Part shown: piece after piece, positions 1 to 64,000 of the stretch
How positions within the stretch are numbered: the first letter of the stretch is position 1
Layout of the letters: each line of letters opens with the position of its first letter
Source of the DNA: Malaciobacter marinus
GTDB taxonomy: Bacteria > Campylobacterota > Campylobacteria > Campylobacterales > Arcobacteraceae
Assembly (NCBI RefSeq): GCF_003544855.1
Contig: NZ_CP032101.1
Location: 682,001 to 746,000 of the forward strand
Length of the DNA stretch: 64,000 nucleotides
Direction of reading: 5' to 3'
The notes under the pieces: model-generated
What the model was told of the DNA's origin: nothing
Seen by the model: only the letters and a program-made list of their open reading frames with translations
Databases searched by the model: none
Program-made: the position numbers and the translations under genes

Positions 1-2
1 AA

Positions 3-698
3 GTAAATGTTTTAGAAAATATAAATTTAGAGATAAAAAAAGGTGATTTTTTAGCTATTATTGGACCAAATGGTGGTGGTAAAAGTACCTTGTTAAAACT
101 AATTTTAAAGCTTAAAGAACCTCAAAAAGGAAGTATAGAAAAGAGTCTAAAAGAAGAATCATTTGGCTATGTTCCTCAAAATACAAATTTAAATATTGAT
201 TTTCCTATAACAGCACTTGAAGTTGTTCTTATGGGACATATTGGTTCAAAAAGAAAACTCTTTGGTTATTCAAAAGAGGATATTGCTTGTGCTATGAAAT
301 CTTTAGAGCAAGTTGGTATGCAAGAGTTTGCAAAAAGTAAGATAGGAAATTTAAGTGGAGGGCAAAGACAAAGAGTCTTTATAGCAAGAGCACTATGTGC
401 AAATCCACAAGTAATGTTACTTGATGAACCAACAGCAAGTATTGATGTTAAAGGACAAAAAGAGGTTTATGAGTTACTTGCAAAATTAAATGAAAATATT
501 ACAATAGTAGTTGTAAGTCATGATATTTCTGTATTGTTAAATTATGCAAAAAGCGTAGCACATGTAAATAAAAATCTTGTTTATCATAAGCTTGATAATG
601 TTGAAAAAAATATTGATGATAGTGAGCATTTATGTGAAGTGGAACTTCTTTCAGCATTAGGAAAAAAATCTTCTTGTGGATGTAATCATGGATACTAA
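3..698 (+). CDS. znuC: zinc/manganese-type ABC transporter ATP-binding protein, 5'-partial
   Basis: The reading frame is open from the left edge, so the N-terminus is missing; an internal TTG at 90 is not the true start because Walker A (GPNGGGKST) is encoded just before it, at 63-89. The ABC signature LSGGQRQR, Walker B (VMLLDEPTA) and the H-loop (VVSHD) follow in normal order. The protein would energise metal import together with the overlapping permease gene. The C-terminus ends in a Cys/His tail (SSCGCNHGY) that could bind metal. The sequence fits the ZnuC/MntB class; zinc rather than manganese is an inference. The substrate-binding protein is not in the window and is presumably to the left. 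Confidence 0.85.
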   Translation, partial: VNVLENINLEIKKGDFLAIIGPNGGGKSTLLKLILKLKEPQKGSIEKSLKEESFGYVPQNTNLNIDFPITALEVVLMGHIGSKRKLFGYSKEDIACAMKSLEQVGMQEFAKSKIGNLSGGQRQRVFIARALCANPQVMLLDEPTASIDVKGQKEVYELLAKLNENITIVVVSHDISVLLNYAKSVAHVNKNLVYHKLDNVEKNIDDSEHLCEVELLSALGKKSSCGCNHGY

Positions 699-1497
699 TA
701 TGTTAATACAAGCATTATCATTTGATTTTGTTCAAAATGCACTTTTAGCTGGGGTTTTAATCTCAATTGCAGCAGGAATAATTGGTTCATTAGTTGTTGT
801 AAATAGACTTACCTTTTTAGCAGGTGGAATAGCTCATAGTTCATATGGTGGAATTGGTTTAGCAATTTTTCTAGGAATACCTATATTATTGGGAGCTACT
901 GTATTTGCTGTTATAACAGCAATATTTATAGCTTTTATTACTCAATATAATAAAACTAGAATTGATAGTATCATTGGAATGATGTGGGCCTTGGGAATGG
1001 CTATTGGTATTATATTTGTAGATTTAACTCCAGGATATAATGTAGATTTGATGAGTTACTTATTTGGTTCAATAATTGCTGTTTCAAATGAAGATATTAT
1101 ATATATGTTTACTTTAGATATCTTAGTAATCTTACTAATATCAATTTTTTATAAAGAGATTTTAGCTGTATCATATGATAGTGAATTTGCAAAATTAAGA
1201 GGTATTAGTGTTAGATTCTTTTATACACTTATATTAATTTTAGCAGCATTATGTGTAGTAGCAGCAATAAGAGTTGTAGGTTTGATTTTAGTAATTGCAC
1301 TTTTAACAATTCCCACGTATCTAGCAGAAATTTTTGCTTCTAAACTATCATCTATGATGATAATAAGTTCATTTTTTGCACTATTTTTTACAATAAGTGG
1401 CTTAGTGATTTCTTATTTTTATGATATAAGCTCTGGTGCAAGTATTATTATTGTTGGAGTTATAACTCTTTTTTTAGTAAAAGTAATAAAAAGATAA
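676..1497 (+). CDS. znuB: metal ABC transporter permease (ZnuB-like)
   Basis: A 273-residue multi-pass membrane protein of the ABC-3 family, which forms the channel for zinc, manganese or iron import. It has about seven to eight hydrophobic segments and the family's conserved stretch around residues 35-60 (VVNRLTFLAGGIAHSSYGG) and near 195-225 (RVVGLILVIALLTIPT). The GTG start at 676 overlaps the end of the ATPase gene by 23 bases, showing translational coupling; an in-frame ATG at 688 is a possible alternative. Loss of the binding protein gene beyond the edge prevents a firm metal assignment. Confidence 0.85.
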   Translation: MDVIMDTNMLIQALSFDFVQNALLAGVLISIAAGIIGSLVVVNRLTFLAGGIAHSSYGGIGLAIFLGIPILLGATVFAVITAIFIAFITQYNKTRIDSIIGMMWALGMAIGIIFVDLTPGYNVDLMSYLFGSIIAVSNEDIIYMFTLDILVILLISIFYKEILAVSYDSEFAKLRGISVRFFYTLILILAALCVVAAIRVVGLILVIALLTIPTYLAEIFASKLSSMMIISSFFALFFTISGLVISYFYDISSGASIIIVGVITLFLVKVIKR

Positions 1498-1540
1498 AAA
1501 TTAGATATAATAACAAAAATTAAAATAACGGAATAACCAT

Positions 1541-2383
1541 ATGAATAAACAGATAAAACTAGGTGAAATAAACACATTAAAAATAAACAGAGCAAGTGAA
1601 CCAGGACTTTATTTAATAAGTGAAGATGAGGTAGAAGTTTTACTTCCAAATGCATATATAAAAGATGGTATGGAACTTGGAAAAACAGTTGATGTATTTA
1701 TATATACAGATAGTGAAGATAGATTAGTTTCAACAACTTTAACTCCTAAATTAAAACTTAATGAAATAGCTGCTTTAGAAGTTGTAGATATAGCAAGATT
1801 TGGTGCTTTTGTAGATATTGGGTTACCAAAAGATATATTAGTTCCAATCAACAAACAAAAATCTCCTTTTAAAGTTGGTGAAAAAAGAGTTTTAAAATTA
1901 GTTGAAGATGAAAAATCAAATAGATTAATTGCTACTGAAAAGTTTAAAGAAGAGTATGATAGAAATACAAATAGTTTTAAAACAAATGATGAAGTAGAAA
2001 TAATTGTTTATAAAAAAACACCTTTAGGTTTTAAAGTATATGTAAATAAGAATTTCGAGGGAATGCTTTATCATAATGAAATATTTTCAAAATTAAATAT
2101 TGGTGATATTAAAAAAGCCTATGTTAAAACAGTAAGAGATGATGGAAAATTAGATATTGTTTTACAAAAAATAGGTGTTAAAAATAGTGATGATGATTTA
2201 TACAAAATAGTTGAAGTTTTAAAATCGAATAATAACTATTTAGAAGTTACATCAAAAAGTGATTCAGAATTGATTACAAAGCTTTTTGAAATGAGTAAAA
2301 AAAGATTTAAAGCAGCACTAAATACTTTAATTACAGAAAATAGAGTGATTTTAGAATCAAACGCAATAAAACTTAACCATTAA
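1541..2383 (+). CDS. S1-domain RNA-binding protein, CvfB family
   Basis: A 280-residue soluble protein with successive S1-like OB folds. The clearest is at about residues 70-130 (VVDIARFGAFVDIGLPKDILVP), and another lies at about 145-205. The last 60 residues look like a winged helix (LFEMSKKRFKAALNTLITENRVIL). Length and domain order match the CvfB/YitL family, RNA-binding proteins that affect virulence factor expression in Staphylococcus; the role in this group is unknown. It follows the transporter genes by 43 bases in the same direction and may be cotranscribed. Confidence 0.75.
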   Translation: MNKQIKLGEINTLKINRASEPGLYLISEDEVEVLLPNAYIKDGMELGKTVDVFIYTDSEDRLVSTTLTPKLKLNEIAALEVVDIARFGAFVDIGLPKDILVPINKQKSPFKVGEKRVLKLVEDEKSNRLIATEKFKEEYDRNTNSFKTNDEVEIIVYKKTPLGFKVYVNKNFEGMLYHNEIFSKLNIGDIKKAYVKTVRDDGKLDIVLQKIGVKNSDDDLYKIVEVLKSNNNYLEVTSKSDSELITKLFEMSKKRFKAALNTLITENRVILESNAIKLNH

Positions 2384-2439
2384 GTAATAATTCAAATAAA
2401 TTTTATATAATATTTTAAACAAAGAAATAAGGACAAAAA

Positions 2440-2976
2440 ATGGCAATTACACATTTAAAAGGTGAAGAAGTAAAACTTACTGGAAATGAAATAAATGTTT
2501 CAGATGTAGCTCCTATTGTAAAAATAGTAGGACAAGATTTAAGTGAAATACAAGTTGGTGGAGAAGAAGGTTGTGCACAAGTTTTAGTTGTTGTACCATC
2601 ATTAGATACACCAGTTTGTGCAGCAGAAGCTAGAAAATTCAATGAAGAAGCTGTAAAACTAGATAATGTAGAAGTAGTTGTTGCATCTATGGATTTACCT
2701 TTTGCAATGGGTAGATTTTGCACAACAGAGGGAATTGAAAATTTAAAAGTTGGAAGTGATTTTAGAAATAAAGAACTTGCTACAGCTTATGGAGTTTTAA
2801 TTGAAAGTGGAGCTTTAAGAGGTGTTGCTGCAAGAGCTGTATTTGTAATTAATGCAAGTGGAGTTGTTGTATATAAAGAAATTTGCAATGAAATAACAGA
2901 AGAGCCAAATTATGATGCTGCTTTTGAAGCTGCAAAAGAAGCAACAAATACATCTTGTTGTGGAACTTGTCAGTAA
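2440..2976 (+). CDS. tpx: thiol peroxidase Tpx (atypical 2-Cys peroxiredoxin)
   Basis: A 178-residue peroxiredoxin that reduces hydroperoxides using thioredoxin. The peroxidatic cysteine lies in PSLDTPVC (about residue 60) and the resolving cysteine in GRFCTTEG (about residue 95), the spacing expected for Tpx. No signal peptide is seen, so it should act in the cytoplasm. The C-terminus is extended beyond the usual Tpx end and finishes with CCGTCQ, an unusual cysteine cluster that might bind metal or form an extra redox pair. A strong hairpin with a T-run follows, so the gene ends its transcript here. Confidence 0.92.
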   Translation: MAITHLKGEEVKLTGNEINVSDVAPIVKIVGQDLSEIQVGGEEGCAQVLVVVPSLDTPVCAAEARKFNEEAVKLDNVEVVVASMDLPFAMGRFCTTEGIENLKVGSDFRNKELATAYGVLIESGALRGVAARAVFVINASGVVVYKEICNEITEEPNYDAAFEAAKEATNTSCCGTCQ

Positions 2977-3020
2977 TCAATTTTTTAATTTAACATTTGA
3001 GTTATAATTATTTAAACATT

Positions 3021-3047
3021 AAAAAGGAGTTTTAAACTCCTTTTTTT
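3021..3047 (+). terminator. intrinsic terminator after tpx
   Basis: AAAAAGGAGTTT pairs with AAACTCCTTTTT and runs into seven T residues. It sits 45 bases after the tpx stop and just before the ribosome binding site of the next gene (GGAG at 3051). Confidence 0.8.
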
Positions 3048-3059
3048 ATAGGAGTAATT

Positions 3060-4250
3060 ATGACTACTTGGTATAAGAATTTTTCTAGCCAACCCCATCA
3101 AGCTTTCTTTTCAAATGGAATGATTTTTTTCATTCTTTTTTTATCTTTAATTTTAGGTGTATATACACAAAAAATATCAATTGACAGTTCAATATTAGAT
3201 TATCATGCTTATAGTATGATTCACATTGTGTTTATTCAGTTTTTTATTGGATTTTTGTATGTAGTTTTTCCCAGATTTTTAGTACAAGCACAAATAAAAG
3301 TATCAACTTATATGAAACACTTTTATCTATATTTTTTTAGTAGTGTTGGCTTTTTTATCTCATTGTTATTTGCAAATGAATATTTGTTTCTTTTCTCTTT
3401 TACTCTTTTACTTGCACAAATTTTATCATTTAAAACACTGTATGAAATCTATAAAAATAGTAAGGTTACGAATAAATATGATGCTAAATGGATATTGATT
3501 TGTTTTTTTGCAGGATTAATTTCTCACATACTTTTTTACATATCATTTTTTGATGTTTCTTTTTCATTTACTTTAAAAAAACTTGCTATTAATAGTGGTT
3601 TTTATATATTTTCATTTGGAATCATTTTTGCAGTATCTCAAAGAATGATACCATTTTTTACACAAGTAAAAGTGCCTGAGTATAAAATAAATAAAAGTTC
3701 AAAAATTATGGAGATATTTTTCTTTTTGATGCTATTAAAAGTAATAGCATTGTTTTTTGAAAATGCTTATTTTAGTCTAATTAGTGATACACTATTTTTT
3801 GTATTTTTTGTAAATGAATTAATAAAATGGAAGCTTCCAATATTTAAAGTTAGTGCAATTATGTGGGTTTTATATTTATCTTTATTTTGGATTCCACTTG
3901 GATTTTTTATATCTATATTAGAAAATAGCTTTTCTATTTTAAATATTGATTTTATTTTCGAAAAGGCATCTTTGCATGCTTTTGCTTTAGGATATTTTAC
4001 AACAATTCTATTAGGTTTTGGAACTAGGGTAGTTTTAGGACATTCTGGAAGAACGCCTTATGCAAATAGTTTTACAAAGTTTTTATTTTTAGCATTGCAA
4101 GGGGTAATTATCTTAAGGGTATTTGCATCTTTTACTTTAAATAGTAATTTAAACTATGTTTTCTGGATAAATATATCTTCTTTTTTCCTTTTGTTGATTT
4201 TAATTTTATGGTCAAGTAGTTACTTAAAAATATTATTAAAAGGCAAATAA
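3060..4250 (+). CDS. NnrS family haem- and copper-type membrane protein
   Basis: A 396-residue protein with about 12 hydrophobic segments and almost no soluble loops. The family signature is at about residues 304-330 (HAFALGYFTTILLGFGTR, then LGHSGR). NnrS proteins carry haem and copper in the inner membrane and help cells tolerate nitric oxide in Rhodobacter and Vibrio; the exact reaction is not settled. The start ATG at 3060 has GGAG at 3051-3054 upstream. No nitric oxide reductase gene is nearby, so the link to NO comes only from the family. Confidence 0.78.
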   Translation: MTTWYKNFSSQPHQAFFSNGMIFFILFLSLILGVYTQKISIDSSILDYHAYSMIHIVFIQFFIGFLYVVFPRFLVQAQIKVSTYMKHFYLYFFSSVGFFISLLFANEYLFLFSFTLLLAQILSFKTLYEIYKNSKVTNKYDAKWILICFFAGLISHILFYISFFDVSFSFTLKKLAINSGFYIFSFGIIFAVSQRMIPFFTQVKVPEYKINKSSKIMEIFFFLMLLKVIALFFENAYFSLISDTLFFVFFVNELIKWKLPIFKVSAIMWVLYLSLFWIPLGFFISILENSFSILNIDFIFEKASLHAFALGYFTTILLGFGTRVVLGHSGRTPYANSFTKFLFLALQGVIILRVFASFTLNSNLNYVFWINISSFFLLLILILWSSSYLKILLKGK

Positions 4251-4313
4251 ATACTACACATATCCTTAACAAATATGTTATAAACTATAATAACAGATTT
4301 TAAAGGATATGCT

Positions 4314-5273
4314 ATGTATAAACTTACAAAAAAAGATTGGGAAATTAGTGAAAATGAAGTAACTTCAAAAGAGTTATTTGATAATAGAAGAACTTTCTTA
4401 AAACTTGGTGCTGCAAGTGTAATTGCAAGTGGTTCTATTATGGAAGCTTTAGCAAAAGAAAAAATGCCTATTAAGAATCTAAAATTTACAGAAGATCCAA
4501 ATCCCAATAATCTAATACTTAATACTTATGAACAGATAACTTCACATAATAACTTTTATGAGTTTACTACAAATCAAAGAAAAGTAAAAGATATGGCTCA
4601 TACTTTAAATACGAAAAATTGGACTATAAAAGTTGATGGATTGGTTGAAAAACCAATGACTTTAGATTTTGATGATTTGTTAAAAAAGTTTGCTTTAGAA
4701 GAAAGAATTTATAGATTTAGATGTGTTGAGGGTTGGTCTATGGTTGTTCCTTGGATTGGATTTGAGTTGTCTAAACTTATCAAATATCTAAAACCTTTAT
4801 CTAGTGCAAAATATATAAGATTTGAAACTTTATATGATGAGCAGATGTTCCCTGATCAAAAAAATAAAGTTTTCAATGCTATTGATTATCCTTATGTTGA
4901 AGGTCTTAGAATGGATGAAGCTATGAATGAACTTACACTAATGGCTGTTGGCTTATATGGTTCATCAATGCCAAAGCAAAATGGGGCTCCAATTAGGCTA
5001 ATAGTTCCTTGGAAGTATGGTTTTAAATCTATTAAATCAATTGCAAAAATCTCTTTTACAGATAAAGAACCACTTAATACTTGGCAAAAAGAGAATCCAA
5101 AAGAGTATGGCTTTTATGCAAATGTAAATCCAAAGGTTGACCACCCAAGATGGTCACAAGCTAGGGAGAGAGTTTTAGGTAAATTCTTTAAACAAAATAC
5201 ATTAATGTTCAATGGTTATGAAAAACAAGTTGCACATTTATATAAAGGTATGGACTTAACAAAGGATTTTTAG
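4314..5273 (+). CDS. msrP: protein-methionine-sulfoxide reductase catalytic subunit MsrP
   Basis: A 319-residue periplasmic molybdopterin enzyme that repairs oxidised methionine in envelope proteins. A twin-arginine signal is at residues 25-30 (RRTFLK) followed by a hydrophobic stretch ending in EALA, indicating Tat export with cofactor bound. The molybdenum-ligand cysteine is C137 in RFRCVEGW, and [19 protein letters not shown] is typical of YedY/MsrP. The AAAGGA ribosome site precedes the ATG. The stop overlaps the start of msrQ by one base, so the two are one operon. Confidence 0.92.
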
Positions 5274-5824
5274 TGAAATATTTATTATTTGTGCTTTTTT
5301 TATTACCTTTAGTAGTTACATCATATGAATTGTTTATTTTACAAAATGTAAATGATCCAATAAAATATATATATACAGTAACAGGTGTTATTTCAACAGT
5401 TTTGTTATTTTTTAGTATTTGTTTATCTATGATAAGAAAATGGGTTAATCTAATAAAATATAGAAAAATGATAGGACTTTTTGGATTTTTCTATGCATTT
5501 TTACATTTTTTAAATTTTACTATTTTAGATGCACAACTTGATTTTAGTTTTATAATAAAACAAAGTTTAGATAAGCCATTTATTTATATTGGAATGATTG
5601 CATTTTTTATTCTTTTATTTATGGCTATTACATCAAAAAAGAATCTATTTAAAAAGTACAATAAGTATCATAAGCTAATTTACTTTGCTTTAATACTAAT
5701 AACAATACATTTTGTGATGGCTCAAAAGTCATTGACTTTTATTCAATTTTCATACATAATATTAATTTTAGCAATAGGATATTTTAAACTTTTACAACAA
5801 ATTATTAAAAGAAATACAATATAA
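5273..5824 (+). CDS. msrQ: haem-binding membrane subunit MsrQ
   Basis: A 183-residue ferric-reductase-like protein with five to six membrane segments. It passes quinol or flavin-derived electrons to MsrP. Histidines suitable for haem are seen in FLHFLNF, KYHKLIYF and ITIHFVM. The GTG start at 5273 shares its first base with the msrP stop codon. Its length is somewhat shorter than the about 210 residues of E. coli MsrQ. Position directly after msrP makes the call firm despite low sequence identity in membrane regions. Confidence 0.85.
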   Translation: MKYLLFVLFLLPLVVTSYELFILQNVNDPIKYIYTVTGVISTVLLFFSICLSMIRKWVNLIKYRKMIGLFGFFYAFLHFLNFTILDAQLDFSFIIKQSLDKPFIYIGMIAFFILLFMAITSKKNLFKKYNKYHKLIYFALILITIHFVMAQKSLTFIQFSYIILILAIGYFKLLQQIIKRNTI

Positions 5825-5828
5825 GTGT

Positions 5829-5886
5829 ATAGTTAACTATTTGTTAACTATTTGTTGAGATTTAGTTAATACTATACTGTTATAAT
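5829..5886 (+). promoter_or_regulatory. operator-like TTAACTA repeats and promoter of candidate small RNA
   Basis: A 12-base palindrome ATAGTTAACTAT (5829-5840) begins a perfect tandem duplication of TTAACTATTTG (5833-5843 and 5844-5854). An inverted copy, TAGTTAA, follows at 5863-5869. A TATAAT -10 box lies at 5881-5886. The arrangement suggests a regulator site just upstream of a promoter. Which protein binds is unknown. Confidence 0.5.
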
Positions 5887-5891
5887 TTTTA

Positions 5892-6022
5892 CAGAAATAA
5901 GCAAGATACGGACTTACTTATTTTCCAGTAAAAATAGACAGCGAATTAGAAGTTTTCCGACAACTAATTTTTTATGTTTCCTTGTGTGTAAAAAAGGCCT
6001 TCTTTTGAAGGTCTTTTTTTTT
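5892..6022 (+). ncRNA. candidate intergenic small RNA with its own promoter and terminator
   Basis: No reading frame of note occupies this stretch. It starts just after a TATAAT box and ends in a strong intrinsic terminator (arms 5991-6002 and 6007-6018, tetraloop TTTT, then T-run). Two further hairpins can be drawn: AATAAGCAAG with CTTACTTATT (one mismatch) and AATTAG with CTAATT. About 130 bases long. It matches no small RNA I recognise: the core motifs of SRP RNA, tmRNA and RNase P RNA are absent. It could also be the 3' untranslated tail of msrPQ. Confidence 0.45.
5991..6022 (+). terminator. intrinsic terminator
   Basis: AAAAAGGCCTTC, loop TTTT, GAAGGTCTTTTT and a continuing T-run. It separates the msrPQ and small-RNA transcript from the downstream lipid-modification operon. 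Confidence 0.85.
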
Positions 6023-6040
6023 GCCCAAAAAATCCAAATA

Positions 6041-6091
6041 TTAACTAACAAATATTAACTACTAAAAAACTTTATATGATTATATTATAAC
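6041..6091 (+). promoter_or_regulatory. promoter region of the SDR to DUF3833 operon with two TTAACTA boxes
   Basis: TTAACTA occurs at 6041-6047 and again at 6055-6061, 14 bases apart. A -10-like TATAAC is at 6086-6091 and the ribosome site AAAGGA precedes the ATG at 6118. The same heptamer occurs in the promoter of the candidate small RNA about 200 bases upstream, suggesting shared control. Confidence 0.45.
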
Positions 6092-6117
6092 TCAATGCTT
6101 GAAATAAAGGACATGCT

Positions 6118-6873
6118 ATGTCTAGAAAAATTTGGATAATTGGAGCTAGCAGTGGAATAGGTTTAAACCTTGTTTTACTTTGGCTTGAGAAAGGCTATAG
6201 TGTTATAGTTAGTGCAAGAAGTGCTACTAAATCAAAAGAGTTAATATCATTGATGGGAAAATATCCTTCTAAATTAACTTTAATAAATATTGATGTGAGT
6301 AATGAATCTTCAATTAAAGATTCCCTTGAAAAAATAAAATCACAAGAACACAAAATAGATTTACTTTTTTATAATGCAGCTGTTTACAATACTTTTGATT
6401 TAGATAATTGGAATATCAAAGATTTTGAGCAAATGGTTGATATTAATTATCTAGGAGCTATTAGAGTAATATCTATTCTAAAAGATTTTTTTCAAGAGCA
6501 AGGTTTTGGTAAATGGATATTTAATTGTAGTTTATCTAGTGATTTTGGACTTCCTTATGGGGGTGCTTATAGTGCTTCTAAAGCTGCACTTGTAAATATT
6601 TTACAATCAATTCATCCAGAATTAAAAAGAAAAAATATAGAACTTCAAATTATTAATCATGGCTTTGTAAATACAAGACTTACTAAAAAAAATGATTTTG
6701 AAATGCCTCAACTTTTAGAACCTATTGATGCTGCTAAAATAATTGCTTCACAAATAGAAAAAAACAAAGGCTTTGAGATAAGGTTTCCTTTTAAACTGGC
6801 ACTATTTTTAAAACTTCTAAAAATTTTACCTTATTTTATTTCATTAAATATTACAAAAAGGCTTTTAAAATGA
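6118..6873 (+). CDS. short-chain dehydrogenase/reductase
   Basis: A 251-residue classical SDR: the NAD(P)-binding glycine motif GASSGIG is at residues 9-15, an NAA-type motif (YNAAVY) at about 84, and the catalytic Ser and Tyr-x-x-x-Lys in CSLSSDFGLPYGGAYSASK. It oxidises or reduces an alcohol/ketone; the substrate is not known. It is the first gene of an eight-gene run and its end overlaps the next gene by four bases. SDR genes accompany the DUF1365/CFA-synthase-like/FAD-oxidase set in other proteobacteria, which suggests a lipid or lipid-derived substrate. Confidence 0.82.
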   Translation: MSRKIWIIGASSGIGLNLVLLWLEKGYSVIVSARSATKSKELISLMGKYPSKLTLINIDVSNESSIKDSLEKIKSQEHKIDLLFYNAAVYNTFDLDNWNIKDFEQMVDINYLGAIRVISILKDFFQEQGFGKWIFNCSLSSDFGLPYGGAYSASKAALVNILQSIHPELKRKNIELQIINHGFVNTRLTKKNDFEMPQLLEPIDAAKIIASQIEKNKGFEIRFPFKLALFLKLLKILPYFISLNITKRLLK

Positions 6874-7307
6874 AAAATAAAGACTATTTAAAAGCATATT
6901 GTGAGTTTTTTGAAACTATAAATAAAGATACACAATTTGAAAAATATAACTATTTTTTTGATGAAAACTCTATTTTTCAAGACCCTTTTCAAAAAGTTGT
7001 AGGTGTAGAAAAAATTTATGAAGTTTTTCAAGATATGTATGAAGTTTTATATGAAGCTAAATTTATAGTATTAAGTCATAGTTGTGATGAAACACAATCT
7101 TTTATACATTGGATTTTTGAGTATAAAACAAAAAAAGATTCAGATTTCAACTCATTTGAGGGAGTAAGTATTGTAAAGTTTAATGATAATGCAAGGGTTT
7201 CTTCACATGTAGATTATTGGGATGCTGCAAGTAATATTTATGAAAAAATACCTTTATTAGGTTTTATTTTAAGACTTATTAAAAAAAAGATAAGTATAAA
7301 TGAATAA
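6870..7307 (+). CDS. NTF2-like / SnoaL-like small protein
   Basis: A 145-residue protein whose pattern fits the cone-shaped NTF2/SnoaL fold: N-terminal helices, then YFFDENSIFQDPFQKVVGVEKI (residues 28-50) and alternating strands ending in HVDYWDAASNIYEKIP. Members of this fold are isomerases, hydrolases or binding proteins, so the activity cannot be named. It overlaps the SDR gene by four bases and the MFS gene by eight, so it is cotranslated with them. No signal peptide. Confidence 0.65.
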   Translation: MKNKDYLKAYCEFFETINKDTQFEKYNYFFDENSIFQDPFQKVVGVEKIYEVFQDMYEVLYEAKFIVLSHSCDETQSFIHWIFEYKTKKDSDFNSFEGVSIVKFNDNARVSSHVDYWDAASNIYEKIPLLGFILRLIKKKISINE

Positions 7308-8556
7308 AGAACTTTCAAAATTAAAACTTTTTTCATACTCATTATTTGCTATTCCTTTAGCTATTTTAGGTTTACCTTTATATATTTATCTTCCAACTTT
7401 TTATGCAAAAGATGTTGGAATTGATATGGCACTAGTAGGAGCTACTCTTTTAATTGCAAGGGTTATTGATGTTTTTACTGATCCTATTATTGGAAGATTA
7501 AGTGATAAATATTTTAAAAGATATGTTTTTATAATAATTGGTTCAATAATAGTGTTATTTTCATTTTATTTTTTAACTCATCCTCTAAGTAATGCAAATG
7601 CTTTTTATTTGTTTATTTTTTCAGTACTTATTTATACTGGATGGAGTTTATTAACTATTCCATATTTTAGTTTAAGTGCAGAGATAAGTTTTAACAAAAA
7701 TCATAATAATCTTCTAGCTTCAAGTAGAGAGTTTTTTACGATAATAGCTGTTGTTCTAGCTTTATTTTTACCCTATTATTATAATATCTCAAAAGATGAA
7801 CAAAAATCTTTACTTTTAATGTGGGAGTTGGTGTTATATTTACTTCCCATTCTTTTGATTTTTTTAGTATTTGGAACTAAAAATACACAAAAAATAGATG
7901 CAGATATAACAATAAAAGAATCATTTGTATTCTTGAAAGAAAATAGTTTCAAATTTAGAAAACTCTTTTTTGCTTTTTTTATAAATAACATTGCAAATGC
8001 TATACCTGCAACTTTATTTATACTTTTTGTAACTTATGTATTAAATGAAAAAGATTCAATTGGAGTACTTCTTTTAGTATATTTTTTATCAGGGGTTTTA
8101 GCTTTACCTTTTTGGTATTATATTTCTAAAAGATTTGGTAAAAAAAATAGTTGGATTTATTCTATAATCTTAGCTTCACTAGTTTTTTTATATGTTCCTT
8201 TTTTATCAGAAGGTGATTTTGTACCTTTTTTGATTGTATGTATTATCTCAGGCTTTAGTTTAGGTGCAGATATGTTTTTGCCCTCATCAATTCAAGCAGA
8301 TATAGCACAAGAGTTTACAAAACAAAATAGTCAATTTACTGGAGTTTTATTTAGTTTTTGGGCTATGCTTACAAAATTAGCACTTGCAAGTGCGGTGGGA
8401 ATTACTTTTATTATTTTAGGAGTTTTTGGTTTTGATTCAAATCCTCAATCCTCAACTTCACAACTATTGTTATCTTCTTTATATGGTTTCTTTCCTATAA
8501 CTTTAAAACTTCTTGCTGTAGTATTTATTCTAAAATCAAAACATCTTAAATATTAA
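7300..8556 (+). CDS. MFS transporter, GPH (MelB-like) type
   Basis: A 418-residue carrier with 12 predicted membrane segments. The loop after the second segment reads DVFTDPIIGRLSDK, as in the glycoside-pentoside-hexuronide/cation symporter branch. In this operon a lipid-related cargo is more likely than a sugar, but that is inference from the neighbours. It overlaps the preceding gene by eight bases. After it there is a 65-base gap with an AGGAGAAG ribosome site for the lipocalin gene. Confidence 0.72.
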   Translation: MNKELSKLKLFSYSLFAIPLAILGLPLYIYLPTFYAKDVGIDMALVGATLLIARVIDVFTDPIIGRLSDKYFKRYVFIIIGSIIVLFSFYFLTHPLSNANAFYLFIFSVLIYTGWSLLTIPYFSLSAEISFNKNHNNLLASSREFFTIIAVVLALFLPYYYNISKDEQKSLLLMWELVLYLLPILLIFLVFGTKNTQKIDADITIKESFVFLKENSFKFRKLFFAFFINNIANAIPATLFILFVTYVLNEKDSIGVLLLVYFLSGVLALPFWYYISKRFGKKNSWIYSIILASLVFLYVPFLSEGDFVPFLIVCIISGFSLGADMFLPSSIQADIAQEFTKQNSQFTGVLFSFWAMLTKLALASAVGITFIILGVFGFDSNPQSSTSQLLLSSLYGFFPITLKLLAVVFILKSKHLKY

Positions 8557-8621
8557 CTGACTATTTATAAGTACAAAACAGCACTAATTTACAATAAAAT
8601 AACCATACAGGAGAAGAAAAG

Positions 8622-9143
8622 ATGTTTTATAAGTTATTAATAATCATACTCTTTACATTAAATGCAAATGCATTAGAACCAGTAAAATTTGCAAGTATAG
8701 ATAAATTTAGTGGCTTATGGTATGAAATAGCAAGAACACCAAACTTTTATCAAGAAAGCTGTGTTGCTTCTAGTGTGGAGTATGTTTTACAAGAAGATAA
8801 CACATACAATATTTATAATAGATGTTTTGAAAATGAAATAGGTGGAAAGCTTATTGAATATTCAGGAGTTGGAAAAACAGCTTCAAAAAACAAAAAATCA
8901 ATTTCTAAAATTGATATGACATATTTTTGGATTTTTACTAAAAGATATAATATTGTTTATATTGACCAAGACTATAAAAATGCAGTTGTTAGTGATGAAG
9001 ATAAGAAAAATATTTGGATTATGAGCAGAACACCTAAGATGAAAAAAGAGAAATTAGATTTTATTTTAGAAAAACTTAAAGCTCATATAGATTTAAATAG
9101 ATTGATATTTACAAAACAAGATAAACAAGGAAGATATAAATGA
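8622..9143 (+). CDS. blc: lipocalin family protein (Blc-like)
   Basis: A 173-residue protein with an N-terminal export signal (residues 1-17, ending NANA) and the lipocalin signature GLWYEIARTPNFYQ at about residues 30-43. Two cysteines (CVASS and NRCFEN) can form the fold's usual disulfide. There is no lipobox cysteine after the signal, so unlike E. coli Blc it should be a soluble periplasmic protein. Bacterial lipocalins bind lysophospholipids and fatty acids, which fits the lipid-modifying genes around it. It overlaps the next gene by four bases. Confidence 0.82.
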   Translation: MFYKLLIIILFTLNANALEPVKFASIDKFSGLWYEIARTPNFYQESCVASSVEYVLQEDNTYNIYNRCFENEIGGKLIEYSGVGKTASKNKKSISKIDMTYFWIFTKRYNIVYIDQDYKNAVVSDEDKKNIWIMSRTPKMKKEKLDFILEKLKAHIDLNRLIFTKQDKQGRYK

Positions 9144-10375
9144 AAATAGCAGTTATAGGTGCAGGAATTAGTGGATTAGCAAGTGCATATTTACTTAGTA
9201 AAAAACATGAAGTTGATCTTTATGAAAAAGAGTCAAGATTAGGTGGGCATGCAAGAACTACAATTGTACAAGAAGATGATAAGGAGTTTGGTGTTGATAC
9301 TGGCTTTTTAGTTTTTAATCATGAAACATATCCACTTTTAACTAAGCTATTTAAACAACTTGGTGTAAAAATTGAAAATAGCGATATGAGTTTTGGTTTT
9401 TGGGATAAAAAAACAAATGTAGCTTATAATGGTGATTCTTTAAGTGGATTGTTCTTTCAAAAGAAAAATATTTTTTCATATAATCATTATAAAATGATAA
9501 TGGATATTTTAAAGTTTAATAAAAAAGCAAATAAAGATTTAGAAATAAATCATGAAGACTTAAATAAAAACCTAGGAGAGTATTTATCTATTTTTTCTGA
9601 TGTATTTAAACAAAGATATATTTTGCCTATGGGTGCTGCTATTTGGTCAACACCTGATACAAAAATGAATGATTTCCCTGCTAGAACTTTTCTTCAGTTT
9701 TTTAAAAATCACGGTTTACTTGGAGTTGGTACTCATCATCAATGGTTAACTGTAAGTAATGGCTCAATAAATTATGTAAAAAGAATATCAGAATATATTT
9801 CTGGAAAAATTGTAATTGATAGTAACATTGTAAAAGTAAAAAGAGAAAATAATAAAGTAGTTTTAGAAAATAGTGTTAATGATACTTTTTTTTATGATAA
9901 AGTAATATTTGCTTGTCATGCGCCACAAGTATTAGAGCTTTTAGAAGATGCAAGTGATGATGAAAAAGAGATTTTATCTTGTTTTTTATATAAGCAAAAT
10001 AAAGCAGTATTACATACAGATAAGAATGCTTTGTATCCAGATAAAAAAATCTATGCAGCATGGAACTATACAAATAATAAAGATAGAACAAGTGTTAGCT
10101 TATCATATTGGATAAATAGATTACAAAATCTAAAAACAAAAAAAGATTATTTTGTAACTTTAAATGAAGATTACAAATTTCAAGATTATATAGAAGAAGT
10201 TTCATATGAACATCCTCAATTTGATAGGAAAGCAATACAAGCACAAGAAAAAAGAGATTTAATAAACGGTAAAAACAACAGTTACTTTGCAGGTGCATAC
10301 TGGAGATATGGTTTCCATGAAGATGGATTATATAGTGCAAATACAATTGCAAAAGAGTTTGGATGTGAATTATGA
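9140..10375 (+). CDS. FAD-dependent amine-oxidase-like oxidoreductase
   Basis: A 411-residue flavoprotein. The FAD dinucleotide fold is at residues 4-33 (VIGAGISGLASAYLL, then EVDLYEKESRLGGHARTT), and the C-terminal flavin contact is NSYFAGAYWRYGFHEDG. It belongs to the NAD(P)-binding amine-oxidase/desaturase-like class that sits next to DUF1365 and CFA-synthase-like genes in many proteobacteria. In alphaproteobacteria such a gene set has been tied to the singlet-oxygen response and to methylated or furan fatty acids. The exact reaction here is inferred, not shown. It overlaps the next gene by four bases. Confidence 0.75.
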   Translation: MKIAVIGAGISGLASAYLLSKKHEVDLYEKESRLGGHARTTIVQEDDKEFGVDTGFLVFNHETYPLLTKLFKQLGVKIENSDMSFGFWDKKTNVAYNGDSLSGLFFQKKNIFSYNHYKMIMDILKFNKKANKDLEINHEDLNKNLGEYLSIFSDVFKQRYILPMGAAIWSTPDTKMNDFPARTFLQFFKNHGLLGVGTHHQWLTVSNGSINYVKRISEYISGKIVIDSNIVKVKRENNKVVLENSVNDTFFYDKVIFACHAPQVLELLEDASDDEKEILSCFLYKQNKAVLHTDKNALYPDKKIYAAWNYTNNKDRTSVSLSYWINRLQNLKTKKDYFVTLNEDYKFQDYIEEVSYEHPQFDRKAIQAQEKRDLINGKNNSYFAGAYWRYGFHEDGLYSANTIAKEFGCEL

Positions 10376-11118
10376 GTCATCAGTTTTTAGAAGGAAAGAT
10401 ATATCATAAAAGGTTTGAGCCAAAAGTACATGAGTTTACTTATGGTTTTTATCTTTTAGATATTGATTTAGGTGATTTTCAAAGTTTAAAAAATCAAAAA
10501 TATTTTTCAATAAATAGATTAAATCTCTTCTCATTTTATGCAAAAGATCACTTTGGAAAAAATAATGATTTTATACAAAATGTAAAAGAATTACTTGAAA
10601 AATTTAAAATAGATGAAGAAGATGTAAGTTTAAGATTTATTACTCTTCCAAGAATTTGTAATTTTGTATTTAATCCAATAAGTTTGCTTTTAATAATAAA
10701 AGATGAAAAACCTATTTATATGTTAGCAGAAGTACATAATTATAATGGTGGAAATATAATATATGATTTGAAACTCCAAGAAGATGAAGACAATAAATAT
10801 AGTGCAGTTATTACAAAAGATATGTATGTCTCACCATTTTTTAATAGAGATGGAACATATTTTTTCACCTTAATTTTAAAAGAAGATTTTTTAAGTTTAA
10901 AAATTGATTATCATGAAAAAAAAGAAAAAAGCTTAACAGCTGTTTTTAGTGGTAAACCTTTGACGTTTAGTAGTAAAAACATCTTAAGGCTTTTTTTTAA
11001 GTACTGGTTTTTAACAATATTTGTTGTTACAAGAACACTTTGGCACTCTTTAAAACTATATAAAAAAGGTCTAAAGTGGCATAGTCCTACAAAGCAAGAT
11101 GAAACAAGGAGATTTTAG
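10372..11118 (+). CDS. DUF1365 family protein
   Basis: A 248-residue protein with the family's opening (residues 7-25, GKIYHKRFEPKVHEFTYG) and central stretch ITLPRICNFVFNPISLLLI with the conserved FNP. These proteins almost always lie beside a CFA-synthase-like gene and an FAD oxidoreductase, as here. Their activity is not established; a role in modifying membrane fatty acids is inferred. No clear signal peptide or lipobox. The gene ends directly before the ATG of the CFA-synthase-like gene, with AAGGAG in its own 3' end serving as ribosome site. Confidence 0.8.
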   Translation: MSHQFLEGKIYHKRFEPKVHEFTYGFYLLDIDLGDFQSLKNQKYFSINRLNLFSFYAKDHFGKNNDFIQNVKELLEKFKIDEEDVSLRFITLPRICNFVFNPISLLLIIKDEKPIYMLAEVHNYNGGNIIYDLKLQEDEDNKYSAVITKDMYVSPFFNRDGTYFFTLILKEDFLSLKIDYHEKKEKSLTAVFSGKPLTFSSKNILRLFFKYWFLTIFVVTRTLWHSLKLYKKGLKWHSPTKQDETRRF

Positions 11119-12342
11119 ATGAAGAAGTTTTGGGAAAAGTTTGGATATGGCTTTTTATCAAAAATTGAAAAAGGCACTTTAGAAGTTGTTTTTTCAAATG
11201 GCAAAAAAGAGATTTTTGGAGATAGTTTTAATCCAAAAGCTACACTATATATAAAAAATAATAATTTTTTCAAAAAAGTTATGTTGTATGGAGATATAGG
11301 TTTTGCTGAAAGTTATATGGATGAAGACTTTGAAACAAATAATCTTACAAATCTAATTTCTATTGCTTTATTAAACTCTAATAAACTAGGCTCATTAAGT
11401 AGTGATGAAAAAAATAATAAACTAATTAATCTACTTCCTCAGTTTAATAGAATAAAACATATATTAAGAAAAAATTCAAAAAACAATTCAAGAAAAAATA
11501 TTTCAGAACATTATGATTTGTCAAATGATTTTTTTAAACTTTTTTTAGATGATACGATGATGTATTCAAGTGCAGTTTTTGAAAATAAAGATGAAGATTT
11601 ATTTGAAGCACAAAAAAGAAAAATATCATTACTTGCTCAAAAACTAAGAATAGATGAAAATTCACATGTTTTAGAAATAGGTTCTGGATGGGGTTCAATG
11701 GCATTACATCTTGCAAAAGAGAGAAAATGTAAAGTAACAACAGTAACTTTAAGTAAAGAACAAAAAGCCTTATGTCTAAAAAGATTCAAAGAAGAAAAAA
11801 TTGAAGATGCCATAGAGATTTTACTAAAAGATTATAGAGATTTAGATGGCAAGTATGATGCAATAATAGCTGTTGAGATGTTTGAAGCAGTTGGAAGAGA
11901 ATATTTTGATGTTTTTTTCAAAAAATGCCAAGAGTTATTAAAGCCAAGTGGTGTTTTAGCAATGCAAGTTATTACTATGCCAGATTGTAGATATGAACAC
12001 TATTGTAAAAGTACTGATTTTATTCAAAAATATATTTTCCCAGGAGGTCATCTTCCAAGTGTAGGAAAGATTTTAGATGTTACTTCAAAGCATACAAGAT
12101 TGAATTTATTGCATATGGAAGAGTTTACAGAAGATTATGCAAAAACATTAAATATTTGGCATGAAAATTTTATAAATAAACTTGCTGAGGTTAAAAAATT
12201 AGGTTTTGACAACTATTTTATTAGAATGTGGAAAATGTACTTAAACTATTGTGAAGCTGCATTTATTACACGAAATATAAATCTTGTTCAATTAGTATTT
12301 TCAAGGGATCAAAACATCTATTTAAATAAAGGATTAGTATGA
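11119..12342 (+). CDS. cyclopropane-fatty-acid-synthase-like SAM methyltransferase
   Basis: A 407-residue SAM-dependent methyltransferase that acts on unsaturated acyl chains of phospholipids. Seen: the approach motif ISEHYDLSNDFF (about 133-144), SAM motif I VLEIGSGWGSMALHLA (about 190-205), and EMFEAVGREYFDVFF (about 253-267). At residue 151 the sequence reads YSSA where E. coli Cfa has YSC with Cys139, so the active-site cysteine appears replaced by serine. That may mean a different methylation product, such as a methyl-branched chain, rather than a cyclopropane ring. It overlaps the DUF3833 gene by four bases. Confidence 0.85.
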   Translation: MKKFWEKFGYGFLSKIEKGTLEVVFSNGKKEIFGDSFNPKATLYIKNNNFFKKVMLYGDIGFAESYMDEDFETNNLTNLISIALLNSNKLGSLSSDEKNNKLINLLPQFNRIKHILRKNSKNNSRKNISEHYDLSNDFFKLFLDDTMMYSSAVFENKDEDLFEAQKRKISLLAQKLRIDENSHVLEIGSGWGSMALHLAKERKCKVTTVTLSKEQKALCLKRFKEEKIEDAIEILLKDYRDLDGKYDAIIAVEMFEAVGREYFDVFFKKCQELLKPSGVLAMQVITMPDCRYEHYCKSTDFIQKYIFPGGHLPSVGKILDVTSKHTRLNLLHMEEFTEDYAKTLNIWHENFINKLAEVKKLGFDNYFIRMWKMYLNYCEAAFITRNINLVQLVFSRDQNIYLNKGLV

Positions 12343-12881
12343 ATTTAAAGATATTTTATACACTAGGATTTTGCTTTTTTTTAGGAGGTTGTGGATCTAT
12401 GAAGATTAGTGATTTTAATAACACTACTCCCAAGTTTGTACCCCAAGACTATTTTGATGGAAAACTTACTGCTTATGGTCTAGTGAAAAATAGAAGTGGA
12501 GAGATAATAAGAACTTTTAAAGGTGATTTAGTAGGAAGTTGGGATGAAAATGGTGTTGGAACTTTAGATGAAAGATTTGTTTATAATGATGGAGAAAAAC
12601 AAACAAGAGTTTGGACGTTAAAACCAACTTTAGATGGTAAATACATAGGTACAGCAGGTGATATTGTAGGTGAAGCTACAATGTTAGTAAATGGAAATAC
12701 GGTTATGATGGATTATACTATGGAAATCCCTTATAATGGCAGTACAATTAATATTGATGTGAAAGATTGGTTACACTTGCAAGAAGATGGTGTAATAATA
12801 AATCATTCAAAAATGAAGAAATTTGGAATAACTGTTGGAGAACTTGTAATTACTATAATAAAGGATTTTCCTAAGAACTAA
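12339..12881 (+). CDS. DUF3833 family lipoprotein
   Basis: A 180-residue protein with a lipoprotein signal (lipobox LGGC, Cys18) followed by a beta-rich domain beginning FNNTTPKFVPQDYFDGKLTAYGLV. DUF3833 members are lipoproteins found with CFA-synthase-like and SDR genes; their job is unknown, perhaps carrying or binding lipid at the envelope. The acidic DKKD-type retention signal is absent (CGSM follows), so an outer membrane location is possible. It is the last gene of the run; no strong terminator is visible before the next gene. Confidence 0.8.
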   Translation: MNLKIFYTLGFCFFLGGCGSMKISDFNNTTPKFVPQDYFDGKLTAYGLVKNRSGEIIRTFKGDLVGSWDENGVGTLDERFVYNDGEKQTRVWTLKPTLDGKYIGTAGDIVGEATMLVNGNTVMMDYTMEIPYNGSTINIDVKDWLHLQEDGVIINHSKMKKFGITVGELVITIIKDFPKN

Positions 12882-12960
12882 TTAGTTGAAATAAATGCAA
12901 AGTATTTTTATGATAATATTCAAAAATGATTAAACTTACACATAAAAATGAATTCAACTA

Positions 12961-15012
12961 ATGCCTTTATCAAATTTAAACAAAGAACAACTAGAAGCTG
13001 CAACTTGTGAACCTGGATATAACCTAATAATCGCAAGTGCAGGTACAGGAAAAACCTCTACTATTGTTGGAAGAATTGCAAACTTAATTAATGCTGGAAC
13101 AAAACCAGATGAAATTTTACTATTAACTTTTACAAACAAAGCAGCAGCTGAGATGGTACAAAGAGTTGCAAAATTTTTTGGAAAAGATATTGCTGCAAAA
13201 ATTATGGCAGGTACTTTTCACTCTGTTTCATATAAGCTACTTAAAAAACTTGAAATAAATATTAATTTAAAGCAACCAAATGAGCTTAAAACACTATTTA
13301 AATCTTTATATGAAAAAAGAGTATTTTATAATAGAGATGATGAGGCAAATCCATATGATGGTGGCTATTTATATGATTTATATTCTCTTTTTCTAAACTC
13401 AAACGATGGTGAAGAGTTTGGAGAGTGGATAATGACTAAAAATGCTGCACATGAACTTTATACTCCAATTTATGAAGATGTAGTTTTAGAGTTTGATGAT
13501 TTAAAGAAAAAATATGGTTATGTAAATTTTGATGATTTATTGGTTCTTATGTTAAATACTTTAAAAGAGAATGAGTTTGATTTTAAAGAAATTTTGGTTG
13601 ATGAGTATCAAGATACAAACCCTTTACAAGGAAGATTACTTGATGGCTTTAAACCAAAATCATTATTTTGCGTTGGAGATTATGATCAAAGTATTTATGC
13701 CTTCAATGGTTCAGATATTGGAATTATTTCGACTTTTTCGACAAGATATCAAGGTGCAAATGTATATACACTTAGAAAGAATTATCGTTCATCAAGACCA
13801 ATTTTAGATTTAGCATCAAAAGTAATAGAATACAATGAAAGAATCTATGAAAAAAATCTTCAAGTAATGAGAAATGATGTAGATATTAAGCCAAAGTTAT
13901 TAGCTTTTAATGAACTCTTTGGTCAATATGAGTATATTTCAAAACTTATATCTCAAAGTAGCACACCACACAATGAAATTGCAATTATTTTTAGAAATAA
14001 TTCAAGTGCTGATGGTATAGAAGTAAACTTAAGAGAGTTTAGTATTCCTGCAAAGAGAAAAGGTGGAATGTCTTTTTTTGATGCAATGGAAGTTAAATTT
14101 ATAATTGATATTTTAATGCTACAAATATCTCGTAATGATATGATGGCTTTTATTCATTTAATAGAGTATGGAAAAGGTATAGGAAAAGCAATTGCAAAAG
14201 ATATTTTTGATGCACTAGTGAAATTAGGACATGGAAGATTATTTGATGGATTGTTTAATCCAGATGATAAGATAAAAAATCCATATGAATCAAGTAAAGT
14301 TAAAAATATTCAGTTGGGTTTATTTGATGATTTTATAGAGCTTGGAAGTTTAGCTAAGTTTAAAGATTGTGGATTTGAAGAGAGATTTTTATCAAATCCA
14401 ATACTAAAACATCCAAAACTAAATGTTGAGGGTGCAAACTATTTGTATGATTTTTACAAGTTATTAAAAGAGTTAAAAAGAGTTAAAACACCAAGTTCTC
14501 AAATTGAGCATATTTTTAAAAGCCCACTTTTTAATAGAGTTAAAGAGATATTATCTACAAAAAGAGCGACTCAAAAAGATGGTACAGTAAATTTAGAACT
14601 TAAAAATAACTCCATTTCAAAAATAAATAGAAAAGCTGTTCTTTTAAAAAGATTATCAACACACTACACAGAACTTTCAAAGTTTATTAACTCAATGGTT
14701 TTAGGTGGAAGTGAAATGAGTGAGGGTGATGGTGTAAATTTACTTTCAGTACACGCAAGTAAAGGTTTAGAATTTAAAGAAGTTTATGTAATTGATTTAA
14801 TGGATGGAAGATTTCCAAATAGAAAGCTTATGAGCAAAGGTGGAAGTTTAGAAGAAGAAAGACGACTATTTTATGTAGCAGTTACAAGAGCAAAAGATAT
14901 TTTGTATTTAAGTTATGCAAAATATGACAGAATTAAAAAAATAGATTTTATACATTCACCATTTTTAAAAGAAGCAGGATTGATAAAAGACGCAGCTAAG
15001 AGTGAAGATTAG
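12961..15012 (+). CDS. UvrD/PcrA/Rep-type superfamily 1 DNA helicase
   Basis: A 683-residue ATP-dependent 3'-5' helicase for repair or replication restart. Motifs run in order: I (SAGTGKTST, about 27-35), Ia (LLLTFTNKAAAEM), II (VDEYQDTN, about 212-219), III (VGDYDQSIYAFNG), IV (YRSSRPI), V (SVHASKGLEF) and VI (FYVAVTRAKD). It is slightly shorter than E. coli UvrD and lacks an obvious C-terminal Tudor-like extension. Its stop overlaps the stop of the convergent diguanylate cyclase gene by four bases. Confidence 0.9.
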   Translation: MPLSNLNKEQLEAATCEPGYNLIIASAGTGKTSTIVGRIANLINAGTKPDEILLLTFTNKAAAEMVQRVAKFFGKDIAAKIMAGTFHSVSYKLLKKLEININLKQPNELKTLFKSLYEKRVFYNRDDEANPYDGGYLYDLYSLFLNSNDGEEFGEWIMTKNAAHELYTPIYEDVVLEFDDLKKKYGYVNFDDLLVLMLNTLKENEFDFKEILVDEYQDTNPLQGRLLDGFKPKSLFCVGDYDQSIYAFNGSDIGIISTFSTRYQGANVYTLRKNYRSSRPILDLASKVIEYNERIYEKNLQVMRNDVDIKPKLLAFNELFGQYEYISKLISQSSTPHNEIAIIFRNNSSADGIEVNLREFSIPAKRKGGMSFFDAMEVKFIIDILMLQISRNDMMAFIHLIEYGKGIGKAIAKDIFDALVKLGHGRLFDGLFNPDDKIKNPYESSKVKNIQLGLFDDFIELGSLAKFKDCGFEERFLSNPILKHPKLNVEGANYLYDFYKLLKELKRVKTPSSQIEHIFKSPLFNRVKEILSTKRATQKDGTVNLELKNNSISKINRKAVLLKRLSTHYTELSKFINSMVLGGSEMSEGDGVNLLSVHASKGLEFKEVYVIDLMDGRFPNRKLMSKGGSLEEERRLFYVAVTRAKDILYLSYAKYDRIKKIDFIHSPFLKEAGLIKDAAKSED

Positions 15013-16436
15013 ATAAGGTTTAATCTACTTCTTACTCTATTTTTACCAGAGTTCTTTGCACTATAAAGATGTGTATCTGCTTTTTGTAGCATTTCATCAA
15101 TAGTTGAACAATTTTTTATATCACTTACCCCAAAACTAGCTGTTATATTAATATTTTTATCTTTTATTACAATATTAATATTTTCAATACTTTTTCTAAT
15201 TTTATTGGCAATTTTTATTGCTTTATCTAAGTTTGTATTTTTTAATACTATTGCAAACTCTTCCCCACCTAATCGTCCAAAGATATCATCTTCAATAATA
15301 TTTTGTTTTACACATTTACTAAAAGCAACTAATGCTCTATCACCTAAATCATGTCCGTAAGAATCATTTAATCTTTTAAAGTTATCAATATCAATCATTA
15401 TTACACAAAGATCATTTAAGTTCTTATTTGTTTGTGAAAAAATATTTTGAGCATGCATAAAAAAATGTCTTCTATTCATAGTCTTTGTTAAAAAGTCAGT
15501 ATGTGCTAAATCATATAGTTTTAAATTTACTTTTTCTAACTCTTTTAATGCAGAGCTAATTTGTAAAGTTCTTTCTTTAACTCTATTTTCAAGATTATTA
15601 TTATGTTCTTTAAGAGTTTTTTGATAAATATATGTTGTATAAAATAGAAGTATTAAAAATAGTATTAAAAAAGCACAAAATATAAATATTGTATTCTCTC
15701 CTTCTTTCATAAATAAAGTCTTATTTTTTAGTTTTAAAGAGAATAAATAATGGCTTTGTTGACTATAAAAAGATACTTTTGTAGTTATATTTTGTATATC
15801 TATTTTTGTATTTAAAAATACTTTATCAAAAATCTTAGAATTAGATATATAATTATTATTCGAATAAATATGTTCATCAATTAAAGCTATTTTTTCAAAA
15901 TTTAAAGCTAAGTTTTTCAGTTCTTTATTGCTGATTTGTTTAATTGTATAAATAAAAAAGTCTTTATTTATAACTTTTTTATTTATAAAAAAAAGTTCTG
16001 AATTTATATTTACAACAATTCCAAATGTTGGTAAATTAGAAAATGAGTTTAAAATCTTTTTTTCTAGATGTAAGATATTTTTTATTTTATGATTAGGATT
16101 TATCTTTTTTAAAACTATTTTAGAGTTTTTTTCAAACATTAAAAAATCTAAATCAAGAGTTTTCATAATAAAATCTGTTTTTTCAAGATTACTTTGTCTT
16201 AAGATATTTTTATAGTTTTTATTTAAGTTTATAAGATAGTCAATTTTCTTTTCATTTTCTAAAAGTTTATTTTCAATATTATGAACAAATGTTTCTAAAT
16301 GTTTTAAGTTTTCTATCTTTTCTATGTTTATATATTTTTTCATTATTGTAAAGTAGCTAAAAAGTATAAATGTAATAGTTAATAAAGAGATTGTTATTAC
16401 AAATAATATGGTTTTATTTTGTATGATTTTTTTCAC
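15009..16436 (-). CDS. membrane-bound diguanylate cyclase
   Basis: A 475-residue GGDEF protein that makes c-di-GMP from two GTP. It has an N-terminal membrane segment (about 8-30), a periplasmic sensor of about 210 residues resembling CHASE4 (LDFLMFEKNSKIVLKK), a second membrane segment (about 250-270), a coiled coil (ENRVKERTLQISSALKELEKVN) and the catalytic domain with GGEEF at 390-394. The inhibitory RxxD site appears absent (IEDD instead), so product feedback may be lost. The signal sensed is unknown. It is divergent from the sox cluster. Confidence 0.88.
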   Translation of the reverse strand: MKKIIQNKTILFVITISLLTITFILFSYFTIMKKYINIEKIENLKHLETFVHNIENKLLENEKKIDYLINLNKNYKNILRQSNLEKTDFIMKTLDLDFLMFEKNSKIVLKKINPNHKIKNILHLEKKILNSFSNLPTFGIVVNINSELFFINKKVINKDFFIYTIKQISNKELKNLALNFEKIALIDEHIYSNNNYISNSKIFDKVFLNTKIDIQNITTKVSFYSQQSHYLFSLKLKNKTLFMKEGENTIFIFCAFLILFLILLFYTTYIYQKTLKEHNNNLENRVKERTLQISSALKELEKVNLKLYDLAHTDFLTKTMNRRHFFMHAQNIFSQTNKNLNDLCVIMIDIDNFKRLNDSYGHDLGDRALVAFSKCVKQNIIEDDIFGRLGGEEFAIVLKNTNLDKAIKIANKIRKSIENINIVIKDKNINITASFGVSDIKNCSTIDEMLQKADTHLYSAKNSGKNRVRSRLNLI

Positions 16437-16849
16437 TATTATTTTACTCTTGATATGGTGTGATTTGATTTGAATTTATAATATTACCATAAAAATCTAA
16501 AATTACTATAATTTATAGGTAAATTAATAAAATAAATTTCAATTGTGTTTAGTTAGGAAAACTATTTTGTCATTTTTCTAGTTAAAGACTAAAATATGCA
16601 TATAAAAAAACTAATTTTATTTTTTAATAAAAGAAATTACTATAATAATTCAAAATTATATTTAATATAATTTTATAATATGATTCTATAAGCCCCTATT
16701 TTATTGCTACTTTAATGCTACCAATAAATATTATACTTGCAAAGTGATAAGAAAAATCAATGTTTCTAGTTAGTTGCTTGTAAATTTCAATAATAAATAT
16801 ATAATTGTAATTTTCTAGCTTAATTGTTGCAGTTTAAAGAGGGGAGCAC
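16437..16849. promoter_or_regulatory. 413-base divergent spacer holding the sox promoter
   Basis: No convincing gene is seen. The stretch is very AT-rich. TTTCTAGTTA occurs twice (16575-16584 and 16763-16772) and a variant TTTCTAGCTTA at 16812-16822. The best sox promoter is TATAAT at 16800-16805 with TTGCTT at 16774-16779 upstream. The ribosome site GAGGGGAG precedes the soxC ATG. The repeats flank and overlap the probable transcription start and may bind a sox regulator. Confidence 0.45.
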
Positions 16850-18187
16850 ATGAAAAACAGTAAGGTTATTAAGATGCGTAATCTTGATGTTAGTGAGGTA
16901 AAAGAGTCTTCCAGAAGAGACTTCTTTAAGAAGAGTATCTTGTATTCAGCAGGTGCATTGGGAGCAGGTTCATTTCTTTCACCTACAATTGCAAGTGCAA
17001 ATGAAAAAGAGATAATGCAAGAAGCTCAATGGAGTACAAAACTTGGTGATCCAATAAATAAGAATTTATATGGTTTACCCTCAGCATATGAACATAATAA
17101 TATAAGAAGAACTCATGATTTGTTATCTTCTGGTGATGCATATGCTTCTATATCAATGTGTCCAATACATGAATCAGAAGGAATTATTACACCAAATGGT
17201 TTATTTTTTACAAGAAATCATGGTGGAACTGCGCAAGTTGATCCAAATAAGTGGAGACTTATGATTCATGGTAAAGTGAAAAAGCCAATAGTTTTAACTT
17301 TAGATAAATTAAAAAAATATCCAAGTGAAACTAGAATATATTTTATTGAGTGTCCTGCAAATGGAAGTCCAGAGTGGAGAGGTCCTCAGTTTAATAGCTT
17401 ACAGTTTATGAAAGGAATGATGAGTTCTGCCCAATGGACTGGAGTAATGTTAAAAACTATCTTAAAAGATATTGGACTTGAAAAAGATGCAGTTTGGATG
17501 CTAGCTGAGGGTAGTGATAATGCAAGTAATCCAAGAACAATTCCTGTTGAAAAAGCACTTGATGATGTGATGGTAGTATGGGCTCAAAATGGTGAAGCTT
17601 TACGTCCAGAACAAGGCTATCCTGTAAGACTTATTGTTCCAGGTTGGGAAGGTAATTTAAATACTAAATGGCTAAAAAGATTAGAGTTTTCTAATAAACC
17701 TTGGCACTCAAAAGAAGAGACTTCAAAATATACAATGCTTCAAGAATCAGGTAAAGCTATTAGATATTTTTGGGTTAATGAAGTTAACTCTGTAATTACT
17801 TCACCATGTCCTGAAAAGCCTTGGAGTGATCTAAAAAAAGGCGATTTAGTTGAAATTGAAGGACTTGCTTGGTCTGGAAGAGGAACAATTAAACATGTTG
17901 ATATCTCTTTAGATGGTGGTGATAATTGGGTTGAAGCAGATTTAAAAGGACTTGTTTTACCAAAATCATGGACTAGATTTAGTTATATCATAAAATGGAA
18001 AGGGAAACCTTTATTATTAGCAAGTAGAGCAACTGATGATATGGGATATGTACAACCAACAATTGATGAAGAAACTTCTAAAGTTGGAGTAGAGTCTATT
18101 TATCACAGAAATGCGATAGTAACATGGGGAATTACAAAAAAAGGGGAGTGTAACAATGTACAAATTAGAAAACATAAAAAATCATAA
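16850..18187 (+). CDS. soxC: sulfane dehydrogenase subunit SoxC (molybdopterin)
   Basis: A 445-residue periplasmic molybdoenzyme of the sulfite-oxidase family. With SoxD it removes six electrons from the sulfane sulfur held on SoxY. The Tat signal is SRRDFFKK (residues 21-28), ending ASA at 50. The molybdenum-ligand cysteine is C168 in IYFIECPANG. The C-terminal dimerisation domain (about 320-440) includes VEIEGLAWSGRGTIKHVDISLDGG. It heads the sox operon and overlaps soxD by 32 bases. SoxC rather than SorA is supported by the neighbours. Confidence 0.95.
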   Translation: MKNSKVIKMRNLDVSEVKESSRRDFFKKSILYSAGALGAGSFLSPTIASANEKEIMQEAQWSTKLGDPINKNLYGLPSAYEHNNIRRTHDLLSSGDAYASISMCPIHESEGIITPNGLFFTRNHGGTAQVDPNKWRLMIHGKVKKPIVLTLDKLKKYPSETRIYFIECPANGSPEWRGPQFNSLQFMKGMMSSAQWTGVMLKTILKDIGLEKDAVWMLAEGSDNASNPRTIPVEKALDDVMVVWAQNGEALRPEQGYPVRLIVPGWEGNLNTKWLKRLEFSNKPWHSKEETSKYTMLQESGKAIRYFWVNEVNSVITSPCPEKPWSDLKKGDLVEIEGLAWSGRGTIKHVDISLDGGDNWVEADLKGLVLPKSWTRFSYIIKWKGKPLLLASRATDDMGYVQPTIDEETSKVGVESIYHRNAIVTWGITKKGECNNVQIRKHKKS

Positions 18188-19349
18188 AAATACGCTTCTA
18201 GGTTTTGCTTTTGCCATGCTTACAGCTAGTAGTTTAGCTTTTGCTAAAAGTGATATTGCTGTTGATGGAGGGAAAATTTATCCTACAAAAGATGGAAAAT
18301 ATACTCTTTATCATCAAAATTCACAAGATATAAAAAATTTTGATTTTGGAAGAAAAGCAACAAAAGATGAGATAAAAGCTTGGAATGTGGATGTTATGCC
18401 AGATGGAACAGGACTTCCAAAGTATGATACAAAAAGTGGAAAACCTGTATTAGATGAAGATGGAAATCCTAAAGTTGCACAAGGTAGTGTAGAGTGGGGT
18501 GAAGAAGTTTATGATGATAAATGTGCAAGTTGTCATGGAGAGTTTGGAGCAGGAGGTAAAGGTTATCCTACTTTAGCAGGTGGTTCTAAAGACTCTTTAA
18601 AACTGCAAAGATTAAATCCAGCACATATGAATCCAAATCCACAAGGACCTTTTAAAACTATTGGTTCTTATTGGCCATATGCAAGTACTCTTTTTTGGTA
18701 TGTTCAAGACTCTATGCCTTATACAAATCCAAAAAGTTTATCAAATAGTGAAACATATGCACTAGTAGCATATTTATTATCTGTAAATGGAATAAAAATA
18801 GATGGTAAAGAGCTTGATTATGAATTTGTTTTAAATAAAGATAACTTTTCAAAAATAAAAATGCCAAATGAAGATGGTTTTTATCCTAAAGTTGATACTC
18901 CTAAAAACCCTAAACAAGGCGTGGAAAATATGAGAGAATTCTTTATAAATGCAAAAGCTTATGGTCTTGGAAAAAGATGTATGAGTGATTGTATTAAAGA
19001 AGATGTAAGCAATCTTGTTATGAAAGTTAAAAATGATTTATCACAAGATGCAAATCAAGTTTTATCAACAAAAAGAGATTTACCAAAAACAAAAGATAAT
19101 CAAACTTCAAGTATAGGAAAAACAATTTATGAGTCTAAATGTGCAGTTTGTCATGGAAATGATGCTATTGGAGCACCTGTTTTAGGCGATAAAGAAGAGT
19201 GGGAAGATGTTTTACAAAAAGGTATAAAAACAGTTTATAACAATGCTTTAAATGGAATAAATGCAATGCCACCAAAAGGTGGACATATGGATATTTCAGA
19301 TGAAGATATTAAAAAAACAGTTGATTATATGATTGAGTTAAGTAAATAA
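18156..19349 (+). CDS. soxD: sulfane dehydrogenase subunit SoxD (dihaem cytochrome c)
   Basis: A 397-residue exported cytochrome with a signal peptide (residues 1-30, ending AFA) and two haem sites: CASCH at 123-127 and CAVCH at 329-333, with a probable Met ligand in INAMPPKGG. It accepts electrons from SoxC and passes them to the respiratory chain. The ATG at 18156, preceded by GGGGAG, lies inside the 3' end of soxC, indicating coupled translation that should keep the subunits in balance. Confidence 0.93.
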   Translation: MYKLENIKNHKNTLLGFAFAMLTASSLAFAKSDIAVDGGKIYPTKDGKYTLYHQNSQDIKNFDFGRKATKDEIKAWNVDVMPDGTGLPKYDTKSGKPVLDEDGNPKVAQGSVEWGEEVYDDKCASCHGEFGAGGKGYPTLAGGSKDSLKLQRLNPAHMNPNPQGPFKTIGSYWPYASTLFWYVQDSMPYTNPKSLSNSETYALVAYLLSVNGIKIDGKELDYEFVLNKDNFSKIKMPNEDGFYPKVDTPKNPKQGVENMREFFINAKAYGLGKRCMSDCIKEDVSNLVMKVKNDLSQDANQVLSTKRDLPKTKDNQTSSIGKTIYESKCAVCHGNDAIGAPVLGDKEEWEDVLQKGIKTVYNNALNGINAMPPKGGHMDISDEDIKKTVDYMIELSK

Positions 19350-19364
19350 GAAAGGAGAGGTATT

Positions 19365-19718
19365 ATGAAATTAAGTAAAAGTTTATTTCTTGCATTAGTT
19401 GCATTTACAGTTTTTTCTGTAAACGGTTTTGCTTCTAATAGTGAGCTAATAAAAGAGGGAGAAAAGATTTTTAATACAAAAGATCTTGGTAATTGCTTAG
19501 CATGTCATGCTGTAAATGAAAAAGAGGTTAATGGTCCAGGAACAATGGGACCAAAGCTTCAATATTTATCAGCATGGCCAGAAGATGCGTTGTATCAGAA
19601 AATCTATAATCCTTATACAACAAATCCTATTTCTGCAATGCCTGCATTTGGTAAAAATGGTTGGTTAAGCCATGAACAAATACAAGCATTAGTTGCATAT
19701 TTAAAAACAATAAATTAA
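19365..19718 (+). CDS. soxX: SoxX cytochrome c subunit
   Basis: A 117-residue exported monohaem cytochrome: signal peptide about 1-23 (NGFA), haem site CLACH at 44-48, and Met ligand in SAMPAFG near residue 91. With SoxA it forms the enzyme that joins thiosulfate to the SoxY cysteine. AAAGGAGAGG provides a strong ribosome site. It lies 15 bases after soxD. Confidence 0.94.
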   Translation: MKLSKSLFLALVAFTVFSVNGFASNSELIKEGEKIFNTKDLGNCLACHAVNEKEVNGPGTMGPKLQYLSAWPEDALYQKIYNPYTTNPISAMPAFGKNGWLSHEQIQALVAYLKTIN

Positions 19719-19728
19719 TAAAGGAAAA

Positions 19729-20184
19729 ATGATGTTAGAAAGAAGAAAATTTTTAGGACTTAGTGTATTGGCATTTGGTGTTGCTACTGCGCCAGTTAAT
19801 TTAAGTGCAGTAAACTTTAGAGAAACAAAACCAAATCTTTGGAAAGCAACAAAAGTTGATGATGCAATAAAAGAGCTATTTGGTACTACAACTGCAACAA
19901 AGGGAAAAATAAAACTTAAAGCTCCTGATATTGCAGAAAATGGTGCTGTTATTCCTGTATCTTTTGAAACAGATTTAAAAGCTTCAAAAATAGCAGTTTT
20001 TCAAGATGCAAATCCAGAAAGTGCTGTTGCTGTATTTGATATACCTGATAATGCAATTATTGATTATGGTATTAGAATTAAGATGGCTGAAACAGGAACA
20101 GTTACTGTAGTTGCACAAGAAAATGGAAAACTATATAAAGTTTCAAAACTAGTAAAAGTAACAATTGGTGGATGTGGTGGTTGA
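19729..20184 (+). CDS. soxY: SoxY sulfur-carrier subunit
   Basis: A 151-residue carrier protein ending in the invariant flexible arm GGCGG; Cys149 carries the covalently bound sulfur intermediates. The N-terminus has a Tat-type signal (ERRKFLGLSVLAFG), through which SoxZ can be exported as a partner. Two adjacent ATG codons are possible (19729 and 19732); AAGGA at 19721 suits the second slightly better. Confidence 0.95.
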   Translation: MMLERRKFLGLSVLAFGVATAPVNLSAVNFRETKPNLWKATKVDDAIKELFGTTTATKGKIKLKAPDIAENGAVIPVSFETDLKASKIAVFQDANPESAVAVFDIPDNAIIDYGIRIKMAETGTVTVVAQENGKLYKVSKLVKVTIGGCGG

Positions 20185-20236
20185 TTTTATTCAACTTTTA
20201 ATTAACAAATAATATCAATATGAAAAGGGATGTAAA

Positions 20237-20539
20237 ATGGCAAAAACAAGAATTAAAGCAAAAGAAAAAAAAGGTGTTGTAACTGTAAAAACTCTTTCAA
20301 AACACCCAATGTTAAGTTATGTAGAAGCGAAAAGAGCTAAAAAAGAAGTTAATTTTATTACACATTTTATGGCAGAAGCTAATGGAAAAGTAGTTTATGA
20401 AGTGTCAACTTCACAGTTTTTATCAAAAGACCCTTATATGAAGTTCAAATTCACAGGTGCAAAAAAAGGTGATGAAATTACTATTACGTGGGTTGATTTA
20501 AAAGGTAACAAAGACGTAAGTACAAAGAAAATTAGATAA
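20237..20539 (+). CDS. soxZ: SoxZ sulfur-carrier partner
   Basis: A 100-residue immunoglobulin-like protein without its own signal, exported with SoxY. Typical residues are HPMLSYVEAKRAKKEVNFITHFMAE-type opening strands and the end KGDEITITWVDLKGNK. It forms the SoxYZ dimer that presents sulfur to SoxXA, SoxB and SoxCD. AAAGGGATG precedes the ATG closely. Confidence 0.95.
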   Translation: MAKTRIKAKEKKGVVTVKTLSKHPMLSYVEAKRAKKEVNFITHFMAEANGKVVYEVSTSQFLSKDPYMKFKFTGAKKGDEITITWVDLKGNKDVSTKKIR

Positions 20540-20575
20540 ATACTTAAAAAAGTTTTTTTATAACAAGGAGAGGGC

Positions 20576-21490
20576 ATGTTAACTAGACTACTAAAAGCTA
20601 GTGTTTTAACATCATTTGCATTTTTTTCTTTAAATGCAACACAATTTGATGTACAAGCACAAAAAGACAAAAAAGAGTTAGTTAAGTATTTTGAAGCAAA
20701 ATTTCAAGATCCTTATAAGAACAAAAATACATTTTTTCCATATTCACCAGAAGAAGAGTTAAAAGATGGGTATGAGAAAGGATTAAAACATATGGATTTT
20801 GGTATAGGAAGTTATTCTTATGCCAAAGATGCAAAAGAACAATATGAAGCAATTAAAGAGTTTCCACCTTATGAAGATAAAATAGAAGATGGAGAAGAAC
20901 TTTATACTAAAGAGTTTGCAAATGGGAATTCTTTAAAAACTTGTTTTCCTGATCCAACTATTGGAGGCGATTATCCATATTTTGATACAAACAGAAAAGA
21001 AGTTATTTCTTTAACAACTGCAATAAATGAGTGTTTAGAATCAAATAATGAAAAAAAATGGAATGCAAAAAAAGGGAAAATGGCAACTTTTCAAGCATTT
21101 TTAGCATATTCAACTGCAGAAGCACAAAAGAAGATGAATATAAAAATCCCAACAAAAGAAGCACAAGAAGCTTATGAAAGAGGTAAAGAGTATTATTATA
21201 CTCAAAGAGGTTACTTGAAACTTTCATGTGCAACTTGCCATATTCAAGGTGCTGGACAAAGAGTTAGAAATGAAAAGCTTTCTCCTTTATTGGGACAAAT
21301 TACGCATTTTCCTGTTTATAGATTAAAATGGGGCGGTTTAGGGACACTTGAAAGAAGAATGTCAGGATGTGTAAAAGACCAAGGACAAGTACCACCTAAA
21401 AATGATAGTAAACAAATGCATGAATTACTATATTTTATGGCATATATGTCAAATGATATGCCAATAGATGGTCCAGATGTTAGAAAGTAA
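20576..21490 (+). CDS. soxA: SoxA cytochrome c subunit, monohaem form
   Basis: A 304-residue exported cytochrome. One haem site, CATCH, is at 218-222, and the catalytic cysteine that forms the persulfide is C265 in RRMSGCVKDQG. The N-terminal haem of dihaem SoxA proteins is missing: the region has single cysteines (LKTCFPDP and NECLE) but no CxxCH. SoxXA starts the cycle by oxidatively coupling thiosulfate to SoxY. AAGGAGAGGGC is a strong ribosome site. Confidence 0.94.
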   Translation: MLTRLLKASVLTSFAFFSLNATQFDVQAQKDKKELVKYFEAKFQDPYKNKNTFFPYSPEEELKDGYEKGLKHMDFGIGSYSYAKDAKEQYEAIKEFPPYEDKIEDGEELYTKEFANGNSLKTCFPDPTIGGDYPYFDTNRKEVISLTTAINECLESNNEKKWNAKKGKMATFQAFLAYSTAEAQKKMNIKIPTKEAQEAYERGKEYYYTQRGYLKLSCATCHIQGAGQRVRNEKLSPLLGQITHFPVYRLKWGGLGTLERRMSGCVKDQGQVPPKNDSKQMHELLYFMAYMSNDMPIDGPDVRK

Positions 21491-21502
21491 AAGGAGAAAA
21501 TC

Positions 21503-21946
21503 ATGAATAAGTTACTAAATATTTCACTTGTATCAATAATTACTATAGTTTTTGGTGCTTGTGCATCTTCATCTTCATCTTCTCCTAGTCTATCATCAGT
21601 AAAAGATATTGATGTAGAAAAGGTTTGTAGTGTTGAAAATAATGGTATAGAAAAAGTTATACAAACAGCAAAAAAGTATAATGAAATTGCAAAGAAGAAT
21701 GAATTGGAGTTTAGAAGACTGGGAGTTAATAATACAGATTTAATAATTTCAGTTGAGGAAGCCATTAAAACAGGTGCAAAAGAGGTTAATCCAAAAGATT
21801 TTAAAGGTAAAGCTTCTAAAACAAAACTTCCTGTTGAGTTTGGAGCAATTAGAGCTTGTAAATTTGCGATATCTGCATTGACACAAGCAAATGAAGCAAA
21901 AACAACTTGGAGATTAGCTGTTCCTGGTGATGGATATGAATATTAA
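21503..21946 (+). CDS. small lipoprotein in the soxK position (candidate SoxXA-binding protein)
   Basis: A 147-residue protein with a lipoprotein signal (lipobox FGAC, Cys20), then a serine-rich linker and a mainly helical domain. In green sulfur and other bacteria the gene between soxA and soxB often encodes SoxK, which binds and stimulates SoxXA. Position suggests the same role, but the sequence is longer than typical SoxK and I cannot confirm homology by eye. The region QANEAKTTWRLAV near the C-terminus is the only part that faintly recalls that family. Confidence 0.5.
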   Translation: MNKLLNISLVSIITIVFGACASSSSSSPSLSSVKDIDVEKVCSVENNGIEKVIQTAKKYNEIAKKNELEFRRLGVNNTDLIISVEEAIKTGAKEVNPKDFKGKASKTKLPVEFGAIRACKFAISALTQANEAKTTWRLAVPGDGYEY

Positions 21947-21962
21947 TTTGAAAGGGAAAAAT

Positions 21963-22613
21963 ATGAGTTTATTAAAAAAGATTTTAACAACATCAATGCT
22001 TACACTATTTTGTTTTTCATATAGTCAAGCAGAAAGTGATAACTATGTACCAATTGTACCAGGTGTTAAATCTGTTGAGATTACATTGAATAATGAAACA
22101 TTTACATTAAGTAGGGTCCAAGATAAAAAAAATAAGATAATTGATCTTTATTCATATACAAGTTTTGGTGTTCCTCAACCAATGATTTTAGCAAAAGGTG
22201 TTGAAACAATTGGAGAAATTGAGTTAATAGATTATATGAAAAAAGCACAAACTGATTCTAGTATTGCGATTATTGATACAAGAACTCCTGGATGGTATGT
22301 AAGATTAAGAATTCCTGGTGCTGTAAATGTTCCATATACAAATTTTAATTATAAAGATGATGCAATTGATATGATGGAAGATTATATGGGTGTTATAGTA
22401 AAAAGTGATGGAACATTGGATTTTTCAAAAGTAAAAACTGTTGTTCTTTATTGTAATGGTTATTGGTGTGGACAAACTCCAACTATGGTTAAGTATGCAA
22501 AGTATTCATTAATTAAAATTGGTTTCCCAGCTGAAAAAATAAAATACTACAGAGGTGGAATGCAAGCATGGACATCTTTAGGATTTACTGTTACAGGTGA
22601 TGCAGCAAAATAA
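21963..22613 (+). CDS. exported rhodanese-domain protein (SoxL-like)
   Basis: A 216-residue protein with a signal peptide (about 1-23) and a rhodanese domain at about 85-212 (IAIIDTRTPGWYVRLRIPGAVNVP; YYRGGMQAWTSLGF). The active loop is CNGYWCGQT, giving catalytic Cys164 and a second Cys169. It may transfer sulfane sulfur from the Sox carrier. The ATG at 21963 with AAAGGGA upstream is preferred over in-frame starts from 21927, which would overlap the previous gene and spoil the signal peptide. Confidence 0.8.
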   Translation: MSLLKKILTTSMLTLFCFSYSQAESDNYVPIVPGVKSVEITLNNETFTLSRVQDKKNKIIDLYSYTSFGVPQPMILAKGVETIGEIELIDYMKKAQTDSSIAIIDTRTPGWYVRLRIPGAVNVPYTNFNYKDDAIDMMEDYMGVIVKSDGTLDFSKVKTVVLYCNGYWCGQTPTMVKYAKYSLIKIGFPAEKIKYYRGGMQAWTSLGFTVTGDAAK

Positions 22614-22625
22614 AAGGATAGTTTA

Positions 22626-24401
22626 ATGAGTAAGTTTAGCAGAAGAGAGTTTATTTATATGATGGCAATGCTTGGAGCATCTCCAATTTTTGCCAACTCT
22701 CATACAAGAATGACAAATACAGGTAATTTAGAAGATTATTATAAATTAAAGCCATTTGGAAATGCAAGGCTTATGCATATGACTGATTCTCATGCACAAC
22801 TTTTGCCTGTATATTTTAGAGAGCCAAGTGTAAACTTGGGATTTTATGATAACTATGGTAAACCTCCTCATATTGTAGGAGAAAAGCTTTTAGATTATTA
22901 TGGAATTAAAGGAAATAAAAGGCTTGAGTATGCTTATTCTTGTGTAAACTTTGAAAAGTATGCAAAAGCAATTGGAAGAACAGGTGGTTATGCACAAATT
23001 AAAACTGTTGTGGATTTTTTGAAAAATAGTTTTGGGGAAGAAAAAACTCTTTTACTTGATGGTGGGGATACTTGGCAAGGAAGTGCAACTGCATTGTGGA
23101 CAAGGGGTAAAGACATGGTAGGAGCTATGAATTTACTTGGTGTTGATATTGCTGTTGGGCATTGGGAATTTACTTATAAAGCACAAGAAGTACTTGATAA
23201 TGTAAAAGATTTAGATGCTGAGTTCTTAGCTCAAAATGTAAAGGTTAAAGAGGCTGCATTATTTGAAGAAACAGAAATAGCAATGCAAGCTTATGATGAA
23301 GATTCTGGACATGCTTTTAAACCATATACTATTAAAAAAATGGGTAATGCAAGAGTTGCTATTATTGGACAAGCCTTTCCTTATACAACTATTGCAAATC
23401 CTCAAAGATTTATCCCTGATTGGAGTTTTTCAATCAATGATGGGGGAATGCAAGAGCTTGTAAATGAAATAAAAGAGAATGAAAAACCAGATGCTGTAAT
23501 TGTTCTTTCTCATAATGGCTTTGATACTGATAAAAAGTTAGCAAATGTGGTTACTGGAATTGATTTTATTATGGGTGGACATACTCATGATGGTGTTCCA
23601 GAAGCAGTTCCTATTAAAAATGCAAATGGTGTTACATATGTTTGTAATGCAGGTTCAAATGGTAAGTTTTTAAATGTATTAGATTTAGATATTCAAAATG
23701 GGAAAATTAAAGACTTCAAATTTACTCTTCTTCCAATATTTTCTGATTTAATAAAAGAAGATAAAAAGATGAAAGAGTATATTAAAAGTGTAAGAAAGCC
23801 ATATTTAGAAGATTTAAATAGACAAATTGCAACAACTGATATAACTTTATTTAGAAGGGGTAATTTTAATGGTTCATGGGATCAAATAATCTGTGATTCT
23901 TTACTTGAAGTTAAGCAAGCACAAATCTCTTTATCTCCTGGATTTAGATGGGGAACATCTGTGTTACCTGGACAAGTTATAACTTTTGATGATTTGATGA
24001 CACAAACAGCTATGACATATCCTGAAACATATGCAAGAGATATGAAAGGTAGTGATATAAAGTTAATACTTGAAGATGTAGCTGATAATCTATTTAATGA
24101 AGATCCATTTTATCAACAAGGTGGGGATATGGTAAGAACAGGTGGAATTTCTTATAAAATCAATCCAACTGCTAAAATTGGTAATAGAATTTCATCTATT
24201 ACGCTTACAAGTACAGGTGAAAAAATAGAAGCAAATAAATCATACAAGGTTGCAGGTTGGTCAACTGTTGGATCAAAATCTGAGGGTGAACCAATTTGGA
24301 AAACTGTTGAAGTTTATTTGAAAAATATAAAACATATTGGAAAACTAAATGTTGATACACCTGATATTGTCGGTGTAAAAGGTAATCCAGGAATTGTTTA
24401 A
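22626..24401 (+). CDS. soxB: thiosulfohydrolase SoxB
   Basis: A 591-residue dimanganese enzyme of the 5'-nucleotidase fold that releases sulfate from SoxY-bound intermediates. A Tat signal (SRREFIYMMAMLG) is at the N-terminus. Metal-binding motifs are seen in order: MTDSHAQLLP (about 52-61), DGGDTWQGS (about 141-149), VGHWEFTY, LSHNGFDTD and GGHTHDGVPE. It closes the sox operon and is followed by a perfect palindromic terminator. Confidence 0.95.
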   Translation: MSKFSRREFIYMMAMLGASPIFANSHTRMTNTGNLEDYYKLKPFGNARLMHMTDSHAQLLPVYFREPSVNLGFYDNYGKPPHIVGEKLLDYYGIKGNKRLEYAYSCVNFEKYAKAIGRTGGYAQIKTVVDFLKNSFGEEKTLLLDGGDTWQGSATALWTRGKDMVGAMNLLGVDIAVGHWEFTYKAQEVLDNVKDLDAEFLAQNVKVKEAALFEETEIAMQAYDEDSGHAFKPYTIKKMGNARVAIIGQAFPYTTIANPQRFIPDWSFSINDGGMQELVNEIKENEKPDAVIVLSHNGFDTDKKLANVVTGIDFIMGGHTHDGVPEAVPIKNANGVTYVCNAGSNGKFLNVLDLDIQNGKIKDFKFTLLPIFSDLIKEDKKMKEYIKSVRKPYLEDLNRQIATTDITLFRRGNFNGSWDQIICDSLLEVKQAQISLSPGFRWGTSVLPGQVITFDDLMTQTAMTYPETYARDMKGSDIKLILEDVADNLFNEDPFYQQGGDMVRTGGISYKINPTAKIGNRISSITLTSTGEKIEANKSYKVAGWSTVGSKSEGEPIWKTVEVYLKNIKHIGKLNVDTPDIVGVKGNPGIV

Positions 24402-24404
24402 AGC

Positions 24405-24436
24405 AAAAAGTATAAAGAAATTTCTTTATACTTTTT
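24405..24436. terminator. perfectly palindromic terminator after soxB
   Basis: AAAAAGTATAAAGAAA is followed directly by its exact reverse complement, making a 32-base palindrome four bases past the soxB stop and ending in a T-run. It can work in either direction. Confidence 0.8.
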
Positions 24437-24478
24437 CAAATTTATAAGGTTTTATAAAAGATTTTATAAATTTGAAAA
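24433..24478 (+). promoter_or_regulatory. second long hairpin before the cytochrome-thioredoxin gene
   Basis: TTTTCAAATTTATAA (24433-24447) pairs perfectly with TTATAAATTTGAAAA (24464-24478) around a 16-base loop. The 3' arm ends right beside the ribosome site AAGGGG, so the structure could affect read-through from sox or translation of the next gene. Confidence 0.5.
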
Positions 24479-24487
24479 GGGGTAAAA

Positions 24488-25279
24488 ATGAGAAAAGTAG
24501 TTTTTTTTATTTTATTTGTAAACCTATTTTTATTTGCTTCTTATGAAGAGGGTAAAAAGGTTTTTGAAAATAAGTGTTCTTCATGTCATCAACAGTTTAT
24601 TGAAATAAAAAAAATAAAAGAGAATTTCTTTGAAAAAGATAATAAACTTTTAAATTTGAAAGCTCCAACTGCAAATATGCTAGCATATGCGATTATGGAT
24701 AGTCCCAAAAAGATTGGAGATCCAAATGATAGTGAAATGAGAGAAATAGAAATTGAAGAGTATTTAAAATCATATTTAATAAAGCCAGATAAGTTTAATA
24801 GTATTTGTGATGAACATATTTTGAAATATTATGATGTAAAGCCTAGTATGAAAGGAGAGTTAAGTGATGATGAGTATGTAAACTTAGCAATCTTTTTTAT
24901 GCAATATAGCAAACATAATAAAAGTAAAAAGACAATTAAGGTAAATAGTAATTTTGATGAAGATGAGATTGTATTAAAAGCGCAACAAAATAATAAACTT
25001 ATTTTAGTTTATGCAACTTCAAAAAGCTGTTATTATTGTAAAAAAATGGACAGAGAAGTTTTTAGTGATACAAAGGTTCAAAAAAGTTTAAATAGTAACT
25101 ATATTCTACTTGAAGTTGATGTAGATAACAAAGCTTTGCCTTTTAATCTTAGAAAGTATTATAAAAGAGTGACTCCTAGTTTCTTTGTTTTAAATAGTAA
25201 TGCAAACTTATTAAAAACATATGTTGGAAGTTGGAGTAAAAAAGATTTTTTAGATATTTTAAAAGAGAATATAAAATGA
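24488..25279 (+). CDS. exported cytochrome c / thioredoxin fusion protein
   Basis: A 263-residue protein with a signal peptide (1-18) and two redox parts. The first holds a haem site CSSCH at 30-34 and a helix pattern like a class I cytochrome (to about 135). The second is a thioredoxin fold with CYYC at 181-184 and a cis-proline in RVTPSF near 230. Sox clusters often carry a thioredoxin (SoxW) that keeps the carrier cysteine reduced. Here the thioredoxin is joined to a haem domain, which is unusual. It overlaps the MOSC gene by four bases. Confidence 0.75.
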   Translation: MRKVVFFILFVNLFLFASYEEGKKVFENKCSSCHQQFIEIKKIKENFFEKDNKLLNLKAPTANMLAYAIMDSPKKIGDPNDSEMREIEIEEYLKSYLIKPDKFNSICDEHILKYYDVKPSMKGELSDDEYVNLAIFFMQYSKHNKSKKTIKVNSNFDEDEIVLKAQQNNKLILVYATSKSCYYCKKMDREVFSDTKVQKSLNSNYILLEVDVDNKALPFNLRKYYKRVTPSFFVLNSNANLLKTYVGSWSKKDFLDILKENIK

Positions 25280-25722
25280 TAAGTTTAGGAAAAGTATTAG
25301 GCACATTTAGTGCTAAAAAAGATTTACAAAGTTCACCAAGACCACAAGTAAAAAGATTAAATCTTATTACAGGATATGGAATAGCTTTTGATAAGTTTGC
25401 AGGAAAAGATCTTAATAAATCTGTAATGATTGTAGGAATAAAAGCTTATGAGATAGCTAAAGAGAATAATATTGATTTAGTTTATGGAAGTTTGGGTGAA
25501 AATATTCTTTTAGATTTTGATCCACATGAGTTTAAAGTAGGAGATATATTTTATATAAATAATTGTGCAATACAAATAACTGAAAGTTGTACTGTTTGTA
25601 AGCATTTAAGTAAGTTTGATAATAAGTTGCCAAAGCTTTTAAAAAATAATAGAGGCTTGTATTGCAAAATAATAAGTGATGGTGAAATAACAGAGCAAAT
25701 GCAAGTAAAAATCAAAGGATAA
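25276..25722 (+). CDS. MOSC domain protein
   Basis: A 148-residue stand-alone MOSC domain. The key cysteine lies in TESCTVCKHLSKF (about residues 110-122), with a second Cys close by, and the fold signature GSLGENILLDFDPHEFKVGD at about 75-94. MOSC domains bind sulfur or the molybdenum cofactor and carry out sulfur transfer or Moco-dependent reduction. Placement after the sox genes, which include the molybdoenzyme SoxC, suggests a role in sulfur or cofactor handling, by inference only. Confidence 0.75.
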   Translation: MISLGKVLGTFSAKKDLQSSPRPQVKRLNLITGYGIAFDKFAGKDLNKSVMIVGIKAYEIAKENNIDLVYGSLGENILLDFDPHEFKVGDIFYINNCAIQITESCTVCKHLSKFDNKLPKLLKNNRGLYCKIISDGEITEQMQVKIKG

Positions 25723-25725
25723 ATT

Positions 25726-26160
25726 ATGAGAATGTTGGTTTTAGTTTTATTAATAAGTATAGTTTGTTTTGCAAGGGATTTTTCAAATCCTAAACCTAGT
25801 TTTGATGAACCAAGAAAAGTTGTGTACTCTTTGCATGTAGGTGATTTAGAAACAATAAATCATACCTTGAGTTCTATGTATAATATACTAAAAGAGTATC
25901 CAAGTGAGAGTTTAAAAATTGTAGTTGTTGCATATGGAAAAGGTGTAAAATCTTTAAAAAAAGATTTTGATAAAGCAACTCTTACAAGAATTAAGTCTTT
26001 AATGCAATATGATATTGAGTTTATAGTTTGTAAAAATACAATGGAAACTATGAATTGGAAAGAAAAAGATTTTATAAATGGAGTTGATTTTACTCAAGCA
26101 GGTATTGTTGAGGTAATTGAAAGACAAGTTGATGGATATATAGGAATTACAGCTTATTAA
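25726..26160 (+). CDS. exported DsrE/DsrF-like protein
   Basis: A 144-residue protein with an N-terminal signal (about 1-17) followed by a DsrE-like alpha/beta fold: KVVYSLHVGDLETINHTLSSMYN, then LKIVVVAYGKGVKSL and IEFIVCKNTM. The single mature cysteine (about residue 105) is at the position where sulfur-accepting DsrE-type proteins have theirs. It could bind sulfur released in the periplasm. Gene context supports a sulfur role; activity is not shown. Confidence 0.7.
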   Translation: MRMLVLVLLISIVCFARDFSNPKPSFDEPRKVVYSLHVGDLETINHTLSSMYNILKEYPSESLKIVVVAYGKGVKSLKKDFDKATLTRIKSLMQYDIEFIVCKNTMETMNWKEKDFINGVDFTQAGIVEVIERQVDGYIGITAY

Positions 26161-26171
26161 AAGGAGAACAA

Positions 26172-26945
26172 ATGTTTATAAAAAAACTTATTTTTACTAT
26201 ATTTGTAGCAAGTGGATTATTAAATGCTTCTACTGTTACAAAAGAAGCGTGTGAGAAAAAAGGAGAAAGTTACATTTTTGCTGGTGGTGAGTGTATAAAC
26301 TTTAAAAAGTATAATGGAGAAACAAAAGGTAAGTTAAATATAGTTGTTCATGGTAAATGGGATGAAAATACCAACACATTAGGAAGATATGCTCCTTTTG
26401 CTGAAAATTTATCTTTTGAAACAGATATAAATACGGTTGCTATTGCACTTCCTGGATACTCTAACTCTTCAACAAATAATATAAAATCACTTTCAAGTGG
26501 TGATAATCTTGCTTTTACTAAAGAGTATGTTGAGTTATTGTCTTCATTGGTTTCACAACTAAAAACAAAATACAATGCAAATATAGTAACTTATATAGGA
26601 CATAGTGCAGGTTGTACAATGGGAATAAATCTAGTTGGAGAAAAACCTTTTTTAATCAATAATCTACTTTGTGCTGGTGGAAGTTATAAACTTGATAAAA
26701 AAAATAAATCTGAAGATAAAATCTCTGCTATGGATGTTATTGATAATATTGATAGACGAACAAAAATTGCTTTAGTTTATGGAAGTGAAGATAAAATATC
26801 AACTCCAAAACAGACAAAAGATTTTTATGAGTTTGCTAAAAAAGAGGGTTTAGATGTAAAACTTGTAGAAGCAACTGGTTCACAACATTTGGATTTAGAT
26901 ATGACAGAAGCTTCAGTAAATGCAATAGTTGAATTAGTTGAGTAG
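26172..26945 (+). CDS. exported alpha/beta hydrolase
   Basis: A 257-residue protein with a signal peptide (1-20) and an alpha/beta hydrolase core. The nucleophile elbow is GHSAG (Ser145); an acidic residue in YGSEDKIST (about 209-217) and His in GSQHLDLD (about 243) complete a plausible triad. Two cysteines early in the mature protein could pair. The substrate is unknown. It follows the DsrE-like gene by 11 bases with AAAGGAG as ribosome site. Confidence 0.72.
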   Translation: MFIKKLIFTIFVASGLLNASTVTKEACEKKGESYIFAGGECINFKKYNGETKGKLNIVVHGKWDENTNTLGRYAPFAENLSFETDINTVAIALPGYSNSSTNNIKSLSSGDNLAFTKEYVELLSSLVSQLKTKYNANIVTYIGHSAGCTMGINLVGEKPFLINNLLCAGGSYKLDKKNKSEDKISAMDVIDNIDRRTKIALVYGSEDKISTPKQTKDFYEFAKKEGLDVKLVEATGSQHLDLDMTEASVNAIVELVE

Positions 26946-26949
26946 TAAA

Positions 26950-28101
26950 ATGGATAAAAAAAGAGAAATTTTATTTAATTTAAATAACTTTTTATTGTCA
27001 ACATCTATAGTTTTAGATTATGTAAATAATGAAAAAAAAGCTACACAGTTAGGGCATTTGAAAAGAGTTAGTTATATAGCTTTAAGTTTAGGAGTTATAT
27101 TAAAACTAGATAATAAGCAACTTAGTGATTTGTGTTCTTACTCTTTATGCTCAAGCTTAGCTTTAAACCAAAGTAGTGATAATAAATCTTTATGCGAATT
27201 ATCAAATGAGTATGTAAAAGATTTTCCTTTTATACAAGAACAAAAAGATATATTGCTTTATCAAAAAGAACATTTTGATGGAAGTGGAACTTTTGGCTTA
27301 AAAAATGAACAAATACCTCTGTTTTCTCAAATCATTTTTTTTGCAACAAGCTTGGATGAAGAGTTTGACTTATCAAATTTTAATCCAGCAAAAAAAGAGA
27401 AAATATTAAACTATGTAAAGTTAAATGAAAATATACTTTTTTCAAAACAGATTGTAGATAGTTTTTTTAAGCTTAATGAGTCAATTAACTTTTGGTTAGA
27501 CTTACAAAGTGAATCAGATATTTTATTGTTTATTTATACACTACTTGAAGATTTTTCACAAGCATTAGAGTTTGAAAAATTGTTAAAAATTGCAAAGAAT
27601 TTTCTAAAACTTGCTGAACCGCAAAGTAAATTGATTGAATATGTAGGAAAAATTAGTGATTTTTATGCCTTAGAATACAAAGATAAAATAACACTACAAA
27701 TAGCTGCAGGTTTTTGCAAGATTGGAAAACTAGTAGTTCCTAATGACATACTTCAAAAGATTGAACCTTTAGATATATATGAAAAAGAACAAATTAGAAC
27801 ATATCCATATTATACAAAAAAAGTTTTGTCTAATATCATGGGATTTAATGACATTGTATCTTGGGCTATGAAAGTTCAAGAAAGATTGGATGCAAGTGGA
27901 TATATTTTTGGTTTTGAAAACAAAAGTTTAAGTTTTAAAGATAGGGTTTTAATTAATGCAAATGTATATGATGCTTTATTACAAGAAAAAGCTTATAGAA
28001 AAGCCTATAGTAAAGAAGAAGCAATAAAAATAATGAAAAACGAATCCTCAAAACTTGATATTTCTATCACAAATGACATAGCAATTATATTTAAAATATG
28101 A
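26950..28101 (+). CDS. degenerate HD-GYP-like protein
   Basis: About 383 residues with two HD-like helical halves. The second half resembles HD-GYP phosphodiesterases (DRVLINANVYDALLQEKAYRKAYSKEEAIKIM), but the metal-binding HD pair is replaced: the place where HDIGK is expected reads FCKIGK (residues 255-260). The first half also lacks the pair. It is therefore unlikely to hydrolyse c-di-GMP and may be a sensor or scaffold. The ATG at 26950 is preferred to a TTG at 26938 that overlaps the previous stop. Confidence 0.6.
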   Translation: MDKKREILFNLNNFLLSTSIVLDYVNNEKKATQLGHLKRVSYIALSLGVILKLDNKQLSDLCSYSLCSSLALNQSSDNKSLCELSNEYVKDFPFIQEQKDILLYQKEHFDGSGTFGLKNEQIPLFSQIIFFATSLDEEFDLSNFNPAKKEKILNYVKLNENILFSKQIVDSFFKLNESINFWLDLQSESDILLFIYTLLEDFSQALEFEKLLKIAKNFLKLAEPQSKLIEYVGKISDFYALEYKDKITLQIAAGFCKIGKLVVPNDILQKIEPLDIYEKEQIRTYPYYTKKVLSNIMGFNDIVSWAMKVQERLDASGYIFGFENKSLSFKDRVLINANVYDALLQEKAYRKAYSKEEAIKIMKNESSKLDISITNDIAIIFKI

Positions 28102-28179
28102 GATTAAATAAAATATTTATAAATCCATACTAAGTAAAATATAGATATAATCGCGCATATTTAATTGATAGGAATTTTA

Positions 28180-30828
28180 ATGAGTGAAAAATACGAACCG
28201 TCAAAAATAGAAGATAAATTTTATAAAATATGGGAAGATAGAGGATATTTTGAAATAGATGGAAACAAATCTATTCAAGAAAAAGATAAAAATTTTGCGA
28301 TTATGATGCCACCTCCAAATGTTACTGGAAGCTTACATATTGGACATGCACTTACATTTACTTTACAAGATATTGTTACTAGATATAAAAGAATGGATGG
28401 CTTTAAAACTTTATGGCAACCAGGAACTGATCATGCTGGAATTGCTACACAAAATGTTGTTGAAAAACAAATTTTAGCTGAGGGTAAAACTAAAGAAGAG
28501 GTAGGAAGAGAAGAGTTTTTAAAAAGAGCTTGGAAGCAAAAAGAGACAAGTGGTGGAAATATTGTTCATCAAATGAGAAAACTAGGAGTTACTCCTGCTT
28601 GGAAACGTGAACGATTTACTATGGATGAAGGTTTACAAGAAGCTGTAAAAGAGGCTTTTGTATCTTTATATAATGAAGGGCATATTACTCAAAATAATTA
28701 CATGGTAAATTGGTGTACACACGATGGTGCACTTTCTGATATTGAAGTTGAGCATGAAGAAGTAAGTGGAAACTTCTATCATATGAATTATCATTTTGCT
28801 GATGATAGTGGTCATATCACAGTTGCTACTACTAGACCTGAAACATACTTTGGTGATACTGCTATTATGGTACATCCAGATGATAAAAGATATACAGATA
28901 TTGTAGGAAAAGAAGTACTTCTTCCTTTAACAAATAGAAAAATCAAAATTATTACTGACTCTTATGTTGATATGGAGTTTGGAACAGGTATTGTAAAAGT
29001 TACTCCAGCTCACGATCAAAATGACTACGAAGTTGGTATTAGACATGACTTAGAATTTATTAAAGTATTTGATGAAAAAGGTATTTTAAATGAATACTGT
29101 GGAGAGTTTGCAGGACTTGAAAGACTAGAAGCTAGAAAGCCAATTGTAGAAAAACTACAAGCTGAGGGTTATATAGTAAAAATTGAGGAACATGTTCACC
29201 AAGTAGGACATTGTTATAGATGTAAAAATATTGTTGAGCCATTTATTTCTCAACAATGGTTTTTAAGCTCAGATATGGCTCAAGAATCTATTAGAAAAAC
29301 AAAAGAGATTACAAAAGAGCGATCAAAAAGTGGTGAGCACAATGGAACACTATTTCATCCATCTCATTGGATAAATTCATATACAGCTTGGATGGATGAA
29401 TTAAGACCATGGTGTATTTCAAGACAACTTTGGTGGGGACATAGAATTCCTGTATTTACATGTGATGATTGTAATCACCAATGGGCTGATAAAGCTGATG
29501 AACCAGAAGAGTGTCCAAAATGTAAAAGTAAAAAATATACTCAAGATCCAGATGTTCTTGATACTTGGTTCTCATCTGCACTTTGGGCAATGTCACCTTT
29601 AGGTTGGGGAAATAATGAAAAACTAAAAGATTTATATAACTCAACTGATGAAGCAGACTTTTATCCAAATAGTTTATTAATTACTGGTTTTGATATCATG
29701 TTTTTTTGGGTAGCAAGAATGATGATGATGGGAGAACATTTTAAAAAAGAGTTACCATTTGAAGATATTTATATGCACGCATTAGTAAGAGATGAACATG
29801 GGGCAAAAATGTCTAAAAGTAAAGGTAATGTAATTGACCCACTTGATATGGTAAATGAACATAGTGCTGATATTATAAGATTTACTTTAGCATATCTTTG
29901 TGTTCAAGGAAGAGATATAAAACTAGGTGCTAAAAATCTAGAGCAATTTAGAAACTTTACAAACAAACTTTATAATGCATCAAACTTTTTACAACTAAAT
30001 GTGGATACTTTCCCTGATTTAAAAGATATACAAATTAAAACACCACTTGGTATTTATATGCAAAGTAGATTAAGTGATGCAGTTGATGAAGTAAGAACTA
30101 CTTTAGATACATACAAATTCAATGAATCTGCAAGTACTTTATATAAATTTGTATGGAATGAGTTTTGTGATTGGGGTATTGAGTATGCAAAAGCTAGTAA
30201 AGAATCAGTTATTGAACTTGGAGCAATTTTTAAAGAGACATTAAAAATAGTAAGTCCATTTATGCCATTTATTTCTGACTTTTTATATCATAAATTAAGT
30301 GGAACATCTCTAGAAGAGGGTGAATCATTAATGATTACAAACTTTCCAAAAGAGATAAAAAAAGATGTAAAAGTTGAAGCAGATTTTGCCATTATTCAAG
30401 AAGCTATTGTATCAGTTAGAAGAGCAAAAGTTATCATAGATATGGGTAATAGTAAGATTGCAAAAGCATATATTAAACTTGATAAACAAATTGATACAAC
30501 TATGGCAAAGCCATTTATAGAAAAACTTGCAAAAGTTGAAAATATAGAGTTTGTTGATGCAAAAGTAGAAAACTCTATAACAGATGTAAGTGATAATTTA
30601 GAAGTTTATTTACCAACAGGTGAGATTGATATGACACCTATTATTAATAAACTAACTCGTCAAAAAGAGAAGTTAGAAAAAGAAATAGGAAAATTATCAG
30701 GAATGTTATCAAATGAAAGATTTGTAGCAAATGCTCCTGCTAATGTTATAGAAGAGAATAAAGCTGGATTATCTTCAGCAAAAGAGAAACTTGTAAAAGT
30801 AGAAGCTGAACTTAAATCTTTGAGTTAA
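28180..30828 (+). CDS. valS: valyl-tRNA synthetase
   Basis: An 882-residue class I synthetase charging tRNA-Val. HIGH-type motif: PPNVTGSLHIGHALT (about 45-60). KMSKS motif: GAKMSKSKGN. The editing domain sits between, with zinc-type cysteines in CTCDDCNHQW and EECPKCKSKK. A C-terminal coiled coil (INKLTRQKEKLEKEIGKLSG) is present as expected. The start at 28180, with ATAGGA upstream, is preferred to an ATA-leading upstream frame at 28165. A TATAAT box is at 28146-28151. Confidence 0.96.
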   Translation: MSEKYEPSKIEDKFYKIWEDRGYFEIDGNKSIQEKDKNFAIMMPPPNVTGSLHIGHALTFTLQDIVTRYKRMDGFKTLWQPGTDHAGIATQNVVEKQILAEGKTKEEVGREEFLKRAWKQKETSGGNIVHQMRKLGVTPAWKRERFTMDEGLQEAVKEAFVSLYNEGHITQNNYMVNWCTHDGALSDIEVEHEEVSGNFYHMNYHFADDSGHITVATTRPETYFGDTAIMVHPDDKRYTDIVGKEVLLPLTNRKIKIITDSYVDMEFGTGIVKVTPAHDQNDYEVGIRHDLEFIKVFDEKGILNEYCGEFAGLERLEARKPIVEKLQAEGYIVKIEEHVHQVGHCYRCKNIVEPFISQQWFLSSDMAQESIRKTKEITKERSKSGEHNGTLFHPSHWINSYTAWMDELRPWCISRQLWWGHRIPVFTCDDCNHQWADKADEPEECPKCKSKKYTQDPDVLDTWFSSALWAMSPLGWGNNEKLKDLYNSTDEADFYPNSLLITGFDIMFFWVARMMMMGEHFKKELPFEDIYMHALVRDEHGAKMSKSKGNVIDPLDMVNEHSADIIRFTLAYLCVQGRDIKLGAKNLEQFRNFTNKLYNASNFLQLNVDTFPDLKDIQIKTPLGIYMQSRLSDAVDEVRTTLDTYKFNESASTLYKFVWNEFCDWGIEYAKASKESVIELGAIFKETLKIVSPFMPFISDFLYHKLSGTSLEEGESLMITNFPKEIKKDVKVEADFAIIQEAIVSVRRAKVIIDMGNSKIAKAYIKLDKQIDTTMAKPFIEKLAKVENIEFVDAKVENSITDVSDNLEVYLPTGEIDMTPIINKLTRQKEKLEKEIGKLSGMLSNERFVANAPANVIEENKAGLSSAKEKLVKVEAELKSLS

Positions 30829-30878
30829 TTGAATTATTTGTATAAACAAAAGCAAGCCTTGTGTTTGCACTCTCTTTG

Positions 30879-30919
30879 AGAAAATCATCATGAGCTTTAA
30901 GGGCCCTTGATGATTTTCT
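30879..30919. terminator. bidirectional hairpin between valS and hxlR-type gene
   Basis: AGAAAATCATCA (30879-30890) pairs perfectly with TGATGATTTTCT (30908-30919) around a 17-base loop containing GGGCCC. It lies between two genes that converge. Confidence 0.65.
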
Positions 30920-30928
30920 ATTTATTGT

Positions 30929-31273
30929 TTACTTTTTTATTTCTGCATATTCTTCAGCCATTTCATCTCCCCATTTTGACAATTGATGAAAAATTGGTAT
31001 AAGCTTTTGTCCATTTTTTGTTATTGTATATTCTACTTTAGGTGGTATAACTGGATAGACTTTTCTTGAGATAAGTTTATGTTTTTCCAAATCTCTAAGG
31101 GTTTGAGTTAACATTTTTTGTGTAATCTTTCCTAAAATTTTATGAATTTCGTTATATCTCATAGTTTTCTTACTAAGATGCCAAAGAACAAGCCCTTTCC
31201 ACTTCCCAGATACGATATCAAGGACAAACTCAAATGAACATGTATAATCTTTTTCTTTGTATTTTATCTGCAT
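30929..31273 (-). CDS. HxlR family winged-helix transcriptional regulator
   Basis: A 114-residue HxlR regulator: SGKWKGLVLWHLSKKTMRYNEIHKIL (about 26-51), then ITQKMLTQTLRDLEKHKLISRKVY and the wing PPKVEYTITKNG. Its only cysteine is Cys12, near the N-terminus like the sensing cysteine of B. subtilis YodB (Cys6), which responds to quinones and diamide. It is divergent from an Old Yellow Enzyme gene, a common reductive partner of such thiol sensors. Autorepression and control of that gene are inferred. Confidence 0.85.
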   Translation of the reverse strand: MQIKYKEKDYTCSFEFVLDIVSGKWKGLVLWHLSKKTMRYNEIHKILGKITQKMLTQTLRDLEKHKLISRKVYPVIPPKVEYTITKNGQKLIPIFHQLSKWGDEMAEEYAEIKK

Positions 31274-31285
31274 TAGTATCCTTTT

Positions 31286-31299
31286 GGTATGTATATACC
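31286..31299. promoter_or_regulatory. putative HxlR operator between divergent genes
   Basis: GGTATGTATATACC is a near-perfect palindrome (one mismatched pair), 13 bases from the regulator start. CCTTTTGGTA and CCTTTTGAGGTA form an imperfect direct repeat over the same stretch. A TTGACA box for the reductase gene lies at 31314-31319. Confidence 0.5.
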
Positions 31300-31367
31300 T
31301 TTTGAGGTAGTTCTTGACAATATAACATATAAAAGTTAAAGTTTCAAAAAAATAAAAGGAAATAATT

Positions 31368-32432
31368 ATGAAGGAAAATTCAATTTTATTCTCTCCTATT
31401 ACTTTAGGAAATCTAACTTTAAAAAATCGTATTGCAATGGCACCAATGACAAGAACTCAAGCTAAAAATAATATACCAACAGAAGATATGATATATTATT
31501 ATGCTAAAAGAGCAAAAGGTGGTACGGCATTAATTATAAGTGAGGGAACATTTGTAAACCATGAAGTTGCAAATGGTAATTTTAATGCTCCTGCATTTTA
31601 TGGTGATGCTTTAATTATGTGGAAAAAACTAGTAGATAAAGTTCACGCCTCAGGTGCAAAGATAATACCACAACTTTGGCATGCAGGAAATACTAGAAAA
31701 CTAGGAGTAACTCCTAATGAAAATATGGTAAGTATTGGTCCAATGGATGAATACATTAAGGGCAAACAAACTGTAAGAGCTATGAGCCAAAATGATATAA
31801 ATGAAGTAATAAAAGCATTTACAAAAGCTGCTCTTGATGCAAAGGAGTTAAATTTTGACGGAATAGAACTTCTTGCTGCCCATGGATATTTGATAGATCA
31901 ATTTTTTTGGGAAAAGACAAATCAAAGAACAGATAAATATGGAGGTTCATTTTCTAATAGATTGCGTTTTGCAAATGAATTAGTAAAGTCAATAAAAAAA
32001 GCAGTAGGAAAAGATTTTCCAGTAGTATTTCGTTTTTCACAATGGAAAACTATAGATTATGATGCAAAAATAGCTAAAAATGAAAAAGAACTAAAAGAGC
32101 TTCTTTTATCACTAGTTGAAGCAGGAGTTGATATATTTCATGTAAGTGAAAGAAGATTTTGGATACCAGCTTTTAAAGAATCACCACTTACTCTTGCAAC
32201 TTTGACAAAAAAAATAACAAATAAACCTGTAATAACAGTGGGAAATATAGGACTTGATGAAGACTTAGAAACTATTAAATTAGTAGAAAAAAAGCTAAAA
32301 GATAATGAGTTTGATATAGTTGCAGTTGGAAGAGCTTTATTAGCTGATGCTAATTGGGTAAATAAAATAAAAGAAAATAGAATAAATGAAATAATTCCTT
32401 TTTCAAAAGAATGCTTAAATAAATTAGATTAA
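31368..32432 (+). CDS. Old Yellow Enzyme family NADH:flavin oxidoreductase
   Basis: A 354-residue FMN-dependent ene-reductase: LKNRIAMAPMTR near 18-29, PQLWHAGN (101-108), RFSQWK, and VGRALLAD near the end. The pair of His/Asn residues that hold the substrate carbonyl normally reads HxxH in HGAHGYL; here it is LLAAHGYL, with Leu169 in the first position and His172 kept. This may change substrate range. Divergence from an HxlR thiol-sensor gene suggests induction by quinones or other electrophiles. Confidence 0.87.
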   Translation: MKENSILFSPITLGNLTLKNRIAMAPMTRTQAKNNIPTEDMIYYYAKRAKGGTALIISEGTFVNHEVANGNFNAPAFYGDALIMWKKLVDKVHASGAKIIPQLWHAGNTRKLGVTPNENMVSIGPMDEYIKGKQTVRAMSQNDINEVIKAFTKAALDAKELNFDGIELLAAHGYLIDQFFWEKTNQRTDKYGGSFSNRLRFANELVKSIKKAVGKDFPVVFRFSQWKTIDYDAKIAKNEKELKELLLSLVEAGVDIFHVSERRFWIPAFKESPLTLATLTKKITNKPVITVGNIGLDEDLETIKLVEKKLKDNEFDIVAVGRALLADANWVNKIKENRINEIIPFSKECLNKLD

Positions 32433-32525
32433 AATCATTAATTTTTATACAAGGAAAGATGTATTTTATGTATCAATATGTTAAAATAAGGTAAATTTAT
32501 AATTCTTACAAAAGGAAGCTAAAAA

Positions 32526-33278
32526 GTGTACAAAAATCTTATATTTATATATGTTTTAATTATACTTTTTAGTGGCTGCGTATCAAATAATAATATAAAG
32601 AAAGTATTTCAAACACACAAAGCAAATCAAATTTCTAAAGATTACAATAAAATAATGAATTTTTTGCATGATTATAAAGTAAAACTTGATAAAAGAAATC
32701 CAAGGTATTACAATAAAACTTTAGAAAAAGCTATTTATAGACAAATAAATAATAATAAAACCTTTGTAACTTTAAGAGATTTTGATGGAAAAAAATTGAA
32801 AAACTTTAAACAATATCTTGATTTGGCTTTTGATGAAAAAGGTATTTTAAATAGAAATGATTATTTGGTACTTGGAGTTTATTATATGATTTATGATGCT
32901 TACTCCATTGCAGGACAACATAAATTTACAGCATTAAATTATAATAAAGAAAAATTAGAAAAACTTTATAAGAATCTGTATATTTTAAAATGGAAAATAA
33001 GAACTTCAAAAGATATAAATGGTAACTATTTATTTTTAACTTGGCAAAATAATTGGCAAGTTGAATATATGCAAAAGAAATTTGATGATTTAAATAAATT
33101 AAAAAAATTAAAATCTATTATTGAAAAAAAAGAGAATTTATTATCACACTCTAATTTTTCTTTTGAAGTGTTACTTTCTCTTATGATACATAAAGTAGAA
33201 AATAGTTTAGAAGATATTGGTGCTGAACCCTCAGATATTACTCTTGATACATTAACATCATTAGTATTTATAATTTAA
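32526..33278 (+). CDS. unknown lipoprotein encoded with a sensor kinase
   Basis: A 250-residue protein with a lipoprotein signal (lipobox LFSGC, Cys18) and an otherwise helical, lysine-rich sequence. I do not recognise a family. The GTG start at 32526 has AAAAGGAAG upstream. It ends nine bases before the sensor kinase gene, so it is probably the first gene of a three-gene signalling operon and may bind the signal or modulate the kinase from the periplasmic side. Confidence 0.6.
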   Translation: MYKNLIFIYVLIILFSGCVSNNNIKKVFQTHKANQISKDYNKIMNFLHDYKVKLDKRNPRYYNKTLEKAIYRQINNNKTFVTLRDFDGKKLKNFKQYLDLAFDEKGILNRNDYLVLGVYYMIYDAYSIAGQHKFTALNYNKEKLEKLYKNLYILKWKIRTSKDINGNYLFLTWQNNWQVEYMQKKFDDLNKLKKLKSIIEKKENLLSHSNFSFEVLLSLMIHKVENSLEDIGAEPSDITLDTLTSLVFII

Positions 33279-33286
33279 GAGTAAAA

Positions 33287-35188
33287 ATGAAAAATCTAAA
33301 AAAATATCTTTTTTTATTATTGCTTTTTTTTAATTTTTTGTATTCTGAAACTTTAGTTATTGAAAATAGTAATAATGAAATTAGAAGTTTAGATAAATAT
33401 TTAACATACAATAAAAATGATTTTCCTATTGAAACTATAATACATGAAAACTTTAGAAAATTTAATATTCATGATAATTCAAATTTTAAATTTTCACAAA
33501 ATATTTACTGGTTAAAATTAGAAATCAATAATAAATCTTCTAATCCACAGCTTTTTAGAATAGATAACTTTTTAATTGATGAGCTTAATCTCTATTTTTT
33601 TAAAGATAGTAAATTAATCAAAAGATATCAAAATGGTATTAAATATAACTATATATGTGAATTTTCAGACTACAATAAATACGCATATGAGATACCAAAA
33701 GGTGAAAGTACACTTTATATTAAAATAGATTCTTCTTTTTCTCTTTTAATTCCTATGCATATAGTTTCAAAAGAAGAATTTTATAAACAAAGGGATTTTG
33801 AAAATATATTTAATAGTTCATTTTATGCTGCTTTATTTTTAATGTTTTTTTATAATTTTTTTATATTTTTAGTTTCGAAAGTAAAAATTTATAAATATTA
33901 TTTAGGCTATATTATAGGAGTATTTGGCTTTTTATTTTTTTATGATGGTTATTTGACTTATCTTTTATTTTCTTCAACTCCTATATTAAATGAATTTTTA
34001 TCTTGTGTCTTTTTTATAATAACTTTTATATCAATTGCGAAGTTTTCTTCCAATTTATTTCAAAGTAGAAGAAATGCATTTGTTTTATATAGAATTTTAA
34101 TGCTTACTTCAATTTGTATTCTTCCTTTAGTTTCAATAATTGGATTTTTTATTGCATTACTTGATGCATCTTTTCTTTATTTGATTCAAAAATATTTGCT
34201 TTTATGTACAATATTAATTACATTATTGATAATTTCTATTGCAATTAGATATCTAATTATAACAGAAGAGAAAATTTCTAAAATATATGCTTTTATTTGG
34301 ACAATATTTATGGTAGTTACCTTAACATTTATAGTAAATATTGTTTTAGGTTTTATTGATACAAATTTAATGACAAAAATCCTGAAAGTTAATATTTTAT
34401 TGGAAATTGTTATGATGTCACTTTTAATTGCATATAGATTAAAACTAAGTAATGAAAAAAATTTAAAGTTGAAAATAAAAAATAAAGAACAAGAACTTTA
34501 TATACTTAGACAAACAAGATTAGCCTCATTTGGTGAAGTTTTAAACTCAATTGTACATGAATGGAAGCAACCATTACATAGAATAAATATGATATCTTTA
34601 AATTTAGAAACAACATATAATAAAAAAAATCTAACAAAAGAGTATTTGTCCAATCAATTAAATGAGATTGAACTACAAACAAAATATATGAATGATACTG
34701 TTACTCAATTTTTAGACTATTTTAGTCCACAAAAAAATAAAGAAGAGTTTTATTTGATTGATTGTGCAAAAAAAGCAATTAAATTATTAGATATAAAATT
34801 TAATAAAAATTCAGTAAATCATTTGATAAACTGTAAAAATACTAAAATTAAAACAGTAGGGTACAAAAAAGAGTATATTCAAGTTATAATTATATTATTG
34901 AACAATTCAATGGATGCAATAATAAAAGAAAAAATTAAAAATCCAACGATTACTTTGGAGATTATAGAAGAAAGACATAAAGCAATTTTTTCTGTTATAG
35001 ATAATGCAGGAGGAATAAAAGTAAAACCAATTGAGAAAATTTTTGATGCAAATATTTCAACAAAAGATGAAAAAATAAATTCAGGAATTGGACTTTTTAT
35101 TGCAAAAAGAATAATTGAAGATAATATGAATAAAAAATTAATTTGTAAAAATCATGGCAATGGCGCAAAATTTAGTATTATAGGATGA
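33287..35188 (+). CDS. 7TMR-DISM sensor histidine kinase
   Basis: A 633-residue kinase. Order: signal peptide, an extracellular beta domain of the 7TMR-DISMED2 type (about 25-165, with QNIYWLKLEINNKS), seven membrane helices (about 180-390), a coiled coil, then HisKA with His424 in SIVHEWKQPL and an ATPase domain with NNSMDAI, DNAGGIK and SGIGLFIAKRII. It should phosphorylate the response regulator encoded four bases downstream. The DISMED2 fold resembles carbohydrate-binding domains, so an external ligand is likely but unknown. Confidence 0.9.
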   Translation: MKNLKKYLFLLLLFFNFLYSETLVIENSNNEIRSLDKYLTYNKNDFPIETIIHENFRKFNIHDNSNFKFSQNIYWLKLEINNKSSNPQLFRIDNFLIDELNLYFFKDSKLIKRYQNGIKYNYICEFSDYNKYAYEIPKGESTLYIKIDSSFSLLIPMHIVSKEEFYKQRDFENIFNSSFYAALFLMFFYNFFIFLVSKVKIYKYYLGYIIGVFGFLFFYDGYLTYLLFSSTPILNEFLSCVFFIITFISIAKFSSNLFQSRRNAFVLYRILMLTSICILPLVSIIGFFIALLDASFLYLIQKYLLLCTILITLLIISIAIRYLIITEEKISKIYAFIWTIFMVVTLTFIVNIVLGFIDTNLMTKILKVNILLEIVMMSLLIAYRLKLSNEKNLKLKIKNKEQELYILRQTRLASFGEVLNSIVHEWKQPLHRINMISLNLETTYNKKNLTKEYLSNQLNEIELQTKYMNDTVTQFLDYFSPQKNKEEFYLIDCAKKAIKLLDIKFNKNSVNHLINCKNTKIKTVGYKKEYIQVIIILLNNSMDAIIKEKIKNPTITLEIIEERHKAIFSVIDNAGGIKVKPIEKIFDANISTKDEKINSGIGLFIAKRIIEDNMNKKLICKNHGNGAKFSIIG

Positions 35189-35192
35189 AAAA

Positions 35193-35861
35193 ATGAAACT
35201 TTTATTTGTAGAAGATGATGAACTTTTGAGAAAAAGTTATAGTATTTATTTAGAAGAGTTGTTTGATGAAATAATCGAAGCAGCAGATGGTAAAGAGGGC
35301 TTAGAGATGTATTATAAACATAAGCCAGATATAATTATGCTTGACATAAGTATGCCTTTTATAAATGGCATGGATGTTGTAAAAGAGATAAGAAAAGAAG
35401 ATAAGGATGTTACAATTATCGTGCTTTCTGCACATAGTGATAAAGCATATTTATTTGATGCAATTGAATTAAATATTTTTAAATATTTAGTTAAACCTCT
35501 TCCAAGAAGTCTTTTTAAAGATTCAATTTTAAAAGCCATTGAAAATAAAAAAGGTATAAATCAAGAGAATATAGTCCATTTAGAAGATGGCTTTACTTGG
35601 GATAATTATAATAAAATATTGAAAAAAGAGAATAAAGAAGTTGATTTAACAAAAAATGAATATACTATTTTAGGAAAGTTTTGTAATGAAGATGTACATT
35701 ATTTTACACTAATGGACTTATTTAAATCTATTTATGGTGAAAATGAAGAGTATAGTGAAAATAAAATCATGATGATTTTAAAAAGATTTAGAAAAAAAAC
35801 TTCAACTAAAATTATTAAAAATATATATGGAATGGGATATAAATTTAGTATTTTAAAGTAG
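35193..35861 (+). CDS. OmpR-type response regulator
   Basis: A 222-residue regulator: receiver domain 1-120 with phosphoacceptor Asp51 (IIMLDISMPF), acidic pair EDD at 7-9 and Lys in YLVKPL; C-terminal winged helix 130-222 (LTKNEYTILGKF, ending KIIKNIYGMGYKF). It is cotranscribed with the kinase. Target genes are unknown; the upstream lipoprotein gene is one candidate. Confidence 0.92.
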   Translation: MKLLFVEDDELLRKSYSIYLEELFDEIIEAADGKEGLEMYYKHKPDIIMLDISMPFINGMDVVKEIRKEDKDVTIIVLSAHSDKAYLFDAIELNIFKYLVKPLPRSLFKDSILKAIENKKGINQENIVHLEDGFTWDNYNKILKKENKEVDLTKNEYTILGKFCNEDVHYFTLMDLFKSIYGENEEYSENKIMMILKRFRKKTSTKIIKNIYGMGYKFSILK

Positions 35862-35877
35862 AGAAAACTCTACTTTA
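35854..35877. terminator. bidirectional terminator shared by convergent genes
   Basis: TAAAGTAGAG, loop AAAA, CTCTACTTTA. The stem overlaps the stop codons of both the response regulator (ends 35861) and the RND gene (ends 35870). Confidence 0.75.
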
Positions 35878-38800
35878 GTTTATGTGAAATAGTATAAAGA
35901 ACGGGAAGATATACAAGATTTAGTATTGTTCCCCATGCTAAACCAAACCCAAGTGCAATGGCTATTGGTTGGAATATAACAGCTTGACCTGTTGGAAAGA
36001 AAATAAGTGAACTCATACCAATTAGTGTTGTTATTGTTGTAAGAATAATTGGTCTAAATCTTTTTGATGCTCTATAAAAGATTTGTTCTATATTTTTTGC
36101 TTTTTTCAAGTATGTCATCATAATAATTCCATCATTTATTACAACTCCTGCTAATCCAAGTGCTCCAATAATTGATGGCATAGAAAGATTTAATCCCATT
36201 AGTTTGTGCCCAATTAATACACCTAAGATTGAAAAAGGAATAATACTCATTAGTATAAAAGTATCTCTAAAAGAGTTAAATAAATAAAGCATAGCAAGCA
36301 TTATTAATAATAGTGCAAGTGAAGTAGCATAAAGCATATCATTTTTTAAATCTTTTCTTTTTTCTGCTTCACCTTTAAATATTAGTCTTACTCCATTTTC
36401 TTCTATCTTGTTTAATGTGTCTTCTATTTTATTAGTAACTTCAGAAGCTGTAACAATATCAGAGTTTACATTTGCATAAACATAAAAATTCTTTTGTGTA
36501 TTATCTTTTACTAATTGCTCAAATGATCTAATAATATCAAATCTTGCTATTTCATAAAGTCTTACAAACTGCCCATTTGGCAATGGTATTTCGACATTTT
36601 TAAAGTTTTCATAATTGTCTTTATTTATACTTCTTATTTTAATATCAAGCATCTCTTTTTCATCAAAAGAAACAGACTTTTTCTTTTCTAAATATAAATT
36701 TGACAAATATGAACCAATAAAACTCTCCGTTAATCCTAACTTTTGTCCATAGTCATTTACTTTTATTTTAATCTCATCAATACCAAACTTTAGTGAATTT
36801 GAAGTAGAAACTACACCATTTATTGATTCGATTTTTTTAGTTAAAAGTTCTACATTTTTAATTATTTTTTGATTGTCATCTGAAATTAAACCAATTTTTA
36901 TATCTGATTTAACTGGACCTACTTTTTTTTCTAAAATAACTAATTCACTTAAATTAAATTTTTCTTTGTATTTTTTTTCTTCCAAAAATTTATTTAATTT
37001 TTTTGCAATAACTTTTGACTTTTCAGTTCTTTCTCTTCCTTCTTTATCATAATAAAAACTCAAATAAGGAGTTACATATTTATCTAAAAAGTTCATTTGC
37101 TTTAATTTTTTTAATTCAACTGTCATATACATTACATAAGGAAATCTTTCTGTATTACTTCCTGTATCTCTTCTAAAACCAGCGACTGAGTCAATACTTC
37201 TAATAAAGAATCTTTTTTCTTCTTTTATCAAATCTGCTTCAATACTTTGAACTATTTTATATGCATCTTCAAGCTTTGTATTTTCATTTGCTTTAATTGA
37301 TATTTTTATATCAGTTGCATCAAAATTTGGAAACATTTGAAATTTTGAACTTTTAATAGCCATAAGTGTAATAATTGGCACTAGTATTATAAAAAGAAGT
37401 AAAAAAGTTTTTTTCCATCTCATGAAAAAGTGAATTATTTCACTATATATTTTATTTGCTTTTTCCCATGAAGTAACTTTTGAACCACTTTTTAATGTAT
37501 GAGATGCATGTATTGGAAGAAAGATAAAAGATTCAATTAATGAAGCAACAAGTAATGCACTTAATGCAATAGGAATTAGTTTCATTACTTCACCCATAGT
37601 TCCACTAATCATTAAAATAGGTAAAAATGAAAAAAGAGTTGTCATTGAAGCAATAGTTACAGGTTTTACCATCTCTTTTGCACCAAGTATAGCTGCTTCT
37701 TTTGGTTCATAACCCTCTTCAATATGTTGTTGTATATTTTCACTTACGACAATTGCATCATCAACTACAATACCAATTGCAATAAGTACACCAACTAATG
37801 AAATCATATTTATTGTGTAGCCAAAAGTATACATATAAACAGTAGCTATAACAAATGATGTTGGAATACCAATAGCAATAATTGCAGACATTCTAAAGTT
37901 AATTAATAAAGCAACAAGTATTGTAATTAATATAATTCCAAGTAAAATATTTGAAATAACAATATTAAGTCTATCTTGAATTCTTTCACTATTATCATCT
38001 GCAATAGTAATATGAATATCACTATTTTCTTTATTTATCTTTTTTAATAGTTTTTTCATATCACGAGAAACTTTAAGCGCATCTGATGTTTCAGATTGTT
38101 CAACTGCCAAAGATAGAGCATTTTCTCCATTAAAAGAAAAAAGAGTTGAAGAGTCTTCATATCTTTTTTTTACTGTTGCAATATCTTTTAGAAATAAAGT
38201 TTTATTTGATATTTTTATTAAGCTATTTTCAAAATCTATTGCATTTTTAGCTCCATTGTATGTTGAAAGATAAAAATGCTTTTTACTTCCTTCTATTTTA
38301 CCTATTGGAAAAATATAAGATAAATTTGAAATGACACTAAATACATCGCTTTTGTTTAAGTTTAATGCTTCGATTTTTCTATCATCTAAAAGTACTTCAA
38401 AATATTTGTCAGAATCCCCATAAATAGATACATCTCCGACTCCATCAACTCCTAAAATTTTACTTTTTAATTGTGTTGCAAAAGGTTTTAATTCATCAGT
38501 GGAATATTTTTTAGAAGTTAATGTTACATCAATAAGTTTTTTATATCTTTCAATTACATTAACACTTGGTTCATCCATATCTGAGGGTAGGTTTGATTTT
38601 GTTAAAGTAATAGTATCTTTTACTTTATCTGCAATGTTATATCTATTTTGACCCTTGATTAACTCTAAAACAATTGTAAATCTACTAGGACTAATTACTG
38701 TTGTTATCTCTTTAATTCCTGTGATATTTTTTAGATTATCTTCAATCTCAGTTACGGCCATTTTATCAAGTATATCAACACTAGCTCCACTATAAGAACC

Positions 38801-38950
38801 ATTTATAGATATCATATCTAAATCAAAATTTGGGAATATTTCTTTTGGTGTTTTAGTATAAGAGTAGATTCCAATTGCAAAAATTAGAAAAAACAATGTG
38901 TAGTTCATTCTTGCATTTTCTACAAAAAATCTTAAAAATTTTTCAAACAT
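35870..38950 (-). CDS. RND superfamily efflux permease
   Basis: A 1026-residue inner-membrane pump of the AcrB/HAE-1 type with 12 membrane segments and two large periplasmic loops. The proton-relay aspartates are visible in the fourth helix (IGIVVDDAIVVSEN), and the second-half counterpart is AGVVINDGIIM. The gene stands alone: no membrane-fusion or outer-membrane partner is beside it. Low similarity in the porter loops means drug, lipid or other cargo cannot be named. Confidence 0.88.
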   Translation of the reverse strand: MFEKFLRFFVENARMNYTLFFLIFAIGIYSYTKTPKEIFPNFDLDMISINGSYSGASVDILDKMAVTEIEDNLKNITGIKEITTVISPSRFTIVLELIKGQNRYNIADKVKDTITLTKSNLPSDMDEPSVNVIERYKKLIDVTLTSKKYSTDELKPFATQLKSKILGVDGVGDVSIYGDSDKYFEVLLDDRKIEALNLNKSDVFSVISNLSYIFPIGKIEGSKKHFYLSTYNGAKNAIDFENSLIKISNKTLFLKDIATVKKRYEDSSTLFSFNGENALSLAVEQSETSDALKVSRDMKKLLKKINKENSDIHITIADDNSERIQDRLNIVISNILLGIILITILVALLINFRMSAIIAIGIPTSFVIATVYMYTFGYTINMISLVGVLIAIGIVVDDAIVVSENIQQHIEEGYEPKEAAILGAKEMVKPVTIASMTTLFSFLPILMISGTMGEVMKLIPIALSALLVASLIESFIFLPIHASHTLKSGSKVTSWEKANKIYSEIIHFFMRWKKTFLLLFIILVPIITLMAIKSSKFQMFPNFDATDIKISIKANENTKLEDAYKIVQSIEADLIKEEKRFFIRSIDSVAGFRRDTGSNTERFPYVMYMTVELKKLKQMNFLDKYVTPYLSFYYDKEGRERTEKSKVIAKKLNKFLEEKKYKEKFNLSELVILEKKVGPVKSDIKIGLISDDNQKIIKNVELLTKKIESINGVVSTSNSLKFGIDEIKIKVNDYGQKLGLTESFIGSYLSNLYLEKKKSVSFDEKEMLDIKIRSINKDNYENFKNVEIPLPNGQFVRLYEIARFDIIRSFEQLVKDNTQKNFYVYANVNSDIVTASEVTNKIEDTLNKIEENGVRLIFKGEAEKRKDLKNDMLYATSLALLLIMLAMLYLFNSFRDTFILMSIIPFSILGVLIGHKLMGLNLSMPSIIGALGLAGVVINDGIIMMTYLKKAKNIEQIFYRASKRFRPIILTTITTLIGMSSLIFFPTGQAVIFQPIAIALGFGLAWGTILNLVYLPVLYTISHKLK

Positions 38951-39288
38951 TAATTACCTTTATTAAAAGCTGTATTATAATTCATATTTATTAATAAAGA
39001 ATTAATGTTTAATCAAAATGGCTTAATTATGTCATCTTTATAAATAAAGAAAGTCTAAAATAGTTACTACTTGTTACATCATATTAAAAATCCTATAAAT
39101 AACTAATTTAGCAATAAATTAAGTATTAAGCTAAAAATAATATTTCTTTTACTTTTTATCAATGCTTTATCAGAAAAATAACTGTTATTTTATATTTTAA
39201 ACTAAAAAAATACTTAAAATATACAAATTTTAGGCTTTGAATTTATTTTTAAATATTTTATAATGTTAGTAGGAATAAAGGAGTGATT
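38951..39288. other. 338-base AT-rich spacer between divergent genes
   Basis: No gene is visible. A TATAAT box at 39259-39264 and AAGGAG at 39278-39283 serve the downstream small gene. No strong hairpin, long repeat or RNA motif is seen in the rest. Confidence 0.5.
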
Positions 39289-39636
39289 ATGGGTGTAAAT
39301 GAGATTGCAATTAATAGTTTAAGTGAATTACAGTTAATTCAACTTGCAAAGAAAAGTAGTGATGTAGAGCTTTTACATAGGCTTAGTCAAAGTTCATATC
39401 CAACAGTTAGAAGATGTGTAGCTAGAAGTAGAAATACTTCAAGAAAGACTATTGATACTCTTGCGTGTGATTCTGCATTAAATGTTTCATTTATTGCAAA
39501 TAATAATCCTAATTGCACCATAAAAAAAAGTAAAAATAGTGAACATCCATGTGTTATTTGTTATGTGGATGAAGAAGAATATATCTCAAGATGTGATTCT
39601 TGTGAAAACTTGAAGTTTTTTAAGGCTAGTATATGA
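39289..39636 (+). CDS. LRV-repeat protein with C-terminal CxxC/CxxC motif
   Basis: A 115-residue protein. Residues 27-76 carry leucine-rich-variant (HEAT-like) repeats, seen in YPTVRRCVARSRNTS and SALNVSFIANNNPNC. The C-terminus has CVIC at 88-91 and CDSC at 102-105, a spacing fit for a zinc ribbon or iron-sulfur site. The known Azotobacter LRV protein has its cysteine cluster at the N-terminus instead. ATG at 39289 lies five bases after AAGGAG; a GTG at 39283 overlaps that site and is rejected. Function unknown. Confidence 0.65.
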   Translation: MGVNEIAINSLSELQLIQLAKKSSDVELLHRLSQSSYPTVRRCVARSRNTSRKTIDTLACDSALNVSFIANNNPNCTIKKSKNSEHPCVICYVDEEEYISRCDSCENLKFFKASI

Positions 39637-39655
39637 AGCTTTTTGCTTCATATAT

Positions 39656-41869
39656 TTACCTACTTGCTCCATATACTTTTAATTCTTTTACCTTTTGTAA
39701 ATCTTCGTCATCTTTAATATTTTCTGCAAATAGTTTTATATTTAAAAGATGAGTTAATTCAACCATTGCTTCTATAAAGCTTTGTTTTGAAGGATCATTT
39801 TTTACATTGTTACTATATTCTCTTGCAAGTCTTATATAATCTAAATCAAGATTTTTAATATCATCTAATGCAATAAATTTTGATTCAAATCTTTTTATAA
39901 TTACTTTTGCATTTAGTTCATGTACTATTGTGACAAAATCTTTGAACTTCTCAATATCTTTAGTAACTGCATAAGCTGTAAGAGAAAATACAAGTTGATG
40001 AGATATATCTTTATACTTGTGTAGTGTTTGTCTAAGCCAAAGGATAAAGTTTAAATCATCAATTGAATCAAGTGATAAGTTAATTGAAATTGAGTGTTTA
40101 ATATTTTCTAGTTTTATATCACTAATAACTTTTGAAATAACTGCTTTATCAAAGTCAACTATTTTTTCATACTGCTCTGCAATAGATACAAAAGTACCAA
40201 TAGGAATATCTTTATTATCTAAATCATAAGCTTTTGTAAAAGCTTCTTGCATTACAAGTTGATTCTCATCATCACCATTTAAAACTTTTGCATCACCAAT
40301 ATAACTTATTTCAAATCTTTGATTTTTTATAATATCAAATATTAAAGTTCTCCATGCTTTCATATCTCTTACTAAATCATCACTATCTCTAATAAAAGCT
40401 TCATTTGGGCCTATTAGTTTTGCTTTTTCATATGCTTCGTTTGCTGCATGAAGCATTTGATCTGTCGTTCCAATAGGATTAAAAGGAGTTGCCCCAATAT
40501 GCGCAATTTCATCTTTGCCAACCTCATTTGCAAGGTTTTCAAACTCTCTTTTTATTGTAGCTGTTAACTCTTGTGCTTGTTCATAATTTATTCCATCTGT
40601 AATTAATGCAAATTCAGAACCATAAAATCTATAAGCACTGATATTTATATTTTTACAAGCTTTGCACTCTTTTAAAATTGAAGCAAACTTCTTGATAAAT
40701 TTATTAACTTCTTCATTTGTATGTTGTTTTGCAAACTCTCCTAAACTATCAATTTTTATAGTAAAAATATAACCATTAGATTTAGATATAAACATTTTTT
40801 TCATATCTGTTTCAACTGTTTGTTTTAGATTTAATCCTGTAAGTTCATCTTTTGATAATTTTTGAGTTATATTTTCTAAATTTTTATTTAATTTTGTTAT
40901 TACTGATTCTATTTTTGTTGACATTTCATTCATTGAAATTGCAACATTTTTAATTTCAGTAGTCCAAGGAAGTTTATCAATAGTTTTAAAATTTCCTATT
41001 GCAATACTTCTTGCAAGTTTTTCTATATTTTTAAGTGGTTTTAAAAGATATTGTACAAATACAAAAAGTAATGCCATTGATACTATAAATGCTATTATTG
41101 AATATAAAACTCCACTTTTTGCTTGCTCATATAATTTTGCATAAGCATCACCTGCATTTGCACTTACATAAATAGTTGCAGTGGTTTTCCAACCATTACT
41201 TATTTGACTTTCCATCTCTTTTAAGTTTATAGAGATTGCATTTACGAACCATTGTGGAACATATTCAAATTTTTCATCTCTTGTTACCTTTACAATTGTA
41301 TTATCAATAACAATTGTTGAAAAAGTATCAATGCTTTTTTCATTTTTTGAAGCTGTAAAGTAAATTTTTATGTTTTTTTGTTTTAAATCTCCATTTGGAA
41401 TAAACTTATATTGAGTAGGTTTATTTTCTTTAAGGTTAAGTTCTTGATTATTTTCTAAAGCTTCAAGCTCTTGCATTAAATCCAAATCATCGCTATTAGT
41501 TTCTATATTTCCAAGGTTTTTATCTACTTTAATATTTTCTACTTCCCAACTATTATCAATACTTTTATCGTTTGCATTTTTTATAAGTTGCGCTTTTTTA
41601 ATAGTAAAAAGTGTATCTTCAAGTCTTATTTCTTTATAAAAACCTCTATTTGCAATAGCATTTATTATTGATTTTATTTCTGCATCATTTTTATCTTTCA
41701 TAAGTCCTTTTAGACTCATTCCAAGTGCAGTTGCTGTATCTTGTGCTTTTGTACTAGCTTCTGTTTCAAGATACTCTTTTGCATTTTTTACACTTATTAT
41801 AAAATTACCTGTAAAAATAATCAAAAAGATAAATGCTATTATGATATATAACTGTTTTGATAATGACAT
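39656..41869 (-). CDS. LapD-like degenerate GGDEF-EAL c-di-GMP receptor
   Basis: A 737-residue membrane protein: N-terminal membrane segment, periplasmic LapD/MoxY-type domain (about 30-250), second membrane segment, HAMP, then GGDEF-like and EAL-like domains. Both are degenerate: the GGDEF site reads YGSEF and the EAL site QEAFT, so it should bind rather than make or degrade c-di-GMP. In Pseudomonas, LapD bound to c-di-GMP sequesters the protease LapG and keeps a giant adhesin on the surface. The lapG gene lies 10 bases upstream in the same direction. Confidence 0.87.
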   Translation of the reverse strand: MSLSKQLYIIIAFIFLIIFTGNFIISVKNAKEYLETEASTKAQDTATALGMSLKGLMKDKNDAEIKSIINAIANRGFYKEIRLEDTLFTIKKAQLIKNANDKSIDNSWEVENIKVDKNLGNIETNSDDLDLMQELEALENNQELNLKENKPTQYKFIPNGDLKQKNIKIYFTASKNEKSIDTFSTIVIDNTIVKVTRDEKFEYVPQWFVNAISINLKEMESQISNGWKTTATIYVSANAGDAYAKLYEQAKSGVLYSIIAFIVSMALLFVFVQYLLKPLKNIEKLARSIAIGNFKTIDKLPWTTEIKNVAISMNEMSTKIESVITKLNKNLENITQKLSKDELTGLNLKQTVETDMKKMFISKSNGYIFTIKIDSLGEFAKQHTNEEVNKFIKKFASILKECKACKNINISAYRFYGSEFALITDGINYEQAQELTATIKREFENLANEVGKDEIAHIGATPFNPIGTTDQMLHAANEAYEKAKLIGPNEAFIRDSDDLVRDMKAWRTLIFDIIKNQRFEISYIGDAKVLNGDDENQLVMQEAFTKAYDLDNKDIPIGTFVSIAEQYEKIVDFDKAVISKVISDIKLENIKHSISINLSLDSIDDLNFILWLRQTLHKYKDISHQLVFSLTAYAVTKDIEKFKDFVTIVHELNAKVIIKRFESKFIALDDIKNLDLDYIRLAREYSNNVKNDPSKQSFIEAMVELTHLLNIKLFAENIKDDEDLQKVKELKVYGASR

Positions 41870-41879
41870 GTTTTTTCCT

Positions 41880-42527
41880 TTAAAATCTACTCATTAAATC
41901 TTTCCAAGATTTTAGATTATTACTTCCAATTTTTTCAGAAGTTTTTCCTTTATTTTTTGCTCTGTATAATCCGCCTGCATTAAAACTATAAACAGGTTTT
42001 AAATCTTCTCTTTTAGTGGCTAATTTCAATCTTTTGTTGATATTATCAAGTACAATCGGAGTTGCATTTGGTTTATGATAATAAGTAAGTACCATATGTG
42101 CTTGCTCATATTTAGAGTTTTTTCTAAGTAGTTTTACATAAACAATTCTTAGCTTCTCATCTTCTATTCCAAGTTGTCTTAATGTAAAATACTTAGCAAT
42201 AGCATAATCTTCACAATCACCTGCACCTGTTCCTAAAAATTCAAATGGACTTGCCCAATAGTCGTTTTTACCCCAATGAATAGAGTCAAGTTTATATGGT
42301 ATTTTATTAAAAAAGTCATTTACCATTTTAAGTTTATATAAAAGCTTTTTATCTTTTGCTGATTCTATTAAGTCATCCCATAAAAGGACTCTTTTTGAAG
42401 CTTTCTTTCCATATTTTTTAGTAAATTCATTGAATTTTTCTTGGGAGAAATTTTTAGGAATAGTTGCTGTAGAAAATGAGGCAAGAAATAAAAAGGTTAT
42501 TACTACTGCAACAATTGTCCTTTTCAT
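41880..42527 (-). CDS. lapG: LapG-type periplasmic transglutaminase-like cysteine protease
   Basis: A 215-residue exported protease (signal about 1-22) of the BTLCP family. The catalytic triad is Cys105 (GTGAGDCEDYA), His144 (EQAHMVLTYY) and Asp161 (IVLDNINK). A calcium-binding acidic DCED is present as in LapG. It should cleave a LapA-type adhesin unless held by the LapD-like protein encoded next. No adhesin gene lies in this window. Confidence 0.9.
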   Translation of the reverse strand: MKRTIVAVVITFLFLASFSTATIPKNFSQEKFNEFTKKYGKKASKRVLLWDDLIESAKDKKLLYKLKMVNDFFNKIPYKLDSIHWGKNDYWASPFEFLGTGAGDCEDYAIAKYFTLRQLGIEDEKLRIVYVKLLRKNSKYEQAHMVLTYYHKPNATPIVLDNINKRLKLATKREDLKPVYSFNAGGLYRAKNKGKTSEKIGSNNLKSWKDLMSRF

Positions 42528-42548
42528 TTTCTTACCTCTATTTGAAAT

Positions 42549-42567
42549 TATAACTATGATAGTTATA
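42549..42567. promoter_or_regulatory. palindromic operator-like site before lapG
   Basis: TATAACTATGATAGTTATA is a perfect 19-base palindrome (9+1+9) 22 bases upstream of lapG. On the minus strand its right half overlaps a TATAAT-like -10 box, so a bound regulator would block lapG-lapD transcription. Confidence 0.5.
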
Positions 42568-42579
42568 GTATAGAAGAAA

Positions 42580-43890
42580 TTATTTTAATAAACTCTTAAC
42601 ACCGTCTTCATCTATCAAATTACTGTCATATTTTACAACTATTATATTTTCAGTTTCATTGATATACCACTCATCAATATTTTTATTGTGTAGATTACTT
42701 GCATTTTCTCTTTTAAATTCATCTAAATTTAAATAAGACATTTTTTTCTTTGATGGATTTGGCATTGTAGCTATTAATATTATCCAAATAATACAAATAA
42801 CAGCAATAACAATAACTAAAGTACTTAAAGATACATCTTCAAAAAATATACCTCCTAAAAGACCACCTACAAAAGTTCCTAAGTAACCAAATGAATTAAA
42901 TACTCCAAGAACTAAGCCTCTTTGATGAACTTTTGCAAACTTTGATGCAAGTGATTGCATTATAGGTTCATGCATATTAAAGCCAGAGAAGAAAATTACA
43001 ACTCCAATTATAAAACCAATTGAACTAGTTGATGTACCAATTATCATATATGATACTCCAAAAAATGCAATTCCTATCATAAGAACTTCTTTATACTTTC
43101 CTTTTTTTTCTGCAAGAATTGCAGCAGGTGCCATAGATAAAATACCTACTATCATTGCTGGAAGATATACTTTCCATAATTCTGCAAAATCCCATTGAAA
43201 GTTTTTTATTAAAACCATTGGAATTATCATAAATGCAAATGTCATTAAACCTTTTTGCAAAAAGTTTGTAAGATGCATTTTTAAAATATTTGGATTTGCT
43301 AAAGTATCAGATAAATTTGCTTTTGCATTATATGTATGTGTAATATGTGGAGGGTTTGGAACTGCTTTAAATAAAATTACTATTGAACTTAAAGCTAAAA
43401 CCATAGTAATATAAAATAGTGTTTCAACACCTGCTACTGCACTAATTGTAGGCCCTGCAAGCATTGATATGGCAAAACTTATAGCAATAAATCCACCCAT
43501 TACTGCCATGGCTTTTGGTCTTTGCTCTTCTTTTACTATATCACTAATCATAGCAGTAACAACAGCACCAATTGCACCGGCACCTTGTAATAACCTACCA
43601 AACATTAAAGTATAAATATCTTCTGAAATAGCACAGAAGTATGAACCAACTGCGAAAAGTAAAAGACCTGTTACAATTGTGCCTTTTCTTCCTAATTTAT
43701 CACTCATAACTCCAAATGGCACTTGAAAAAGCATTTGTGTTAAGGCATAACCACCAACTACGATACCTACAATCTCTGTTGTTGCCCCTTTTAAGTTCAT
43801 TGCATAAGCTGATAATACTGGCAATACTAAAAATAGTCCTAAAAATCTTAAAGCTATAATGGAACTTAGAGGAATTATTGATTTAATCAT
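42580..43890 (-). CDS. MFS transporter, YajR-like
   Basis: A 436-residue carrier with 12 membrane segments, motif A as GVMSDKLGRKGTI, and a soluble C-terminal tail of about 55 residues (from NPSKKKMSYLNL). The tail with INETENIIVVKYD resembles the small ferredoxin-like domain of E. coli YajR. The substrate is unknown. It lies 52 bases upstream of lapG in the same direction, but the palindromic site in that gap suggests separate control. Confidence 0.75.
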   Translation of the reverse strand: MIKSIIPLSSIIALRFLGLFLVLPVLSAYAMNLKGATTEIVGIVVGGYALTQMLFQVPFGVMSDKLGRKGTIVTGLLLFAVGSYFCAISEDIYTLMFGRLLQGAGAIGAVVTAMISDIVKEEQRPKAMAVMGGFIAISFAISMLAGPTISAVAGVETLFYITMVLALSSIVILFKAVPNPPHITHTYNAKANLSDTLANPNILKMHLTNFLQKGLMTFAFMIIPMVLIKNFQWDFAELWKVYLPAMIVGILSMAPAAILAEKKGKYKEVLMIGIAFFGVSYMIIGTSTSSIGFIIGVVIFFSGFNMHEPIMQSLASKFAKVHQRGLVLGVFNSFGYLGTFVGGLLGGIFFEDVSLSTLVIVIAVICIIWIILIATMPNPSKKKMSYLNLDEFKRENASNLHNKNIDEWYINETENIIVVKYDSNLIDEDGVKSLLK

Positions 43891-44048
43891 ATTATATAAT
43901 CCTGAATTTTTTAAATAGGCGAAGATTATATATTAATAAAGTTAATAAGATGTTAAAAGATAATTTTGTAAAAAGTGTTTAAGTTTTCTCATAAAGCAGA
44001 GATTCTTTAATCTTTTAATATAATAAAAAAAAGAGTTTAAGGAATTAT

Positions 44049-44639
44049 ATGAAAATTGTTTTAGCAAGTGCAAATCAAGGTAAAATAAAAGAGTTTAAAA
44101 CACTTCTTCCCTCACATGAAATAGTAACGTACAAAGAGTTATTAGGAGATATTGAAATTGTTGAAGATAAGGATAGTTTTAAAGGTAATGCTATAAAAAA
44201 AGCACAATCAATATATGATTTATTAAAAGATGAAAATGCCATTGTAATTTCAGATGATAGTGGAATTACAGTTCCTGCAATAAATAATGAACCAGGCATT
44301 TATTCAGCAAGATATGCAAGAAACAATGCAAGTGACAAAGAAAATAATGAAAAATTAATTTCAAAATTAAATGAGAAAAATTTAGAAAAAACAGAAGCTT
44401 TTTATACAGCTTGTATAGCAATTGTTTATAAAAGTGAAGTTTATACAGTTCATGGGTGGATGCATGGAAATGTTATAAATAGACAATTAGGTGAGGGTGG
44501 ATTTGGATATGATCCTATGTTTATTCCAAATAATTATGATAAAACTTTAGGACAACTTCCCTATGAAGTAAAAAAATCATTTTCCCATAGAACTAAAGCT
44601 TTAAATCTTGCTTTAAAAGTTTTAGATACTATTTTGTAA
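44049..44639 (+). CDS. rdgB: XTP/dITP diphosphatase (RdgB/HAM1 family)
   Basis: A 196-residue house-cleaning enzyme that hydrolyses non-canonical purine triphosphates such as dITP and XTP. Seen: [12 protein letters not shown] (7-18), SDDSGITV (about 72-79), [13 protein letters not shown] (about 150-162) and SHRTKAL near the end, all typical. AAGGAATT precedes the ATG. It is convergent with the pseudopilin genes and overlaps their end by 11 bases. Confidence 0.93.
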
Positions 44640-44955
44640 GAGTTTTTTGAACTCTTACTTTGAAGTTTTTTGCTTTTACTTCTAAAGAGATTTTATGCTT
44701 TAAAGCTATTTTTTTAAATATAGCTTTAATATAAAACTCTTTATTATCTATTATAATTTCATTTATATCATCTATTTCTTCAAGTGAATTAATATACTCT
44801 TCTAAAAATATAAGATGATTCAAAGCTTGAATATATACATATTTATTTGTAAGATTTGTACTATTCACAGATTTTGTTTCAAATATTTTGATACTAATTA
44901 AACTTAAAATTGTTACTATTAAAATAGTAAAAAGTAGAATAAAAGATTTCTTCAT
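44629..44955 (-). CDS. small membrane-anchored protein in pseudopilin operon
   Basis: A 108-residue protein with one N-terminal membrane helix ([19 protein letters not shown]) and a soluble domain ending [18 protein letters not shown]. It is the third gene after two pseudopilin-like genes, and its ATG overlaps the previous stop as ATGA, so it is cotranslated with them. It lacks a prepilin cleavage motif but looks like a minor pilus-assembly component. A GTG five codons upstream (44970) is the alternative start. Confidence 0.55.
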
Positions 44956-45305
44956 ATTTTTATTACCCACTTTATTTTATAAATATTATTATATATGAAA
45001 CTAATAATTTTAAAATTTTGTTTATTTTGTATTTTAAAATTTGAGATATTCTCTAAAAATAAAGAGTTCTCAATATATAAATTATTGTTCTTAAAAGATA
45101 AATTATTGATATAATTTGGATTTTTTTCTAAAATTATTCTTGAACTTAACAAGTCTAATTGAGAAATACTAATATTTTGTGAAGTTTTAGCATTTTGATA
45201 AATATTTGTTATTATTTTAAAACTACTAATTAATATAATCGAAGCAATAACTATTACTAAAAGTAACTCTAAAGTTATAAATGCACATTTATTTTTGCAA
45301 TTCAT
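44952..45305 (-). CDS. type II/IV pseudopilin-like protein
   Basis: A 117-residue protein starting MNCKNKCA before the mature FITLELLLVIVIASIILISS: a short basic leader, cleavage after Ala, and Glu at position 5 of the mature helix, as in prepilins (the residue before cleavage is Ala rather than Gly). The chosen start gives a normal short leader; an ATG four codons upstream at 45317 is possible. It overlaps the preceding pseudopilin gene. Confidence 0.62.
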   Translation of the reverse strand: MNCKNKCAFITLELLLVIVIASIILISSFKIITNIYQNAKTSQNISISQLDLLSSRIILEKNPNYINNLSFKNNNLYIENSLFLENISNFKIQNKQNFKIISFIYNNIYKIKWVIKI

Positions 45306-45603
45306 ATTTATATACACTTATATTATCTTTGTTGTAAAGTATTTTTCTTACATTGATACTTTTAACTGTTTTATCTTGAATTATTCTTAGAGTTTCATCT
45401 TTTTTAGAAAAACTATTTGAATAATCTTTCAAAATAAACAAATTTTGTATATTTTCAAGTTTTTCAAACTTTTTTTTATAACTATTATAAAAGCTTAGTT
45501 TATACACTAAGCTTATTACAATAGCTAAAATAGTAAGACTAATTAAAGTCTCAAATAAAGTAAAAGCTTTTTTATTTTTTACTAAGTTCTGTTGCTTTTG
45601 CAT
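45289..45603 (-). CDS. type II/IV pseudopilin-like protein with prepilin leader
   Basis: A 104-residue protein with a 13-residue basic leader (MQKQQNLVKNKKA) followed by FTLFETLISLTILAIVISLVYKL, with Glu at position 5 of the mature sequence. This is the prepilin N-terminal methylation type. It overlaps the end of proC by 32 bases and the next pseudopilin gene by 17. With the two following genes it may build a minor pseudopilus tip for secretion or DNA uptake. Confidence 0.7.
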   Translation of the reverse strand: MQKQQNLVKNKKAFTLFETLISLTILAIVISLVYKLSFYNSYKKKFEKLENIQNLFILKDYSNSFSKKDETLRIIQDKTVKSINVRKILYNKDNISVYKYELQK

Positions 45604-46336
45604 GTGAAGCTTCTATCGCTTTTATCATAGCATCTCTTACTTTTCCTTCTTCAAGCATAGCAACACCTGCTGCTGTTGTTCCCCCTGGACTCATAACAGA
45701 ATCTTTGATGATTGCTGGATGAGTTTTTGCTAAAAGTGCAGATGTTCCAGCAAAAAGTCCATGAACAAGCTCATTTGTAATATGTCTTTCTAATCCAGCC
45801 TTAACAGCACCATCAGAAATAGCTTCTGCTATAATTGCAAGTAAAGCAGGACCACTTCCTGCAACTGCTGTTGCAATATCAAGTTGAGCTTCTGTATTTA
45901 CCCAAACAGTTTTTCCAATAGCATCAAAAATTTCAAGTGCTGCTATTTTTGCTTCTTTATCTCCTGTAATAGTTGTCATTGACATAGACATTGAAGCTGC
46001 AATATTTGGCATAGTTCTTATATAGAATTTTGCATGTATTTGTTTTTTTAAAGTTTCAAGTTTAGTTCCTGCTAATATTGAGTATAGTGTATTTGCAGTT
46101 CCAGTTAATCTTACAGAAACACTTTGTAAAGCATAAGGTTTTACACAAAAAATAATATTTTTATCTGTTATATCTTCGTGGTCATCTATTACTTTTATTT
46201 CAATTTGGGGAATTTTCTCTTGCATTTTTTTTAATTTTGTAATATCTCTTCCTATAACTTCTACTTCATAGTTTTTAACTAAACCTTTAGCTAGCGATTG
46301 AGCCATAATACCATTGCCTATTAATGTTAGTTTCAT
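45572..46336 (-). CDS. proC: pyrroline-5-carboxylate reductase
   Basis: A 254-residue enzyme for the last step of proline synthesis. Seen: NAD(P)-binding GNGIMAQSLAKGL (7-19), FCVKPYAL (about 65-72), MPNIAASMSMSMT, and the signature VAGSGPALLAIIAEAISDGAVKAGLER with MSPGGTTAAGVAMLEEG at the C-terminus. It is divergent from bamD, with 94 bases between. Confidence 0.94.
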   Translation of the reverse strand: MKLTLIGNGIMAQSLAKGLVKNYEVEVIGRDITKLKKMQEKIPQIEIKVIDDHEDITDKNIIFCVKPYALQSVSVRLTGTANTLYSILAGTKLETLKKQIHAKFYIRTMPNIAASMSMSMTTITGDKEAKIAALEIFDAIGKTVWVNTEAQLDIATAVAGSGPALLAIIAEAISDGAVKAGLERHITNELVHGLFAGTSALLAKTHPAIIKDSVMSPGGTTAAGVAMLEEGKVRDAMIKAIEASHAKATELSKK

Positions 46337-46430
46337 AATCTGCCTTTTTCTTTGATTTTATATAGTATATCAAATAATTAATAATATTTTTTATTTCATA
46401 TAAGCAAGTATTAGATAAAATACTACTTTT

Positions 46431-47108
46431 ATGAAAAGGATTATTAAAATGATTAGAAACTTGAAGTTAAAAAATATGTTATTGATTTGTTCTGCGGGCT
46501 TCATCCTAGCCTCTTGTTCTTCTAAAAGTGATAGAATACAAGAGTATGATAGACCTGCTCTTTATTGGTATAATAAAATGACAAAACAAATAGCAGATTA
46601 TGATTTAGAAGCTGCAGATGATACATTTACATCATTAGAAAGTGAGCATAGAAACTCACCACTTCTACCAACTTCTTTGATTATTTTGGCAAATGCACAT
46701 ATGCAAGAAGAACAGTATGCATTAGCTAATTTTTATTTAGACGAGTACATTAAAAGATTTACTATTAGTAAAGATATTGATTATGTTAGGTTTCTTAAAA
46801 TTAAAGCAAACTTTTTAGGTTTTTCTTATCAGTTAAGAGATCAACAGTTATTAGATGATACTATTGAAGATATAAAAGTTTTTAAGCAAAAATATCCACG
46901 ATCAAAATATATGCCATTAATTGATACTATAAATGCAAGAGTTCATATGGCAAAAGCACAATTAGATATAGCAATTGCAGATTTATATAAAAGACTAGAT
47001 AAGCCTAAAGCTGCAAAAGTTTATAAAGAAAAAGCTGAAAAAACTTGGACTAAAACAGAAGATATAAAAGAGGTTGAAGTACCTTTTTACAGAGCAATAT
47101 TTGAATAA
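46431..47108 (+). CDS. bamD: outer membrane assembly lipoprotein BamD
   Basis: A 225-residue lipoprotein of the BAM complex, which inserts beta-barrel proteins into the outer membrane. The lipobox is LASC (Cys29), followed by TPR-like helices (ALYWYNKMTKQIADYDLEAADDTF; ANAHMQEEQYALANFYLDEYIKRF). An internal ATG at 46449 is a possible start giving a shorter signal. It lies immediately before lon, with GGAG between. Confidence 0.88.
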   Translation: MKRIIKMIRNLKLKNMLLICSAGFILASCSSKSDRIQEYDRPALYWYNKMTKQIADYDLEAADDTFTSLESEHRNSPLLPTSLIILANAHMQEEQYALANFYLDEYIKRFTISKDIDYVRFLKIKANFLGFSYQLRDQQLLDDTIEDIKVFKQKYPRSKYMPLIDTINARVHMAKAQLDIAIADLYKRLDKPKAAKVYKEKAEKTWTKTEDIKEVEVPFYRAIFE

Positions 47109-47141
47109 ATACAATAAAGTATTATAATAAGGAGAAGTTTG

Positions 47142-49559
47142 ATGGAATTAGAAAATTATGATTCATTTCCACAAGAAATACCATTAATAATTGAAGAAGA
47201 TATATTTTTATATCCTTTTATGATTGCACCATTATTTTTAGATGATAAAGAAAATATCGCAGCAGTTGAAGAAGCTATAAACAATGATAAGCTTGTAATT
47301 GTTACAGTTAGTAAACCAGGTCATGAAAATAGCAGAAAAGAAGGGGATTTTTATGATGTTGGTGTGATTGGTAATATCATGAGAAAAGTATCTTTGCCAG
47401 ATGGTAAGACAAAAGTACTTTTCCAAGGATTAGCAAAAGGTAAAATTTTAAATTATAGTGAAGAAAAGAATACAGTTGCAAAAGTTGATTTACATGAAAC
47501 AAAAGAGTATTCACAAGAATCAATTGATTCTATTATTGAAGTACTAAGAGATCAAGTAAAAAAACTTTCTAGGGTAAACTCAAAATTTCCAGTTGATTTA
47601 ATCAAAACAATTGAAGAGAATGACGATGCTGTTAGAATTGCTGATTTAATTTCATCTGTATTAAGAATTAAAAAAGATGATGCTTATAAGCTTTTTTCTG
47701 AAACTGATATAGAAAAGAGACTTTTAGAGATAATTGAAACAATCAAAAAAGAAATAGAAGCATTGAAAATTCAAAAAGAGATAACTCAAAAAGTAAACTC
47801 TAAAATTGAAAAAACACACAAAGATTATTTTTTGAAAGAGCAAATAAAAGCTATTCAAAAAGAATTAGGTTCTGATAATCAAAAAGACAATGAGATTAAA
47901 GCCTATAAAAAGAAGTTAAAAAAAATCAAAAACTCTATGCCAAAAGAGGGCTATAAAGAGACAAAAAAACAGATTGAAAAACTTAGTAGAATGCATCAAG
48001 ATTCACCTGATGCTTCACTTTTACAAACGTATATAGAACAAGTTTTAGAAATACCATTTGGTGAGTATGCTGATGCAAGAATTTCTGTTACAAATGTTGA
48101 AGAACAATTAAATAAAGATCACTACTCACTTGATAAAGCAAAAGAGAGAATTGCGGAGTATTTTGCAGTAAAAGAGTTACTAGAATTAAGAAATATTGAG
48201 ACTTTAAAATCTAAAGGAACAGTTTTATGTTTTGTTGGACCTCCAGGTGTTGGTAAAACTTCACTTGCAAACTCAATTTCAAAAGCATTACATAGACCAC
48301 TTGAAAGAATTGCACTAGGTGGTATGGAAGATGTAAATGAGTTAAGAGGACATAGAAGAACATATGTGGGAGCAATGCCAGGTAGACTTGTGAAAAGTTT
48401 AGTTGATGCAAAAAAAATGAATCCAGTTGTTGTTCTTGACGAAATTGATAAACTTGGAGCAAATCACAGAGGTGACCCAACAGCTGTGATGTTAGAAGTA
48501 TTAGACCCTGAACAAAACCATGAGTTTAGAGATTTATACTTAAACTTTGCTATTGATTTATCACAAGTTATTTTTGTTGCAACGGCAAATGATTTAAGAA
48601 GAATACCACCTGCATTAAAAGATAGAATGGAGTTTATTGAAATTAGCTCTTATACTCCAAATGAAAAATATCATATTGCAAAAGATTATTTAATTCCTCA
48701 AGAATTAGAAAAACATGGACTTAAAAAAAGTGAAATCTCTATGAGTAAACCAACAATAGAGAAAATCATTTCTGAGTATACAAGAGAAGCTGGGGTTAGA
48801 AATTTAAGAAGAGTATTTTCAAAACTATTTAGAAAAGCAGTTAAAAAAATAGTATCTGAAAATGACACTTCAAAAGTTTCAATAAATACTCAAAATCTAA
48901 AACATTATTTAGATAACCCAATTTTTGAAATTGATCAAGCTGATAAAAAAAGTCAAGTAGGTGTTGCAAATGGACTTGCTTGGACAGCAGTTGGTGGAGA
49001 TGTTTTAAAAACAGAAGCTGTTAAGTTAAGAGGAAAAGGAATACTTTCAGTAACTGGTAATATGGGTGATGTTATGAAAGAGTCTTCAAGAATCTCTTAC
49101 TCTGTTGTAAAACTTTTGATTGATGAAAGAAAACTAAAAGTTGATGAAAAAGTTATACCAAAAACAGCAAAAGAGAAAGAAGATAATATAAGTGTTGATG
49201 TTAGTGAAATTTATAAAAGATATGATATTCATTTACATATTCCAGAAGGTGCTACTCCAAAAGATGGACCAAGTGCTGGTATTACTATGGCTACAACAAT
49301 AGCATCTATTTTGACAAATAAAGCTGTTAAGTCTGATATTGCAATGACAGGAGAGCTTACTTTAACAGGAAAAGTTCTTCCTATTGGTGGATTAAAAGAA
49401 AAATTAATTGCAGCACATAAAGCCAAAATGAAAAAAGTATTAATTCCTAGAAAAAATTTCCAAAGAGATTTAGATGATATTCCATCAGAAGTTAAAAAAT
49501 CAATGGAGATTAAAGCAGTTGATACAATAGATGATGTATTAAAAGAAACTTTAATATAA
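47142..49559 (+). CDS. lon: ATP-dependent Lon protease
   Basis: An 805-residue serine protease that degrades misfolded and regulatory proteins. N-terminal LON domain (about 1-205), AAA+ domain with GPPGVGKTSL (Walker A) and VVVLDEIDK (Walker B), and a C-terminal protease domain with catalytic Ser in DGPSAGIT and Lys near TNKAVKSDIAM. The ATG at 47142 sits after GGAG; a TTG one codon upstream is not needed. Confidence 0.96.
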   Translation: MELENYDSFPQEIPLIIEEDIFLYPFMIAPLFLDDKENIAAVEEAINNDKLVIVTVSKPGHENSRKEGDFYDVGVIGNIMRKVSLPDGKTKVLFQGLAKGKILNYSEEKNTVAKVDLHETKEYSQESIDSIIEVLRDQVKKLSRVNSKFPVDLIKTIEENDDAVRIADLISSVLRIKKDDAYKLFSETDIEKRLLEIIETIKKEIEALKIQKEITQKVNSKIEKTHKDYFLKEQIKAIQKELGSDNQKDNEIKAYKKKLKKIKNSMPKEGYKETKKQIEKLSRMHQDSPDASLLQTYIEQVLEIPFGEYADARISVTNVEEQLNKDHYSLDKAKERIAEYFAVKELLELRNIETLKSKGTVLCFVGPPGVGKTSLANSISKALHRPLERIALGGMEDVNELRGHRRTYVGAMPGRLVKSLVDAKKMNPVVVLDEIDKLGANHRGDPTAVMLEVLDPEQNHEFRDLYLNFAIDLSQVIFVATANDLRRIPPALKDRMEFIEISSYTPNEKYHIAKDYLIPQELEKHGLKKSEISMSKPTIEKIISEYTREAGVRNLRRVFSKLFRKAVKKIVSENDTSKVSINTQNLKHYLDNPIFEIDQADKKSQVGVANGLAWTAVGGDVLKTEAVKLRGKGILSVTGNMGDVMKESSRISYSVVKLLIDERKLKVDEKVIPKTAKEKEDNISVDVSEIYKRYDIHLHIPEGATPKDGPSAGITMATTIASILTNKAVKSDIAMTGELTLTGKVLPIGGLKEKLIAAHKAKMKKVLIPRKNFQRDLDDIPSEVKKSMEIKAVDTIDDVLKETLI

Positions 49560-49562
49560 AAT

Positions 49563-50117
49563 ATGAGAAGAGGGGCTAATCCAAGTCAAATTATAAATAA
49601 TTTTTTTACTTTTGGAACTATTGTAATAGTTTCAATTGTAATTACTCTTTATTCAAAATATTTTGGAGATATGCAAGAAAAAGAACAAAAAAAAGAAATT
49701 GTTAGACTTGCATGTCTTGATGAAAATTCTACTTTAAGAATAAAAAATAAAAAAATCTTACAAAACTCATTAAAAGCTTTAGAAAAGGGATATTATAAAT
49801 TAAGTGGTGGATATATAGAATCACTTAATACAATCTCTTATATCAAAGAGTATATAAGTTTAGCAGAACAAGATAGCTATTTTGTAGATGCAATTCAAAT
49901 GGCACCTTTGCAAAACCCTGTAAAGTATCTCACAATCAAATATGAACTTGTAGAAAATGAAAGAGAAAAAAAAGATTTTGGGGCAATAAACATTTCTATT
50001 AGAATAAAAGGAAAAGAGATATTTGGAGTATTTACCAATTTAGTTTATTTTGATAAAATACAATTGAGAAAAATCACGGATTGTGCAATAAGGACATTTA
50101 AAGCAAATGCAAAATAA
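49563..50117 (+). CDS. unknown membrane-anchored protein
   Basis: A 184-residue protein with one membrane helix (about 12-32, FTFGTIVIVSIVITLYSKYF) and a soluble domain of about 150 residues. I recognise no family. It begins three bases after the lon stop and overlaps the rhomboid gene by 11 bases, so the three are likely one transcript; it may work at the membrane with the proteases. Confidence 0.6.
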   Translation: MRRGANPSQIINNFFTFGTIVIVSIVITLYSKYFGDMQEKEQKKEIVRLACLDENSTLRIKNKKILQNSLKALEKGYYKLSGGYIESLNTISYIKEYISLAEQDSYFVDAIQMAPLQNPVKYLTIKYELVENEREKKDFGAINISIRIKGKEIFGVFTNLVYFDKIQLRKITDCAIRTFKANAK

Positions 50118-50646
50118 AAACTTAACCCTTACAAATATAATAATTGCAATTACAGTATTGATGTATATCATTCAAATAAATATAAATTATGGAAGTTTAG
50201 TCTTAGGATTAAATCGATATATGGTTATCGAGGGATTTTGGTGGCAACCATTATCAACAATGTTTGCACATGGTGGTATTGGACATTTGGGTATGAATAT
50301 GTTTGTACTTTATCAATTTGGTAATGCAGTAGAAAGATATAAAGGTAAAACTGTTTTATTTATAGCTTATTTTGTATTTGGTCTACTTACATCTTTGGTG
50401 AGTTTTTTATATATACTATTTTTAGACAATCATGTAAATTTAGTTGGAGCTTCTGGTGCTATTTGTGCACTTTTAGGATATGTTGCTCTTGTGGATACCT
50501 ATCAAAGAAAAGGTATTGTTACTTGGATTTTACTAATCTCTGTTGCACCACTACTAATAGGACTTCCTATTGCTTGGTATTCTCACTTAATAGGACTTGC
50601 AATAGGTTATACAGGTGGACTTTTATTAAGAAAGTTTAAAAATTAA
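50107..50646 (+). CDS. rhomboid family intramembrane serine protease
   Basis: A 179-residue six-helix rhomboid. Catalytic Ser116 is in GASGAIC and His160 in WYSHLIGLAIGY; the HGGIGHLGMNM motif (55-65) supplies the oxyanion residues. It cleaves membrane-spanning substrates. Its 3' end overlaps by four bases a small gene on the other strand. Confidence 0.9.
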   Translation: MQNKNLTLTNIIIAITVLMYIIQININYGSLVLGLNRYMVIEGFWWQPLSTMFAHGGIGHLGMNMFVLYQFGNAVERYKGKTVLFIAYFVFGLLTSLVSFLYILFLDNHVNLVGASGAICALLGYVALVDTYQRKGIVTWILLISVAPLLIGLPIAWYSHLIGLAIGYTGGLLLRKFKN

Positions 50647-50801
50647 TTCATAAAAAAAGTTACAATACTCATAATAATTAAAACAATAGCTAAAGCTTTA
50701 AATATATCTTTTAAATTTACTGTTGGGTTTAAAATCCCGCAGTAAGGGCATTGTCTTTTTTTAGCTTCAACTTCTCTTTTACAGTTTCTACACTTTTCTA
50801 T
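50643..50801 (-). CDS. 52-residue zinc-ribbon membrane peptide with non-standard start
   Basis: The frame encodes CRNC and CPYC (residues 4-7 and 18-21), a compact zinc ribbon, then a single membrane helix (KALAIVLIIMSIVTFF). No ATG, GTG or TTG lies before the cysteines; the frame opens after a stop at 50805-50807. AAAAGGA precedes an ATA at 50801 (six-base spacing) or ATT at 50804. The coding pattern is convincing, so either a rare start codon is used or the start was lost. Zinc-ribbon plus helix proteins of this size are known but of unknown function. Confidence 0.55.
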   Translation of the reverse strand: MEKCRNCKREVEAKKRQCPYCGILNPTVNLKDIFKALAIVLIIMSIVTFFMN

Positions 50802-50886
50802 AATTTATCCTTTTATAATTTTTCAAATAATATCACAATATGAAATATTTTTGGCTTATAAACTTTTTATGTGATAAAATAAAAAC

Positions 50887-52152
50887 ATGTTTATACACCT
50901 AGATTTAGATTGTTTTTTTGTATCTGCTCATAGAATTATTGATAAAAGTTTAGAAAATATTCCTGTTGCTGTTGGAGGACGAAGTAACTTAAGTATATTT
51001 GATACTAAAAATCAAAAAAGAACTATTAGTAATAATTCTGGTGCTTTTGTAGGATCTATTTTTACAGATGAAAATACAAAAACATTTAAAGAGTATTATA
51101 AAGACGAAAATGGAAGAATAAGAGGCATCATAACAACATCATCATATGAAGCAAGAGCTTATGGAGTGAAAACTGCCATGAGTGTAAATGAAGCTTTAAA
51201 ACTTTGCCCACATCTTCTTATGATACCACCTAATTATCCTTTATATCATGATTTGTCACAAAAACTAAGTGCATTATTGAAAAAAGAGATTCCTTTAGTT
51301 GAACAGTTTAGTATTGATGAGTTTTTTGGTGATGTTACGGGTTATATAAATGAAGATGAAGTTTTTGATTTTGCAAACTATTTAAAACAAAAGATTAAAA
51401 ATGATTTAGGTTTACCCATATCAATAGGAATAGCTCATTCAAAATATCTTTCAAAACTAATAACAGAATATGCAAAACCAGATGGAATAAAACATATAAA
51501 AAAAGAACATATTCCAAATTTTATAAAAGATATTCCAATAGAAGAGTTTCCTGGAATTGGTAAAGGCTATTCCCAAAAACTAAGAGGTTATGGAGTAAGA
51601 ACATTAGGAGATATAAAAGATAAAAAAGAGCTATTTTATTCTTGGAAAAAACCAGGAATTCAACTATATAATAGAGTTTGTGGCATCAACGATAGAAAAC
51701 TTAGTACAACAAGAGATAAAAAATCAATTGGAATAGGAAGAAGTTTTGATGTGGTATATGAAAGAGTTGAATTAATTAGAAGAGCTATGATACTTTGTAG
51801 ATATCTTTGTTTTTTAGTGAAAAAAGAGAATGTAAATCCATTGACGTACTCCATTTTTATAAAATATGAGTATGGAATAAAATCAAAAGATTATGTAAAT
51901 GTAAATACTATTTTTAATGAAAGTGATTTTAAATTGAAAATAAAAGAACTTTTTGTAAAAAGTGACAAACATCCAAAGCATGGAGTGATACAATTAAATA
52001 TAACTGTTTCCAATTTTGCTGATAATAGAAAGTTTACCTATAATCTTTTTGAGTACGAAACTGATTTAAAGAAAAAAGAACTTACAAACAAAGTACAAAA
52101 TTTAAGAGATAAATTTGGCATTGATATTATTAAAACTGCTTCTGAACTATAA
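50887..52152 (+). CDS. dinB: Y-family DNA polymerase IV (DinB-like)
   Basis: A 421-residue translesion polymerase. Catalytic carboxylates are in HLDLDCFFVSAHR (4-16) and QFSIDEFFGDV (about 140-150); the helix-hairpin-helix region is IEEFPGIGKGYSQKLRGYGV. An insertion of about 35 residues follows the VAVGG motif (about 30-75) before the SYEARAYGV segment, longer than in E. coli DinB. The C-terminal little-finger domain is complete. No LexA-type box was recognised upstream. Confidence 0.9.
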   Translation: MFIHLDLDCFFVSAHRIIDKSLENIPVAVGGRSNLSIFDTKNQKRTISNNSGAFVGSIFTDENTKTFKEYYKDENGRIRGIITTSSYEARAYGVKTAMSVNEALKLCPHLLMIPPNYPLYHDLSQKLSALLKKEIPLVEQFSIDEFFGDVTGYINEDEVFDFANYLKQKIKNDLGLPISIGIAHSKYLSKLITEYAKPDGIKHIKKEHIPNFIKDIPIEEFPGIGKGYSQKLRGYGVRTLGDIKDKKELFYSWKKPGIQLYNRVCGINDRKLSTTRDKKSIGIGRSFDVVYERVELIRRAMILCRYLCFLVKKENVNPLTYSIFIKYEYGIKSKDYVNVNTIFNESDFKLKIKELFVKSDKHPKHGVIQLNITVSNFADNRKFTYNLFEYETDLKKKELTNKVQNLRDKFGIDIIKTASEL

Positions 52153-52200
52153 AAGTTTTTTTGATTTTAATATGTTATAATCAAAATAAAAAGATATAAA

Positions 52201-52515
52201 ATGAAAATAAAAGAAAGATTAAAACAAAACTCCTCAAAACTTTATAGTATAACTTCTGAAAATGTAACAAAAGCATTTGATTATCCCTCTGTTAAAAGTA
52301 AAGAATTAAAAGAGGGAATAAAAAAGAAAATAAGAGAAAAAGCAATTTTAAGTACAAAAGCAAGATTAGCAGAAAGAAATAAAAGTTTCGATGATTATAC
52401 TGATGAAGAACTAGAAATAATAATTTCAGATGAAGAAAGAAAATTAAAAGATGATTTAAAAACAAAGTCACTAGTAGCAGCACTTGCAATACTAGGATTA
52501 GACTTTTTGATATAA
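52201..52515 (+). CDS. unknown lysine-rich protein
   Basis: A 104-residue protein, strongly charged through residues 1-85, ending in a short hydrophobic tail (SLVAALAILGLDFLI) that could dip into a membrane. I recognise no family. A TATAAT box lies about 20 bases upstream. The next gene begins 11 bases later in the same direction. Confidence 0.5.
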   Translation: MKIKERLKQNSSKLYSITSENVTKAFDYPSVKSKELKEGIKKKIREKAILSTKARLAERNKSFDDYTDEELEIIISDEERKLKDDLKTKSLVAALAILGLDFLI

Positions 52516-52525
52516 AAGATTGTAA

Positions 52526-52921
52526 ATGTTTAGACAAGTGAAATCTGCTATTTTTTGGTATTATTTATATAAATTTAGAAAAAGAGTGATGATAATATCA
52601 GCACTTTTAATTATTGCTGTATTTGCAAACTCTATATATACAGATATAGTTGAGTATCTAACTTTAAAAGAGAAATTAGAGTATTTAGAACTAGCTTTAG
52701 TTATAAAATGGCTTATAATATTTTCAAATATACTTATTTCTATTTATTTGATTTTAACTTTATTTAAAAGAAAAGATATTGATAAACCACCAGTAAAAAA
52801 GAAAAAAGAAAAAAGACAAAGTAATATTAGAAAAGATAATACTAAATTTAGTAAAAGAGAAGAAGAGTTTATAAATAAAAAGAGTTTAAAAACAAAGGCT
52901 GAAGCTTTACTTGATAGATAG
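52526..52921 (+). CDS. unknown protein with two membrane helices
   Basis: A 131-residue protein with two membrane helices (about 20-40, VMIISALLIIAVFANSIY, and 58-80, ALVIKWLIIFSNILISIYLI) and a lysine-rich soluble tail of about 45 residues. No family recognised. Close spacing suggests cotranscription with the preceding small gene; both may form a membrane-associated pair. Confidence 0.55.
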   Translation: MFRQVKSAIFWYYLYKFRKRVMIISALLIIAVFANSIYTDIVEYLTLKEKLEYLELALVIKWLIIFSNILISIYLILTLFKRKDIDKPPVKKKKEKRQSNIRKDNTKFSKREEEFINKKSLKTKAEALLDR

Positions 52922-53032
52922 CTAAAAAACCTTATAGAAAATTTTTTTTACAAAACTACTATAAAAATTTATCCTTTATTATAAAAAAATTCAATATAAT
53001 TCCAAATAAATTATAATATGGGAAGAATTATA

Positions 53033-53425
53033 TTGAATACTGAGAAAAACTTATCAAAGAATACTATGATAGTATCTGAAACAGATGCTAAAGGAAATAT
53101 TACTTATGCTAATAATGATTTTTGTAAAATTGCTGGTTTTACAAAAGATGAACTTATAGGACAACCTCACAATATCTTAAGGCATAGTGATATGCCAAAG
53201 TCTGCATTTAAAGAGTTATGGGAATATGTACAAAATGGCAAAACTTGGAATGGGATAGTTAAAAATCGATGTAAAAATGATGATTATTATTGGGTAAATG
53301 CTACTGTTTATCCTGTTCAAAAAGCTGAAGGAAAAAGATATATCTCAGTAAGAGTGAAGTCAACACAAGAAGAAGTACAAAATGCAATAAAACTTTATAA
53401 AAAACTAAAACAAGAAGAGAAATAG
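53033..53425 (+). CDS. PAS domain protein, Aer/CetB type
   Basis: A 130-residue stand-alone PAS domain with Aer-type features: [29 protein letters not shown] and [24 protein letters not shown]. Such domains bind FAD and sense redox state. The TTG at 53033 is preferred because GGGAAG stands before it; an ATG at 53018 is also in frame but lacks a ribosome site. In Campylobacter jejuni the PAS protein CetB signals through a separate receptor CetA, and here a receptor gene follows directly, so the pair probably drives energy taxis. Confidence 0.75.
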
Positions 53426-53427
53426 TG

Positions 53428-54729
53428 ATGTTTAGTACAAAAAAAGATCTAGATAAAATAAGTTCATTTTTAAATGAATTTGAAGAATATATTACAAATG
53501 ATAAGAATAGTTTAGATAATCTAGAAAAAATAGAGAAAAAAAAGTTTAAAAAAATAGAAGAAAAAATCTTAAGAATATCAAAAAAAGTTAGAGAAAAAAA
53601 GCTAGAAGATTTAAAAGTTTATGGAGAAATAATTTTATCATGTGAAAAAATATCAGATGGTTTTACTGATGATATTATCATTTCAAAATCAAGTGATGCA
53701 AAAATATCTTATCTTTGTGAAACGATAAATGCGATGAATTACAAAATTGATAAGAGTATTTTTGAAGTTATACTAAGACTAGAAGAGTATGAAAATCAAA
53801 ACTACTTAAATGAAGTAGATATTTCACTTTTTAGAGGAGGAAAACTAAAAGAACTACTTTTAGGAATCAACTCATTACGCCAAAAGATTACTGAGAATTT
53901 ACAAAAAAGTGTAAGAGAATCTTTGATTTTAGAGTATGAATCAGCTAATTTAAAAAATGAGGCTGAAATTTTAGCAAACTCATCTATGAAACAAGCAACA
54001 ACAATAGAAGAAGCATCAGCATCAATTGATGAAATTAGCTCAAATATAAGTGAGAATAGAAAGCTTACTAGTAATATGGCTTCAATAGGTGAAGATGTTA
54101 AAGAAAATGCAATAAAAGGTAAAAAATATTCAATTAAAACTTTAAATTCTATGAAAGATATAAAAGAAGCAACAAATAAAGCAAATGAAGCAATTAGTGC
54201 TATTTCTGATATAGCTTTTCAAACAAATATACTTTCTTTAAATGCAGCTGTTGAAGCTGCATCAGCAGGAGAAGCAGGCAAAGGTTTTGCTGTAGTTGCA
54301 CAAGAAGTTAGAAACCTCGCAAATAAAAGTGCACAAACTGCAAAAAGTATTCAAGAACTTATGGATATTTTGCATGAGAAGACTATAGAAGGTACTAGTG
54401 CATCAGAATCTATGAGTGAAGAGTATGAAGTTTTAAGTAATAATATAAAAAATACGATAGAATTAATTAATCAAGTAGATACAGCAACAAAAGAACAAGA
54501 ACAAAATATTATACAAATAAATAGTGCAGTTTCACAAATAGACACACTTACACAACAAAATGCAGATATTGCTAATAATGTAAAAGTAATTGCAGAACAA
54601 AGTAATAATATAGCTGTTAAAGCTGCAAAAAGTGCAAAAGCTGCTCAGTTTGAAGGAAAAGAAAATATCAAAATAAGAAAAAATAAAAATACAGAAAATT
54701 ATACAAAAGAAGAAAGAAGAAGAGTTTAG
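53428..54729 (+). CDS. soluble methyl-accepting chemotaxis protein, partner of the PAS protein
   Basis: A 433-residue receptor with the conserved signalling tip ([32 protein letters not shown] in about 258-289, quoted in part) and long flanking coiled coils. No membrane helix or periplasmic domain is seen, unlike CetA, so it should be cytoplasmic and take its input from the PAS protein encoded just before. The ATG at 53428 is preferred to the overlapping GTG at 53425. It ends in a basic tail (KEERRRV). Confidence 0.85.
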
Positions 54730-54752
54730 TTTTCTTCTTTCTTTATTTTTTT
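54712..54752. terminator. hairpin terminator between receptor and copA
   Basis: GAAAGAAGAA (54712-54721) pairs with TTCTTCTTTC (54732-54741), followed by a T-rich run. It lies at the junction of two convergent genes. Confidence 0.6.
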
Positions 54753-54753
54753 A

Positions 54754-56931
54754 TTAAAACTTTTTAACTTTTAATCTAAGTGAATTTAATACAACTGCAA
54801 CAGAACTAAAACTCATAGCAATTCCTGCGTACATAGGACTTAACATAAGTCCAAATGTTGGATATAAAACACCAGCTGCAAGTGGAATTCCTAATGAATT
54901 ATAAGCAAATGCCCAAAAAAGGTTTTGTTTTATAATCTTTATACTCTCAACTGATAATTTTATACTCTTTTCAACAGATGAAAGTTCATTATTTACTAAG
55001 ATAATATCTCCAGCATCCTTACTAATATCAGAACCAGAGTTTAAAGTAACTCCAATATCTGCTTGTTTGATTGAAGGAGCGTCATTTATCCCATCTCCTA
55101 CAAACATAACTTTTGCTTTTTCTTGAAGTTTTAAAATTACATCATATTTTTGCGTAGGAATAACTTCACTATAAACCTCTTTTATATCTAGTTTTGAAGC
55201 TATTTTTGAAGCAGTGATTTTGTTGTCACCTGTAAGTAAAATAGGAGTTATACCTCTTTTTTTAATATTTGCAATAAGCTCTTTTGCGTCATCTTTTAGT
55301 TTATCAACTAAAGAGAATGAACCAATAGTTTCCTTATCAATTGAGGCTAATATTGCACCATTTGATTTATTTAGTTGCTCTTCATAAAACTTTTTATGTT
55401 TATCAAGTATAGATATATCATGCTCACTTAGAAGTTTTTCATTTCCTAATAAAACAAGTTTTCCTTCAACTTTTGCTTTGATACCTTTACCAGCAATTAT
55501 TTCAACATCTTCAATCTCTATATTTTCAACTGCTTCTTTATTTTCAATATAAGAAACAATAGCTTTTGAAATAGGGTGCTCACTTAACTTTTCAACAGAA
55601 GCTATTGTATTGAAATATTTTTCATCAATATCAGTAGTTTCAACACTTATTTCACCCTTTGTTAAAGTTCCTGTTTTATCAAAAACCGCATATTTTATAT
55701 CTTTTATTATCTCTAAAACTTCTGGGTTTTTTATTAGAAGTCCTTCTTTTGCACCTCTACTTACTGAGCTTACAATAGCAATTGGTGTTGCAAGTCCTAA
55801 AGCACAAGGGCAAGAGATAATTAAAACACTAATTGAAGCTAATATTGCAGTTTGCATATCTCCTAAAAGTGACCATACAACAAAAGTAAGAGTAGCAATA
55901 GCAATAACACTTGGAACAAAAATATTTGCAACTTTATCTGCAAATCTACTTATTGGAATTTGTTTGCTTTGTGCACTTTTTAGAAGTTGAATAATCTTAG
56001 ATAGTGTAGTATCTTTTGATTTTGTTAGAACTTCTATTTTTATTACACCATTTGTATTCAGTGTTCCTGATAGTACTTCTTCTCCTAACTCTTTAAATAC
56101 AGGCATAGATTCACCCGTAATCATAGATGTATCAATATCTGCTTTACCCTCTATGATTTTTCCATCAATTGGGATTTTTTCACCTGATTTGATTAAAACT
56201 TTATTTCCAACTTCTAAGCTATTTGCTAAAACAGTTTTGATATTTCCATCTTCTTGTATAAGATTAGCTTCTTGTGGAGCTAGGTTCATTAGTTTTTTTA
56301 AAAAGTCACTTGCTTTTTGTTTTGAACGCTCTTCAAGATATCTTCCAAGAAGAATAAAACTAATAATAACAGCAGCCCCATCAAAATATATAAATCTTAA
56401 GTTTTCTGGGAAAAGCCACGGTGCAAAAAGAACAAAAACCGAATAAAAGTAAGCAGCACTTGTACCTAAAGCTACTAATACATTCATATCAAAGTTTTTA
56501 TTGCTTAATGCTTTGTATGCAAGATTATAAAATCTTCCACCACAATAAAACTGAACAATTGTAGCAAATATAAATATGATTTTTTTATTTAATTCATCTT
56601 CAAAAATATTTGAAAACATCAGTGCAAAAATAACAATAGTTAATGATATAGAAGTAGTAAATAGTTGTTTTAATTTTTGAAAACTTCTTATTTGTTCTTG
56701 CTCTAATTTTTCAAAATCATCTTCAACTTTGTATCCAAGTTTTTCAATATTTGCAACGAGTTTATCTTTTGAATATAGTTTTGAATCAATAGTAAACTCA
56801 CCTTCACTTGAAGCAAAACTTACTTTTGTATCAATAACTCCATCTTGCCTTTTTAAAAAATTTTCAATTCCATTTGAACAATTTACACAAGTCATACCTG
56901 AAATATTTAAATTTATTTTCTCTTTTGACAT
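54754..56931 (-). CDS. copA: copper-exporting P1B-type ATPase
   Basis: A 725-residue pump. One N-terminal metal-binding domain with GMTCVNCS (Cys15, Cys18), eight membrane helices, the transport motif CPC in ISCPCALGLATP, phosphorylation motif DKTGTLT, HP in SEHPISKA, and GDGINDAPS. The CPC motif and C-terminal helices YNSLGIPLAAG and MSFSSVAVVLNSLRL indicate Cu(I) export. It is the last gene of a copZ-arsR-copA operon with two-base-scale gaps. Confidence 0.92.
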   Translation of the reverse strand: MSKEKINLNISGMTCVNCSNGIENFLKRQDGVIDTKVSFASSEGEFTIDSKLYSKDKLVANIEKLGYKVEDDFEKLEQEQIRSFQKLKQLFTTSISLTIVIFALMFSNIFEDELNKKIIFIFATIVQFYCGGRFYNLAYKALSNKNFDMNVLVALGTSAAYFYSVFVLFAPWLFPENLRFIYFDGAAVIISFILLGRYLEERSKQKASDFLKKLMNLAPQEANLIQEDGNIKTVLANSLEVGNKVLIKSGEKIPIDGKIIEGKADIDTSMITGESMPVFKELGEEVLSGTLNTNGVIKIEVLTKSKDTTLSKIIQLLKSAQSKQIPISRFADKVANIFVPSVIAIATLTFVVWSLLGDMQTAILASISVLIISCPCALGLATPIAIVSSVSRGAKEGLLIKNPEVLEIIKDIKYAVFDKTGTLTKGEISVETTDIDEKYFNTIASVEKLSEHPISKAIVSYIENKEAVENIEIEDVEIIAGKGIKAKVEGKLVLLGNEKLLSEHDISILDKHKKFYEEQLNKSNGAILASIDKETIGSFSLVDKLKDDAKELIANIKKRGITPILLTGDNKITASKIASKLDIKEVYSEVIPTQKYDVILKLQEKAKVMFVGDGINDAPSIKQADIGVTLNSGSDISKDAGDIILVNNELSSVEKSIKLSVESIKIIKQNLFWAFAYNSLGIPLAAGVLYPTFGLMLSPMYAGIAMSFSSVAVVLNSLRLKVKKF

Positions 56932-56932
56932 A

Positions 56933-57286
56933 TCAGTCCTTTTCTTCTAAGATTAGCTTAAGAAGGTCTTTAATGTATTTATCTTTAATATAATAAAACG
57001 ACATCTTTTTATCTTTTTCAAAATCGACTATGCCATACTTTTTTAAAATTCTTAGTTGGTGTGATACATGAGATTGGGGTATTTCTAAAAGATTTGCCAT
57101 CTCTCCTACGCATATTTCATAATCTAAAAGTGCATATAACATTTTTGCACGAGTAGGGTCACTTAGTGCTTTAAAGACATTTGATATTTCAACTAAAGTA
57201 TTTTGAGATGGTAAGACTTCTCTGATTTTAGGAATATGACTTATACCTTCACAGCATGACCTAGTCAGATTTTTTGGTTTACTCAT
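56933..57286 (-). CDS. ArsR/SmtB family metal-sensing repressor
   Basis: A 117-residue winged-helix repressor: LSDPTRAKMLYALLDYEICVGEMANLLEIPQ at about 41-70 with Cys59 in the alpha-3 metal-site position, recognition helix SHVSHQLRILKKYG, and an N-terminal Cys11-Cys12 pair. The cysteine set resembles CadC-like thiolate sensors. It sits between a copper chaperone and a copper pump, so a copper-responsive ArsR protein is inferred, instead of the more usual CueR, CsoR or CopY. Confidence 0.87.
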   Translation of the reverse strand: MSKPKNLTRSCCEGISHIPKIREVLPSQNTLVEISNVFKALSDPTRAKMLYALLDYEICVGEMANLLEIPQSHVSHQLRILKKYGIVDFEKDKKMSFYYIKDKYIKDLLKLILEEKD

Positions 57287-57287
57287 G

Positions 57288-57494
57288 CTACTCTTCTATA
57301 ATCTCAAATCCAAGAGTTTTCATCTCTTCCTTAAAAGTTGCCTCTTTTGTATCATCAGCAATCTCAACAGTAACCTCTTTTGGTTCAACATCTAAATTAA
57401 CCTCAATAGTTCCAAAACTATCTTCTAGTGATGATTTTATAAGGTTTGAACAACCTGAACAAGCTATATTTTGTGCTTTAAATGTTTTTTTCAT
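57288..57494 (-). CDS. copZ: copper chaperone (HMA domain)
   Basis: A 68-residue heavy-metal-associated domain with the metal-binding motif NIACSGCSN (Cys12 and Cys15) and the fold end KTLGFEIIEE. It delivers Cu(I) to the pump or the regulator. It is the first gene of the operon, with AAAGGA before the ATG and the stop one base from the repressor start region. Confidence 0.87.
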   Translation of the reverse strand: MKKTFKAQNIACSGCSNLIKSSLEDSFGTIEVNLDVEPKEVTVEIADDTKEATFKEEMKTLGFEIIEE

Positions 57495-57507
57495 ATATAA
57501 ATCCTTT

Positions 57508-57544
57508 CATATGATATTTTTATCATATGATGATTTTATCATAT
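57508..57544. promoter_or_regulatory. ArsR-type operator upstream of copZ
   Basis: CATATGATA (57508-57516) is repeated inverted as TATCATATG (57521-57529) around TTTT, a perfect 9+4+9 repeat. A further inverted half, ATCATA (57538-57543), pairs with TATGAT at 57526-57531, giving an overlapping second site. The site lies 14 bases upstream of copZ and is the obvious target for the operon's repressor. Confidence 0.65.
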
Positions 57545-57589
57545 AAAAAAATCTAAGTCAATATAAATTTTGATTTATTTCAAATTTTT

Positions 57590-58012
57590 TTAATCCCACT
57601 TCTTACTTAGTAGCTCTTTTAGTTTTGTAAACTCTTCTTGTCCAATGTTTTTCTTAATGGTATTTTCAACTTTATTCATCACTTCTTTTCTACATACTAG
57701 AAGTTCATTTCCTTTTTTTGTTATGTTTATTTGTTTGTTTTTTTTATTACTTGTTTCATCATCTAAACATAAGTATCCTTTTTCACAAAGATTATTAATA
57801 CTTTTATGTATAGCTTGTCTACTTATATTTAGTTTTTTACCTAATAATGAAGGAGTAACTATACCATTTTGAATAAGAGTGATTATTCTTGTAGCTGTTA
57901 CTATATCGTTTGTTTCAAATTCATGTTTTTTTGCTTCTATGAAACTTAACTCTTCAATTAAGTTAAGTTTTTCCAAAAGAAGAAACTTAATATCTAAATT
58001 ATTATCTTCCAT
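57590..58012 (-). CDS. MarR family transcriptional regulator
   Basis: A 140-residue winged-helix protein: VTPSLLGKKLNISRQAIHKSINNLCEKGYL (about 52-81) is the DNA-binding helix-turn-helix, followed by a basic wing (DETSNKKNKQINITKKG) and a C-terminal dimerisation helix. It is divergent from a membrane transporter-like gene, which it probably represses. AAGGAGG gives a very strong ribosome site, placed within a palindrome. Confidence 0.8.
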   Translation of the reverse strand: MEDNNLDIKFLLLEKLNLIEELSFIEAKKHEFETNDIVTATRIITLIQNGIVTPSLLGKKLNISRQAIHKSINNLCEKGYLCLDDETSNKKNKQINITKKGNELLVCRKEVMNKVENTIKKNIGQEEFTKLKELLSKKWD

Positions 58013-58014
58013 AA

Positions 58015-58031
58015 TGTCAACCTCCTTGACA
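58015..58031. promoter_or_regulatory. palindrome over the MarR gene ribosome site
   Basis: TGTCAA (58015-58020) and TTGACA (58026-58031) flank CCTCC; on the MarR transcript this reads a six-pair hairpin whose loop is GGAGG, the ribosome site. TGTCAA recurs at 58054-58059. The same DNA could serve as an operator for autoregulation and for the divergent gene. Confidence 0.5.
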
Positions 58032-58099
58032 AAAAATATTATTTTGATTAAAATGTCAACTAAGTTTACTATAACAAATATTAGAAAAAGGGAAAATTT

Positions 58100-59284
58100 A
58101 TGGCAAAAGTTAGTAATTTGGGCGAAAAATACTCACCAATGTATTTTTTAGCTTCATTAGGTTCAGGAGGATTAGCAGTATCTTTCTTTTTATATCTAAA
58201 TTTTTTAATACCACATAAGGGCGTAGAAATGGTAAGTATTACTCATATTATGCCTTTTTTACAAAAAGGAAATTTTGTATCATTTTTGATTGCTATTGCA
58301 ATACTTATTACACTTTTCTTTATCTTTAAACACTTTGAGTTACTTATTTGGAATATCAAAGAGTATGGTATTTTTAAAAAAAGTGTGGCATTTGAGAAAC
58401 TAAAAAGAACAAATAGCGAAGTATCTTTGATGGCGATACCTCTTACTATTGGTATGAGTATGAATATAGTTTTTATTTTATTGGCTTTAACTTTACCAAT
58501 TTTATATGATGTTATAGAGTATCTTTTACCTGTTGCTTTAGTTAGTTTTTTAGTTATTGGTTTTTTTGCTTTAAAAATCTATATTGAGTATTTTTCTCAT
58601 ATGATAATAAGTGGTGATTTTAAAGCTAATGAAAACAATAATTTTAGTCAACTAATAGCTATCTTTGCTTTTGCAATGATTTCTGTTGGGTTTTCAGGGC
58701 CTGGAGCTATGAGTAGTAATAGTGCTGTTTCAAGTATTGGAATATTTTTTGCAGTATTTTTTGCAATTGTTGCAATAAGTTTAACATTTATTAAAATAAT
58801 CCTTGCAATGAGAGAAATTTTAGAGTCAGGAATAAGCAAAGAAACAAGTGTAAGTATATGGATAATGCTTCCTATATTAACTCTTTTAAATATTGCTTTT
58901 ATTAGACTTACTTTTGGATTTTATCATCACTTAGTAAATGATAGTGTTCCTTCTGCTTGGTTGTTTTTGATAACTTCATCGATATTTTCACTAGAGTTGA
59001 TTTTTGCAGTTGTAGGATACTTCGTAATGAAAAAACTTGGATATTTTAAAGACTATATAAATGGAGACAAAAAAAGTAATCTAAGCTTTGCAATCATCTG
59101 TCCAGGAGTTGCTTTTTATGTTTTAGGGTTCTTTTTTATTATGGCAGGACTTGTAAAAAATAATATTATTACTATATTCTCACCACAGTTTTTTATAATA
59201 TTAGCTATTTTAGTTTTTGTTCAATATAAAACAGTAAGAACATTTTTTAAATTAGAAAAAAAACTTATAAAACAACACGCTTAA
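58100..59284 (+). CDS. ten-TM membrane protein, possibly TDT/SLAC1-like
   Basis: A 394-residue protein with about ten membrane segments and short loops. The opening PMYFLASLGSGGLAVSFFLYL and the helix count recall the TDT/SLAC1 anion-channel family (tellurite, sulfite or organic acid passage), but the match is not strong by eye. It is divergent from a MarR regulator. The only histidine-rich stretch is FGFYHHLVND near residue 275. A terminator follows. Confidence 0.5.
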   Translation: MAKVSNLGEKYSPMYFLASLGSGGLAVSFFLYLNFLIPHKGVEMVSITHIMPFLQKGNFVSFLIAIAILITLFFIFKHFELLIWNIKEYGIFKKSVAFEKLKRTNSEVSLMAIPLTIGMSMNIVFILLALTLPILYDVIEYLLPVALVSFLVIGFFALKIYIEYFSHMIISGDFKANENNNFSQLIAIFAFAMISVGFSGPGAMSSNSAVSSIGIFFAVFFAIVAISLTFIKIILAMREILESGISKETSVSIWIMLPILTLLNIAFIRLTFGFYHHLVNDSVPSAWLFLITSSIFSLELIFAVVGYFVMKKLGYFKDYINGDKKSNLSFAIICPGVAFYVLGFFFIMAGLVKNNIITIFSPQFFIILAILVFVQYKTVRTFFKLEKKLIKQHA

Positions 59285-59313
59285 TAACTACCAAATATAA
59301 TGCAAATAAAAGC

Positions 59314-59341
59314 AAAAGTCTTTAAGTAAGACTTTTGTTTT
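59314..59341 (+). terminator. intrinsic terminator
   Basis: AAAAGTCTT (59314-59322), loop, AAGACTTTT (59328-59336), then G and a T-run. It ends the transcript of the ten-TM protein gene. Confidence 0.8.
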
Positions 59342-59425
59342 TTACTTTTATAACAACTGAATAATGATTATGAAAATGAGGAAATTTAATCAATTTTAAT
59401 TGGGAAAGTATTAAGTAGTTCTGAA

Positions 59426-59462
59426 CCCTCGGCTATATCTCTAGTATATAGGCTTACGAGGG
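59426..59462. repeat. nested inverted repeat in a non-coding spacer
   Basis: CCCTCG (59426-59431) pairs with CGAGGG (59457-59462), and inside it CTATAT (59433-59438) pairs with ATATAG (59446-59451). The GC-rich ends stand out in very AT-rich DNA. No T-run follows, so it is not a normal terminator. The rest of the 59342-59716 spacer shows no gene or further motif. Confidence 0.45.
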
Positions 59463-59746
59463 AATTATATAAAAATTATAAATAATAACAAATGAAATAA
59501 AGCTTAATTAATAGTAGAAGTTAGTTAATTAATGAAACTAAATTATATTAAAAAGTTTGAAAATAGAGTATTTCATAAAAGAAATATCTACCAAATTTTA
59601 TACAAGTTTATTTAGAGTTTATTATATTCTTGTTAATAAAGTGGGGCACTTTTACTTTGATTTGACAATAATATATCTCTTCAGAAGTATCAACTAATGA
59701 TTTACTATTTGAATTTTTGGAAAAATTGACAGATAAAGAGTATAAA

Positions 59747-60034
59747 ATGAATTTATCTAATATGACAAAAGAAGTAAATTTTACACTAATGGAATATGAG
59801 TTTATTGCTATTTATCTTTTGGTAACATTTGAAAAGTTTTATACTAATAGTGAACTTATTAAAGATAAAGAATTTGCAGAGTTTTTTGAAGCAATAGCTT
59901 CAAAAATACATTTTTTATCAAATGAAGCACAGCTTTATTTAGCATTAGTTTTACAAATAAGTTCTGTAGGAACTAACACTAAAGATGGTTTTAATAAGTT
60001 AGAAGAGAATCTAAAATACAATAATTTATTATAA
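59747..60034 (+). CDS. unknown small protein in accessory region
   Basis: A 95-residue acidic, helical protein without signal or membrane helix (FTLMEYEFIAIYLLVTFEKF). No family recognised. The ATG at 59747 follows AAAGAG; the frame stays open and looks coding back to 59672 (includes TTG at 59717), so the start is uncertain or the 5' end has been lost. It is convergent with the large TPR gene and shares a terminator hairpin with it. Confidence 0.45.
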   Translation: MNLSNMTKEVNFTLMEYEFIAIYLLVTFEKFYTNSELIKDKEFAEFFEAIASKIHFLSNEAQLYLALVLQISSVGTNTKDGFNKLEENLKYNNLL

Positions 60035-60039
60035 TTATT

Positions 60040-60068
60040 ATACTGGGATGATATTCCCAGTATTTAAT
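60040..60068. terminator. bidirectional terminator
   Basis: ATACTGGGA (60040-60048) pairs with TCCCAGTAT (60055-60063), followed by TTTAAT. It lies between convergent genes. Confidence 0.7.
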
Positions 60069-60094
60069 ACAAATCATTATTATGATTGAATTTA

Positions 60095-63000
60095 TTATAT
60101 ATATGCAATTATATATTCAAGGTTTTTTGATAGGTTATCTTCTTTAGGTAATACTACTTTAGGATAAAGGACTTTATAGTGATGAAAATAAACTTCCTTT
60201 ATTTTTTCTAAAAAGCCATAATCATTTAGTATATTTAATAGATTAATTTCTTTTACTGATAATTTATTTGTGCTAATATCACTATTTATTAGTAAATTAA
60301 TTAAATTATCAAGCAATGATTGGATAATTGTTATATCAAATACATATTTGTAATTTTTTTTATGTAAAGTAATAGCTAAATCAATTATATCTTCTCTTTT
60401 TAATAAGGATAATGAATTACTTATCATTGTTGTATTGAATTTTAATATTTCAAAAATAACTTCTAACATTCTATCTTCTGTTATAAGTTGGTAGTTTTTC
60501 TCAAAACTAAGAGCAATTGCATGATATTCTTGAATTCCTATATATTCTGTAATACTAAATGATTCTTTAAATAATAGGGTGGATTTTATATCATCAATGA
60601 TTTTAACATATGCAATATTATCAAGAATCTTTTTTAAATTATCTAAGAAGAGCGTTATCTGTTCTTTTGTTATTATATTTTTGCACAATTTTCCATCTTC
60701 TTCAAAAACATATAAAAGTTCATTCTCTTTATTTAATTTTTCTTTATAACTAAGTAAATAGTCAAAAGTAGATTTTTGTATATAAACATCTTCTCTTTTT
60801 AATACTGTATCAAGCTTATCCCAGTAATTTAAGAATATTATAGATGAAAGTGTTAAAAGTTTTGGAGTGTTTTTATCTTTAAAATTTACTCTACAAGAAT
60901 TGAAGTTAAGATTTTCTTTTTCAAGAAGTTTAACAATTAGATTAAAATATTTATCATATCCTTTTGATAAACTCCAAAAACCTATTTCTTTCCCTTCACT
61001 ATATTTTTTAATTAAATTACTAGATTGTAGATTTTGACTTGACAAAATTTTTTGTAAATCTTCAAATGGTTTTTCTATTCCCCAATCAACTTTCATAACT
61101 TTAAAATATGGACTATCAACTGTTTCTAATATTTCATTTATAATTGAATGAAATAATGACTTCTGTTCATATGTTTTATCATCGCTTATTTTATTTATTT
61201 CAAGTTTATCAATTAATAATATTTTGAATTTCTTTACATAAATTTCATGTACATCTTGGAATAACTCTTTATCCAAATAATAATTCTTGTTTTTATAATA
61301 AATTGTATTTTTTTGAAAACCATTAATTTCTGTATCTTTAAAATTAGTGATTGAACTAAAATACATTGAAGCTAACTGCATTTTATTTTCATTATCCAAT
61401 TCATCTATATTTAAACTAAGGATTTTTTTATTTATAATTCCAAATGCATTATTTACATCTCTATTCACAAATAAATTAAAATATGATATTAAATTAATAT
61501 CTGTAAAATCAAGTTCTTTTTGTATAGATTGAAGATAATATAAAACTTCATTTTCATTTTCTTCACTAAGTCTATTTTTGTATTTCACAAAATTATGAAG
61601 TCCCGTAATTAAAACATTTTTTGCAGATATAATATCTTTATTTTTTTCCCAAATTTTATAATAAAATTCAAATGCTTTATCTAATCTACTAAATTTAAAA
61701 TATATATCAGCTATATGTCCATAATAATTTGATTTATCTTTAATAGCTTTAATAAAATTTTCAAAATCACTGATTTTTATTTCTTTATCTTCATAACATT
61801 TTTTTAAAATATAACCTATTAAGTTTTTAAACTCATTTTGTTTTAAAATAGCTAACTTTATATATAACTCTGATTTCTTTACTTCCATTAAAAAATTTAT
61901 GACTTCAAAAATTATGTCATTTAAAATATTTGCTTTTTCTAGAAAATTAAATAATGTAGTAATCTCTATATTTTTAATTTTTTTGTTTTCATTTTTTTTT
62001 AATAATAAATGTGAAAAATACAATTCTAAATTTTTTTCTAAATTAGAGTTTATATAATTTGCTATGTTTTTAGATATAACAGTATTTTCATTTATTGAAG
62101 CAAACACATAAAAATAAATAATTGTATCGGACTTTAATAATAGTTCCGTATTTTTATTAAAATAACTTAAAATTATTTTTGTATTTTCATTTTTTATTAA
62201 CAATAAGCTTGAATATATTAATAATACTTTATAATTTTGAAGTACTTTTTTTTGAATTAAACTATGATTAATATTGATATTTTTATAATTACAATATTGT
62301 AAATAATGTTCATCAAATAATATTTCTGAATTCTTTTCATAAAAGTCAATATAATCATTTTTTAAATCTAAAATTAGAAGTAAATATGCTTTAAAATTTT
62401 TCAATTCATTACTGTACTGTTGATTTAGAAATTTTTCTGCTTCTAAAAGTTTGTCTAAAAGTTCTTTATACTCTATTACTACTTCATTCTTAAATTCTTT
62501 TTTTACCCTAAAATATTCATTGATAATAATTTGAATAAAAAATCCTTTTATATGAAGCTTAATTAAAAAGCTTGGATTTGTTTCTAATACTAATTTATAA
62601 TAAGTATTCGCTTTTTTTAAATCTTCTTCATTTTTATTTAAATAATTATATGAATTTGAAAATATATGCCCCGCTATTAAATGATTTTTTTCTTGTTTTT
62701 CTTTTGATAGAGAATTAAATAATTTTTTTGATTCTTCAATATTTCCACTATTTAGATAAAAAATGATTTTAAAATAATCATTTGATTTTATATCATCTTT
62801 TTCAGTTTTTAAATCTTTAACTAATTCAAAAAAATCTTTTTCATTCTTTTCCGCAGAATATATTGAAAGTAAAAGTTCTTTATATCTTATATCTTTATAT
62901 TCATTATAATCTTTATTTAGCACTTCTAAAATATTTTTAGTTTTTTCTGAATTTCTAAGTTCTAAAAAATATTCTGCTTTTTTTAGTAATATGTAATATT

Positions 63001-63202
63001 TCGACTCTTTGTGTTGATGTTTTTCAAGTGCAGTGTTTAATAATTCAAAAGCTTTAGTGATTTTACCATCACAAAAATGTTCATCTAAACTTTCTAATAA
63101 TGTTTTAACTTCTGAACTATAATTGTTTTGTTCTTTTATATTTGTTGCATTATATATATTTCCACTGCTAAAAAAACTAAGAATTCTGTTTATCATTTTC
63201 AT
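60095..63202 (-). CDS. large TPR protein with PIN-like C-terminal region
   Basis: A 1035-residue protein. Residues 30-230 and about 480-540 hold TPR-like helix pairs (AFELLNTALEKHQHKESKYYILLKKAEYFLE). A linker with YSEGKEIGFWSLSKGYDKYF (about 730-755) precedes a PIN-nuclease-like region (about 775-925): LTLSSIIFL and, near 886-915, EYHAIALSF then LITEDRML. The first PIN aspartate position seems to be Thr, so nuclease activity is doubtful. TPR-PIN proteins of this build occur in bacterial defence or conflict loci. A small membrane peptide gene overlaps its start. Confidence 0.6.
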   Translation of the reverse strand: MKMINRILSFFSSGNIYNATNIKEQNNYSSEVKTLLESLDEHFCDGKITKAFELLNTALEKHQHKESKYYILLKKAEYFLELRNSEKTKNILEVLNKDYNEYKDIRYKELLLSIYSAEKNEKDFFELVKDLKTEKDDIKSNDYFKIIFYLNSGNIEESKKLFNSLSKEKQEKNHLIAGHIFSNSYNYLNKNEEDLKKANTYYKLVLETNPSFLIKLHIKGFFIQIIINEYFRVKKEFKNEVVIEYKELLDKLLEAEKFLNQQYSNELKNFKAYLLLILDLKNDYIDFYEKNSEILFDEHYLQYCNYKNININHSLIQKKVLQNYKVLLIYSSLLLIKNENTKIILSYFNKNTELLLKSDTIIYFYVFASINENTVISKNIANYINSNLEKNLELYFSHLLLKKNENKKIKNIEITTLFNFLEKANILNDIIFEVINFLMEVKKSELYIKLAILKQNEFKNLIGYILKKCYEDKEIKISDFENFIKAIKDKSNYYGHIADIYFKFSRLDKAFEFYYKIWEKNKDIISAKNVLITGLHNFVKYKNRLSEENENEVLYYLQSIQKELDFTDINLISYFNLFVNRDVNNAFGIINKKILSLNIDELDNENKMQLASMYFSSITNFKDTEINGFQKNTIYYKNKNYYLDKELFQDVHEIYVKKFKILLIDKLEINKISDDKTYEQKSLFHSIINEILETVDSPYFKVMKVDWGIEKPFEDLQKILSSQNLQSSNLIKKYSEGKEIGFWSLSKGYDKYFNLIVKLLEKENLNFNSCRVNFKDKNTPKLLTLSSIIFLNYWDKLDTVLKREDVYIQKSTFDYLLSYKEKLNKENELLYVFEEDGKLCKNIITKEQITLFLDNLKKILDNIAYVKIIDDIKSTLLFKESFSITEYIGIQEYHAIALSFEKNYQLITEDRMLEVIFEILKFNTTMISNSLSLLKREDIIDLAITLHKKNYKYVFDITIIQSLLDNLINLLINSDISTNKLSVKEINLLNILNDYGFLEKIKEVYFHHYKVLYPKVVLPKEDNLSKNLEYIIAYI

Positions 63203-63335
63203 TACTTAAATTTGTTTTATTATTATTACTAAAAAAATTTAAAGAACTATTTGATTGCTTATTTATTTTTGTAATTATTTTACAAGTAAATAAACCACCT
63301 AAAAAACTTAATATAGCTATAATAATTTCATTCAT
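63177..63335 (-). CDS. 52-residue membrane peptide upstream of the TPR-PIN gene
   Basis: Starts MNEIIIAILSFLGGLFTCKIITK: a single N-terminal membrane helix, then a polar tail rich in Asn and Ser. TAGGAAAA lies before the ATG at 63335. Its end overlaps the start of the large TPR gene by 26 bases in another frame, indicating coupled translation. It may anchor the TPR protein at the membrane or act as a toxin-like peptide; neither is shown. Confidence 0.5.
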   Translation of the reverse strand: MNEIIIAILSFLGGLFTCKIITKINKQSNSSLNFFSNNNKTNLSNENDKQNS

Positions 63336-63490
63336 GTTATTTTCCTAAATCAATACTATTTATTTTGAATTTTATATACATTTTAATTATTATAACAAAA
63401 AATTAATATTCTTCAGTTAAGTGATAGAGACATTATAAACTTAATTTTAGATGTAATTGATAGTGTCTAGAGTTTTAATTAGGAAAGAAG

Positions 63491-64000
63491 ATGAATAGAA
63501 AAGATTTGTGTTTTGAACATTTATTTTTAGATGATTTAACCATAGATTTTATTGATAATGTTCCAAAAATAGGTGAGGAATCTATAACAGATTGGTTAAT
63601 TTGGAAATGAAGAGAAATTGACAATAAGTTTAATTATGTGAAATTAATTTCTTCACATTTTACAAAAAATAAGAGGTTCTAAATGGTGCAGATTTAGAAT
63701 TTTGGATTATTACAAAAAAATATGCAATACCTTTGTTATTTCAAGCTAAAAAAGCAATTCTTATGTATGATGGATATTTAAAAAAGTTAAATTATAAAGC
63801 AAAAGAAGCAACTCATAAACAGTATCAACTATTAAAGAGTTATGCAAAGTCAAAAGGTTTGAGTCCATATTATTTAATTTATGCAATTGATTAAAGATTC
63901 CTCAATATTTATGTTAGACATAAACAGTGTTAAAAGTTTAGCAACCTTAAAAAAGGGTTCAAGAGTTTCAAGGAAGAAACTTTTAAAAATGCTAATGAGT
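63491..64000 (+). pseudogene. broken DUF6615-like gene, 3' end off the window
   Basis: Begins at ATG 63491 after AGGAAAGAAG. It reads GEESITDWLIWK, then TGA at 63608-63610; the same frame continues REIDNKFNYVKLISSHFTKNK. A frameshift near 63670 leads to EVLNGADLEFWIITKKYAIPLLFQAK and later KSKGLSPYYLIYAID, with a stop at 63892-63894. A third frame then stays open to the edge (DINSVKSLATLKKG). The ITDWL, GADxEFW, QAK and PYYxxY blocks match DUF6615 proteins, which occur in accessory and defence regions. The gene is inactive unless sequencing errors are involved. Confidence 0.6.

Follow-up and report, generated by a model that had tools for sequence, protein, structure and literature searches.

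The window analysed here is a stretch of 64,000 nucleotides from Malaciobacter marinus (contig NZ_CP032101.1, positions 682,001 to 746,000); positions below are those of the window unless a genome is named. Between msrQ and a lipid operon that runs from an SDR gene to a cyclopropane synthase gene, it holds a free-standing small-RNA gene at 5832-6022 on the plus strand (Table 1). The original prediction, made from the letters alone, had placed there a TATAAT element, two internal hairpins and a terminator, all of which are borne out by the sequence and its fold. The tandem 11-base duplication and the palindrome that it had noted upstream are both present: the former is exact, occupies 5832-5842 and 5843-5853 and is part of a four-unit array, and the latter (ATAGTTAACTAT) occupies 5829-5840.

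Table 1. Features of the small-RNA gene and its borders (window coordinates)
Feature	Position	Strand	Basis or remark
Flanking genes: end of msrQ, start of SDR gene	5824, 6118		open reading frame positions; the unit lies between
Promoter box, four half-sites 11 bp apart (TTAAC/TTAAC/TTGAG/TTAAT)	5832-5870	+	sequence; htrA-trained matrix
Half-site starts	5833, 5844, 5855, 5866
-10 element TATAAT	5881-5886	+	10 bp past the box; without a -35 hexamer
Small RNA, about 130 nt	5893-6022	+	fold and sequence model; 5′ end inferred from the -10
Hairpin 1	5894-5924	+	fold
Hairpin 2	5943-5970	+	fold; sequence and length vary between genera
Seed TATGTTTCCTTGTGTGTA, containing the anti-Shine-Dalgarno UUUCCUU	5973-5990	+	conservation; pairing with receptor starts
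Intrinsic terminator	5990-6022	+	stem 5990-6019, then T to 6022

The predicted fold of 131 nt is better than those of 198 out of 200 dinucleotide shuffles (z -2.44). By sequence alone, the unit has its own promoter and a rho-independent terminator, and contains no conserved ORF. With the -35 hexamer missing, 5881 is not listed as a promoter by a simple sigma-70 scan, and the same scan flags the terminator hairpin on the minus strand only. No Rfam family reaches its gathering threshold in the window, in line with the earlier remark that the RNA resembles no known family; at a relaxed threshold there are 15 weak matches, all well under their gathering scores. Two neighboring features deserve mention. 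At 6035-6095, ahead of the lipid operon, there is a direct repeat (CAAATATTAACTAA/CAAATATTAACTAC) and a ACTACTAAAAAACTTT..ATGAT stretch; both are also found before the SDR gene in another locus (L004), and the segment is probably the lipid operon's own regulated promoter. MsrQ itself (5273-5824) falls short of its NCBIfam cut-off, with 94.6 bits against 130, though it follows a clear MsrP.

The unit is widespread among relatives. A DNA search of 60 of them found it throughout the genus, in each of the five further genomes, and outside it in several genera. Alignment of 15 copies by MAFFT and RNAalifold gave no consensus pair, because the loops and hairpin 2 differ in length, and the model built from these copies (R1) is therefore sequence-only. 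Far beyond chance, it matches 65 of 104 Arcobacteraceae genomes (58 of the 88 of good quality) in 7 of 20 genera, which confirms the predicted non-coding unit of about 130 bases. An exact search of the whole collection with TTTTATGTTTCCTTGTGT returned 38 stretches, and 18 Campylobacterota records among them, bearing Arcobacter-type names or labelled uncultured Campylobacterales/Campylobacteraceae, have the full unit; in the remaining 20 the full unit was not seen by eye. Some genomes have more than one copy: two lie 185-222 bp apart, start to start, in six genomes (G002, G004, G005, G036, G108 and G110) and about 1 kb apart in two (G023 and G109).

The seed of the RNA is almost constant. The sequence TTTCCTTGT is unchanged in 63 of the 65 genomes (61 by script; G020 and G124 by reading), and variants occur in G117 and G076, the latter reading TTCTCCTATA. 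Seven loci at first appeared to lack a copy; on re-examination three had exact seeds, two had variants and two gave no find, although the copy in one of these, G076, was then read directly. For the closer comparison 70 distinct copies were read, five of 75 pattern finds having been dropped as spurious. It should be noted that the copy finder itself required TTTCC-T, so that the outer bases alone give an unbiased measure among the 70 copies, and the count by genome is the fairer one. In the window the seed can also be read as a tiny ORF, ATG TTT CCT TGT GTG TAA (MFPCV). The frame, however, is kept in 12 of 70 copies; most copies of group g19 have no ATG and those of the Aliarcobacter type have no stop, while the nucleotides stay the same. 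The chance that the seed is a coding sequence is close to negligible.

The terminator hairpin, by contrast, is variable. Counted by distance from the loop, with no strict alignment, the terminator has 61 distinct stems among the 70 copies (very short in three copies, 1-3 pairs), with C-G, G-C, T-A and A-T at equal loop distances. The stems thus covary: both sides change and the pairing is kept. A lack of hairpin conservation in relatives had been named in advance as part of what would refute the prediction, and this is not what is seen. Hairpin 1 has 39 distinct stems, a few of just 2-4 bp, among the 63 copies with a recognised -10; over the same copies the first 40 nt fold at a mean of -8.8 kcal/mol, versus -3.4 for shuffles. 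In the modelled folds of the 70 copies the mean unpaired values are 0.66-0.80 over TTTCCT and 0.30-0.55 over the next TGTG. In the window copy the values over TTTCCT are 0.15-0.76, and the seed is predicted to be partly paired.

Half-sites spaced by 11 bp, as in the promoter box, are known from the sites of OmpR/PhoB-type response regulators. When the M. marinus genome was searched with the box pattern allowing up to two mismatches, ten places were found, versus 14 for the backwards-read control. At most one mismatch is seen at three of the ten: this sRNA, 2225478 (an sRNA-like unit) and 2681359, which lies immediately before htrA. In this genome htrA is adjacent to, and followed by, genes for a response regulator of the OmpR type and a histidine kinase. 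The kinase scores 389.9 bits, over the NCBIfam ArsS-family cut-off of 250; the response regulator passes no cut-off among the 25 families listed. All 30 htrA loci examined, the best 30 from 96 genomes in which htrA was matched, have the box TTAAC-N6-TTAAC-N6-TT... AGTTTAC upstream, and the AGTTTAC box recurs in 13 of 14 further htrA promoters from sRNA-bearing genomes, several of them with a degenerate first half-site.

A matrix trained on htrA promoters only recovers the sRNA promoter as the sole site in the window above 12 bits (23.8 bits). With the same matrix 55 of 70 sRNA promoters exceed the 99th percentile of 1500 random 120-mers, and 49 exceed their maximum (2.3 bits). The 15 promoters at or under the 99% line belong to the Aliarcobacter type (group g11, 12 promoters) and to g19 (3); the g11 low scorers have a reduced box, and one is cut by the end of its contig. 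Exactly 10 bp separate the box from the -10 in 54 of 70 copies; the remaining 16 have no recognisable -10 where it was scored. By eye, the htrA promoters have the same gap. We infer that the htrA-linked regulator drives transcription of the sRNA. Among ten genomes without a match to the model, the repeat box stands before htrA in five (G014, G013, G030, G019 and G115); the box and the RNA are therefore separable. Upstream of htrA in G018, G089 and G034, also without a model match, no box was found. Two further such genomes, G026 and G008 (L369 and L370), have a partial htrA box consisting of the last half-sites and AGTTTAC, a hint that the regulator's site may have changed stepwise.

The neighborhood of the unit suggests two other origins for it. 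Being directly upstream of the lipid operon, in the same direction and with a terminator at its end, the unit could be a cis-acting leader or attenuator of that operon, from SDR to cyclopropane synthase. The comparative counts argue otherwise: the script places an SDR gene downstream in 3 of 70 loci, to which reading adds G002, and a UvrD-type helicase there instead in 58 of 70. No constant downstream operon gene, which would mark a riboswitch or attenuator, was thus seen. Second copies carry their own box and terminator, and a seed kept so exactly is unexpected in a leader; we consider a leader highly improbable. The persistence of the unit at loci that the lipid operon does not adjoin supports a separate sRNA gene. 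Alternatively, with msrQ directly upstream here and a relative of it upstream in 22 of 70 loci, the unit could be simply the 3′ end of msrPQ with its terminator and no separate promoter. Yet in the other 48 loci no upstream msrQ is detected at the cut-off, the neighbor being another gene or an msrQ that scores under it. The box and -10 keep their fixed spacing in most copies, second copies included, and the seed and hairpin 1 are conserved, not the terminator alone. An msrPQ tail is accordingly very unlikely. (The neighbor script overlooked G124 and G020 and picked up one spurious copy too many in each of G004, G002 and G109; loci where it found no seed were counted as misses.) Since an SDR gene is rarely downstream and msrQ is upstream in 22 of 70 loci, the RNA is most likely neither a lipid-operon leader nor tied to msrPQ. 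The tiny ORF, the lipid-operon attenuator and the msrPQ tail are all three rejected. The original claim of an independent, regulated small-RNA gene is supported by the box shared with htrA, the constant seed, the pairing-preserving changes in the terminator and the extra copies.

The RNA appears to have siblings. A second sRNA-like unit (L025, 1501-1660, at about 2225477-2225640 of the M. marinus genome; L024 in G003) sits between a gene for a small membrane protein and one for a mechanosensitive-channel-domain protein. It has a box, a hairpin and a seed, CATTGTTCTTCC, with a terminator visible in L025; the htrA-trained matrix gives it 3.6 bits in M. marinus and 10.2 bits in G003. A third (L358, G036:C9, about 95175-95350) has a like box, a hairpin with a GCGAA loop, a terminator-like hairpin and the seed ACTCTCCTAA (ACTCTCC). 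The sibling units and the G076 variant all hold a piece complementary to Shine-Dalgarno-like sequences.

What the seed may pair with was approached from two sides. The first was a search for its exact complement, ACACAAGGAAA, which has 31 matches in the six genomes of the genus, nine of which are copies of the sRNA. Among the remaining 22, 13 are placed at a start codon, and ten of these 13 genes encode envelope proteins, judged by family or signal sequence. The 13 comprise four TonB-dependent receptors, two MlaA, two family-3 solute-binding proteins, one porin, one lipoprotein-like protein without a Pfam family, two PrsA (one scanned) and one acyl-carrier-type protein. A control pattern, CCAAAAGGAAA, lies before a possible start in 2 of 29 examined matches (32 listed), but it is a poor control because Pro-Lys-Gly codons are favoured. 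A narrower pattern, AAGGAAACATG, has three matches in the six genomes, none convincing; one precedes a potential start that falls within an open frame.

The second approach took the TonB-dependent receptors as a family, chosen by PF00593 and not by complementarity. There are 69 PF00593 matches in the six genomes of the genus, 88 in ten genomes that lack the sRNA (none in G026) and 105 in ten sRNA-bearing genomes of other genera. The lacking genomes have no R1 match, and with laxer filters nothing better than E 0.06. Receptor loci were taken mostly from the best matches down (69/69, 70/88 and 50/105, in the same order), and start codons were picked by one scoring scheme identical for all groups; 67, 69 and 48 starts were found, in 62, 66 and 48 distinct start regions. 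Loci retrieved for a match to the seed were kept out of the statistics.

Pairing with the seed at -14 kcal/mol or better is found at 30 of 62 receptor starts in the genus and at 11 of 48 in other sRNA-bearing genera, but at 3 of 66 in the lacking ones. Against the lacking genera the Fisher probabilities are 8e-9 for the genus and 0.007 for the other genera, and those of rank tests 1e-5 and 0.011. Sites of the CACAAGG type show the same order (18/62, 0/66 and 4/48), and a smaller first round (29, 29 and 28 starts) went in the same direction. When the flanks of the seed were shuffled around the same anti-Shine-Dalgarno, none of 300 such seeds did as well as the true one in the genus, while 251 did so in the lacking genera and 26 in the others. 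Control genes of the genus rarely reach -14 (1 of 48 non-secreted; 3 of 19 secreted-like non-receptors). Collapsing the starts by receptor family weakens the contrast to p 0.008 (at 40% identity) or 0.035 (50%) for the genus against the lacking genera, and 0.06 or 0.05 for the other genera; where families are shared, the energy is lower in the genus in 9 of 11 (40%) or 10 of 16 (50%). M. marinus itself has 17 receptors, 15 of whose starts are listed; of the two others, one has the same start as a G003 receptor, at -6.7, and one is absent from the list. Of the 15, 5 pair at -14 or better. The conserved seed is complementary to receptor starts beyond chance in the genus and more weakly elsewhere, and the signal in the other sRNA-bearing genera is modest.

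Drawing together the anatomy, the conservation, the shared box and the family-specific complementarity, we prefer the view, to which we give about two chances in three, that the RNA is a trans-acting sRNA of about 130 nt that forms the non-coding branch of an envelope-stress response of the HtrA/ArsRS-CprRS type and represses the mRNAs of outer-membrane proteins. The OmpR-type regulator of the htrA operon would bind the 11-bp-spaced TTAAC repeats and activate the htrA operon together with the sRNA and one or more of its siblings, all from promoters without a -35; envelope stress would be the inducing signal. The RNA would present its near-constant seed, UGUUUCCUUGUGU, just 5′ of the variable terminator hairpin, to CACAAGG(A)-type ribosome-binding sites of TonB-dependent receptors, the complementarity to which was described above; starts of MlaA, porin and solute-binding protein genes may also be paired, in one or two genomes each. 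Covering of the Shine-Dalgarno sequence would then block translation, and fewer envelope proteins would be made while the HtrA protease clears the damaged ones. Because the RNA appears to be co-induced with an envelope protease and carries a tag that matches receptor starts, the receptors are probably shut off under envelope stress. Against this view speak the partial pairing of the seed in the window copy, the strong match at 5 of 15 listed receptor starts in M. marinus, the weaker target signal in other genera and by receptor family, the 3 of 19 secreted-like controls that reach -14, the 15 low-scoring promoters and the separability of box and RNA.

A real regulated sRNA need not work chiefly in this way. 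It could activate its targets, bind a protein (CsrA, by way of hairpin 1) or act mainly on genes other than receptors. The seed matches at prsA and acyl-carrier-protein starts and the hairpin-1 loops ACGGA or GCGGA in the genus would fit such modes, but other genera do not retain a GGA loop, and within the genus the enrichment for receptors belongs specifically to the true seed. We regard a different main mode as unlikely, while granting it a real share of the probability. Repression of receptor mRNAs by the seed might in turn be one part of a wider scheme, a Campylobacterota envelope-stress regulon in which the regulator of the htrA operon controls sibling sRNAs with different anti-Shine-Dalgarno seeds (UUUCCUUGUG, UUGUUCUUCC, ACUCUCCUAA and UUCUCCUAUA) and in which the receptors of the genus have gained a co-evolved CACAAGG address tag. 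The siblings appear to keep the box and the hairpin-seed-terminator layout, and CACAAGG may be read as an extension of the ribosome-binding site confined, in this comparison, to genus receptors as against those of lacking genera. This scheme is tentative, and we put it at somewhat under even odds.

If the proposal is true, the RNA founds a new family for which both an inducer and targets are predicted. To our knowledge, few trans-acting sRNAs have been worked out in Campylobacterota, and the question arises whether these bacteria throttle outer-membrane protein synthesis by sRNA during envelope stress, as enterobacteria do by unrelated means. Receptor starts with and without the tag in related genera offer a natural comparison for the evolution of sRNA target sites.

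Several of the closest known systems belong to the same phylum. In Campylobacter jejuni htrA presumably adjoins cprRS, and we take CprR to be of the OmpR type. CprRS contributes to the control of htrA and other envelope genes, and the available text mentions no sRNA arm, unlike the candidate here (PMC4518328). Another study of C. jejuni, from 2026, in the part available, ties HtrA to NssR and reports no two-component gene induced by LL-37; the box described here is not tested in that text (PMC13189099). Helicobacter pylori ArsR is described, in the portion at hand, as having no clear consensus site (PMC11162790). The 5′ureB antisense RNA of H. pylori resembles our case in its ArsRS-type control, the kinase here passing the ArsS-family cut-off; it is, however, antisense to ureB and under negative ArsRS control according to the accessible text (PMC8322730), whereas the present RNA is a trans-acting candidate and probably activated. 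NikS/HPnc4160 of H. pylori pairs with mRNA leaders and inhibits translation, and its targets include several outer-membrane proteins, as the same text relates (PMC8322730). Compared here by description, it is alike in phylum and in leader pairing but is controlled by NikR and phase variation, unlike the htrA-type box; H. pylori is further stated there to have neither Hfq nor ProQ (PMC8322730).

Among the open-licence papers searched, as far as their accessible text goes, no Arcobacter sRNA of such kind was found. A survey of Arcobacter sp. L intergenic regions (Stav 2019), in the part available, leaves most of its novel regions unnamed, and the present region may stand among them (PMC6429828). 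A further close system is that of MicA and RybB of E. coli and Salmonella, which are stress-induced and repress mRNAs of outer-membrane proteins, pairing with them at the 5′ UTR, according to the available text (PMC7602753). Envelope-stress sRNAs that repress outer-membrane proteins are, on that account, a known kind (PMC7602753), and the RNA proposed here would act likewise. MicA and RybB are, by the same account, sigma-E driven and Hfq dependent (PMC7602753), whereas the RNA here shares a two-component-type box with htrA and has its seed immediately 5′ of the terminator. As judged from its sequence, the RNA is a putative new family of this type, differing in its inducer and in where the seed lies.
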